Shown piece after piece: positions 1 to 39,995 of a stretch of DNA of 39,995 nucleotides (its first letter is position 1; every line of letters begins with the position of its first letter). The position numbers and the translations under genes are program-made. The stretch is taken from positions 1 to 39,995 of IMG/VR virus record IMGVR_UViG_3300030329_000859; one strand, written 5' to 3'. A model generated the notes under the pieces. That model made no database searches. It saw only the letters and a list, made by a program, of their open reading frames with translations, and was not told the origin of the DNA. Origin of the DNA: a virus.

Positions 1-1143
1 CATTGTTCCAAGATACTTATCACCAAAGTTGTCAAGGATATTTGTAACTGAGTTTGCAGAGTTTCTGGCGGCTACTTCTGAAGCTGCTGCTGCATCTGCG
101 GAATCTGAAGCATTACTTGCATATTTCTTTGCAGAATAATTTCCAGAAGTTACCTCAGTTCCTTCTACGAATGATCCACCTCCTAAAGCCCATTGCTTTG
201 CAGATCCCTCATTCTTATGAGTAGATGTTCCTTGTGCCCATTCTTTAGCTGATGCATCTGTGGCTGTAGTAGTAGGAGTTGTTGTTGATTGCGCCCAGTT
301 TTTAGAAGATCCTCCTGCCGCTAATACTGAACCTTGTGCATATTCTTTTGCAGAATATTCTGAATCTGCTACTACTTCTCCTGTAGTCTTTGCCCATTCC
401 TTTGCTGATCCATCCGTAGGTGCATTAGTTCCTGTTACTGAAGCATAAGCCTTTGAAGAAAAGTCTAAATTACCTCCTGTTACTGATCCACCAGAATATG
501 CTTTTACCTGACCATCATTTTTCTGTGCCCAATCCTTTGCTTCTAGTTTGTAGTCATTCGTAGTTACTTCTGTGGCAGTTAATTGTCCTTTATTTACTGC
601 ATCATTATCTGCAACACCATCAGCAACACTCTTAACTACTTTACTGTTTGCATTGAATTTATCATCAGCATCTAATACAACTCCTTGTAATGCAATATCA
701 ATAGCTTCTTGAGCTACATTAAGAGTCTGGTTAGTACTGTTATCTAAGTCTTGTTCTCTGATTACAGATCCGGGAGCAAAGTCTACATTTGCTGTAGATC
801 TATTTGATATTCTTCTTATGACAAGTAGATCGGATTCTGCTAATGCTGTAACTGCACTATCAGTAATACTATTTAAAACACTATTAGTTTCAATAGTTAC
901 TTGATTAGGAGAAGTAGCACTATTAACATAAAACTCATCTCCACTTCCAGCAGAAGTTGATGAACCAGTTCCTTTAAGTTTAACTCCGTTAACTAAAACT
1001 TCTAAAGTTTCGTTATTTCCGGGTTTAAATTCAGATTTAACGAGTGTAAAAGTTCTAGCACTATGGTTATCTGCTGCTTGACCAGATGTTACGGTATATT
1101 TATCATAACTAAATGGCCCTTGTCCTGATAAGTCTACTGGCAT
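1..1143 (-). CDS. Tail fibre protein, N-terminal part (gene truncated by window edge)
   Basis: Open for 381 codons from ATG at 1143 to the window edge with no stop, so the C-terminal receptor-binding part is missing. The first ~130 residues resemble the T7 gp17 N-terminal domain that attaches the fibre to the tail: a short beta-rich start (MPVDLSGQGPF), a segment like LVNGVKLKGTG, then VIRRISNRSTANVDFAPGS and REQDLD. After it comes a Ser/Ala-rich stretch with SAKEWA-type repeats, typical of phage fibre shafts. It directly follows the gp16-like gene, as in T7, with a 2-nt gap and only a weak Shine-Dalgarno. It should recognise the host surface. Fibre identity is secure from domain and position; receptor specificity cannot be seen. 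Confidence 0.88.
   Translation of the reverse strand, partial: MPVDLSGQGPFSYDKYTVTSGQAADNHSARTFTLVKSEFKPGNNETLEVLVNGVKLKGTGSSTSAGSGDEFYVNSATSPNQVTIETNSVLNSITDSAVTALAESDLLVIRRISNRSTANVDFAPGSVIREQDLDNSTNQTLNVAQEAIDIALQGVVLDADDKFNANSKVVKSVADGVADNDAVNKGQLTATEVTTNDYKLEAKDWAQKNDGQVKAYSGGSVTGGNLDFSSKAYASVTGTNAPTDGSAKEWAKTTGEVVADSEYSAKEYAQGSVLAAGGSSKNWAQSTTTPTTTATDASAKEWAQGTSTHKNEGSAKQWALGGGSFVEGTEVTSGNYSAKKYASNASDSADAAAASEVAARNSANSVTNILDNFGDKYLGTM
115..545 (-). repeat. SAK(E/N/Q)WA-type repeats in the tail fibre
   Basis: In-frame degenerate repeats in the fibre shaft. The cores read KDWAQ, SSKAYA, SAKEWAK, SAKEYAQ, SSKNWAQ, SAKEWAQ, SAKQWAL and SAKKYAS, each separated by 10-25 residues rich in Gly, Ser and Thr. 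An aromatic residue (W or Y) and a following Ala are kept in every unit. Such repeats are common in marine podovirus fibres and probably form a trimeric shaft. Confidence 0.75.
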
Positions 1144-1145
1144 AA

Positions 1146-4100
1146 TTAATTACTCATTTGAGTGGTATTGTCTGGAGTTGTCATACGAGTTTTAGCTTGA
1201 GTATTTTGCATTTGTTGAACTTTTCTATTATTTATAATTTGAAGTTCTAACATTTTTCCTTGTAAACTTGCAAACCTTGGTTCTCCTTTTAAACCTTCCC
1301 AACCTATAACTCTATTAATTTTTAATAATTCCTGAACTTCTTCTTTTAAAGCAATTCTAGAAGTACTATCTAAGTAAGCTACATCATTTTTCTCATCTAT
1401 AAGTAGTGGATATGTTTCAATTATTTCTTTTATAGGAGTAAATTTAGGTACATATTTATATGTTATGTTTCCTTTTTTTCCTATTATTGGAACTTTTAAT
1501 TGAGTAGATGGGATATCTTTAATTTTTTTACCTTCTAAAATATGAACTAAAGTATTAAATTTAGGAGAATTAAAAACTTCTCTATTTTGTAAAGCAGCAC
1601 CTAATCCCCAATGACATTGCATAGTAGGATCAAGAGGAACTGATTCTTTTGTACCTCTTACTGGAGCATTGTACCATCGTTTATGATGAGGAAAATCTAT
1701 ATCTAATTTTCTTATTAAAGTACTTGTATTTGTTTTTTGAACTTGTTTCCAAGATACAGGAGCTAACATTTGTTCATAAATTCGTTGAAATGTCTCTGCT
1801 TCTTGTACAGAAAATCCTTTATTATTTCCTTCAAGATCAAACATTTGACATGCTCCTCTACGAATAGGACTTTCTCCACCATTATTAAAATATTCTGCAA
1901 TATCTAAAGATGGATCAAGTATATATTCTTTTCTTAATGAATCAATCCACGCATTTAAAGCTCTTTGCCATGTTCCAATAGCTTGAATTTTATCTTCACT
2001 ATATGGTCTTATTTCTCCATTTTCTAAAGTTTCAAATAATGGAATTTTGACACCATCAAATCCCTCAATCCATTCTCCTTTTTTTGAATTTTCTTTTTTA
2101 ACTAATTCTCTTTTTTGTCTAGATAATTCAAAATGTTTTTGATTTTTTATTGATCTATGTAACCCTTGAAGAAATCCACTATAAGGTGCTTTTCCTATCC
2201 ATTTTGCTTTAAAGTCTGCTAAAAGTTTACCCGGATCAGCATACGGATGACCTGTAGCTCCTGAGTGCATAAGTATATTTTTAAGTCCTTGTAAACTAGA
2301 TTTTTCCCATAATAGTGTACCAACTTGATACATCATTAAAGAGGATAGTTCTTCTAATTTTTGATCAGTTTGTTCTTGTGTATATACTTTATGAGGTTCT
2401 AATGCTTTAATTTCTTTTACTAATTCATCATATGCTCCATATATAGCACCAACCGCTATTAATTGAATTAAAGGATCAGCTTTTCCAGTATTAAGTACAC
2501 TTAATTGACCATTTGTTAAATCTTCTCTAAGAATAGCAGGAGGAATAACACCTTCTTCACTATCTATATCTCTTCGTGAAGCATCTTTTTTACTTAATTC
2601 TACAGTATATTTTTTATCATTTAATACAAGACCGTCATCAGACATTGATTCTTGAATAAACCAATATCCAGATCCAAATAACATTGCTCCAGTAGTTAAT
2701 TTAGATAATGACTCTGACCTATATTTATGATCTGTTAAAAATCTGTTTGTTTTAAATGGATTCTCACCTACAAATATTTTTTCTTTACCTTTCGATCTAA
2801 ATATATTTGCACCTGTATTTACTGTTTTACCTACAGCATGAGGAACACCTTGTAAGGCATCTTTTGCAACGGTAAATCCTTCGTATCCTGCTTGAATTGG
2901 AGATCTCTGAACACCTTGTTTTATAATATTATAAGGAGTTCTTATAAAAGGAAACTGTGATAATATAAAACTTGAAAGTGCATTAGGAAGAAGTCCATCG
3001 GCTACCCATTTATCTTTTAATTTTGGATCTAATTTAGCATTTCTTAATCTTTCAATTTGACCTATAGCATTTTCTATATTCCATCCTTTTTTATTTAATG
3101 GCTGTTGAAAAACAGAAATACTAGCTTCTACATCTGCTATTTTATGTATATCTTCTGGTAAATTTACTATAAGTTCTCTATAATGGCTATCTATTACTTC
3201 TTTAGAGGCATTTGGGCCAGCAATTTGTTTAGCTCTTTTTAAAGCATGTTCATGTGCAACACCTATATATGTTAAATCTCTAAATGATGTATCTTGAGAA
3301 AGTAATACTCTACCGGGTATACTTAATGTAACACCTAATGAATTTATTAAATTAGCTAATGCACCATTGTCTCTTAATTGTAATTTAGGATTTAATTTAT
3401 TTAAATATTTATTAACTAATCCTGCTGATAATACATCAGGAACTCCTATTTTTGTATTTCCTAAAGTCTGTTCATTAACTACTAAACCTTGCTGAGTTAG
3501 TTCATGAGATAATGGGCCTTTTGGTGCTTTACCAGTAACAAAAGTATTTAAACCTTTACCAATAGAACTTCTTTGTAACATTTTTGAATCTGTATACCAT
3601 GCAGCCGATAACAATGCTTGTAATTTTCCTGCTACATAAGCATTAGCTTCATCAAATGTTGTTGCTCCTTCTACAGGAATGCCTAATTCCTTTTGGAGTT
3701 TAGTATACATAGCCGCAAGATACTTTTCTTGTGTCTCTAATATATTCATTATCCCTGTACCTGCAAAGTTAACTGCATAGGTAGAGGGGGTAGATAGCAT
3801 ACCTGTAATATTTTTAAAATTATTTAATTGAAATACATCATACCAAAAACTTCCACCTACAGAATGACCTACAGCCTGTGAGGGATTTGTATAATTAGCT
3901 ACTTGTTCTGCCATAGCCTCAATAGCTTGTTCCCAATTTTGTTCACCTGATGCTTCAGCTACTCTTTCAACTTGAACACCCATCCGTTTGAACAACTCAT
4001 TCATATTCACATCGCCAGTTTTAACTTCTTGTAATACTCTTAAAGCTAATCCTGTATCAGATCTTGCACCATTAACAACTTTATGTATTTGTCTTAATCT

Positions 4101-5756
4101 GAGGTACTCTTCAAGTACTTCCATTAATTCTGCTTTTGTAGCTTTTTCTATTCCTGCTTCTTTTGCTTGTGCTAAGACCTCTTCCATTTTATGAGCTTGA
4201 GGTAAACTTCCTAGTTCTTCTTGTAGAAGTAAAGTTTTTATTCTTTTATCATTAACTTTTTTTGATACTTCTATAAATTGTCTACCTTGAGATATTAATA
4301 AAGTTTGAGCCGCTAAAAGTTGTGCAGGTAAATCGTGAGCATGAGTTCCTATTGTATTAATATATTGCATTGGGTCAACTTTAAGACCTTTTAAAGTTTC
4401 TATTAATTTATTAGAAGCAGCATTCATTTCTGCCATAGTGACAGATTTAGATTGTCCTCTAATTTTATTATTAATAATTTCTAAAACTTTAATGACATCT
4501 GTTTCTTCATTAATTAATTTTAAATTTAATTCTCCTTTTATCTTTTCAAAATTAACAGGATTTTTAATTAACTCTGCCCAGTCTATTTTATTTTCTTCAA
4601 GTCCCTGGAATTTAGATTGTAACTCTTTGATTTCATCTACAATTTTTTTATCTGCTTCTTTCGTTGAACTTTTTCCTTTTCCTTCTTTTTTAAGTTTAAG
4701 AGTTTCTGCTCTTTTAAGTTGTCCTTTATATCTATTTACTTGTTTTTGAATATCTTTTTCAACTTTTATTGCTATTTCTTCTTCAGAAATTATTGATTGA
4801 GGATATAAATCTTTAAAATCTTTTGCAATTCGTTTTAATTCTTTTTTTAAATAATTAAAAGCTGGAGCAACTAGTTCATTAGTAACTATTTGATCAGTCG
4901 CCAATGCTCCGGCTTCCCATAATTTTTTTCCAAATATTTTAATTACAGGAATTAAAGCTGTACCTCCCATGTACGTCAAAGCACCATCTACAAAACCATC
5001 CCATTTTTCTTCAAAAAGTTCTTTATCTTCTATACCAGATATATCATGTATTGGCCCTTCTTCTATTCCAAACATATCTGCTATCATGCGAGTTGTTCTA
5101 TATTCTTTAGGAAGAATAAGTGTCTCTCCTATTCCAGCTTTTACAGCTTCATGAACTGGTTTTAAAGATGTTTTGTTTAAACCTTCAGTAGCTTTTTTAG
5201 TTTTTTTAACTAATTTATCACCACCTTTTATTCGACTTAAAACATTCGATATAAATTGAGGAGTTTTTTGAATAAATTGTGTAGGAAGTAGAGATGAGAT
5301 AGCTTTTGTAACTACTCCTCCAGTAAGCACACTCATTGTAGTTTGTCCTGCTACTTGTGCAATTTGTCCTCCAGTAGTGACAGGAGGTGGAAGAAGATCT
5401 TTATCAGTCTTTGCTTTATATAAACTATTTGCAGGTTGATAAAATCCATACATAAAACCTTTATATTGATCTTTAAAAGGTAATGTCAGATCTTCAAAAG
5501 TCCGTTCTTTTTCTGTTTCTCCTTGTTTTATTTCAACTGATTCTTGCTTTCTAAATGTAGAAAAATGATCTTTTATATTTTGTGGAAACCTATCATCATT
5601 CTCTATCTTACTCATAATATCATTAGCAGACCAGTTAGCATATGTTCCTTTTTCAGGATCAAAAATACCAGTTTTCATAAGGTATTGTCTAACTATTAAA
5701 GGAAGATGTTTGTTAACTTCAGGTTCTTCTATTTTAGCTTTTATTTCTTCAGTCAT
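1146..5756 (-). CDS. Very large internal virion protein (T7 gp16 position)
   Basis: 1536 residues, against about 1318 for T7 gp16. It sits between the gp15-like gene and the fibre, the gp16 position, so it is probably ejected with the DNA and helps form the trans-envelope channel. The N-terminal ~90 residues are polar. A hydrophobic Gly-rich stretch (GGQIAQVAGQTTMSVLTGG) follows near residue 130. The segment from ~330 to 480 is Lys/Glu-rich and helical. Around residues 660-700 the motif GMLSTPSTYAVNFAGTG resembles a conserved piece of large phage polyvalent and internal proteins. I could not find the lytic transglycosylase domain that T7 gp16 carries at its N-terminus. Assignment rests on size, order and helical character. 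Confidence 0.75.
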   Translation of the reverse strand: MTEEIKAKIEEPEVNKHLPLIVRQYLMKTGIFDPEKGTYANWSANDIMSKIENDDRFPQNIKDHFSTFRKQESVEIKQGETEKERTFEDLTLPFKDQYKGFMYGFYQPANSLYKAKTDKDLLPPPVTTGGQIAQVAGQTTMSVLTGGVVTKAISSLLPTQFIQKTPQFISNVLSRIKGGDKLVKKTKKATEGLNKTSLKPVHEAVKAGIGETLILPKEYRTTRMIADMFGIEEGPIHDISGIEDKELFEEKWDGFVDGALTYMGGTALIPVIKIFGKKLWEAGALATDQIVTNELVAPAFNYLKKELKRIAKDFKDLYPQSIISEEEIAIKVEKDIQKQVNRYKGQLKRAETLKLKKEGKGKSSTKEADKKIVDEIKELQSKFQGLEENKIDWAELIKNPVNFEKIKGELNLKLINEETDVIKVLEIINNKIRGQSKSVTMAEMNAASNKLIETLKGLKVDPMQYINTIGTHAHDLPAQLLAAQTLLISQGRQFIEVSKKVNDKRIKTLLLQEELGSLPQAHKMEEVLAQAKEAGIEKATKAELMEVLEEYLRLRQIHKVVNGARSDTGLALRVLQEVKTGDVNMNELFKRMGVQVERVAEASGEQNWEQAIEAMAEQVANYTNPSQAVGHSVGGSFWYDVFQLNNFKNITGMLSTPSTYAVNFAGTGIMNILETQEKYLAAMYTKLQKELGIPVEGATTFDEANAYVAGKLQALLSAAWYTDSKMLQRSSIGKGLNTFVTGKAPKGPLSHELTQQGLVVNEQTLGNTKIGVPDVLSAGLVNKYLNKLNPKLQLRDNGALANLINSLGVTLSIPGRVLLSQDTSFRDLTYIGVAHEHALKRAKQIAGPNASKEVIDSHYRELIVNLPEDIHKIADVEASISVFQQPLNKKGWNIENAIGQIERLRNAKLDPKLKDKWVADGLLPNALSSFILSQFPFIRTPYNIIKQGVQRSPIQAGYEGFTVAKDALQGVPHAVGKTVNTGANIFRSKGKEKIFVGENPFKTNRFLTDHKYRSESLSKLTTGAMLFGSGYWFIQESMSDDGLVLNDKKYTVELSKKDASRRDIDSEEGVIPPAILREDLTNGQLSVLNTGKADPLIQLIAVGAIYGAYDELVKEIKALEPHKVYTQEQTDQKLEELSSLMMYQVGTLLWEKSSLQGLKNILMHSGATGHPYADPGKLLADFKAKWIGKAPYSGFLQGLHRSIKNQKHFELSRQKRELVKKENSKKGEWIEGFDGVKIPLFETLENGEIRPYSEDKIQAIGTWQRALNAWIDSLRKEYILDPSLDIAEYFNNGGESPIRRGACQMFDLEGNNKGFSVQEAETFQRIYEQMLAPVSWKQVQKTNTSTLIRKLDIDFPHHKRWYNAPVRGTKESVPLDPTMQCHWGLGAALQNREVFNSPKFNTLVHILEGKKIKDIPSTQLKVPIIGKKGNITYKYVPKFTPIKEIIETYPLLIDEKNDVAYLDSTSRIALKEEVQELLKINRVIGWEGLKGEPRFASLQGKMLELQIINNRKVQQMQNTQAKTRMTTPDNTTQMSN

Positions 5757-5763
5757 TTACTCC

Positions 5764-8700
5764 TCATCGTGTAGGTGTAACAACATCTCCTAGAAGTGAA
5801 CTATCAACTTCTATTGGTTGTTCCTTAGTAATATTATCGGTTGATTCAGGAATTAAACTATCTCCACCACCTTCTATTGTTTTCATATCTGAAATATTAT
5901 TCACTAAATTTTCTCTAGTATTTAATTGAGTTGAGGAATCCGTAGTAATTGTTGTATTTATAAGATTCAGCATAGGAGTTAAATCTTGATCTGTATCTGG
6001 TTTAATCTCTTCTTTTTCACTTCCTTCAGAAAATCGACCTGCCGCATTATATTTTTTACTTACACTACTACCTTGACCTATTTTCAATGCTTTTGTACCG
6101 TCTTGTAATATTTTTAATCTTCCCGCTACTGAGTCAAAAGTAGCAACAGCTTCCATTATTTCTACTTCTTCATCACTCCATTTTTCTGGATTACTTTTCA
6201 TATTAGATATTTCTTGCTGTACCTGTTCTACAGTAATAGTATTTAACATTAAATTACGATGGGTACGAAATGCTTTTTCTCTTATTCTTTTATTATGAAT
6301 ACTTGTACCAGATAAAAACATATCAGCTTGAGGAACTGATATAATTTCATTTTCATTAGTAGGAGATTTAATTTTTTTCGGTTGAAAATATTTAGATATA
6401 TCTGTTAAATGATCTTGTAAAGCTCTATGTTCTGTCTCCATTTCATTATACAGAATACGATGATTTTGGGTAACTAATGGATTTGTAATCCCCGATTCAG
6501 TTTCACCTACTAAATATCGTCTAAGACTGCTTGTAGAATCATTAAAAACTTTTATTCTACCATATCGTTCATCTATAATTGATTCTTTATTCGTTATTGC
6601 TGTATCTAGATAATTTTTAATTCTAGTAAATGTTGGTTGTCCAATAATTCCATCATTGTAAGCATCCTCATTACGTGTTTTAAACCCTTGTATTTTTTTA
6701 ACTAACATATCAAGAGATGCACCTTCATTATTTTTTATTAAATTAGACATCTCTTTTTCTAATTTTACTTCAAAATTTCTTTGTCGTGTTTCATCAATAA
6801 TAATTTTTCCATTTCTTTGATCTGTCACACGTTGAAGTATTCCTTGCCATTGAGTATCTAATTTATTTCTTTCTGCTTCTCCATATAAAAAAGGTGTATT
6901 ATAATAAATACCTAGACCTGTAGAATTTACATTAGGTTTTCTCAAGGTTTGATTAAGCAATGTATAAAATTCTTCAGACATTTTTTCAAATTCTTCTAAA
7001 TCTTCCGAAGAACCTGTTAATTTTCCTGCATCTAAAAGTAATCGTGTAATAACTGGATCACTTTTGGTTAAATAACTTACTTTACTTTCTTCATATTCAG
7101 TATTTTCACTTTCAAATTTAAGAGCTATTCCTTCTTTAGAATTTAAATCTGATCCTTCAACTTGAAATCTTAGAATATCTTTTTTCTTTTCCCTTACTTT
7201 TCCCATAGCATTCTGAATTTTTGTATTCCATCCAGATTCTCCTTCCCATCCATATTTTAATTCCTCCACTACATCATCTTCAATAATTTGTAAACTATTT
7301 AATAAAGTGTCTAATTCAGAAAGTGCGGTATTAAATTGCGTAGCTGTAGAACGAGGATTTACTTGATTTAATTTTGTACCAGATAGCTTATTAATAATAT
7401 CTGATAATTCTCCATTTGCTTTACCTAATGTTTTTTCTATAGTTTCTGATGAAACTGGAGGACTATCTTCAGGTGCTTCTTCAAAAAGTTTTTCTAAGTA
7501 AGTAATGAAATTAGTTTTTATTCCTGTATCCATAAATTTTATACCTTCAAAATCCTCTCCTACTCCTTGCTTTAAATACATTTCATTTATAATTCTTCTA
7601 ATATCTCCTTTTGTATTTCCTTCTTTTAAAGCTCTAGTTACGAGAGAAGTAAAGGATGCTGTAGCATCGGATGCTAGTCCTTCTTCCTTACTTTTAGTAG
7701 TTTTATTTACTTGTTTATCAAATCTAGCTTGTAAATCTTTTTTCTTTTGGTTTATTTTTTCTAATAATTGATTGCCAGCTTGTTTATCTTTCATGTATAA
7801 ACTTAATCCATCTTTAGGATCAGTCGTCTTATCGTGAATAATAGATATTAAATTGTCAAAATAATTAGTATTTAATATATTTATATCTTGTTTTAAAACT
7901 TCATTTTCTAATCCCGATCTTAAAGAAGTATACACAATTCTATTAGTATCAGTATTTGATAATCCTTTATCTTTAAGAGATTGTATTATACGTGCCAGAG
8001 ATTTACCTGATGATTTAGGATTTTTAGAAGTTTGATCAAAATCAATACGAGTAGTTCCATGAGTGATTATTTGATTAATATCTTCTTCTACCTCATCAAA
8101 TGCTGAGTCATATCTTTCTTGATCATCTAATTCATTTTGTTTTTTTGCTATTACAGCTTTTATAGGATCGTAATTAATACGATTACCCGGTTTAGCTAAT
8201 ACAGTACCAAATCTATTTTCTTTATCATTAGAATTTACTAAATTGGAAATAGTAGCTACTCTTAAATCTTCAAGATGTTCAGCCGAGAATTGAGTTAAAT
8301 TTCCTTTAAATCCTTCTTTTATATAAGGATTTGGCCCTGCATTTTCTACTGTAGGTTTTTTAGCTTCTAAATATCTTTCATATATTTCTTCTCCTAGATT
8401 ATCAGCATTATTTTTGATCTCAGCATTATAACTTGCTAAACCTACTTCTGCTCTTTTTAAATAAAATCCTTCTTCCATTGCTTCCATAACTTTTTGGTAA
8501 TTAGGATTATCTATTGTTAATCCTACATTCTCTTTAAGAGCAATGACCTCTTCCATTATGGACATATTAGGATTTCTAGCAGCAATTTGTCTACCTATTA
8601 TTTCTGCTTTTGTTAGTTCTTCTTTTAATACTTTTTGTTTAGCTACTCTATCTGCCTCATTTACTTTGTTTTGATGAGCTTGTAATTCTAAATAGGAAAG

Positions 8701-8775
8701 ACCAGTCTGAGATAATTGAGATCCGAAGTTTATCAAGGCATTAGCTTGATTTTGAAGATGATCAGATTTTTTCAT
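5764..8775 (-). CDS. Internal virion protein (T7 gp15 position)
   Basis: 1003 residues, longer than T7 gp15 (747). It starts MKKSDHLQNQANALINFGSQ and is almost entirely charged helix and coiled-coil-like sequence without membrane segments or catalytic motifs. The last ~100 residues are acidic and low in complexity. It lies 18 nt after the gp14-like gene and 7 nt before the gp16-like gene, so it belongs to the internal core cassette. By analogy with T7 it would be packaged in the inner core and ejected to form part of the channel across the periplasm. Function is inferred from position and composition; there is no sequence signature I recognise. Confidence 0.68.
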   Translation of the reverse strand: MKKSDHLQNQANALINFGSQLSQTGLSYLELQAHQNKVNEADRVAKQKVLKEELTKAEIIGRQIAARNPNMSIMEEVIALKENVGLTIDNPNYQKVMEAMEEGFYLKRAEVGLASYNAEIKNNADNLGEEIYERYLEAKKPTVENAGPNPYIKEGFKGNLTQFSAEHLEDLRVATISNLVNSNDKENRFGTVLAKPGNRINYDPIKAVIAKKQNELDDQERYDSAFDEVEEDINQIITHGTTRIDFDQTSKNPKSSGKSLARIIQSLKDKGLSNTDTNRIVYTSLRSGLENEVLKQDINILNTNYFDNLISIIHDKTTDPKDGLSLYMKDKQAGNQLLEKINQKKKDLQARFDKQVNKTTKSKEEGLASDATASFTSLVTRALKEGNTKGDIRRIINEMYLKQGVGEDFEGIKFMDTGIKTNFITYLEKLFEEAPEDSPPVSSETIEKTLGKANGELSDIINKLSGTKLNQVNPRSTATQFNTALSELDTLLNSLQIIEDDVVEELKYGWEGESGWNTKIQNAMGKVREKKKDILRFQVEGSDLNSKEGIALKFESENTEYEESKVSYLTKSDPVITRLLLDAGKLTGSSEDLEEFEKMSEEFYTLLNQTLRKPNVNSTGLGIYYNTPFLYGEAERNKLDTQWQGILQRVTDQRNGKIIIDETRQRNFEVKLEKEMSNLIKNNEGASLDMLVKKIQGFKTRNEDAYNDGIIGQPTFTRIKNYLDTAITNKESIIDERYGRIKVFNDSTSSLRRYLVGETESGITNPLVTQNHRILYNEMETEHRALQDHLTDISKYFQPKKIKSPTNENEIISVPQADMFLSGTSIHNKRIREKAFRTHRNLMLNTITVEQVQQEISNMKSNPEKWSDEEVEIMEAVATFDSVAGRLKILQDGTKALKIGQGSSVSKKYNAAGRFSEGSEKEEIKPDTDQDLTPMLNLINTTITTDSSTQLNTRENLVNNISDMKTIEGGGDSLIPESTDNITKEQPIEVDSSLLGDVVTPTR

Positions 8776-8793
8776 AATATTATATTATCTCTA

Positions 8794-9558
8794 TTAATAT
8801 GCACTAGGAACATTAGTTGAGGTATGAGTTGTAGGAGCAGGAGGAATATTAGTACTAGGAGTTTCAGGTTTAGTGAAATATTTTTTATATTTAAAATAAG
8901 TGTCTAATGAACTTAATCCTCCATTAACCATATTTAAATACATTGAGGTTCTATCTGAAGAACCTATTTGTCCAAATCCTGCTATAGCCGTTTCCATATT
9001 AAAATATTGGTCAGATAGATCTTGTTCAACAGCTTCTATTTTATAAAGAACATCTGCTCTTTTCTTTTTAAGAGTAGTTTTAGCAGTTTCTAATTTTCGT
9101 AAATCATCTCCAAAAGATCTATCAATAAAGAATTTAGTACTTTTTCCTTTAGGTAAATTTTGTGCGGCAAATGTAGATTTTTTTCGTCTAGATGCGACAG
9201 CCGCTTCAAATATTAAATTAGTTTCAGTATCATCTATTTCACTTCCTACGACATTTTGTAATGTTGCTATCTGACCTATAGCTTTACCTTCTGCTCGTTC
9301 ATATCCTTTAATAGCTAGTGCTTTTCGTATAGCTTCTTGCCTTCTTTGTTCTTCTAATGCTTCTTCTTGTGCTTGTTGACCTTTAAATTGCCCCCATAAT
9401 GTTGTACCTAATTGTACAGCCGCTATTATAGCTGCTATTGTTGTCATCGGTTCTGCTAAAGTTAATGGCCCTTGATAATCAAATGATTTTTCAGACTCTT
9501 TTACTAATTCTCCTTTAGCATCATCCCAATAATAAACTACTTCAGTATAAATTTTCAT
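8794..9558 (-). CDS. Internal virion protein (T7 gp14-like) with a shared N-terminal tag
   Basis: 254 residues from ATG 9558. That ATG overlaps the tail tubular B stop (ATGA), so I prefer it to a longer in-frame start at 9594. The N-terminus (MKIYTEVVYYWDD, then SFDYQGPLTLAE) closely matches that of the 169-residue protein encoded at 16980-17489. A hydrophobic helix follows at about residues 36-56 (IAAIIAAVQLGTTLW), then a long Gln/Glu/Arg-rich helix. This arrangement, and the place directly after tail tubular B, fit T7 gp14, the internal protein that inserts into the outer membrane during ejection. The C-terminus is rich in Pro and Thr. Confidence 0.72.
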   Translation of the reverse strand: MKIYTEVVYYWDDAKGELVKESEKSFDYQGPLTLAEPMTTIAAIIAAVQLGTTLWGQFKGQQAQEEALEEQRRQEAIRKALAIKGYERAEGKAIGQIATLQNVVGSEIDDTETNLIFEAAVASRRKKSTFAAQNLPKGKSTKFFIDRSFGDDLRKLETAKTTLKKKRADVLYKIEAVEQDLSDQYFNMETAIAGFGQIGSSDRTSMYLNMVNGGLSSLDTYFKYKKYFTKPETPSTNIPPAPTTHTSTNVPSAY

Positions 9559-12530
9559 ATTCTCTGTGCTCTCATATGTAAGAATCCTTCCCATTCAGCA
9601 CTTTGAAAAGAACATGGAAGATATTCATCGTTAACAATAGATATTTTACAATTTTGAGGATTAGAAAGTATTGAACTTCTAAAAGATCCAGATAATAATT
9701 TATATTCTCCAATTTGAGAACTATTAGTTACTAATCCACTAAATGTTTTTTCGTAAGCCTTACGAGGAGTAATATCTTTTGTACTACCTGCATTATCTGG
9801 ATCTGGAACTTTAATCGTATAAGGTGCAGTTTCAATCTTTATTTTAAAAAATCCTGTATTATTATATAATAAATTTATATTTCTTAATTGTAGTTTAGCA
9901 TTTTGAGAAGCTACTTCTTCTACTTTATAAAGAAATCTAGTAAATTCATATTTAAATGTATATGGAATTCCTGCAAATATTGTATCTCCACTTGCTATTA
10001 ATGTATCTATATCACTCTGTAATACTTTCCTAGCATTTTGATTTACATATACCATATTAGAAGGTAATTCTAATACTGGAGTTAGGACTGCTGTTGTTCC
10101 ACTTGTGCTTGTACTTAAATTAATTGTAGGATTAGACGAGTATCCTGTTCCTCTATTAGTAATAGTTACAGTTGCCACCTCTCCAGATCCTCCTACTGTA
10201 AATGTACCTGCAAAACCACTACCTCCACCACCAGTAGCAGTAAGATTTCCTGCTGTATATCCTGTTCCTGCATTAGTAATAGTAATACTTTGAATTCCTG
10301 TATAAGGAATATCTGAAAATGTATCTACAGTTGTAGAAGATTTTAGTTTGACTCTTCGATCTAATAATACTGAAGTTTTATCTTCCATAACTTCTACAGA
10401 AGAATCTGTGGATAGATTAATATTTTCTAAGTACATACCATCAGATCTTTTTATAAGAATTTGTAATGTTGATCCGATAAATTGACAATTAACAACTTCA
10501 TTTCCTGTTCCAAATTTCCAAACTGACCAAGAGGATTGAATTTTATCTTGAGCTTGCCAGTAATATTTATAAATATATAAATTAGTTTTTTCTGTACTAC
10601 TTTGACATACAAGAATTGATTCATTACTTGATGAAATCATTCTGGTAATTTTTCCCGGTATATATTGTGGTACATGAGCAGTAACTTCTACAGCATCATT
10701 AATTTCTTTTGTATTATCTACAAAATATTCTCTTACTCCTGAAAATTCTCCTCGTTGAAAAGCAAAGAAAACATATCTTCCAACTGAAACAGGTTTAACA
10801 TTAGCATCTGACTCAAATTGAGTTGTAACATCAATAGAAACACTAGCTGGAGAAAGAATTCCAGCAGAATTTAAACTAAATTGTTGAAGTTCAGAAAAGA
10901 ATAAAAGTGATTCTGCAAATGGAACTGCATGTTTAAGGAGGGAAACTTTATCATTGGAAACTGTGACATCTATAGGATTACTATCTAGTCCAGTTATAAC
11001 TGTTGTGGGAAAGAAATTGTAGTAATTTCCTGCTTCACTCATTACTACATTTTCATCTACTAAAAAACCTATTCTATTTTTATGGAAGAATATATCTTGA
11101 ATAGTAGTAGATACAAAAGAAGGAAATGGGCTTAGTTCATCATCTCCTGCTAATCTTGCATTCCACCCTATTCTAGAGTAATCTGTGTTAGATGCTCCTC
11201 CTACTGTTCTTCCTGTATCTGCGGTCTTAACTACTGCTTCAAATACAAATGTTATTCCTAAAGGATTATGATTGGATAAAGAAGTATTATTTACTATTTT
11301 AGAATCATCAAATACTCTTACCAATCTATGTGGCATAGTATCATATTTAATATGTTGTACTGTTTCTGGAGCTACACATTCCTTCCATACTCCTTTATTT
11401 TGATCATCAGCTTCAAATTTTACATAAAAATCATCTTCTTGTGCAGTATCATCACCTGATATTTTAGTAATAAAATTATTAGGAATATTTTCTCCCGGTA
11501 AAGATGCAAAACTTCTTACTGATCCACCTCCAATAGCTCCTTTTATTGCAAATATATCTGTATCACCATGAGAATCAGTAGTGGAAACTGAAAAATCAGA
11601 GGTATGTTTAAAATGAAGTACACTACCTAATCTAGTACATGTCATACCTGATGGCATATTTCCATCAAATCCTTCTTTAAAATCAGTATCAGTATCTCCA
11701 TCTAAATTTTGATTAGCAGTAGGTTTTCTACCTCCGAATCCTGTCTTTTTTAATTTAGCATCATCAGTCGCATCAAATTCTCCCCATCCATCACCACTTA
11801 ATTCATCATTACCAAGATGAAGGGCTTGAGCGATTGTGTCAGTACCAATATATTCTGCGTTAGTTACTGGAACTGTAGCCGGAGTTTGGTATCCTACCTT
11901 ATAATAATTACTACCTACCTTAATACTTACTACATATTTACTATTATGCCCTCCTTTTTTAACATATACTAGAGCTTCGTAAGAAGAACTAGCAAGACCG
12001 TCAGATCCTCTAGGTGAAATATAAGAAGTAGTATCTTGACCAGATACATGGTCATTATGACTAGCTTTTGCTATAGTTTTCTTATTAGATACATAAAAAG
12101 TTGTATCAGTAATAGTTGTGGCTTTTACATCTGTAGAAAAATCTGCCACATCAGAAAAGTAACTTAGTCCGGCATTGTCTAATGTGGAAAATACTGGTGT
12201 ACTTGCATAATTATTTTTTTGGACAGGCATTTCATACCCATCTTTATCAAATATTCGGAGAAATTTATCATTTGAAGAACCACTAGTTCCCCCAAGTAAT
12301 ATTGTATAAGATTCATTTTCATCTCTTCGTATTGAATGTATATGAAATGAACCACTTACTGAATCAAGTATTTTTGATACGACAGTAGTTCCGGGTCTTT
12401 TTTCTAATCCTTTAGCAACAGTAGCTAAACCATTTTCTTGGCTTTCTCCTTGTGTAGGTAATCTTATTTCGGGAGGTTGTTGAGATACTCCATTAATAAG
12501 ATTAGGAATAGATTTTGTTACTAATGCCAT
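9555..12530 (-). CDS. Tail tubular protein B (T7 gp12-like)
   Basis: 991 residues, about 200 longer than T7 gp12. The start MALVTKSIPNLINGVSQQPP is the classic gp12 opening (nLinGVSqQpp), followed by QGESQENGLATVAKGLEKRPG. The middle carries a conserved block with DIFFHKNRIGFLVDENVVMSE, as in other podovirus nozzle proteins. Around residues 745-808 there is an inserted Gly-rich segment with two copies of an ITNxGTGY unit, which explains part of the extra length. It forms the tail nozzle with tail tubular A and binds the fibres. It ends inside the start codon of the next gene, so the two are translationally coupled. Confidence 0.95.
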   Translation of the reverse strand: MALVTKSIPNLINGVSQQPPEIRLPTQGESQENGLATVAKGLEKRPGTTVVSKILDSVSGSFHIHSIRRDENESYTILLGGTSGSSNDKFLRIFDKDGYEMPVQKNNYASTPVFSTLDNAGLSYFSDVADFSTDVKATTITDTTFYVSNKKTIAKASHNDHVSGQDTTSYISPRGSDGLASSSYEALVYVKKGGHNSKYVVSIKVGSNYYKVGYQTPATVPVTNAEYIGTDTIAQALHLGNDELSGDGWGEFDATDDAKLKKTGFGGRKPTANQNLDGDTDTDFKEGFDGNMPSGMTCTRLGSVLHFKHTSDFSVSTTDSHGDTDIFAIKGAIGGGSVRSFASLPGENIPNNFITKISGDDTAQEDDFYVKFEADDQNKGVWKECVAPETVQHIKYDTMPHRLVRVFDDSKIVNNTSLSNHNPLGITFVFEAVVKTADTGRTVGGASNTDYSRIGWNARLAGDDELSPFPSFVSTTIQDIFFHKNRIGFLVDENVVMSEAGNYYNFFPTTVITGLDSNPIDVTVSNDKVSLLKHAVPFAESLLFFSELQQFSLNSAGILSPASVSIDVTTQFESDANVKPVSVGRYVFFAFQRGEFSGVREYFVDNTKEINDAVEVTAHVPQYIPGKITRMISSSNESILVCQSSTEKTNLYIYKYYWQAQDKIQSSWSVWKFGTGNEVVNCQFIGSTLQILIKRSDGMYLENINLSTDSSVEVMEDKTSVLLDRRVKLKSSTTVDTFSDIPYTGIQSITITNAGTGYTAGNLTATGGGGSGFAGTFTVGGSGEVATVTITNRGTGYSSNPTINLSTSTSGTTAVLTPVLELPSNMVYVNQNARKVLQSDIDTLIASGDTIFAGIPYTFKYEFTRFLYKVEEVASQNAKLQLRNINLLYNNTGFFKIKIETAPYTIKVPDPDNAGSTKDITPRKAYEKTFSGLVTNSSQIGEYKLLSGSFRSSILSNPQNCKISIVNDEYLPCSFQSAEWEGFLHMRAQRI

Positions 12531-12537
12531 GTATAAC

Positions 12538-13149
12538 TTAAATTAATGTAGATGTAGATGTAGATATACTTCTATCTACATGCCTGTATGTATCATAATG
12601 ATCAAATATATTATAATCTCCTATTTCACCTTCAGATTGTAGTAAAGCAATAAATGCACTTTGTTCTTCGTCTGCTTGAAGTTGTGATAATGTCTGTGAT
12701 CCTAGTAAATTTTCTTGGAATTTTCGGGAAGCTCTTAGAGTTATGTATCTTCGTGCTACTTCTGGTAGTCCATCAAAGTCTAATAAAACTACTACATCAG
12801 TAACAATATCATCAGTAAACACAAATGAATTAGTTATTCTATCATATAATCTTCTATCTCTTTCTACTACATCAGTATCATAATCTCTAAGTAAGGTTGT
12901 TGTATCTACTTTTAGGTAATTAGAAGGAAGATTAATATATCCATCACTATTTTTAGGTAGTGTTTTTCTTATATCAGTATTAAATGTCCATCCTCTACTT
13001 TGAACTTCTCTACTGACATTATCTAATATTACTTCAGCAATTTCTGCTTCTTGTAATCCAGAACCTAATGTATTAACAGGTGCTTCACCTATACCAATAA
13101 GAATAGAATTGACAGCATCTAGTTTAGATGTAGTTGTTAATGTTGCCAT
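12538..13149 (-). CDS. Tail tubular protein A (T7 gp11-like)
   Basis: 203 residues, close to T7 gp11 (196). It begins with a conserved LDAVNSILIGIGEAPVNTL segment and continues through NVSREVQSRGWTFNTDI, typical of the gatekeeper/adaptor family. The segment FDGLPEVARRYITLRASRKF also matches the family. It should form the ring between portal and nozzle. It sits just downstream of the capsid gene after a strong hairpin, and 7 nt before tail tubular B. Confidence 0.95.
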   Translation of the reverse strand: MATLTTTSKLDAVNSILIGIGEAPVNTLGSGLQEAEIAEVILDNVSREVQSRGWTFNTDIRKTLPKNSDGYINLPSNYLKVDTTTLLRDYDTDVVERDRRLYDRITNSFVFTDDIVTDVVVLLDFDGLPEVARRYITLRASRKFQENLLGSQTLSQLQADEEQSAFIALLQSEGEIGDYNIFDHYDTYRHVDRSISTSTSTLI

Positions 13150-13171
13150 GATTGATTAAGAAGAGAAGTTA

Positions 13172-13240
13172 AAGGGCAGAGCAGGAGGTAATGGAGAGAG
13201 GAAGGTTCACTCCGTTGGAAGAGAACCTCCTGTTGCCCTT
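13172..13240 (-). terminator. Long hairpin just after the capsid gene
   Basis: In the minus-strand RNA an outer stem of 7 bp (AAGGGCA with TGCCCTT) continues, after a 2-3 nt internal loop, into an 8-bp stem (CAGGAGGT-type arms at 13182-13189 and 13225-13232). A GGTTC/GAACC pair lies inside. Position matches the T7 terminator Tphi, placed after gene 10 to make capsid mRNA most abundant. There is no clear U-tract after the stem, so it could instead be an RNase III site or mRNA-stabilising 3' hairpin. Confidence 0.55.
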
Positions 13241-13247
13241 AATTAGA

Positions 13248-14453
13248 TTAAGATGCCGGAGCCATCATAGCTACTGCCATTGCTGGTCGTAGCACGTTAT
13301 GACCCATAGCATACCTTGAAACAATTAATGTACCTTGACGTTCAATCTGATACTCAGACTCAACGGAAAGATCCATAAGTTTTACTGTAGCTACAGCATC
13401 TTTATGCATTACTAAAGCACGAACTTTTAAAGATTCGTCCTCTAGATTAACAGCAGACGAACCGTCAAGACCGCCAACTGCACCGATATTACTACCTGAA
13501 GCAGTTGCGGCTGTATACGCTGCTGGAAGATTGTAATGAGAAGCCCTACCTGATCCTGCCGTGTTTGCAAGTGGTGCTTGACCAGTTGAAATAGCTGGAT
13601 CGGCTGTAGACCACAATGAACCTGTCCATGCAGCCGCAGCTAATGAACCCATATGTGGAGTTCTTACTACAGGAATTCCTGCAATAGTAGGTAGATCAAC
13701 ATCTTTTACTGATCCACCTCCGCCTACGTCTCTATTAAACATAGTCAAAGCAGTAATATCTTCACTATTTGTCGTAGTTTTAAACAAAGAGTAGTACTGA
13801 TCTGTTGCCATTACACAAACAAGATCTTCAAGAGGTGCTCCTGCACTCTCTAAGATACGTTTGGCTTCAATAAGACCTTCCATAAAATAGGCGGCCTTTT
13901 TTGAATTAGCAAAGTTAGCGGCATATGTCACGTTTGCTGTGAAATCTTCATCATCAAACGCATCATAATCTTGAATCATTTTACTTGCACGTTGTTTATT
14001 TGTCGTAAGTGCAGCTTTTACAGCCATACGAAGGATATTCTGGTCGGCAGCTTTTGCAAGTGCATAACCTGATTCCTGTGTGTAGACTGAACGGATGTCG
14101 AAATGTTGCATTGCCTCATCAATATTAGGGATGAATTGTGCAGCGATTAGGAGATCATCGACAGAGACTACTCTCTCTGCATTTTTTGCTACCACATCCG
14201 GCATGATCTCATTACCCGGTGTGTGGTACTCTGCGGATCGGTACTTACCTGTCATAACAAACTGAGCAGACTTACCTTTCTTAATTGATCGCACTCGGCA
14301 GTAGTTCATCATGATGTTTTTCGTTTGAAAAGCTGTCATGACTTCTCCGGCATACAGTTTTAAATATAAATTCCGTACGTCACCTGCCGCATTACTTTGT
14401 CCACTACGTTGTGCCGCAGCATTTAAAGCATTTGAGGCTCCTTGAAGTGCCAT
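13248..14453 (-). CDS. Major capsid protein (T7 gp10-like)
   Basis: 401 residues, close to T7 gp10A (345) and marine relatives. Recognisable segments are YLKLYAGEVMTAFQTKNIMM near the N-terminus, GKSAQFVMTGKYRSAEYHTPG (partly shown) and ILESAGAPLEDLVCVM, all typical of the HK97-fold capsid of this group. A loop around residues 275-325 is rich in Ala, Gly and Ser. It lies between scaffold and tail tubular A as in T7, and has its own leader with two hairpins upstream and a long hairpin downstream. I saw no slippery site for a gp10B-type frameshift product. Confidence 0.95.
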   Translation of the reverse strand: MALQGASNALNAAAQRSGQSNAAGDVRNLYLKLYAGEVMTAFQTKNIMMNYCRVRSIKKGKSAQFVMTGKYRSAEYHTPGNEIMPDVVAKNAERVVSVDDLLIAAQFIPNIDEAMQHFDIRSVYTQESGYALAKAADQNILRMAVKAALTTNKQRASKMIQDYDAFDDEDFTANVTYAANFANSKKAAYFMEGLIEAKRILESAGAPLEDLVCVMATDQYYSLFKTTTNSEDITALTMFNRDVGGGGSVKDVDLPTIAGIPVVRTPHMGSLAAAAWTGSLWSTADPAISTGQAPLANTAGSGRASHYNLPAAYTAATASGSNIGAVGGLDGSSAVNLEDESLKVRALVMHKDAVATVKLMDLSVESEYQIERQGTLIVSRYAMGHNVLRPAMAVAMMAPAS

Positions 14454-14595
14454 ATTATTCCTTTTTGATTTAAGTTAAGCTGGATTTATTTCCAGCATTT
14501 AGTTATAAAAGTCTCCGTTTATAACCACAACTGTTCAATCAAAGTTATCCACCTCAATGGGCTAAAATTTACTATGTCTGTAGTATTTATGGAGT
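14454..14595 (-). promoter_or_regulatory. Capsid leader with two perfect hairpins
   Basis: 142-nt gap between scaffold and capsid, the longest in the virion region. It holds two perfect inverted repeats: GCTGGA/TCCAGC with a 6-nt loop (14479-14496) and GTTATAAA/TTTATAAC with an 8-nt loop (14502-14525). Both would sit in the capsid mRNA 5' UTR. T7 places a strong late promoter here. I cannot identify a promoter consensus with certainty, so the call is a regulatory leader. Confidence 0.5.
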
Positions 14596-15378
14596 TTACA
14601 TTATAGATGATTGTGCTAACTTTTCAGTCACTTCATCTCTATAAGCAGGGTCTTTCTGATACCTTGGATCTTGCATAGCCTTAGTTAATTGAACTACGGA
14701 TTTGAAAGAATTCCCTTCCTTTTTAGTACCTGTATCACCCTGTAAAAGCGTTGGAGTTTCACCAACTGCTAAATTTCTTCTTGCATTTAAAGATGTAATT
14801 GCAAAAATAACATCGTCTGTATTTGGATTTTCAATAGCTCTATTAAAGGCATCTATTTCATTTTCTGATAATGAATCTTTTGCCCATTCTATAAGAGAAT
14901 TATATTCTTCTTCTCCACCTACTGAATCGAATGCCTTTGTTTTTATTTGATCTGCTATAGATTGTTGTCCTGCTATCCATGTATCTACAACATCTTTAGT
15001 CATTCCACCTTCAGATAATTCAGCATAAGATTCTTCACTAAGAACACCCTTTTCTGAATATTCTTGTGCATATTTTCTAAAATCTAATCCTTGTTGTTTA
15101 AGGGCTTGTTCTACATTATCTGTGTCTGCTAATTGAGGAGAAGGAGATTGTTCAACTTCTGTTTCAGTTTGTTCTTTTCCTGATAATTTTTGTTCTAGTT
15201 GAGCATACGCTTCAGCTAAATCTTCTGGATTTTCAAATTTGTCAGGTAGCCATGTGGGTTTACCATCATCTCTAGGTACACTTTGAACACGTTCTGCCTT
15301 ATCAATCATCTCCTGTATATGCTCTTGACTTTCAGGAGGAGCATCTTCGTGAGTTTCAATTACATTTGTATCTGCCAT
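14596..15378 (-). CDS. Capsid assembly scaffolding protein (T7 gp9-like)
   Basis: 260 residues, acidic and helical, between portal and capsid. The N-terminal region has a conserved PTWLPDKFENPEDLAEAYAQ segment followed by LEQKLSG. This is the hallmark of podovirus scaffolds (WLPekF...peelAkaY..Le). The C-terminal ~35 residues (SVVQLTKAMQDPRYQKDPAY) are the likely capsid-binding helix. It should be released during maturation. A good Shine-Dalgarno (AAGGAAGG) precedes ATG 15378. Confidence 0.92.
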   Translation of the reverse strand: MADTNVIETHEDAPPESQEHIQEMIDKAERVQSVPRDDGKPTWLPDKFENPEDLAEAYAQLEQKLSGKEQTETEVEQSPSPQLADTDNVEQALKQQGLDFRKYAQEYSEKGVLSEESYAELSEGGMTKDVVDTWIAGQQSIADQIKTKAFDSVGGEEEYNSLIEWAKDSLSENEIDAFNRAIENPNTDDVIFAITSLNARRNLAVGETPTLLQGDTGTKKEGNSFKSVVQLTKAMQDPRYQKDPAYRDEVTEKLAQSSIM

Positions 15379-15393
15379 ATCTTTCCTTCCTTT

Positions 15394-16971
15394 TTATTGT
15401 TGTTGATTTTGTAATTCATTTTTAACTACTTCGGGAATAACTTTATCTCCCATACTCTGCATCATTTGCTGTTCTTGCATTTGTTGCATTTGTTCTTGTT
15501 GGGCTTGAGCCTCTTGTTGTTTTTGTTCTTCAGATTTTATCAAACCTTTAGATTCTATACCTAGTGAGGCGGCTAAACGATTAATATATTCATTAACATT
15601 TAATTCTCTCATTACTGTTTCTGGCCCAAGAGGTGAAAGGTGTTGAAGGAATCCTGCTAGTTCATTTAAATCTTGACCTCTTCCTAATGCTTCTACTCCA
15701 GTAATTACCATAGGTTTTAATGAATCATCAGGAAACGGTGGTAATTTCTTTTCCTTTTTCATTTTATTCATTATAAGTTGAACTAAAGGAAGTTGAAATT
15801 CTTGAGATAAAATAGAATAAACTCCTCCTAAAGCTATTTCTAATTCTTGATAAGCTATTCTAATCTCTTCTGCTGTCACTCTCTCAGCCTGTCTACGGAC
15901 TGAAGAATTCATTAAAAATACTCTCGATAATCTTTCACTTAAAGTTCTAATTGTTTCTTGTGCAACTCTAAAATCTGCTGATTTTTGTAATTGTAATGTT
16001 GAAACATCATTAGCATCACCCATAACTATTGCTCCATTAGGAGAGTCTGCTAATGTTTTCATTCTTGTAGTACCATTAGGCCTAACCAAGAATAAGACTT
16101 TAGAAGCTGCGGCAGACCCTTCTACAATAGCTTTAGTTAAAGTTTCTAATGATTTAAGATCACCTATATATTCTTCTACAAATCCTCTACCATAATCTTC
16201 ACCATCTATATGTGTAAATCGTAAAGCTATAAATGGATTTTTATTTTTTGGAAATGATCCTTCACTACCGGGAACTACTTTCCCTTCTATTTCTTGATGT
16301 ATTTTCCAATTTCTTCCTGTCCATTTAACACAGGTAAAAAGATCAATACTAGTCTTTGGAATTTCATCTTCGTCTGTTTCAGAAACTAAGTGTTTAGCTT
16401 TATCAGGTAAGGACAATGGAGACATAGTTTCTTTAACTATGATCTTCAACACATTACCCATTGAATCTCTTTTAACTACATATTTATCTAACTTGAAAAC
16501 TCTCATCTGCTCATTTTCTGGTAGATAAACCAAAACATTTCCTGCTACAATTAATTGTTTTAATGCTTCAGAAATAGGAACACGTAATGCACGAACTTCT
16601 ATTTCCTGCTGAACCATTCGTTCAATTTTAGCTAATGTTTCTTCTACTTCTCCTCTTTTATCTGAAACTAATTGTTCTAATTCTGCATCATCTATTACTA
16701 ACCTAAAAAAGGGTGAGTTAGGTGGAAGAAGTGAAAGTAATAGTTTACTAGATAAGTTATTTACTCCTTCTGCTCCTATAGATTGATAGGGAGTATGTAA
16801 AATTGTTGAGGGAGAGTGTCCTTCATTTACTAGTAAAGAAGGTATAGTTATTTCTGATGCAGATCTTGCTCTATCTAAAAATGAAGATCTATGAGATTCA
16901 AGGTTAGCATACATCCCTTGAGCATAACCTACTTCTTCAGAGGTATTATCATTTACACTAATGTATTCCAT
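15394..16971 (-). CDS. Portal (head-tail connector) protein, T7 gp8-like
   Basis: 525 residues, close to T7 gp8 (536). Matching family segments include SKLLLSLLPPNSPFFRL near residue 75, the YGRGFVEEYIGDLKSLE block in the middle, then a VLFLVRPNGTT segment, and RVTAEEIRIAYQELE. The C-terminal ~40 residues are almost pure Gln/Glu/Met and probably coiled-coil. It forms the dodecameric vertex for DNA entry and ejection. It lies 8 nt after the 169-residue gene and 15 nt before the scaffold. Confidence 0.95.
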   Translation of the reverse strand: MEYISVNDNTSEEVGYAQGMYANLESHRSSFLDRARSASEITIPSLLVNEGHSPSTILHTPYQSIGAEGVNNLSSKLLLSLLPPNSPFFRLVIDDAELEQLVSDKRGEVEETLAKIERMVQQEIEVRALRVPISEALKQLIVAGNVLVYLPENEQMRVFKLDKYVVKRDSMGNVLKIIVKETMSPLSLPDKAKHLVSETDEDEIPKTSIDLFTCVKWTGRNWKIHQEIEGKVVPGSEGSFPKNKNPFIALRFTHIDGEDYGRGFVEEYIGDLKSLETLTKAIVEGSAAASKVLFLVRPNGTTRMKTLADSPNGAIVMGDANDVSTLQLQKSADFRVAQETIRTLSERLSRVFLMNSSVRRQAERVTAEEIRIAYQELEIALGGVYSILSQEFQLPLVQLIMNKMKKEKKLPPFPDDSLKPMVITGVEALGRGQDLNELAGFLQHLSPLGPETVMRELNVNEYINRLAASLGIESKGLIKSEEQKQQEAQAQQEQMQQMQEQQMMQSMGDKVIPEVVKNELQNQQQ

Positions 16972-16979
16972 ATTTTATA

Positions 16980-17489
16980 TCAAGTTGGAATCTTTTTAAT
17001 ACTGGAAGTTGGCCTTCTAAATTGAGAAGTTGATCTAGCAAATTTCTTTCCTTTGTCTATAGCTAAGAACGGATTATTTCTTTTCTTCTTACCTTTGTAG
17101 CCAGATGCAGTCCATATCTCAGGTTCTTTATCTGGTGCGACTACTGGTTCTTCTACTGGTTGTTGTGGTTGATCAAATATACCTAAAGGATTTTTTACAA
17201 AATCAGTAGTTTTTTCTACAACATTTTCTACTTCTCCTTTTATTGCCTCTGGAGTTTGTTCAACCATTTCTACAGCAGCTTTAGGAGCGTCTGCAATAGC
17301 TCCTACCGGATCTGTTAGGACATCGGTAGTAGTTTCTGAAACATTTTTAGTGACTTGACCGATAGTTCCTCCACCTCCTCCACCTGTGCTGCATAGGGTA
17401 AGGTCGCCTTCGTATTCAAAAGATTCGGAAGATTTTTCTACTAAATGGTCATCTAGCCATTCATAAATTATTTTTGTATATATTTTCAT
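16980..17489 (-). CDS. Small protein before the portal with the shared MKIYT tag
   Basis: 169 residues of no family I can name. The first ~32 residues (MKIYTKIIYEWLDDHLVEK, then SFEYEGDLTL) match the N-terminus of the gp14-like internal virion protein. A run of six glycines follows. The middle is acidic with Pro-spaced segments, and the last 35 residues are strongly basic (KKFARSTSQFRRP). T7 has two small virion proteins, gp6.7 and gp7.3, in this neighbourhood, and this may be their counterpart. The start overlaps the preceding stop by 4 nt (ATGA). Confidence 0.72.
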   Translation of the reverse strand: MKIYTKIIYEWLDDHLVEKSSESFEYEGDLTLCSTGGGGGGTIGQVTKNVSETTTDVLTDPVGAIADAPKAAVEMVEQTPEAIKGEVENVVEKTTDFVKNPLGIFDQPQQPVEEPVVAPDKEPEIWTASGYKGKKKRNNPFLAIDKGKKFARSTSQFRRPTSSIKKIPT

Positions 17490-17962
17490 AATGGAACATA
17501 GTATTGGTAGCGGATTATTATATCTTGTTCAACTGATTCTGCTAATTCCTTTGCTACCTTAATGAAATAATCAAGATCAGTATATGCAGTAACTCCTTTA
17601 CAATCATTTTGTATTGCAAAAGTTGTTATAATAGGAAACCCATCAATCCATCTTTGAATTATAGTTTCCTTATCTACTTCTTTTGTCCTAGTTAAAGAAA
17701 ACAATAATAAAGTTTTTGTTTCTGTAAACTCACACACTTGTATATATGTTAATAATAAATATTCATCTTCATTATCAACCCATAAGTGCATTTGATGATT
17801 AAAAGGATTCATTAATCTAGAATAAATACCTTTTAATGTTTCGTTAGTATTACCTTGAAAAAAGAATAACCCTCCATCTGTAGATGTCATTGCATCTCTA
17901 ATTTGTTCTTTATATATTTTCCAATTTTCTTTTACTTTTCTTTGAGAAACAATTCTTAACAT
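17486..17962 (-). CDS. Conserved-looking hypothetical protein, possibly GNAT-like
   Basis: 158 residues with a compact alpha/beta pattern: charged helical start, a hydrophobic strand (EDEYLLLTYIQVCEF), another (TKTLLLFSLTRT), a helix (IIQRWIDGFPI) and a C-terminal strand (IIIRYQYYVPL). The layout resembles acetyltransferase-like phage proteins such as T7 gp13, but I see no clear acetyl-CoA-binding motif. It sits among head-connector genes with a Shine-Dalgarno (AAGGAAGG) 5' of ATG 17962 and a 4-nt overlap with the next gene. Confidence 0.7.
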   Translation of the reverse strand: MLRIVSQRKVKENWKIYKEQIRDAMTSTDGGLFFFQGNTNETLKGIYSRLMNPFNHQMHLWVDNEDEYLLLTYIQVCEFTETKTLLLFSLTRTKEVDKETIIQRWIDGFPIITTFAIQNDCKGVTAYTDLDYFIKVAKELAESVEQDIIIRYQYYVPL

Positions 17963-17982
17963 TCAACCTTCCTTTTATAATG

Positions 17983-18762
17983 TTACATATTAGTTTTCCA
18001 TTTGTAAGAAGTTGCACCAGATGAACTTCCACCTCCTCTTCCTCTTCTACTTATTTTTAGTGAAGATCTTCCTGACTTCGCTCCACTTTTATTCATCACA
18101 AACTTAGCCGCTTTACCTTCAAGAGTTCCCGGCCCTTTCACTCTTTGCGGTGGTGGCTTTGTACTATCTCCTGTACCTCCTCCTCCACCTTTATCTTTTC
18201 CTTTTGCTAATCCAAGCATTTGACCAAAACCAGTTTTTTCTTCAAACCAATCTCTAAAATTATACAATTTATTTTCAACGTAAGCTAACTGTCTTGTTCT
18301 TTCATTAAGATATTCAAATGCTCCATGTCCGGGTTGTGGTATGTTTGGTATACCTAGATTAGGTTGTCCTTTAAATATGTCTTGATACTTATCGGGAATA
18401 AGTCTATCAGATTGAGTAGCCCATCCATCGCTTAATTCTTTACTTATATAATTTTCTTTTAACATGGATTCTAAGTTACTACCGAATCCTCTTATTTTAC
18501 CTAATCCACTTCCCTCTTCATTTATATCAAATAATGTGTTCATTCCTTTAGATAGTAAAGGATTTACATTACCTAATCCTGCTTGAATCATTCCTCCAAT
18601 ATTATTGGAATCAAATAATCCTTGTAATCCTCCACCACCTTTATTATTTCCTAATAATATACTTAAAGTTTTATTAGCACCACCTCCAAGTTGTTCGACA
18701 GCATTTGTAATAGGATTTTTTTTAGGAGTGTTTCTTTTTATTGCTTCTGAAAACCAACTCAT
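17983..18762 (-). CDS. Gly-rich putative virion protein
   Basis: 259 residues, no recognised family. It starts MSWFSEAIKRNTPKKNP and has several Gly-rich patches (GGGANK, NNKGGGGLQGLF, KGGGGGTGD). The central part is helical with aromatic residues (FRDWFEEKTGFGQMLGLAKG). The C-terminal ~40 residues are basic and Gly/Ser-rich (KISRRGRGGGSSSG). A basic tail and Gly-linkers also occur in the 169-residue protein two genes on, so both may be packaged or sit at the connector. Its ATG overlaps the preceding stop by one base. Confidence 0.68.
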   Translation of the reverse strand: MSWFSEAIKRNTPKKNPITNAVEQLGGGANKTLSILLGNNKGGGGLQGLFDSNNIGGMIQAGLGNVNPLLSKGMNTLFDINEEGSGLGKIRGFGSNLESMLKENYISKELSDGWATQSDRLIPDKYQDIFKGQPNLGIPNIPQPGHGAFEYLNERTRQLAYVENKLYNFRDWFEEKTGFGQMLGLAKGKDKGGGGGTGDSTKPPPQRVKGPGTLEGKAAKFVMNKSGAKSGRSSLKISRRGRGGGSSSGATSYKWKTNM

Positions 18763-18989
18763 TATTGTTTAGATGAAATGTTAATTGAAGTTTCTGAGGT
18801 ATCATTATTTTGATTACTAATATTAAATTCGGATTCAATTATTTCTATAATTTTCTGTTGTCCTTGTAAAAATCTTAAATCTTCTATACTTGCTCCTTTT
18901 CCTGATGGTAATCTATTAGGAAAAGTTTCTTTTAACCATGTTATTAATTCATCAGTAATACCGTATGTTCCTACTCTTCCATAAATCAT
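18762..18989 (-). CDS. Small hypothetical protein upstream of the connector genes
   Basis: 75 residues. The motif IEDLRFLQGQQKIIEIIE in the middle resembles small proteins found near the portal in many podoviruses, where an LxGQ segment is followed by a helix. The C-terminus is Ser/Asn/Thr-rich. It lies 27 nt after the ribonucleotide reductase gene and overlaps the next gene by one base. Function is unknown. Confidence 0.65.
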   Translation of the reverse strand: MIYGRVGTYGITDELITWLKETFPNRLPSGKGASIEDLRFLQGQQKIIEIIESEFNISNQNNDTSETSINISSKQ

Positions 18990-19016
18990 AATAAATTATC
19001 TCTATAAAGGTTGTTT

Positions 19017-20933
19017 TTAAGGAATTTCACAAGAATTTCCTGTACATGCTAATTCCTGTGAGGAAATAGTCATATCAATTTCTTCATAACTGCTTAAATT
19101 TGACCAATTTAAATTAGGAATTTGTTTAACTAAATTTTTATACTCTTGTTCTGTACATTCTTGATAAGGTGCTTGTTGATATACATGATCTGAGTAAGGT
19201 AAAAAAGATATACCTGATATATCATCAAAGTTATCAAATACAAATGCTCCAACTTCAGGCCATTCACTTTCTTTTACTGTCACAGTACATGATGGTTTAT
19301 GTTCACACCAATATTTAGCATATATTCCCCACAATTTTAACTGTTGAATTGCAGATATGTTATCTCTTGTGGTAGCTTTCTTAGGAGATTTCACAGGGAA
19401 AGAAAAGACTATCACGTTACTAGGATTAGTCACATCCGGTTCGGATGGTACTCCTGCTTTTACCATATACTTACCTATTGGATCAGTTATATCAGATCTA
19501 ACTGTACGTACATAGTATTTAGAATGTCTGGCATGAATACCACTTGCTGAATCTACTAATTGAGAAACTGTACCTGATGGTTTTACACAGGTAATAGCAC
19601 TTGAAGGATTAATATTTAATTTTTTACTCCATTCTTTATTAGTTTTTATACATTCTTTCTTTAAAGAATTTAATAAATCTGGAAGATTTCCTGTTTCATT
19701 TACTCCATTTAATTTATTGTTATCCATTATTCCTGTTAAAGATACTCCAAGTAATCTTTCCTCCTCACAATTTTCTTTCCAGTCATTACGTAAGTATCTG
19801 AAATTAATAAGAGTACTCTGCCATGTACCTAAAATAGTAGCGAGTTTCACTTTCCTTTTTAAATCTTCTTCTTTATCATCAAAACGAACAACTACTTCAG
19901 AAAGGTTACAGAACTCTTGTGATCTTAATATTATCTCAGAGCATGGATTAGTACCAAAGTCATCTCTTTCTTCTCTCCTATCCCCTAATTCAAGTGTTTT
20001 TTTCTTAGCATTAGTGGAAGAGAAGATACCTCGTTCTCCACTTTTACTATCATACAAAGATTTCCACTCTTGAAGAAAAGTTCCTACGTCAGGTTTATGA
20101 TGATAATTAGCGGAGTTATTTGCTAGTGCTCTTTGAGGATGTTCTTCCCACCAACGACCTGATTTAGCAGATCTCATTTGATCATCTCCTAAATCTGATA
20201 AACTAATTAATGCACTTCTTCTCACTCCCCCTACAACTACAATTTCTGCTATCTTACATATAATATCATGACATTCAATAGGTTTTAATTTCCGTCCTCC
20301 GGCTTTCTGAAAGCTTTGAACAGTAAATTTAAACAAATTATTTAATGGATCAGGGCCACTTGCTCTGCCACCGAATGTTTTCAAAGGAGATCCTGCGGGT
20401 CTTACCTTAGAAAGATCCCATTCTGGAATAACTCCTACATATAATAAACTAATTAATTCTCTATATGCCTTTGCCCATCCTAATTTTGAATCTCTCACGA
20501 GTATAGTAGTGTCAGTAGGGTGCATTTCCTTTGGAATAACTGGAAGTTTTTCTACATGTCTAGATTCTACTGAAAATCCTACTCCTGTACCATTCATTAG
20601 AATGTATAACACTTCGTCAAATGAACGAGGATGATCTATATGAAGATAAGCACAATTATATCCTGCAATATTTTCTTTTTCAAGAGCTTCTCCTGCTGTC
20701 ATTAAGCATCTCATGGATGGCATAATTTCTAAAGAAAGTACAGCTTCTTTTAATTCTTTCAAGTAAGCAGAAGAAACTGAATATTTACAGTTAGTTGCAA
20801 GATGTTTCTGAAAGAAATCGAAATATCTACCTACAGTTTCTTCCCATGTTTCTCTTCTTTTATTATTATAATCCCAACGGGAATATCTAGAAAGGTGAAT
20901 ATACTGTTGATATTGTGTAGGTAGTGTGTTCAT
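19017..20933 (-). CDS. nrdJ: Class II (adenosylcobalamin-dependent) ribonucleotide reductase
   Basis: 638 residues, similar to other monomeric phage class II enzymes. It reduces ribonucleotides to deoxyribonucleotides with coenzyme B12, supplying dNTPs for replication. Visible active-site features: GYNCAY near residue 92, NPCSEI near residue 328 with a second cysteine 11 residues later (QEFCNL), the same spacing as C408/C419 of the Lactobacillus leichmannii enzyme, and a C-terminal pair ACTGNSCEIP. These match the radical-cysteine/disulfide pair and shuttle cysteines. No class I small subunit or thioredoxin is visible. The ATG overlaps the preceding stop (ATGA). Confidence 0.93.
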   Translation of the reverse strand: MNTLPTQYQQYIHLSRYSRWDYNNKRRETWEETVGRYFDFFQKHLATNCKYSVSSAYLKELKEAVLSLEIMPSMRCLMTAGEALEKENIAGYNCAYLHIDHPRSFDEVLYILMNGTGVGFSVESRHVEKLPVIPKEMHPTDTTILVRDSKLGWAKAYRELISLLYVGVIPEWDLSKVRPAGSPLKTFGGRASGPDPLNNLFKFTVQSFQKAGGRKLKPIECHDIICKIAEIVVVGGVRRSALISLSDLGDDQMRSAKSGRWWEEHPQRALANNSANYHHKPDVGTFLQEWKSLYDSKSGERGIFSSTNAKKKTLELGDRREERDDFGTNPCSEIILRSQEFCNLSEVVVRFDDKEEDLKRKVKLATILGTWQSTLINFRYLRNDWKENCEEERLLGVSLTGIMDNNKLNGVNETGNLPDLLNSLKKECIKTNKEWSKKLNINPSSAITCVKPSGTVSQLVDSASGIHARHSKYYVRTVRSDITDPIGKYMVKAGVPSEPDVTNPSNVIVFSFPVKSPKKATTRDNISAIQQLKLWGIYAKYWCEHKPSCTVTVKESEWPEVGAFVFDNFDDISGISFLPYSDHVYQQAPYQECTEQEYKNLVKQIPNLNWSNLSSYEEIDMTISSQELACTGNSCEIP

Positions 20934-21313
20934 TCTTTTCCTTTCTCTCTTTTAATAAGTTGTTCAATATAAGTTTTAGCTTTTAATAAATCATTAACTC
21001 CTCCTTTATGAGGATAACGTGAGACATACTTAATCACATTCCCCTCTAAAAAATCTAATTCATTAGCAATGATGTACTCTAAAGGCTGAATACCAAAACC
21101 TACTTTATCATAATGTTTAGGATTTGTAACTTCTTCATCTTTATAATCATCATTAACTTCTAATAAGTCTTTTAAAACATAAGGTTTTTCTTGAAGTTCT
21201 TTTATATTTTCTTGATCATCTCTTCCAAAACCTTCGGTGGAATCTGTTTCTTTCTTCCATCGTTCCACTCGTTCACGTTCACGTTCTTGTGCATCCATTG
21301 TGTAATTAGTCAT
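20930..21313 (-). CDS. DUF3310-family protein (T7 gp1.7-type domain)
   Basis: 127 residues. The C-terminal half, from NPKHYDKVGFGIQPLEYI through EGNVIKYVSRYPHKGG, is the DUF3310 signature seen in many phages and in T7 gp1.7, a nucleotide kinase. The N-terminal ~60 residues are highly charged and variable. It lies between the exonuclease and ribonucleotide reductase, overlapping both, which supports a role in nucleotide supply. Kinase activity is inferred only. Confidence 0.85.
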   Translation of the reverse strand: MTNYTMDAQERERERVERWKKETDSTEGFGRDDQENIKELQEKPYVLKDLLEVNDDYKDEEVTNPKHYDKVGFGIQPLEYIIANELDFLEGNVIKYVSRYPHKGGVNDLLKAKTYIEQLIKREKGKE

Positions 21314-22085
21314 ATTTCTCTCCCTTAAATATTTCTGCTTTACCTTTCGGAGTCCATAATACTATCTCATTTTTATCTGGATAATATTCTCCGTCCCTTA
21401 ATATCCTAGCCATTCTACAATTTTTAATGGCTTCATCTTCTCCTTGTTTTGTTTTATTAAATGCTTCTAATACAGCTTCCCACATATCTAAAACTGAATC
21501 TGAATTTTCGCTTAAAATTTTTCCGGCAGATATTGGGCCTATACCGGAACAGCCCTTGTAATTATCAGTAGAATCACCGATTAAAGACTGGTAAAAGAAT
21601 TTATAGTCTGCTTCTTTTTCCGTACTTTCAAATACTTTTTCTTCTTGAAAATCCCAATGTAAACCGGGAACAGTTAGTAAGTCCTTATCTTCACTTACAA
21701 TTATTCTTTCATCTTTTGATTTTTCAGTAGCATGAATACCTATTACATCATCAGCCTCTAACCACTTATATATCTTGTAAGGGTAAGTTTCCTTACAATA
21801 TTCTAGTGCAGGAATAAAACACATAGGTTTCCTTCCACCCTTTCTATTACTTTTATATTCAGGATTTATTTCTTTTCTAAAATTTCTTTTATCTGAAAAA
21901 CATAATAAAACTTTATCAGCTTGTGTACCTTCTTGTACCTTCCATATTTGATCATCAATTATAGTTTTTACTTCTGCTAGATCACAATGAAGTGTCCAAG
22001 AATCTCCTTCCCAATTAATTTCTCTTTCAGAAAGACGAGTTGCTTTATAAAGAAAAATATCTGCATCAATTAATAGTTCTCTCAT
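21306..22085 (-). CDS. 5'-3' exonuclease (T7 gp6-like, FLAP nuclease fold)
   Basis: 259 residues, slightly shorter than T7 gp6 (300). Metal-binding acidic motifs of the 5'-nuclease family are present: LIDADIFLY at the N-terminus, LEADDVIG in the middle, SEDKDLL and IGDSTDNYKGCSGIGP. The last contains the helix-hairpin-helix that grips DNA. In T7 the enzyme removes RNA primers and degrades host DNA for nucleotides. It follows the DNA polymerase and PD-(D/E)XK genes, overlapping the latter by 20 nt, with Shine-Dalgarno AAAGGAAG before ATG 22085. Confidence 0.92.
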   Translation of the reverse strand: MRELLIDADIFLYKATRLSEREINWEGDSWTLHCDLAEVKTIIDDQIWKVQEGTQADKVLLCFSDKRNFRKEINPEYKSNRKGGRKPMCFIPALEYCKETYPYKIYKWLEADDVIGIHATEKSKDERIIVSEDKDLLTVPGLHWDFQEEKVFESTEKEADYKFFYQSLIGDSTDNYKGCSGIGPISAGKILSENSDSVLDMWEAVLEAFNKTKQGEDEAIKNCRMARILRDGEYYPDKNEIVLWTPKGKAEIFKGEKYD

Positions 22086-22464
22086 TCTCTTCCTTTGTTA
22101 ATATTACTTTGTTTGTGTATGTTAATGAATCTGTCAAGTCATGACGATACTTTTCATACTTACTGAAACTAAAACATGAATGACTTTTTAAATCCTTCCA
22201 AGGAACAATATAAATATAAGGAAATTTACATGCAAAAAGATAATCAAAATCTCCCTTCTTATATTCCCTTTTAATTCGTGCTCCATTAGATTTACCTTCC
22301 CTTGTTAATGGAACAGAGACAGATCTAGTATGTTTAACTTGTATAGTAATCCATTCATCATCATTTTTAATGACTAAATCAAAAGGTGAAGATGGATTTA
22401 ATGGAACAAACATTGAATAGTTCCACATATGTAAAAGATACCTTACAATTTCTTCTCCTGCCAT
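22066..22464 (-). CDS. Putative PD-(D/E)XK nuclease between polymerase and exonuclease
   Basis: 132 residues from ATG 22464, 17 nt after the polymerase stop. The frame is open further upstream but that part lies inside the polymerase gene, so I chose the first ATG after it. No Shine-Dalgarno is visible there, and a start a few codons earlier is possible. Motifs of a restriction-endonuclease fold are seen: GEEIVRYLL (Glu), SPFDLVI (Asp29), then ITIQVKHT with Q-x-K in place of E-x-K, a known variant in some resolvases and repair nucleases. It may act in recombination or host DNA breakdown. Confidence 0.7.
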   Translation of the reverse strand: MAGEEIVRYLLHMWNYSMFVPLNPSSPFDLVIKNDDEWITIQVKHTRSVSVPLTREGKSNGARIKREYKKGDFDYLFACKFPYIYIVPWKDLKSHSCFSFSKYEKYRHDLTDSLTYTNKVILTKEENERTIN

Positions 22465-22480
22465 ACCAAAAGCAGTAGCA

Positions 22481-24214
22481 TCAATGTGTGGTTGCCCAAG
22501 TTTGGCCTGTTTTAAATTCTCCTGTAAGGGGAATTCTAAAATTGTACCGTTCTCCCGCAATTCTGATTGCTTCGATTGCAAGTGTTCCAATTTTTTCCGC
22601 ATATTTTTCTTTGACTGTAAGTTGAACTTCATCATGAACAAATGCTACTTGTTTATAATCTTCTCCATACTTAAATTCCTCCTCAAGTAAAGAGTGCATT
22701 TCAACAATCCATCTTTTACAGATTATTGCTCCTGCTGATTGTAGTAAAGTGTTCAAAGCTGAATGGGTAGAACGTACTGGTACTTTCCTTCCATCCAAAC
22801 CTGTTAAAAAACCTCGTTCTGCTTTCTTTTGAACTGCATCTCTTAAAGATTTTAAGGCAGGAATTTTAGTTAAAAATTCTTTCTTTAAACGAGAACCTTC
22901 GGCCCTACCCTTACCTACAATTTGACCAATTTTTTCATTTCCCGCACCATACAGAAACCCATATATGAAAGTTTTTGCTTGATCCCTCGTAGATAATCCT
23001 GCGGCTTTTTGATTAGTTGTATGGACATCACCTTCCAATAGTACCCTACCGTATGCACCATTATCATACCTAGCAAGGTAATGGCTAAGACAACGCAGTT
23101 CCAAGCTAGAAACATCCACGCCCAAAAGTTCCATCTTCGGATCAGCACGAAATAATGTTCGGCATTCTTTCCCAAAGGGTGCGTTAAGATTCGGAACTTG
23201 AGCGAGGTTTGGGTGCGAGTGAGAACACCGTGAAGTCTGTGCTCCCATTGTGTTAACTTTTCCATGTAATCTCCCTTTTTTCGATAGTTTTATCCACGCT
23301 TGATTCCCCTCTGCTAATTGTCCAATACGTTTATTTAAAATAAAATACTGTGACATTAATTTAGCTTCGGGATAATTTAATTTACTTAAAACTTTCTCAT
23401 CTATTTTAGGCTCATTTGAAGGAGTGAATTCTTTTGGAGTCCACCCTCTTAATTCTTGTAATCTTTTTGCAATATGCTTACGAGAATTAGGATTAAAATC
23501 TACTATTTTTATCTTTGAATATGTATCATTCTTTCTCAGTCCTTCATCTACTATCCATGATCCAAACACCTCTCCTAATTTTGTAGATAGTTTAGATCTT
23601 TTATCTGCAAGATCGGAGTATAATTCAACAGCTTGTTCCTCATCAAAACAGAATCCTGCTTCTTCTTGCTTCAAACATATGTCTGCTATTTGATGTTCTA
23701 AATCTATAGAATCTTTGGAAGGTAGATTGTTAGATAGATGTTCATGTAATAACTCTGTTAAATGAACATCATTAACACAGTAGTCTATCATTTCTGTGGT
23801 GAGTTCCTTAAAGGCATCCTCTTGTTGATTAAAAGTACCTTTAAATGATCCTAATCGTTCTCCCCATGCCTTTAAAGAGTGGCTTCCCCAAAGTTTAGCT
23901 TCGATCTTCCTAACTTTTGAATCTGTCTCTCTTAAATTGGGATAAATTAATCTTGAAAGTATGAGTGTATCTAGTGTCTGATTTATTGGAATAGAAAAAT
24001 CATAAAGTTTCTTCAATGCTATTAAATCAAAACCTAGTATATTGTGTCCAATGATTTTCTTATCTTGTAAATCATCAAGAGAATTTATAATTTCAGAATG
24101 AGTACTTGAAATTGTTAGTTCTCCTGTATTTAGGTTACGATACACTAACAAATGAATCTTTGTTATAGTGTCTAGTAACCCATCCGATTCTAAATCTAAG
24201 ATTACCTCTTCCAT
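22481..24214 (-). CDS. Family A DNA polymerase (T7 gp5-like)
   Basis: 577 residues with a 3'-5' exonuclease domain and a polymerase domain. Exonuclease motifs: LDLESDGL (residues 6-13), GHNILGFDL and YCVNDVHL near 145. Polymerase motifs: LGVDVSSLELR near 363 (motif A), RDQAKTFIYGFLYGAGNEK near 415 (motif B), FVHDEVQL near 525 (motif C). All key acidic residues are present, so it should be active with proofreading. T7 gp5 is 704 residues; the missing length suggests a reduced thioredoxin-binding or thumb insertion. Shine-Dalgarno GGGAG precedes ATG 24214. Confidence 0.96.
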   Translation of the reverse strand: MEEVILDLESDGLLDTITKIHLLVYRNLNTGELTISSTHSEIINSLDDLQDKKIIGHNILGFDLIALKKLYDFSIPINQTLDTLILSRLIYPNLRETDSKVRKIEAKLWGSHSLKAWGERLGSFKGTFNQQEDAFKELTTEMIDYCVNDVHLTELLHEHLSNNLPSKDSIDLEHQIADICLKQEEAGFCFDEEQAVELYSDLADKRSKLSTKLGEVFGSWIVDEGLRKNDTYSKIKIVDFNPNSRKHIAKRLQELRGWTPKEFTPSNEPKIDEKVLSKLNYPEAKLMSQYFILNKRIGQLAEGNQAWIKLSKKGRLHGKVNTMGAQTSRCSHSHPNLAQVPNLNAPFGKECRTLFRADPKMELLGVDVSSLELRCLSHYLARYDNGAYGRVLLEGDVHTTNQKAAGLSTRDQAKTFIYGFLYGAGNEKIGQIVGKGRAEGSRLKKEFLTKIPALKSLRDAVQKKAERGFLTGLDGRKVPVRSTHSALNTLLQSAGAIICKRWIVEMHSLLEEEFKYGEDYKQVAFVHDEVQLTVKEKYAEKIGTLAIEAIRIAGERYNFRIPLTGEFKTGQTWATTH

Positions 24215-24223
24215 TTTTTCTCC

Positions 24224-25876
24224 CTAAAAATCTTGGTTATCTTCAACCTCTTCAATTTCAAAATTATCTGTAGAAACCTCTACCATCCTTCCAGTCTCCT
24301 TTGAATACTCAACTGCATTACAAATTCCTGTCTCACCTGTCCATCTATTCTTTAGAATTCTTACTGTAGTTAGGTTAGGATTGTCCTCACTTTGTTGATT
24401 CCTCTCACAACCTATAACAATATCAGATAGTTGTGCAATTCCATGAGTACCACGTAACTGATTGAGTGAAGTTTGTACTCCTTCCTCATGTCCTCTATCT
24501 CCACTTGGTCTACGTAAATGAGAAACAAGTATTAAGGCACATTGTAATTCTTCTACCAAACTTCTAAGTTTAGTCATTACAAAATCTAACATTCTACGTT
24601 CATCTCCTCCACTTGTAAGTCCTGAGATGATAATACTAATATGATCCAATATAATACAATCACATTCCATTCCTCGTACTAAGTACCTTATCTTATTAAA
24701 AAGATGTTCTGGTTCTACACTTCCCCAATGATCATAGAGAAATAAATTACCTGTACCTACTACATTGTCAAATCCATCTTTTAATTCTTCAGTAGTACAC
24801 TCCACATTCTGTAAATGTACAGGTTTATTTAAATATAACCCAACAAATCCAAGTGCAGTACGCTTATTATTTTCTTCTAATGCAATATATCCTAACTTAT
24901 GACCTTGTAACATGAGAGAATAACCTATTTCTCTACATACTTGTGACTTACCTACACCACTTCCTGCTGTAATGGTTACTATTTCTCCTCTCCTCAAGCC
25001 TTGAGTCATGTTATTCAGACCAGAGTAAGGGTAAGGAAAAGACTCTACAGTATCTTCAGATGATATTAAATGCCAGAGATCTCTTCCATCTATAATACCA
25101 TCAGGTCGCCATACTTGGGCAGACCATATAGCATTAATAATTTCTTTTTCTTGTCCTGCTTGGAGCATTTCATTTGCATCCTTCATAGGTAACTGTGCTA
25201 CCTTTACTTTTCCGGGTGAAAATAATGGAACACATTCCTCAACAGCCTTCTTTCCTGCATCATCTTGATCAAACATCAAGACTATAGTTTCAAATCCCTC
25301 TAAATATTCTATCTCCCTTTGGAGACAACGCTTTGCACCACCAGATCCGGTAGATATGGAGACTACAGGCCATTTATTTCCTTGTGCCTGTGATACTGAC
25401 ATCGCATCTATTTCTCCCTCGGTCACAACTATCATCTTTCCCTTAGAGAAAAGGTGTTTACCGAAAAGATTTGCCTGTTTGGTATCTCCTATAAATAGAA
25501 AATCCTTATTGGAGAATCTTAATTTTTGAGCGACTACCTCACCTGATTCTGCCTTACGATAATTAGCTATCTGGACTTTCTTACCTTTAAAAGTTCCAAT
25601 CTGATAATCCCATTTATTAACAGTATCTTGCGAGATACATCTCTTTTGAAGAGGTGTTTTGTCTCCAGATACAAAATCCATTTTCATTTTTTCCTTCCTT
25701 TTAATTGTTTTATCACCCTCATCTGTTCGATGATAACCACATCCGGGTGTGAAACAGTAACCATGACCATCATCATATATAGCAAGGTTATCTTGAGATC
25801 CACAACTAGGACAGGGAATATGGTTAACTAAAGTAGAGTCCTCTCTATCTAATCTCTCTCTTCCGAAGAGTTCCAT
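24224..25876 (-). CDS. Primase-helicase (T7 gp4-like)
   Basis: 550 residues, near T7 gp4 (566). A zinc-ribbon (CPSCGSQ at 22-28 and CFTPGCGYH at 41-49) is followed by a TOPRIM primase (VTEGEIDAM near 152, LMFDQDDAG near 200) and a RecA-like hexameric helicase (Walker A GSGVGKS near 304; CDCIILDHISI further on). It unwinds the fork and lays RNA primers for the gp5-like polymerase encoded 9 nt downstream. An internal ATG at residue 64 has a strong Shine-Dalgarno and probably makes a helicase-only short form. Confidence 0.96.
   Translation of the reverse strand: MELFGRERLDREDSTLVNHIPCPSCGSQDNLAIYDDGHGYCFTPGCGYHRTDEGDKTIKRKEKMKMDFVSGDKTPLQKRCISQDTVNKWDYQIGTFKGKKVQIANYRKAESGEVVAQKLRFSNKDFLFIGDTKQANLFGKHLFSKGKMIVVTEGEIDAMSVSQAQGNKWPVVSISTGSGGAKRCLQREIEYLEGFETIVLMFDQDDAGKKAVEECVPLFSPGKVKVAQLPMKDANEMLQAGQEKEIINAIWSAQVWRPDGIIDGRDLWHLISSEDTVESFPYPYSGLNNMTQGLRRGEIVTITAGSGVGKSQVCREIGYSLMLQGHKLGYIALEENNKRTALGFVGLYLNKPVHLQNVECTTEELKDGFDNVVGTGNLFLYDHWGSVEPEHLFNKIRYLVRGMECDCIILDHISIIISGLTSGGDERRMLDFVMTKLRSLVEELQCALILVSHLRRPSGDRGHEEGVQTSLNQLRGTHGIAQLSDIVIGCERNQQSEDNPNLTTVRILKNRWTGETGICNAVEYSKETGRMVEVSTDNFEIEEVEDNQDF
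25685..25700 (-). promoter_or_regulatory. Internal ribosome binding site for a short gp4B-like form
   Basis: Inside the primase-helicase gene, AAGGAAGG (25693-25700) lies 5 nt upstream of ATG 25687. It would start a 487-residue product lacking the zinc-binding domain. T7 makes gp4B from an internal start at residue 64 of gp4A, the same position as here. The Shine-Dalgarno is stronger than that of the full-length start. Confidence 0.7.
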
Positions 25877-26181
25877 ATTTTATCATCCAATTTAGAGTTT
25901 GCTGTTAATGATTTAATATAAGTAAATCCACAACTATGTAAGAAATACTTCACTTGGTCTAATACTTCAGGTAAAGTCTCGGCATCAAATGAAACTTTAA
26001 CATTATCCACCTTGAAATTTTTACCTGACATATCACTTCGATCTACGAATGTTCGTACCTGTTGAAATGTATATGTCTCCTCCATGTCAAGTTCTTCCCT
26101 CATCTTAAATTTTCTATCTAATTCTTTTTTCTTCTTACTTTTATGAACTTGTGTACCTCTGTTGAGTATTCCCTTTCCCAT
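25849..26181 (-). CDS. Hypothetical basic protein before the primase
   Basis: 110 residues from ATG 26181, chosen over a longer frame because of the strong Shine-Dalgarno AAAAGGAAGG just upstream. The N-terminal third is very basic (HKSKKKKELDRKFK). The C-terminal part looks globular, with FKVDNVKVSFDAETLPEVLD. It overlaps the primase start by 28 nt and follows the lysozyme-like gene by 11 nt. I do not recognise the family. Confidence 0.7.
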   Translation of the reverse strand: MGKGILNRGTQVHKSKKKKELDRKFKMREELDMEETYTFQQVRTFVDRSDMSGKNFKVDNVKVSFDAETLPEVLDQVKYFLHSCGFTYIKSLTANSKLDDKIWNSSEERD

Positions 26182-26192
26182 TTTCCTTCCTT

Positions 26193-26621
26193 TTAAAAAT
26201 CTAACCATGATTGAACATCAAAGTATGGTGATTGTTGAGTGGTTTCAATCTCATTGAATCCTAAAACTGTTGCACCTGAGTACACATACTTCAAATACAT
26301 AATATATTTTTTCAACTCATCCCATTGTCTTGATGTATAATTTATACGAGGTTCGACCTCAGAATCAACAGCGACACCACCAATAAGACATACTGATACA
26401 GATATATCATTATATCCTTCGGTATGTGCTCCTATTTCTTCCATGTCTCTTCCTTCCTCCACTTCCCCATCTCTTGTTATAATGAAATGGTATTTCACAT
26501 TCAGAAAACCTTTCTGTCTGTGTAATTTATTTAAGTCCTTACTGTTTAAATTTTGACTAGGCGTTGTCTCACTACTATGAATAATTATATATTTAGTTTC
26601 TTTTCTTTTTATTTTATCCAT
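26193..26621 (-). CDS. T7 lysozyme (gp3.5)-like protein lacking amidase zinc ligands
   Basis: 142 residues. It aligns along its whole length with T7 gp3.5, the bifunctional amidase and T7 RNA polymerase inhibitor: IIIHSSETTPSQN, LNVKYHFIITRDGEVEEGRD, and VCLIGG. The first zinc ligand is kept (H15 = T7 H17) and the catalytic tyrosine too (Y44 = T7 Y46). The other ligands are gone: N123 replaces T7 H122 and S131 replaces T7 C130, and the catalytic K128 is Q129. It therefore probably cannot cut peptidoglycan and may only bind RNA polymerase. The M15 endolysin near the right edge would then do lysis. It overlaps the endonuclease I gene by 13 nt. Confidence 0.88.
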   Translation of the reverse strand: MDKIKRKETKYIIIHSSETTPSQNLNSKDLNKLHRQKGFLNVKYHFIITRDGEVEEGRDMEEIGAHTEGYNDISVSVCLIGGVAVDSEVEPRINYTSRQWDELKKYIMYLKYVYSGATVLGFNEIETTQQSPYFDVQSWLDF

Positions 26622-26968
26622 TCAATAGGAATTGCCTTGTCTGCAAATTTAAAATTATATTTAGTTGCCCACGCTTTACACGTTAGGTTAGAACCTTGCA
26701 CTTTTTTATTACAATCATAAAACACAAGCCGAATATCTAGTTCGGGATGTTGTTTCTTGATAGCTTTAAGAATTCTCTGTGCTGTGATCCTAAAAAATCC
26801 TTTTGCTTCTATAATAATTCCATTTGGTAAAATGAAATCAGGTTTATATTTTCCTTCCAACGTGTAACTTAGAATACGTGTTTCATATTCATAAGCTACA
26901 CGTTTTTCCTCTAGGAAGGAGGCTAATCTTTCTTCAAATTGGTTACGAAAACCTTTAGAAGTCCTCAT
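26609..26968 (-). CDS. Endonuclease I / Holliday junction resolvase (T7 gp3-like)
   Basis: 119 residues from ATG 26968. The longer open frame runs inside the SSB gene and its extra N-terminus is a shadow of SSB. Active-site residues of T7 endonuclease I are conserved: Glu in FEERL (12-13), D44 in KPDFILPNG, E54 and K56 in IIEAKG, with the same Asp-Glu-Lys spacing as T7 (55/65/67). The C-terminus KFADKAIPIEWIK matches T7 (KFADKLIPAEWIK). It resolves branched DNA before packaging and helps degrade host DNA. It overlaps the SSB end by 14 nt. Confidence 0.93.
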   Translation of the reverse strand: MRTSKGFRNQFEERLASFLEEKRVAYEYETRILSYTLEGKYKPDFILPNGIIIEAKGFFRITAQRILKAIKKQHPELDIRLVFYDCNKKVQGSNLTCKAWATKYNFKFADKAIPIEWIK

Positions 26969-27503
26969 CCTCTTCTTGGAACTCACTTGTAACAGACCCA
27001 GAAGAATCTTCATATCCTTCCTCTTCTTCAAAGCCCATATCCGAGATAGGATTGTAAGGAATAAGATTGATAACCTGCACGGCATCCATGTACAATGTAA
27101 CACCTGCACCACCTTGTACAGTCCAGAAAGCAGGACGGAATGAAACCTTAACATCCGAACCACGACCAATAGATACATTACAAGGATTCAATTTCGCATC
27201 AATCAAGCGAATTGTTGCTTTTCTCTTCTCGCCATTCTTAGACTTGAAGAAAGGCTTCTGCTTAAACTTAAACAGAACATCATCTCCATCCTCTTTGTAA
27301 GGTGGATCAGCAAGTTTCTTTGCTCCCGATTCTTTTTGGGAGGACTCCATCCACTCGTCTATGGTAGCCATAAACTTCTTAGCTTCCTTACGTGGAATGG
27401 TAAACGCCAACTGATATTCTCCTTCTTCTGAGAACTTAGTGTTAGGACGTTCAATATATGCCCATGTCACCTTTCCTGATGGTGATACTACTCTATCTGC
27501 CAT
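26955..27503 (-). CDS. Single-stranded DNA-binding protein (T7 gp2.5-like)
   Basis: 182 residues with an OB-fold-like pattern and a long acidic C-terminal tail ending in phenylalanine (EEDEDF), exactly as in T7 gp2.5, where the tail docks on polymerase and helicase. The start reads MADRVVSPSGKVTWAYIERP. The segment YKEDGDDVLFKFKQKPFF is typical of this phage SSB family. Strong Shine-Dalgarno AAGGAGG precedes ATG 27503. It coordinates replication and recombination. Confidence 0.9.
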   Translation of the reverse strand: MADRVVSPSGKVTWAYIERPNTKFSEEGEYQLAFTIPRKEAKKFMATIDEWMESSQKESGAKKLADPPYKEDGDDVLFKFKQKPFFKSKNGEKRKATIRLIDAKLNPCNVSIGRGSDVKVSFRPAFWTVQGGAGVTLYMDAVQVINLIPYNPISDMGFEEEEGYEDSSGSVTSEFQEEDEDF

Positions 27504-27537
27504 TTGTAACCTCCTTAAATGGTTAGTTATTGATTAA

Positions 27538-27558
27538 ATACTATAAGGGTAGTTTATT
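27538..27558 (+). promoter_or_regulatory. T7-promoter-like motif between RNA polymerase and SSB
   Basis: The 21-nt element has core ACTATAAGGG followed by GTTTATT, and differs at only a few positions from the copy at 32867-32887. The core resembles the T7 promoter core ACTATAGGGAG. Read as such it points rightward, antisense to the RNA polymerase gene whose stop it overlaps. Orientation and function are uncertain. Confidence 0.4.
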
Positions 27559-29998
27559 AACAAAAGAAATACTTAGATTCAAGTACCTCTTCTATGTCTA
27601 AATCTCCCCTCTTTGGAGGGTTAGGAACATAGTCCATAACTTCCAAAGCTGATTGTTTAAACTCTTCAAGAGGATCAAACTCTTTATATAGTTTAACGAA
27701 TGCTTCTCTTAATAACTGTGCTAACTCTGGTGTCTTGGAAGCATGAGTTCCATACGAATCATGTATCATTTGATACGAGTTTATTCCCTTATTCAGACAC
27801 ATATTAACTGTAAAAGTCAATGCACAAGCATCTAAAGAATGTACAAAGTTAGGTGCAGATCCATTAACGGATCTTCGATTATCAATTCCTGAGTCATCTT
27901 CAACTTGTACTGTTGGTTTCACAAGTACACCATCAATATGTGTAAAAATTTTCTTCTTAGAAATATCCTTGTACTGTTGATGTATTATCATACCAGATGG
28001 TATCCACCATATCAAGGGATAATTTTGTTTACTCACTAAACTAGAGACTTTTCTAATCCAATCCATAGCTTCCCTTGCACTCACTACGACTTCCGTTATA
28101 GCATTCCATACTCTACTAGTGATCCAATTAACTGGAATATATAAAGGTAAGTTCTTATCCCAAGGCCAGTTTGCTCCATCATAAATTGCTTCTCTCACAT
28201 ATTCTTCTACATAACTTCTACAACTAAAACGAGTACCACCATAAGGCACTACCATAACTGGTCGTTTAGTCATCTTTCTATTTATGAGTCCAGAATTAAG
28301 CCATTTCTCTGCCATTTCATCTCCGTCCTCCATCTCTTTACGTACATCTCGTAGAACACAATCGGCAACATCTTGGTATATGTCTTGTGGCTCTTTTTTA
28401 TTCATCAAGTTTGTAGCTTTTCCACCTATCTTACACCTCAACATTGCCGAGTAGTGTTGTAAACCATTGTTACTTCCATCCAATGCTACTGGAAGGGAAG
28501 ATTTATAACCAAATCCTTGTTTCTTGAATCCTGCCCATTCATAACAGAATGCTAAGAATAACCACGGATCATCTGCCTGTTTCCAAAATCCACAGTCTAA
28601 TTCATGTTTAGCTGAGTTTATTATATTCTCAGTATTATCTTCTACCCATTGTATTCTTTCATCTAAGGTAAGTTTATCTACTCCTGCACAGTTAGCACCA
28701 TGAATAGCTAACCAATTTGCTTGTTCTTGGTTCTCTATCGGTAGAGCATTAGCAAAAGTTAATAAGGCTTTAGCATATTCTGTACCTTGAGGAGTAAGGA
28801 AAGAACTTACTGTATACTTTCTTCCTCTGAAATCCACTTGGTATGGAAAATACAATCCTTCAAACTTAGAGTACTTCTCTGCCATAGCTAATGTTCTAAT
28901 GAACTGTAAAATCTTAGACTTTCTTCTTACGTTTTCTGCATAGCATTCTGATGCTATAGTTTTCCAGTCTATAAATTTCTTATACATTTCCTCGTCCATA
29001 TCTTTTTTCTTCATACCTTTCTCGGCAGGACAAGGTGGTATAGTGGCCTCAGTTTTATCGGGCATAGAACCTATACTTGATTCTAGTTCCCATGCTCTTT
29101 TCATAGTATCTAGTACCTTCTTGTTTACACACCATTGGGTATTCTGTAGTGCATTTACACAACTGTACTCTTGCTTCATATCATGGTATGCTATCTCACT
29201 AGCTATGTTCTTATTACTTGTCTTAATAAATCCAATTCTCTTTGTTAAATACCCACCACTAAAAGGTGAAGTCCAATTCTTTGGACTACATACCATCGGT
29301 GCATAGGCAGGACTAAGTAGTTCTCCCTTGCTATTTATTCTTTCAATCCAGTCCAATGTGGTATCAGTAGGAAGAACAGTTAACTCTTTCTTCTTTCTTC
29401 CCTTAGTCATTGTGACTACTTTGACTAATCCTGTAGATCGTACAAGTAAGTCTACACATTTCAATCCTACTTGGATTCGCTCCGTAACTGTCCATGTATC
29501 GGTGTGTTCTACGTCTATCTTGTTTTTACAATGTTTTAACAGACCATACCTCCGATAATGTCGAGATGCGGAGCGTTTTCCCACTTGTTTAACTAAATAA
29601 TCAAAGTAATGTTTATCTTCTTTCCTATATATATTGAACTTAACTTGATCTTCTAATGCTTGACCTATCTTGAAGGCTAAATTAGTCAATTTTTGTGACT
29701 TAGATATACCATCCATGATAGATCTTAATGTAATAAAAGCGGATACTTCTGACTCTAACATCGCAAGGAATGGTGCTGATAATGCTTTTCTTCCTGCTCC
29801 ACCCTGTAATGCTTCTCCTACAAAAGAGTCTATCTTTCTGGCAAATTTATCTACACTCTGCTTCATTAGTAGAATACCGTGTAAAGATGTGGACTCTGAG
29901 GAAGATTCTTTTGCTTCTCTCACTTGTTTACGGAACTTTTCAATTCCGAATTCAATCATATCCTCTTCTAATTTCCTTTGCTCTTCAAATATATTCAT
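27557..29998 (-). CDS. Single-subunit phage RNA polymerase (T7 gp1-like)
   Basis: 813 residues, about 70 shorter than T7 RNA polymerase, the loss being mainly N-terminal. Catalytic elements are all present: VALDGSNNGLQHY near 504 (T7 D537), KRPVMVVPYGG near 577-587 (T7 K631 and Y639), MIHDSYGTHA near 745 (T7 D812). It transcribes the middle and late genes from phage promoters and is probably controlled by the lysozyme-like protein encoded at 26193-26621. Its own expression presumably depends on the host polymerase from the promoter near 34.78 kb. Shine-Dalgarno AAGGAAGG precedes ATG 29998. Confidence 0.96.
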   Translation of the reverse strand: MNIFEEQRKLEEDMIEFGIEKFRKQVREAKESSSESTSLHGILLMKQSVDKFARKIDSFVGEALQGGAGRKALSAPFLAMLESEVSAFITLRSIMDGISKSQKLTNLAFKIGQALEDQVKFNIYRKEDKHYFDYLVKQVGKRSASRHYRRYGLLKHCKNKIDVEHTDTWTVTERIQVGLKCVDLLVRSTGLVKVVTMTKGRKKKELTVLPTDTTLDWIERINSKGELLSPAYAPMVCSPKNWTSPFSGGYLTKRIGFIKTSNKNIASEIAYHDMKQEYSCVNALQNTQWCVNKKVLDTMKRAWELESSIGSMPDKTEATIPPCPAEKGMKKKDMDEEMYKKFIDWKTIASECYAENVRRKSKILQFIRTLAMAEKYSKFEGLYFPYQVDFRGRKYTVSSFLTPQGTEYAKALLTFANALPIENQEQANWLAIHGANCAGVDKLTLDERIQWVEDNTENIINSAKHELDCGFWKQADDPWLFLAFCYEWAGFKKQGFGYKSSLPVALDGSNNGLQHYSAMLRCKIGGKATNLMNKKEPQDIYQDVADCVLRDVRKEMEDGDEMAEKWLNSGLINRKMTKRPVMVVPYGGTRFSCRSYVEEYVREAIYDGANWPWDKNLPLYIPVNWITSRVWNAITEVVVSAREAMDWIRKVSSLVSKQNYPLIWWIPSGMIIHQQYKDISKKKIFTHIDGVLVKPTVQVEDDSGIDNRRSVNGSAPNFVHSLDACALTFTVNMCLNKGINSYQMIHDSYGTHASKTPELAQLLREAFVKLYKEFDPLEEFKQSALEVMDYVPNPPKRGDLDIEEVLESKYFFC

Positions 29999-30029
29999 GC
30001 CTTCCTTATAAAAAGATGACTAACCAATG

Positions 30030-30058
30030 TAAACTAAAAAAGTAAACTAATAAACTAA
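30030..30058 (-). repeat. Three TTAGTTTA repeats in the RNA polymerase leader
   Basis: Three direct copies of TTAGTTTA (minus sense) lie at 30051-30058, 30043-30050 and 30030-30037. The first two are contiguous and the third is spaced by 5 nt. They sit between the preceding small gene and the RNA polymerase ribosome binding site. They could be a regulatory site or only AT-rich slippage. Confidence 0.5.
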
Positions 30059-30255
30059 ATGTCATTGTATAAATTATATACTTCATTTTCTTTTTTCTTC
30101 TCCTCCTCCTGTTTACAAATTAAAGTAAAAGATCCTTCTTTAAAAAGAAATATTAATATAAATAATATTACTAATGTGAAACATGTTAAAAATCCTGCCC
30201 ACCATATTGAAAAAAATACTAGTATGTCGGGAAGATTTAAGAACCACATTCTCAT
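30055..30255 (-). CDS. Small inner-membrane protein upstream of RNA polymerase
   Basis: 66 residues from ATG 30255, preferred over an ATG 12 nt upstream because GGAGG lies 5 nt before it. A single long hydrophobic stretch (ILVFFSIWWAGFLTCFTLV and on) is probably one or two membrane helices, followed by a charged tail with KQEEEKKKEN. As an early gene next to RNA polymerase it could act in host takeover or superinfection exclusion, but nothing in the sequence proves this. Confidence 0.7.
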   Translation of the reverse strand: MRMWFLNLPDILVFFSIWWAGFLTCFTLVILFILIFLFKEGSFTLICKQEEEKKKENEVYNLYNDI

Positions 30256-30268
30256 AAAATCCTCCATA

Positions 30269-30646
30269 TTAATTTACTAGATAGGGTTTCTCAACAAACG
30301 ACCACCATAATTTATCTTTCTTTAAAATCCATATTTTCCACTCCATTCCCTCATTAAGGAATGAGGCTAAGTTCTCAGTTATTTCTATGAGATTTCCCTC
30401 AAATTCAACTGGTTCTCCACCATCCCATTGAGGTTGGAATGAAATTTTATCTCCTCTTGTAAAATATATACCAGTATCAGTAGGTAATTCTACAAACGAG
30501 GTAGTGAAAGCATCTACTGCTTCGTTTACTATGTGGAATAGATTATAATAATTTTCCGTATTAAATATTCCGAGTATAGAGTTCTGGTTAAACTCCCCAT
30601 CAATGAACTCATGATCTAATTTATTTCTTACTATATATAATGCCAT
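30269..30646 (-). CDS. Hypothetical early protein
   Basis: 125 residues, acidic, with several strands and a Trp-rich C-terminus (EWKIWILKKDKLWWSFVEKP). Shine-Dalgarno GGGAG precedes ATG 30646. The 44-residue gene upstream overlaps its start by 16 nt. The family is not recognised; it looks globular and cytosolic. Confidence 0.7.
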   Translation of the reverse strand: MALYIVRNKLDHEFIDGEFNQNSILGIFNTENYYNLFHIVNEAVDAFTTSFVELPTDTGIYFTRGDKISFQPQWDGGEPVEFEGNLIEITENLASFLNEGMEWKIWILKKDKLWWSFVEKPYLVN

Positions 30647-30765
30647 TCGTTTTCTCCCTTTCTTCTTTTTTGCAGACCACCTCTTGCTTTCCTGTGTAAC
30701 TCTTCCAGTCGTTCAAGATGTTCTTTCTTCTGCTGTTCTTGGGATTTTTCTTTCACAGATTCCAT
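30631..30765 (-). CDS. 44-residue charged helical protein
   Basis: Starts at ATG 30765 behind AGAGGTGG and ends TAG at 30631. The product begins MESVKEKSQEQQKKEHLERL and is nearly all Glu, Lys, Gln and Arg, probably a single long helix. It overlaps the ends of both neighbours, in line with the tight packing of this cluster. Function unknown. Confidence 0.6.
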   Translation of the reverse strand: MESVKEKSQEQQKKEHLERLEELHRKARGGLQKRRKGENEWHYI

Positions 30766-30968
30766 ACCACCTCTTCGACCTGCTTCTTCTCTGCGATGAA
30801 GCTACTACAAAGGTGATTTCCATCTTTTACTGTTTTGTATATAGCATTAACTAAATGTGTAGGGTGCATATCTTCAATAGCTACCCACTCTGCCTGTGAT
30901 TTACTGTTGTACTTAATTGTTACAGTATCTACTAAGACAGGCTTAGTTAGAATGTCCTTCCACTCCAT
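30753..30968 (-). CDS. Small hypothetical early protein
   Basis: 71 residues from ATG 30968 behind a very strong Shine-Dalgarno (AAAAGGAGG). It starts MEWKDILTKPVLVDTVTIKY and has two cysteine-free alpha/beta segments followed by a single Cys. It overlaps the 44-residue gene by 13 nt. No family recognised. Confidence 0.68.
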   Translation of the reverse strand: MEWKDILTKPVLVDTVTIKYNSKSQAEWVAIEDMHPTHLVNAIYKTVKDGNHLCSSFIAEKKQVEEVVWNL

Positions 30969-30978
30969 GTTCCTCCTT

Positions 30979-31083
30979 TTAGTAAGTTATCCAATAAAAT
31001 CCATGAGGATCACCCCAATGGACTGCTGTCACCCATACAAATATAATATATATGAGGTATTTCCATATTAATAATTCAATCAT
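30979..31083 (-). CDS. 34-residue membrane peptide
   Basis: Starts at ATG 31083, overlapping the previous stop (ATGA), and ends TAA at 30979. The product begins MIELLIWKYLIYIIFVWVTA, one clear membrane helix, and ends in an aromatic tail (HWGDPHGFYWITY). A Shine-Dalgarno-like AGCAGGA lies upstream. Tight coupling and the hydrophobic pattern make it likely real, but function is unknown. Confidence 0.6.
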   Translation of the reverse strand: MIELLIWKYLIYIIFVWVTAVHWGDPHGFYWITY

Positions 31084-31226
31084 TTTCCTGCTCCATAAAT
31101 ACTTATTATGAGAGTTCCATTTTCTAAGGTTACTTCGTATTCAAACTTCCAGTATTCCAAGTCTGATAGTATCTCACCTAGAAATTGTTTATGTTTATAC
31201 CAATCTAGTTTAATCTTGTTAATCAT
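31080..31226 (-). CDS. 48-residue hypothetical protein
   Basis: ATG 31226 overlaps the stop of the preceding gene (ATGA), so I chose it over a longer frame that would run through that gene. It reads MINKIKLDWYKHKQFLGEIL and ends in a beta-like segment (YEVTLENGTLIISIYG). No family recognised. Confidence 0.62.
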   Translation of the reverse strand: MINKIKLDWYKHKQFLGEILSDLEYWKFEYEVTLENGTLIISIYGAGK

Positions 31227-31489
31227 AGTGCCCACTTTCTCGGTCTGTCTTGTCTTTCTGCCACACTTTTGACATCTCTCACGTAAGTATCTCCATACTC
31301 CCATGATCCATATGTGTGTGGTGACTTGACTGCACAGAACCACCTAGCATACGGATTCTCTGCTTCTTTGGATGGTTTCTGCCACTTCTTCAAGACTCTC
31401 CATTCCCATACACCATCTGGTGATTCACATGTCCAGATCTCGTAGGGATTATCTACAGGCCTTGTCTTTGCCATTAGGTTTTTCTCCAT
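31223..31489 (-). CDS. Hypothetical early protein rich in Trp
   Basis: 88 residues from ATG 31489 behind AGGAGG. It has a duplicated-looking pattern: NPYEIWTCESPDGVWEWRVL and, later, NPYARWFCAVKSPHTYGSWE. Both halves share NPY-x(2)-W and a cysteine one or two residues on, so it may be two copies of a small beta motif. No family recognised. Confidence 0.68.
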   Translation of the reverse strand: MEKNLMAKTRPVDNPYEIWTCESPDGVWEWRVLKKWQKPSKEAENPYARWFCAVKSPHTYGSWEYGDTYVRDVKSVAERQDRPRKWAL

Positions 31490-31499
31490 ATATCTCCTC

Positions 31500-31652
31500 C
31501 TATCGTTGTCCTGACCAATTCTCGTCTGTACTTTCATACATACGTATCTGATCTCTGTCTTTTTGTTCACCTCTTGATCCTCTGAGGTCTATTACTACCT
31601 GTCCAAACATTCTATCAAGTTTTTTTGGTAGTGTCAAGGTTTTTCTTTTCAT
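31500..31652 (-). CDS. 50-residue basic protein
   Basis: Starts at ATG 31652, two nt after AGGAGGAAGG. The product begins MKRKTLTLPKKLDRMFGQVV and is rich in Arg, Lys and Asp. It lies 10 nt before the next gene. Function unknown. Confidence 0.6.
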   Translation of the reverse strand: MKRKTLTLPKKLDRMFGQVVIDLRGSRGEQKDRDQIRMYESTDENWSGQR

Positions 31653-31746
31653 CCTTCCTCCTAGATTTAATTTTAACAATAGCACCCTTGAAATTATCTT
31701 TAGTCTTGTAGCGTAGGGTGGTCACTACTTCAAAATCATTTGGCAA
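31615..31746 (-). CDS. Possible 43-residue protein with a TTG start
   Basis: A frame opens right after a stop and begins at TTG 31746, with GGAG 9 nt upstream inside the end of the zinc-motif gene. It reads (M)PNDFEVVTTLRYKTKDNFKG followed by a basic Lys/Arg tail. It fills an otherwise empty gap and overlaps the starts and ends of both neighbours. The protein looks natural (beta strand then basic tail), but the start is non-ATG, so confidence is moderate. Confidence 0.45.
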   Translation of the reverse strand: MPNDFEVVTTLRYKTKDNFKGAIVKIKSRRKDEKKNLDTTKKT

Positions 31747-31966
31747 CTGTTACTGCTCCAAAGTTAGGACTCACATAGTCAGGATCTTTCTTCCCAAACA
31801 TCCTTTCTGGTTTGTGAGTCATCCATTTACCATCTTTTAGTAACCCTTTTAACTTGTCTTTACAATCATCTGAACACACATAAACTGAGCCTTCAGAGTC
31901 GTTCCACCAATGACTAACGTCATGCTTTGGTGTTGTTCCTGTCTTATAACAGTATGAGCATATCAT
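31736..31966 (-). CDS. Small zinc-motif protein
   Basis: 76 residues from ATG 31966, which overlaps the preceding stop (ATGA). Cysteines are paired as CSYC at the N-terminus and CSDDC near residue 31, a C-x2-C...C-x3-C arrangement likely to bind one zinc ion (zinc ribbon or treble clef). The rest is polar (HDVSHWWNDSEGSVYV). Such small early proteins often bind nucleic acid or host polymerase, but that is inference. Confidence 0.72.
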   Translation of the reverse strand: MICSYCYKTGTTPKHDVSHWWNDSEGSVYVCSDDCKDKLKGLLKDGKWMTHKPERMFGKKDPDYVSPNFGAVTVAK

Positions 31967-32112
31967 AGTAATGTCTCTGGTACATCTTCTATTATGAATA
32001 GTAAATCTTCTAATTGTTCTTTTAATTTTCCAAGATCATTAAACTGTGGATTCTCTTCCAAGATCTCAATGATCATCTCCTTAATATATTCTAATTTTTC
32101 TATACGTGTCAT
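31963..32112 (-). CDS. 49-residue acidic helical protein
   Basis: Starts at ATG 32112 behind AGGGAGGA. An in-frame extension to 32214 exists but crosses the whole tRNA gene and is not credible. The product begins MTRIEKLEYIKEMIIEILEE and is a Glu/Leu-rich helix, likely amphipathic. Overlaps the next gene by 4 nt. Confidence 0.65.
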   Translation of the reverse strand: MTRIEKLEYIKEMIIEILEENPQFNDLGKLKEQLEDLLFIIEDVPETLL

Positions 32113-32125
32113 ATTCCTCCCTAGT

Positions 32126-32212
32126 TGGTGGGCAGGGTTGGACTCGAACCAACAAATGTGTGCACACGCCTGATTTACAGTCAGGTTGCTTATCCAGTTT
32201 GCATACCTACCC
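32126..32212 (-). tRNA. tRNA-Tyr (GTA anticodon)
   Basis: Full cloverleaf on the minus strand: 7-bp acceptor (GGGTAGG with CCTGCCC, one G-U), D arm, anticodon stem CCTGA/TCAGG around loop CTGTAAA (anticodon GTA), a long variable arm with GTGTG/CACAC, and T arm GTTGG-TTCGAGT-CCAAC. The discriminator A and a genome-encoded CCA follow. The long variable arm fits bacterial tRNA-Tyr. It is the only tRNA I see and lies among early genes. Confidence 0.93.
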
Positions 32213-32238
32213 ATTAAGGAGCTAATGGTTAGAAGATT

Positions 32239-32319
32239 TTAATATGCACTTAAGCATCGCTTCGTATTCCACCAACCCCTATTGTAAAGTATAAATAGTA
32301 TTAACATAAATTTAAACAT
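32239..32319 (-). CDS. 26-residue hydrophobic peptide
   Basis: Starts at ATG 32319 with an almost ideal Shine-Dalgarno (AAAGGAGG) 4 nt before it, ending TAA at 32239. The product begins MFKFMLILFILYNRGWWNTK: a short hydrophobic helix followed by a basic tail. It lies just upstream of the tRNA. It may be a membrane micro-protein. Confidence 0.55.
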   Translation of the reverse strand: MFKFMLILFILYNRGWWNTKRCLSAY

Positions 32320-32363
32320 TGTACCTCCTTTAAATGGGCTAGCTTCTGCCATATGGCTTGCAT
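32301..32363 (-). CDS. Possible 20-residue leader peptide
   Basis: ATG 32363 overlaps the stop of the preceding gene (TGATG) and has GGGAG 8 nt upstream. It encodes MQAIWQKLAHLKEVQCLNLC and ends inside the next small gene, spanning that gene's ribosome binding site. It could serve only to couple translation. Very short, so tentative. Confidence 0.3.
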   Translation of the reverse strand: MQAIWQKLAHLKEVQCLNLC

Positions 32364-32554
32364 CAAACTATCTCCCGATAGACCAGCGACCACTCACTAG
32401 CCCTAAAGTATAGACACCCTATCCACTCGCCACTACTTCCTATAATAGCCTCAGTAGTGCAAGGTGTATTCTCTATTACTGGACTCTCTGAGTGAATAGG
32501 AGTGTCATCAAGAGTGGACTCATGAATTATTACGGCAACTACCACTCTTGTCAT
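32363..32554 (-). CDS. Small hypothetical early protein
   Basis: 63 residues, begins MTRVVVAVIIHESTLDDTPI, with a hydrophobic strand at the N-terminus and two cysteines. The start is 2 nt after the preceding stop, so translation is probably coupled. No Shine-Dalgarno is evident and no family is recognised. Confidence 0.5.
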   Translation of the reverse strand: MTRVVVAVIIHESTLDDTPIHSESPVIENTPCTTEAIIGSSGEWIGCLYFRASEWSLVYREIV

Positions 32555-32556
32555 TT

Positions 32557-32748
32557 CTAGTAATTATAATTTGGTTGTACGTGTCTAATCTTTACCCCAA
32601 GAGCCACCATAAAAGTTAGATCTCCTGCGGTTAAAGTCTTTTTACCTAGCCTCTCGGCATAGTCCTTCCCTAATTTATTCATGGGATAGGTTCTAGTCAT
32701 ACCATACTCTATACGTTCCTGTATGGTAATCTCATGTAAATCATACAT
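32557..32748 (-). CDS. Small hypothetical early protein
   Basis: 63 residues from ATG 32748, with AAGG 6 nt upstream. It begins MYDLHEITIQERIEYGMTRT and looks helical and soluble. It follows the 300-nt noncoding stretch at 32749-33047. No family recognised. Confidence 0.6.
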   Translation of the reverse strand: MYDLHEITIQERIEYGMTRTYPMNKLGKDYAERLGKKTLTAGDLTFMVALGVKIRHVQPNYNY

Positions 32749-32866
32749 ATTTACCTTAACTCATGATGGTTAAGTGTAGCGAACATTGCTATTAGGCGAT
32801 TGGCTCTCGTTTCCTCGATGTTGTTGAGGGCGTGGCAATTATGCTCTCCAAGATGATACGCTACAC

Positions 32867-32910
32867 AATAAACCTCCCTTATAGTATGTGTGAGAGAGGG
32901 TTAAACATAT
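32867..32910 (-). promoter_or_regulatory. T7-promoter-like element, copy shared with 37.2 kb
   Basis: Minus-strand reading: ATATGTTTAACCCTCTCT, then ACTATAAGGGAGG. The 18-nt first block occurs identically at 37226-37243 on the plus strand, there followed by ACTATAATGGGAG. ACTATAAGGGAG resembles the T7 promoter core. Here it points along the genes. Probably a phage RNA polymerase promoter, but only similarity supports this. Confidence 0.5.
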
Positions 32911-32911
32911 C

Positions 32912-33039
32912 AAGTAGAGTGAATCTCACAGTTATGAGACAAGGACTCTAGTCATGATTCAAACTAGACTGATAACTTCTAACTGGGTCGACCTCACCTA
33001 GATCATTAAATCACTAGCGAACAGTTAGCCACTCTACTT
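32912..33039 (-). ncRNA. Candidate structured RNA with a three-way junction
   Basis: In the minus-strand RNA a 10-bp closing helix (AAGTAGAGTG with CACTCTACTT) encloses two hairpins. The first (CTAACTG/CAGTTAG) begins 1 nt after it; the second (AGTTAT/ATAACT, with inner CTAGT/ACTAG) begins 1 nt later. Short linkers support a real fold. It is not a recognisable tRNA and has no known family I can name. It could be a small RNA or a processing element. Confidence 0.4.
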
Positions 33040-33047
33040 TTATTCTA

Positions 33048-33662
33048 TTATCTCCATATACTTTCATGTACAGCAGAGACATCAAAAGGTGTTGGAAAGT
33101 GTTTGGGATAGTCTACAGATCTATCTGTACACCATGTATTCCACAAAAACTTACACCCACCTATATCCTTACACAATTTAATATATTCTTTAGCCTTCCT
33201 TAACTTCACAGAATCAGAGTTACCTGATGTTTGGAAGTGTGAAGGAGTACCTACAGATGCATCAACATCTGGTAAAAACTTACGGATATTATGAACATCC
33301 ATACATCCTACCTTCCCTGCTACCAGTTGACAAGTAAAACCTGCCTTTGGTAGACCTAAACCCGGTACTTCAAGGAAAAGAAGAAGTAATTCAAGTTCCA
33401 TATCCTTCTTATTGGAACGTATAATTCGCATCATACGATTGTACAAATCCTGCCTATTCTTCCTAACATAGGCAAGACCAGTCTTTTTATTTCCCCAAAT
33501 CCACGATGAATTTAGACCACGTTTACGATACTCTCGCATCATACGAGGTAACATGCTTGTCTGTACTCTGATAGTTGAGAATACAAAAGCAATCACCCAT
33601 TCAAGGTTTTTTGGTGATAACTGTGCAAATCTACGAACCTTCGGATTATGAAGATTGTACAT
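33048..33662 (-). CDS. Putative helix-hairpin-helix DNA-binding or glycosylase-like protein
   Basis: 204 residues, the largest protein of the early cluster. The central segment LEVPGLGLPKAGFTCQLVAG followed by VGCMDVHNIRKF has the look of a helix-hairpin-helix (PGLG-x-x-KA) plus a conserved Cys-x-Asp-x-His, recalling DNA glycosylase-type folds. The N-terminal half is basic and helical. Similar sequences occur as unnamed proteins in marine phages, to my recollection. Shine-Dalgarno GGAAGG precedes ATG 33662. Function is not established. Confidence 0.68.
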   Translation of the reverse strand: MYNLHNPKVRRFAQLSPKNLEWVIAFVFSTIRVQTSMLPRMMREYRKRGLNSSWIWGNKKTGLAYVRKNRQDLYNRMMRIIRSNKKDMELELLLLFLEVPGLGLPKAGFTCQLVAGKVGCMDVHNIRKFLPDVDASVGTPSHFQTSGNSDSVKLRKAKEYIKLCKDIGGCKFLWNTWCTDRSVDYPKHFPTPFDVSAVHESIWR

Positions 33663-33687
33663 AGATTCCTTCCTAGTTACGAGTTTT

Positions 33688-34079
33688 CAAGTTCCCATCT
33701 TAGAGTAGTGAACTAATTAGATTAAAATTAGATTAAGATACTGGTATAATATGACCAAACATATCTGTAGTATATTCCACTTTTTTAGGCTTACGTGGAC
33801 TGTAGTAAACATCAAAATGAGTTGCCTCACTCTTGATATTATGCTGTGGATGATGACCACGACCACCAGCCCAATTTCTCCATCTTACACGTATATCACT
33901 ACGAGTACATTTAAATCTTGCTACTGCAAGTTTACGAGCAAATTCTAAATTCTCTTCGGAGAATGGAATATACCTAGCCATACTCACAAAAGGTTTAGAA
34001 TCTTGAGTAGTTCCTAAAACATCGAATGGTGTTTCCATAGCTATCCTTCCTATGCTCACTACTCAAAGATGAGAACTTG
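33688..34079 (-). repeat. 26-nt inverted repeat enclosing the 101-residue gene
   Basis: Arms at 33688-33713 and 34054-34079 are reverse complements at 23 of 26 positions. In the coding-strand RNA two of the three differences are G-U pairs and one is U-U. The stem would close over the complete gene at 33733-34038, with its ribosome binding site just inside the loop (340 nt). The repeat ends sharply at both sides. Confidence 0.85.
33733..34038 (-). CDS. Hypothetical early protein inside an inverted repeat
   Basis: 101 residues from ATG 34038, preferred over a GTG 21 nt upstream because GGAAGG lies 6 nt before it. It starts METPFDVLGTTQDSKPFVSM and contains a basic, aromatic middle (DIRVRWRNWAGGRGHHPQHN) that may bind nucleic acid. 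It is enclosed by its own 26-nt inverted repeat. No family recognised. Confidence 0.7.
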   Translation of the reverse strand: METPFDVLGTTQDSKPFVSMARYIPFSEENLEFARKLAVARFKCTRSDIRVRWRNWAGGRGHHPQHNIKSEATHFDVYYSPRKPKKVEYTTDMFGHIIPVS

Positions 34080-34083
34080 TGTT

Positions 34084-34392
34084 TGACTGTACCTAGTATG
34101 AATCATGACAAGTTAAGTATCAAGTTATTTTTTACGCCTAATCCTAAAATGTTTACGTTTAGTCATTGCATTCCAGAATCCTGACATTTGCGGAGATATA
34201 CCTTCTGGAAAACTAGGAGGTTTTACTACTCGCATTTCGCAGGGTTCAGTTATTCCAAGATCGTTTAACTGGTCGATAGTCATAGTTTGTAGTGCCGGAG
34301 TATTATCTCGTACTGAGACAATTCCTGTATGATATTTAAATCTAGCCATAGAATCTCCTAAGTGAAGCCATGACCCATACTAGGCACAGTCA
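34084..34392 (-). repeat. 26-nt inverted repeat enclosing the 74-residue gene
   Basis: Arms at 34084-34109 and 34367-34392 match at 22 of 26 positions. All four differences are A (left, plus strand) against G (right, minus strand), giving G-U pairs in the coding-strand RNA, so that RNA forms an uninterrupted 26-bp stem. The loop is 257 nt. The left arm begins 4 nt after the neighbouring repeat's right arm ends. Confidence 0.88.
34125..34349 (-). CDS. Hypothetical early protein inside an inverted repeat
   Basis: 74 residues from ATG 34349 with AGGAG 5-6 nt upstream. It begins MARFKYHTGIVSVRDNTPAL and ends in a very basic tail (TKRKHFRIRRKK). The gene lies inside its own 26-nt inverted repeat. 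Stop codon is followed at once by a CTTGATACTT repeat. No family recognised. Confidence 0.7.
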   Translation of the reverse strand: MARFKYHTGIVSVRDNTPALQTMTIDQLNDLGITEPCEMRVVKPPSFPEGISPQMSGFWNAMTKRKHFRIRRKK

Positions 34393-34395
34393 TTT

Positions 34396-34731
34396 GCTTA
34401 TATGCTGTTAGCAGAAGGCAGAAGATAATATTAGTAATTAATTTCAGTAAATTTAATATTCTTCTTTCGATCCTCGTACTCCTGACATACCTCGATCAAT
34501 TCATTAAAGGTAATGTTAAAGTTAGGATATTCGTATGCCTTCACAGCATCCAGAATTACTTGTGGCATCTCTGCCTCTGGATTAATGTCCTTAGTAGTAT
34601 CGTATACTATACCTTCATAATTCCCTAGCGTACCGCATGGAATCGTTCCGATATTATACTTGCGATATTTAAAGATCATAAGCCTCTGTTAGATTAAAGA
34701 TTAATCTGCCTTCAACTAACAGCATACAAGC
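34396..34731 (-). repeat. 26-nt inverted repeat enclosing the 82-residue gene
   Basis: Arms at 34396-34421 and 34706-34731 match at 23 of 26 positions, with one more matching base inward. Two differences become G-U in the coding-strand RNA and one is U-U. The loop is 284 nt. Left arm begins 3 nt after the neighbouring repeat's right arm. A small AGATTAA/TTAATCT hairpin lies in the leader between right arm and start codon. Confidence 0.86.
34431..34679 (-). CDS. First gene of the early region, hypothetical
   Basis: 82 residues from ATG 34679 behind AGAGG. It begins MIFKYRKYNIGTIPCGTLGN and has an acidic helical second half (ITFNELIEVCQEYEDRKKN). It is the first gene after the sigma70 promoter near 34.78 kb, so it should be made first on infection and may act in host takeover. 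No family recognised. Confidence 0.72.
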   Translation of the reverse strand: MIFKYRKYNIGTIPCGTLGNYEGIVYDTTKDINPEAEMPQVILDAVKAYEYPNFNITFNELIEVCQEYEDRKKNIKFTEINY

Positions 34732-34764
34732 TATTCAGATTCAATTTTCAAAGAACGTGCTACA

Positions 34765-34793
34765 ATTATAAAATATAAAAAACAAAGTATCAA
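34765..34793 (-). promoter_or_regulatory. Sigma70-type early promoter
   Basis: TTGATA (34788-34793), 17-nt spacer, perfect TATAAT (34765-34770) on the minus strand. Transcription would begin near 34758, about 27 nt before the first inverted-repeat arm. It is the best host-type promoter in the window and should start the early operon, including RNA polymerase. TTGATA is part of the repeated decamer CTTGATACTT. Confidence 0.75.
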
Positions 34794-34834
34794 GTAAAAA
34801 CGTCAATCTGCAAATTAAAGCTAATTCATTAATA

Positions 34835-35057
34835 AGAGACAAACTGGCAAATCAGTAAAAGGTCAAGACCCTCCTATCAAGGAGCAGGTTTTCTACTTGC
34901 CTGTTCCGATTTGATGGTACTATCCTCTCATAGGTAAAAAATTATATCAAGGTTTTTTTTCAATTAGATGCATTTTTTTTGTGATTCATGCCTTGAGGCC
35001 TTGCAATTGCTAGGTTTGAGACTTGAAAAAATACAGATATAGAGACAAACAGGCAAA
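34835..35057. repeat. 17-nt direct repeat pair
   Basis: AGAGACAAACTGGCAAA at 34835-34851 and AGAGACAAACAGGCAAA at 35041-35057 differ at one position and face the same way, 206 nt apart. They lie within the noncoding region between terminase and early genes. They could be protein-binding iterons or related to the genome ends. Confidence 0.6.
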
Positions 35058-35248
35058 GATTCTACAAAGGCCTTGATACTTCTTTCACAATCTGATACCC
35101 TCCATACCTTTTTGCCAATGGTAGGAAAAAACTTTGAAAAAATCTTGATACTTTGTTGAATTTGTGGTAAGAATTTTGCCTTTTTTAAAATATGGAAAGG
35201 GGGAAACTCCTAAATCCTACGTTTATAATACCCCTTCACATTTTTTTA

Positions 35249-36916
35249 CTAAATATCCATCCATACATTAGATGTTTCTTTATATTTTGTTAACATCACA
35301 CCTTGTACAAATCTTTCAAGCTCTTCATCCTTTAACCTCCCTTTACGAACTTCTACCTCCTTATCAGCATCAGTAGCCATTTGCTCGACCCAATAACCAA
35401 CTCCCATTTGAAGAGCGTCCAACCTGTCATCATGAATTAATGCACCTTTATCTTTTGTAATTCGTGTCATCTGGTGAAAGAGCATGTATTTAGCCTGACT
35501 TTCACTTGGATAGTTTTGTACAGTATGTAAGTCTTTTTCAACTACTTGAGGATCAAAAACCAGTCTATGCTGATTCATCACAGGTTCAAGAGTGTCTATA
35601 ATTCTTTTTTCTTTTTGAATATTAGATCTAACCTCTTCCATACTGACATTGTATATCTTACTAAGAACAGGTTTCCATAGTTCCATAAACATTCCATCAC
35701 CAAAGTTAGACTCTATAAGAACTAAGTTAACTTTATTTCTTCTGGCAATGATTGATAATGCTTCTAAATTATCCTGTTTATACCCTCCTTGTAATCCTCC
35801 ACACTCAGGAACATATAGAATACCATTTAACATCTTTACAACTGCGTACCCAGTCTCATCTTTACCTCTTCCACTTGGGTCAACAGCTAGTATACTTCCT
35901 GTATATTCTATCCAGTCTCCTATTTTTGTTTGAGGAGAGTAATAAGCATCACCCGGTAGACCAACATTAGGAAGGTCAGTTAACTTATTCTCTGGATCTC
36001 TAGACCATACAGGTTTTTCTGGAGCTTTATCTCCATCTAAAGACATTATTATTAGATCACTCAGTTTCAAAGGATATCTATCCGCATCTGAAAGTGAAGT
36101 GTCTAGTTGAAATTGTAAATTAAAACCCGATTTTCCGTATGATAATTCTCTTTCTGTTAGATCTTCCCCGTTGAAGCGTAATGGATCAGTAGGATCTCCA
36201 ACATTATAACCATTATCAAGCCTATCTTGAATAAATGGTGCGAGTTTATTAGAATATCGAGTAACTTGTTTTTGATCAGGATACCTTGAAGGCCAAATCC
36301 TGACTTCATAACCTCTTTCAGGTAGTGTTTCATATAAGGACATCTCCGTTTGGGGAGTTCCTAAATAGATAATTGATCCTTCAGGCTTCAGAATAGCATC
36401 AAATTCTTTAACTGCCTCAGATAATTTATCTCTCATAGCCTGAGTCATGGAATTATTAGGAACTTCCACATCGTCTGCTACGATAAGATCTGCTCGACTA
36501 CCTGCTAATTGTCCTGTTATACCCACACTTTTTACTGAGGGGGAATGTGAGGCCTGTGCAGGGCCAACATCGAATGCTACCTTAGACTGTCTTTGCCCTT
36601 CACGTGATCTTAGGTGTTGAAGGATTGGTATTTCATGTATAAGACGTTGAGTAAAGGTAGAAAAATCATCTGATCTTACTTTTGATGCTGAGACTACTAA
36701 AACTTTCATCTCTGGATCAAGAAGAAGAGTGTGACACACAAATGCAGAAGTAATATAACTTTTTCCTACTCCACGAAAAGCCTCTATGACTCCACGTTTA
36801 GGTTTATTCTGTAAGAATGTTGCTATATCATACTGAAGAGGTGTCGGATCAGGTAAATGTAAATGTTTCCAACACACATATAGAAAGTTTCGGAAATCTT
36901 TTAATTTATTATCCAT
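35249..36916 (-). CDS. Terminase large subunit (T7 gp19-like)
   Basis: 555 residues, near T7 gp19 (586). ATPase motifs: Walker A AFRGVGKSY (46-54) and Walker B LIVADDVE near 144. Nuclease motifs: LAVDPSGRGKDETG near 341, IESNFGDGMFMELW, and HDDRLDALQMGVGYW near 490. It packages and cuts concatemeric DNA. The ATG follows the preceding stop directly (TAAATG), without a Shine-Dalgarno, so translation is probably coupled. The small subunit is separated from it by two other genes, which is unusual. Confidence 0.95.
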   Translation of the reverse strand: MDNKLKDFRNFLYVCWKHLHLPDPTPLQYDIATFLQNKPKRGVIEAFRGVGKSYITSAFVCHTLLLDPEMKVLVVSASKVRSDDFSTFTQRLIHEIPILQHLRSREGQRQSKVAFDVGPAQASHSPSVKSVGITGQLAGSRADLIVADDVEVPNNSMTQAMRDKLSEAVKEFDAILKPEGSIIYLGTPQTEMSLYETLPERGYEVRIWPSRYPDQKQVTRYSNKLAPFIQDRLDNGYNVGDPTDPLRFNGEDLTERELSYGKSGFNLQFQLDTSLSDADRYPLKLSDLIIMSLDGDKAPEKPVWSRDPENKLTDLPNVGLPGDAYYSPQTKIGDWIEYTGSILAVDPSGRGKDETGYAVVKMLNGILYVPECGGLQGGYKQDNLEALSIIARRNKVNLVLIESNFGDGMFMELWKPVLSKIYNVSMEEVRSNIQKEKRIIDTLEPVMNQHRLVFDPQVVEKDLHTVQNYPSESQAKYMLFHQMTRITKDKGALIHDDRLDALQMGVGYWVEQMATDADKEVEVRKGRLKDEELERFVQGVMLTKYKETSNVWMDI

Positions 36917-37210
36917 TTAGAAATGATATTTTAATGAATATTCTTGTAACCACATTGTATATGAAAATTCTGTAGCTGATGAGACTTCATATACTTGTTT
37001 GTGTTTAATAGATCCTTTCTTTGGTGGAGTTAAATTAGGTAAAATAATGGTTTCTTTCACACATGTTGGACAATATCCATCAGATGTAGAAGAATCTGTG
37101 GAAACTGGACAACCTTCTATACGATTACAGATTTCTATTATCTTAAAATCTGTTGCACATATAGTAATAGGTAGTATAAGTGTAAAAATAACTGTAAATA
37201 TTGATTTCAT
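36917..37210 (-). CDS. Small exported protein with cysteines
   Basis: 97 residues beginning with a clear signal peptide (MKSIFTVIFTLILPITICA) and a probable cut after ICA. The mature part has four cysteines, two in CPTC, which could form disulfides in the periplasm or bind metal. AAAAGGAA precedes ATG 37210. Possible roles are lysis or superinfection exclusion; neither is shown by sequence. Confidence 0.7.
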   Translation of the reverse strand: MKSIFTVIFTLILPITICATDFKIIEICNRIEGCPVSTDSSTSDGYCPTCVKETIILPNLTPPKKGSIKHKQVYEVSSATEFSYTMWLQEYSLKYHF

Positions 37211-37225
37211 TTATTCCTTTTAATT

Positions 37226-37274
37226 ATATGTTTAACCCTCTCTTATAACTATAATGGGAGTTAATTAAACATAT
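37226..37274. promoter_or_regulatory. Palindromic promoter-like element between ADP-ribosyltransferase and exported-protein genes
   Basis: Arms ATATGTTTAA (37226-37235) and TTAAACATAT (37265-37274) enclose 29 nt. The left half shares 18 identical bases with the element at 32893-32910, followed by ACTATAATGGGAG in plus orientation. In minus orientation it reads GTTATAAGAGAGGG. It probably contains a phage promoter, perhaps for the exported protein and terminase. Direction is uncertain because the site is palindromic. Confidence 0.5.
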
Positions 37275-37299
37275 ATAATAAAATCAATACTTTAACTAT

Positions 37300-38499
37300 T
37301 TAGGCTACTTGGAGTGATTTATTAGGTGTATACTGTGTGTTTAAGTCCTCTGTATCATCAAATGTACCTCTATTTTTTATTCCTTTAATTTGTTTTTTTC
37401 CATAAATAAGTACTTCATGATAGTCCTCCATATTAAATTCATCTTCTATTCCAAGATTTTGTATTTTTGTACTATCAGGATGCCATTGAATCATAGATGC
37501 CGTATATCCTGCCTCTCTTGCAATATCTGTAAAATCACCGGATCTAACAAAAGATGCAAGTTCTTCCATATTTAGTTCACCTCTTCGTGTTGGATGACGA
37601 AACTGCCATCTCCATGTTTCATCTGGAAATTTAGGTTTCATACCGGGAAGAATATTAGCAGAATTACTATAGTAATCTAAATCTGTATTTCCACCATCGT
37701 CTACAACAGTTTCAGGATTCATAAAGTTTTTAGCAGATGCCGCTATCTCTATTACTTTATGATGAAAGGAATTTAATAATATATCTTTTTGTTTTTCTGG
37801 TAGATTCTTAGACTCTCGTTGAATAATGCGTAAAGTAGCCGCTACGATATTTTTATAATCTTCAGGATCTCTTACATATCCTAACTCTCTACCATACACA
37901 GCAATATATAGAGGATTTTCTGGTGCTAAATAGACACCTATTATTTCAGGTTTATATAGACCACCTGAATGTTTTTTAATTTCTGATATTTCAGTAAGGC
38001 GGATTTGATTTAGATTTTCATCTTTACTATCTCTATATGTTTGAGCATTATTAAGATCTGTAGTAAAACTTATACCACTTCCAAAATATCCATCATCTCT
38101 TTTACCATAAGGTTTACCTTCATTATTAGATTGGTAATCAGTCGTAAAAGATGTTCCAATCATTGTAGGAGTTCCATGATAAAATACAATAGGTTTTGCT
38201 TTTCTTTCTCCATTTGCAAAATCCATAAATCTATTTTCATGAACAATTAAGTTTCCTCTACCCCATTCCTCTAATCTTATTCTATCTAAATAAGGTTTTT
38301 CAAATACTTCTTCATTTAATAAATCCCATTCATCTTTCGCATCTTTAGCCTTACTAGCAACAGCCGCAGTAGTAGTAGCAGTTCTAACTTTTTTAGCTGG
38401 TGAAGATTTACCTCCCCACGATACTTGGAATCCTCCACCCTTACTCCCACCTTCTAATATATTATCTTGTGGTTTATTAGGTATTATTTTTTTCTTCAT
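37300..38499 (-). CDS. ADP-ribosyltransferase-like protein (ART polyvalent type)
   Basis: 399 residues. Fold motifs appear in order: IVFYHGTP near 103-110 (NAD-binding His), FGSGISFTTDLNNAQTY near 137-153, IIGVYLAPENPLYI, and a C-terminal YHEVLIYGKKQIKGIKNRG segment with the candidate catalytic Glu near 359, then TFDD. This H-Y/F-E pattern and the closing GTFD are typical of the ART-PolyVal family in phages. It would transfer ADP-ribose from NAD to a protein or nucleic acid. The N-terminal ~100 residues are basic and Gly/Ser/Ala-rich. Its place between the terminase subunits suggests late expression, possibly packaging into the virion like T4 Alt. Target unknown. Confidence 0.78.
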   Translation of the reverse strand: MKKKIIPNKPQDNILEGGSKGGGFQVSWGGKSSPAKKVRTATTTAAVASKAKDAKDEWDLLNEEVFEKPYLDRIRLEEWGRGNLIVHENRFMDFANGERKAKPIVFYHGTPTMIGTSFTTDYQSNNEGKPYGKRDDGYFGSGISFTTDLNNAQTYRDSKDENLNQIRLTEISEIKKHSGGLYKPEIIGVYLAPENPLYIAVYGRELGYVRDPEDYKNIVAATLRIIQRESKNLPEKQKDILLNSFHHKVIEIAASAKNFMNPETVVDDGGNTDLDYYSNSANILPGMKPKFPDETWRWQFRHPTRRGELNMEELASFVRSGDFTDIAREAGYTASMIQWHPDSTKIQNLGIEDEFNMEDYHEVLIYGKKQIKGIKNRGTFDDTEDLNTQYTPNKSLQVA

Positions 38500-38502
38500 G
38501 TA

Positions 38503-38736
38503 TTAATTAGTCAAAGAAGTTTTACCTTTGGATATATCCTCATCACTAGGGAAAGGCATACTCTCCATTAGTTGTTGTAAAGCATTGTCATTTACAGGTA
38601 AAGCAGTAATATCATTATCCTTTAGAAACTTAACTGCTACTGCTAGGTCTGCTGGTTTAGCCTCACCAGATTGTATTTTAGCTAGTAACTCATCTGCTAC
38701 TGCATCGTATAAATCATTAAGTTTTTTATTTTCCAT
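38503..38736 (-). CDS. Terminase small subunit (T7 gp18-like)
   Basis: 77 residues from ATG 38736; a GTG 15 nt upstream is also in frame. Sequence features (LYDAVADELLAKIQSGEAKP, then AVKFLKDNDITALP and FPSDEDI) match the small DNA maturase of marine T7-like phages. It recognises phage DNA for packaging with the large subunit. It lies 1 nt after the cysteine-rich micro-peptide and 3 nt before the ADP-ribosyltransferase gene. Confidence 0.75.
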   Translation of the reverse strand: MENKKLNDLYDAVADELLAKIQSGEAKPADLAVAVKFLKDNDITALPVNDNALQQLMESMPFPSDEDISKGKTSLTN

Positions 38737-38737
38737 A

Positions 38738-38785
38738 TTAATTACACTCACAAGGGTTACATTTACAATCTTTACATTTACACAT
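38738..38785 (-). CDS. 15-residue cysteine-rich metallothionein-like peptide
   Basis: ATG 38785 overlaps the endolysin stop (TAATG), with GGAG 6 nt upstream, and the frame ends TAA one base before the terminase ATG. The product is MCKCKDCKCNPCECN: six cysteines of 15 residues in CxCxxCxCxxCxC spacing, typical of metallothioneins. It should bind zinc, copper or iron-like ions. It fills the gap between two genes exactly, which supports a real gene despite the size. Mass and metal binding are unproven. Confidence 0.68.
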   Translation of the reverse strand: MCKCKDCKCNPCECN

Positions 38786-39168
38786 TAGTAGCTCCATACC
38801 CAAGGCCGCATATCAGTATCAATAGTGTCAAGATGAATAAATCGAGATTCGTGTTTTCCTTTTTGACTAACTCCGATTCCTTTCCAGACCTTAGAACGGA
38901 TCATAGCAAAGCTGAGAATCTCCCATGCAGTCTTGCCAGAACATCGAATATCTATCGCACAGCCAGTAGTATGAGGGCCATCCTTACCTGTGGAACTGAC
39001 CTTAGAATTATAGTCAGGGCAGCGATAAGCCGAGCTTAAAGAAATTGGTTTTCCTATTGAATCTCGTAATGCTTGTAGGGCATCCACAGTTTCCTGAGTC
39101 ATCTTATTCTTTCCGCAGCAAGAACAGGCTAATTCTGATTCACTAAAGTTTTTACTGGTTGCTCCCAT
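38785..39168 (-). CDS. Endolysin, M15-type L,D/D,D-peptidase
   Basis: 127 residues from ATG 39168, which overlaps the preceding stop (TAATG); a longer in-frame start at 39207 is less likely. Peptidase_M15_3 features: FSESELACS, SSAYRCPDYN, GPHTTGCAIDIR (zinc ligands H66 and D73) and FIHLDT (H112). It cuts peptide cross-links in peptidoglycan and should be the main lytic enzyme, since the lysozyme-like protein at 26193 seems inactive. No signal peptide, so a holin is needed. Confidence 0.9.
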   Translation of the reverse strand: MGATSKNFSESELACSCCGKNKMTQETVDALQALRDSIGKPISLSSAYRCPDYNSKVSSTGKDGPHTTGCAIDIRCSGKTAWEILSFAMIRSKVWKGIGVSQKGKHESRFIHLDTIDTDMRPWVWSY

Positions 39169-39497
39169 TAGGTATCTATTGTAGGTTGAGGTGTAGGTAG
39201 AGGACAAATCTCTTTAAACTTCTGTCCTAGTATTTGTGACTCTTCTTTAGTAAGTGCTTTCACTTCATCCGGTGTATAGTTAATCCTCATGTGATCAGTA
39301 TAACAGTCACATAGGTATATTCTAGTTATCTCATGAAGTTGAGGAGCAACTGCTTGAAACTGGCGTGAACATGCGTACCACATTTCACGAGTTTCTTTTG
39401 TGTTGAACTTGAGTTTCTCTTGTCCATAGACAGTAGCTTGCATGTAACCTGCGTATACTACTATAGTAACCAAACATAATATTATAAAAGATTTCAT
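39168..39497 (-). CDS. Putative lysis-associated exported or membrane protein
   Basis: 109 residues. The N-terminus MKSFIILCLVTIVVYAGYMQ is a signal anchor or signal peptide. The mature part has four cysteines (CSRQF, LCDCY, CPLP) and ends Pro-rich (PLPTPQPTIDT). It precedes the endolysin and overlaps it, so it may be a spanin-like or other envelope protein. ATG 39497 overlaps the stop of the 26-residue gene. Confidence 0.68.
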   Translation of the reverse strand: MKSFIILCLVTIVVYAGYMQATVYGQEKLKFNTKETREMWYACSRQFQAVAPQLHEITRIYLCDCYTDHMRINYTPDEVKALTKEESQILGQKFKEICPLPTPQPTIDT

Positions 39498-39574
39498 TTT
39501 TTTCTCTTGGGTTTTTTACCGTTCTTAGGTGGTCTACCTCTTTCTGTACCGTATGTTCCTTTTCCTTGGGGCAT
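39494..39574 (-). CDS. 26-residue basic peptide (GRPPK type)
   Basis: Starts at ATG 39574 behind a strong Shine-Dalgarno (AAAAGGAG) and ends TGA at 39494, overlapping the next ATG. The product begins MPQGKGTYGTERGRPPKNGK and is strongly basic. The GRPPK core resembles an AT-hook and similar short peptides recur in other phages, to my recollection. It may bind DNA. Confidence 0.65.
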   Translation of the reverse strand: MPQGKGTYGTERGRPPKNGKKPKRKK

Positions 39575-39585
39575 ATTTTCTCCTT

Positions 39586-39759
39586 TTACATATTCTTTTT
39601 ATAGGCTTCTAGAATTTGATCATCAATGTCATTCTTTGTACTCTTCACAAGTCGCTCTAGCAAAATCAGGATCACCTGTTTAAGCAGCTTCTCTGAGAGC
39701 ATTGACATACATAAAGTCTTAACTGTTCCTGATATTACTGGAGCTAATAGTCCTATCAT
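39586..39759 (-). CDS. 57-residue small protein of the lysis cluster
   Basis: ATG 39759 is one base after the preceding stop, with AAAGGGA upstream; stop TAA at 39586. It begins MIGLLAPVISGTVKTLCMSM, followed by a hydrophobic helix (KLLKQVILILLERLV) and a polar end. It lies between the holin-like gene and the GRPPK peptide. It may be membrane-associated; function unknown. Confidence 0.65.
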   Translation of the reverse strand: MIGLLAPVISGTVKTLCMSMLSEKLLKQVILILLERLVKSTKNDIDDQILEAYKKNM

Positions 39760-39760
39760 T

Positions 39761-39995
39761 TTATCCCTTTCTTACATTCATCATTTCTATTGTTTTACTT
39801 GCTTCAATTTCTCTTTCTATATTATCAAGTCTTGCACTTACACTTGCCATGTGACCAGAGCATTCTGCACTAATCTTGACAAATTTATCAAAGTTCTCCT
39901 TTTGGACAGCCCTGTTTGCTTTATCAGTTCTATAAGTCCAAAGGAACAGAATCACAATGATTGCTCCTGCAAAGCCTTGATCTAAGAGAATGGTT
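39761..39995 (-). CDS. Holin-like small membrane protein (5' end beyond window)
   Basis: The frame is open to the window edge, so the start is missing. At least 77 residues: a hydrophobic helix (FAGAIIVILFLWTY) followed by a charged, coiled-coil-like cytoplasmic tail (RTDKANRAVQKENFDKFVK). One N-terminal helix with a Lys/Glu-rich tail recalls small holins of the BhlA/UviB type. Its position before the endolysin supports this. Holin activity is inferred. Confidence 0.62.
   Translation of the reverse strand, partial: TILLDQGFAGAIIVILFLWTYRTDKANRAVQKENFDKFVKISAECSGHMASVSARLDNIEREIEASKTIEMMNVRKG

Follow-up and report, generated by a model that had tools for sequence, protein, structure and literature searches.

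Why should three short genes of a phage each be enclosed by a long inverted repeat of their own? This question is raised by IMGVR_UViG_3300030329_000859, a virus contig of 39,995 bases with a T7-like phage gene set, which was analysed over its whole length (hereafter the window). The minus strand carries the large genes, among them those for a single-subunit RNA polymerase (27557-29998, minus strand) and the large terminase (35249-36916, minus strand), and further T7-like genes encode a primase/helicase, a DNA polymerase, a ribonucleotide reductase and a head-tail adaptor. Cultured phages are all distant from this phage, with LUZ100 among the closest (39% identity in the polymerase, 60% in the terminase). 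The terminase gene is followed by approximately 500 non-coding bases, the three enclosed genes (A, B and C), gene D (33048-33662), which lies outside the inverted repeats, a set of small genes and the polymerase gene. A tRNA-Tyr (GTA) is located in the early region as well (32126-32212, minus strand); it was the sole match in an Rfam search of the window.

The ringed genes and their leader

The original prediction had described three inverted repeats with one whole open reading frame in each loop, and all of them were recovered, including the extension of the third to 27 positions. In the following, a gene together with its two arms is called a ring; all three rings lie on the minus strand, and the arms are assigned from the inverted repeats together with the covariation described below. 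Ring A consists of a 27-nt 5' arm (34705..34731), gene A (34431..34679, 82 amino acids) and a 3' arm (34396..34422). Ring B has a 26-nt 5' arm (34367..34392), which is also able to pair with its own start-codon region, gene B (34125..34349), which encodes a basic protein of 74 amino acids and occurs only in ring-bearing contigs, and a 3' arm (34084..34109). Ring C comprises a 26-nt 5' arm (34054..34079), gene C (33733..34038, 101 amino acids) and a 3' arm (33688..33713). None of the three proteins has an assigned function, and protein family and fold searches with the ring proteins returned nothing usable. The rings follow each other head to tail with gaps of only 3 and 4 nt.

Over three times 26 positions we counted 68 Watson-Crick pairs, eight G-U pairs in the coding (minus) strand and two mismatches, the composition that had been claimed. 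The stem scores of 57, 56 and 54 are the three best of all long-range inverted repeats in the 40-kb record; the next-best stem of the window with a loop of more than 150 nt scores 39, and 25 shuffles of the 40 kb that preserved dinucleotides reached 45 at most. The ring stems are thus confirmed to be far beyond chance. A gapped stem search was uninformative because the opposite strand scored similarly. Folding of the transcript, which had been proposed as a check, gave a minimum-energy structure of the region that holds all three stems, with mean pairing probabilities of 0.87, 0.99 and 0.94 in a predicted early transcript of 2,018 nt.

Upstream of ring A lies a sigma70-like promoter, TTGATA-17-TATAAT (34765..34793, minus strand), which matches the consensus at 11 of 12 positions and is a probable early start. 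It is the best site of the region, while the promoter scan overall gave no more sites than shuffles, and several relatives show a similar promoter-like sequence upstream of their first ring. This site and the gene order would fit an early polycistronic transcript that host polymerase makes upstream of the phage's own polymerase gene. That the ring genes are early is inferred from sequence alone, namely from this promoter and from their place ahead of the RNA polymerase gene.

Directly behind the promoter, and 2 nt before ring A, we found a boxA-like element, GTTCTTTGAAAATTGAATCTGAA (34734..34756, minus strand). BoxA is the Nus-factor site of rRNA leaders, with the gamma-proteobacterial consensus GYTCTTTAANA (PMC5725501). 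A version of the element precedes the first ring in those relatives that reach that far, and two of them (L039 and L041) carry a second copy between their first two rings. Seven of the 19 boxA-like sites in the group read TCTTAGA and are off consensus, so that boxA function is uncertain at these sites. A variant with G, GTTCTTTGACAATTGAATA, was detected with a shorter pattern in multi-copy contig-end elements of two bacterial genomes (GTDB). Ribosomal RNA leaders often show up in assemblies as multi-copy elements at contig ends, and we infer that these elements look like rRNA leaders, with no rRNA present on the fetched pieces; matches to the exact boxA pattern in GTDB genomes were without an rRNA neighbour. 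BoxA-like sequences also occur in the early leaders of T7 (L205:814), LUZ100 (L196:648) and Rhizobium phage RHEph01 (L202:643), in each case of the type, gamma or alpha, that one would expect from the host. Judged from these sequences, boxA-like early leaders may possibly be general among T7-like phages; no paper on them was found in the open-access literature. From the boxA variant one may guess that the host of the ring phages is an alphaproteobacterium.

Conservation and turnover of the rings

Relatives were collected from IMG/VR contigs via the polymerase, the terminase and genes D, C and B. One to three tandem rings were present at the same place in 21 related contigs besides the window. 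Their stems mostly span 24-31 bp (a few scored runs are longer, with weak ends), and this length of approximately 24-31 bp is kept whatever the loop size (193-586 nt) and even where the gene inside differs.

Covariation was counted on MAFFT alignments of whole rings, with shuffles as the control. In the ring C stem, 95.6% of cells are paired over 16 sequences, double-sided changes occur at 12 of 27 pairs, and the number of double-sided cells is 64 compared to 24 in shuffles (0/500). The corresponding values are 94.5% paired cells, 13 of 26 pairs and 45 versus 17 cells for ring B, and 92.5%, 6 of 27 pairs and 9 versus 3 cells for ring A. Sliding the partner by 1-3 columns lowered pairing to 30-50%. 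The 25 distinct arm pairs together contain 600 Watson-Crick pairs, 51 G-U pairs and a single A-C pair. Pairing at the DNA level predicts G-T and A-C in equal number; the ratio of 51 G-U to one A-C therefore indicates that selection acts on the coding-strand RNA. Another 26 positions are mismatched, each time by two pyrimidines (U-U in 21 cases); usually one such mismatch sits near the middle of the helix, and in ring C of L039 and L041 both bases of this central mismatch are gone and the helix is perfect. The prediction of selection on an RNA helix around each gene hence passed the test set for it beforehand, with compensatory changes in all three stems, and the uncompensated arm changes that would have spoken against it were few in the relatives apart from the conserved pyrimidine mismatches. 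These comparisons show that selection maintains the coding-strand RNA helices.

The rings have a narrow distribution. Ring C is present in all 18 contigs whose gene C is at least 72% identical, and no convincing ring C was detected in any of the six contigs with a gene C of 52% identity or less. Terminase relatives at approximately 77% identity or less showed no comparable rings where the sequence suffices, the early regions of nine other phages (cultured relatives, T7 included) contained no convincing rings, and a search with the ring A arm core across IMG/VR retrieved no new ring outside the clade. Because rings are absent from the more distant contigs and from the other phages, the arrangement is, within the sequences compared, a feature of one close group of ocean phages. 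A stem of HTVC019P with a score of 46.5 was rejected as a ring, as it appears to consist of two terminator-like hairpins. No ring could be detected in L154-L159, whose gene C homologues are distant (34-52% identity). L037 ends in an inverted repeat of 333 bp (4987-6178), which is probably an assembly artefact.

Within this group the content of the locus is variable. In L004, whose polymerase is 97% identical to that of the window, the boxA-like element runs straight into ring B and ring A is cleanly absent, while the start of ring A is present in L015 from the same sample. L022 and L032 have kept the stem and leader of ring A around a protein without detectable similarity. A second gene lies within ring B in seven contigs (L006, L011, L012, L017, L018, L020 and L042), and the one in L012 is 57% identical to an unringed gene of the window (31223-31570). 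In L039, L040, L041 and L068 the first ring is another one, unrelated in both stem and gene, and ring C of L020 encloses a non-coding RNA. Arm sequences are unrelated between different rings. The contig comparison thus shows that the rings behave as modules, which appear, disappear and are refilled as wholes.

Masking of the ribosome site and a model of processing

When the 3' arm was left out of the fold, most 5' arms found a partner in the leader, the ribosome site or the start-codon region of their own ring. In ring A, a leader segment beside the ribosome site (34686..34699, minus strand) nearly repeats the sequence of the 3' arm and is thereby a possible partner of the 5' arm; this leader is kept even where the enclosed gene is unrelated, and in the window one position has changed jointly in all three strands. 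By computation, the ribosome region becomes easier to open once the 3' arm is added in all 25 rings; in most of them the energy required drops from approximately 6-13 to 4-6 kcal/mol. Compared to shuffled arms, real 5' arms mask more on average (mean z 1.8), with p-values of 0.003-0.056 in A rings and of 0.1-0.5 in several B and C rings, and in 24 of 25 rings the ring's own arm masks more than foreign arms do on average. The 25 rings are related and these tests are therefore not independent. In all 25 rings the 3' arm pairs with an arm whose last base lies 14-38 nt ahead of the start codon. When only the inner 12 bp were retained, as after a cut in the middle of the stem, the helix survived in all but one of the 25 rings, with the ribosome site still open. 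According to these computations the 5' arm can keep the ribosome site covered as long as the 3' arm has not been transcribed, with good support in ring A and weaker support in rings B and C. The original prediction had named hiding of ribosome sites as an alternative role of the stems; masking as such is supported, but its form differs, as the 5' arm masks before the stem exists and the long stem frees the site.

We cautiously favour a model in which the early transcript imitates an rRNA precursor, with stems that form co-transcriptionally, cuts by RNase III, clasped single mRNAs and masked ribosome sites; cleavage is inferred here and not shown. Host RNA polymerase would start just upstream of the first ring, and the boxA-like leader would probably recruit Nus antitermination factors, which is likewise inferred. 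Before its 3' arm exists, each 5' arm is computed to pair with its own ribosome-binding region, so that efficient translation would be confined to complete transcripts. As each gene is finished, the complementary arms would pair and produce a chain of 24-31-bp helices, which RNase III may cut, probably near the middle, to yield one mRNA per ring. The ends of the released mRNA would stay paired via the inner half of the stem, as computed for the inner clasp, and this should protect the mRNA, although stabilisation is an inference. If translation is masked until a gene is finished, transcription would be uncoupled from ribosomes, and we propose that a Rho-blocking boxA would then be useful. Three observations count against the model: the boxA-like sites depart from the consensus in seven of 19 cases, the central U-U mismatch is unexplained by RNase III recognition alone, and masking is weak in several B and C rings, with tests that are not independent because the rings are related.

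The same masking data could mean that the stems mainly control translation, the 5' arm hiding the site in nascent or 3'-degraded mRNA and the 3' arm freeing it, with cleavage incidental or absent. The fall in predicted opening cost in 25 of 25 rings, the advantage of own arms over foreign arms in 24 of 25 and over shuffled arms on average, and the ring A leader retained around an unrelated gene are what such a function would leave behind. Several B and C rings, however, mask no better than shuffled arms and have equally conserved stems, and some 26 bp are not needed for this purpose alone, which makes the explanation unlikely in our view, if still worth keeping. Slightly less credit still is given to the stems as passive clasps against exonucleases and RNase E, with cuts in single-stranded linkers separating the rings without RNase III. 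One helix does bury both ends of each message, and short A-rich linkers are left between most rings. The spacers are mostly 0-7 nt long, but in L011, L022, L032 and L042 no linker remains, as the arms of adjacent rings touch or overlap by 1-2 nt, and RNase III is expected to be attracted to a 26-bp duplex. With touching or overlapping arms and short spacers, neighbouring rings would most naturally be separated by cleavage within the helix.

A role of the inverted repeats in DNA, for instance in recombination, cassette exchange, replication or packaging, would suit the cassette behaviour seen in the clean absence of ring A from L004 and the exchanged ring A gene in L022 and L032. The excess of G-U over A-C on one strand cannot stem from DNA pairing, though, and the unrelated arms of different rings offer no common recombination site, so that this explanation is largely refuted and we give it almost no weight. 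The rRNA-like processing model, which we prefer, can be taken a step further: the phage early genes may form a chain of self-closing mRNA modules, each with its own RNA latch that holds translation back up to the completion of its gene's transcript, on a transcript resembling an rRNA operon from which RNase III releases clasped mRNAs. We offer this extended version only tentatively and with more doubt than conviction. If it holds, every module brings its own latch, and the gene set could be altered by insertion, loss or exchange with no need for rewiring.

Known counterparts and neighbouring structured RNAs

T7 RNase III sites are local hairpins between genes. The ring phages resemble T7 in being T7-like, in the genome position of their early genes and in the boxA-like leader, and they would also share the release of single early mRNAs, which is only proposed for the rings. 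Local hairpins of the T7 type were ruled out here: none of six spacers gave a better local fold than shuffled sequence (z 0.28 to 1.35), and the pairing of the arms spans the gene.

In Escherichia coli, the leader-trailer helices cut by RNase III measure 27 bp in pre-23S and approximately 30 bp in pre-16S rRNA (PMC10250234). With these 16S and 23S precursors the rings share a long covarying helix (26-30 bp) around a whole transcribed unit, tandem units on one transcript of the host polymerase (predicted for the phage) and a boxA-like element in the leader, in two relatives also between units. The comparison with rRNA precursors drawn in the original prediction gains support from this element beside the first ring. 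In contrast to the precursors, the rings enclose protein-coding mRNAs of 193-586 nt with a gene content that varies among relatives, and the phage 5' arm has the ribosome site as a second possible partner. By analogy, the phage transcript would work as these precursors do, yet with mRNAs as the enclosed units it falls outside their family.

Pairing between the two ends of a single bacterial mRNA that alters translation, predicted for the rings, has counterparts elsewhere. In hok of plasmid R1, 5'-3' pairing takes place within one bacterial mRNA. In icaR of Staphylococcus aureus, translation is repressed by a 3' UTR that base-pairs with the ribosome site itself, and RNase III cuts the duplex (PMC3868564). 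Both are single genes, whereas the phage design is repeated in tandem, and unlike the icaR 3' UTR the phage 3' arm has an upstream arm as its partner, a pairing that according to the predictions exposes the ribosome site. No report of tandem mRNA-enclosing helices in phages was found in the open-access literature; long helices around whole units are known for stable RNAs, and the same literature yielded no precedent in which successive protein-coding genes are enclosed. Should the rings function in the proposed way, the phage has moved the layout of rRNA processing and antitermination onto its early mRNAs, which bears on the stability of T7-like early messages and their freedom from Rho termination, and offers a natural design for an mRNA that is translated only when complete.

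Two conserved structured RNAs lie near the rings on the minus strand. The branched RNA nc1 (32913..33038) is closed by AGTAGAGTG:CACTCTACT, and its arms show compensatory changes. Further copies are found in L020 (5006-5140) and L021 (5321-5480); nc1 is located inside ring C in L020 and after gene D in the window. The second RNA, nc2 (32758..32872), has its own closing stem and directly follows ring C in most relatives, with copies in L040 (9110-9217), L018 (9255-9369) and L011 (1880-2069). It is not contained in Rfam, and its covariance model matches only within the ring clade. The core of nc2 is almost invariant (GUAUCAUCUUGGAGAGC ... GCCUAAUAGCAAUGUUC), while its closing stem covaries and its inner hairpin is variable.
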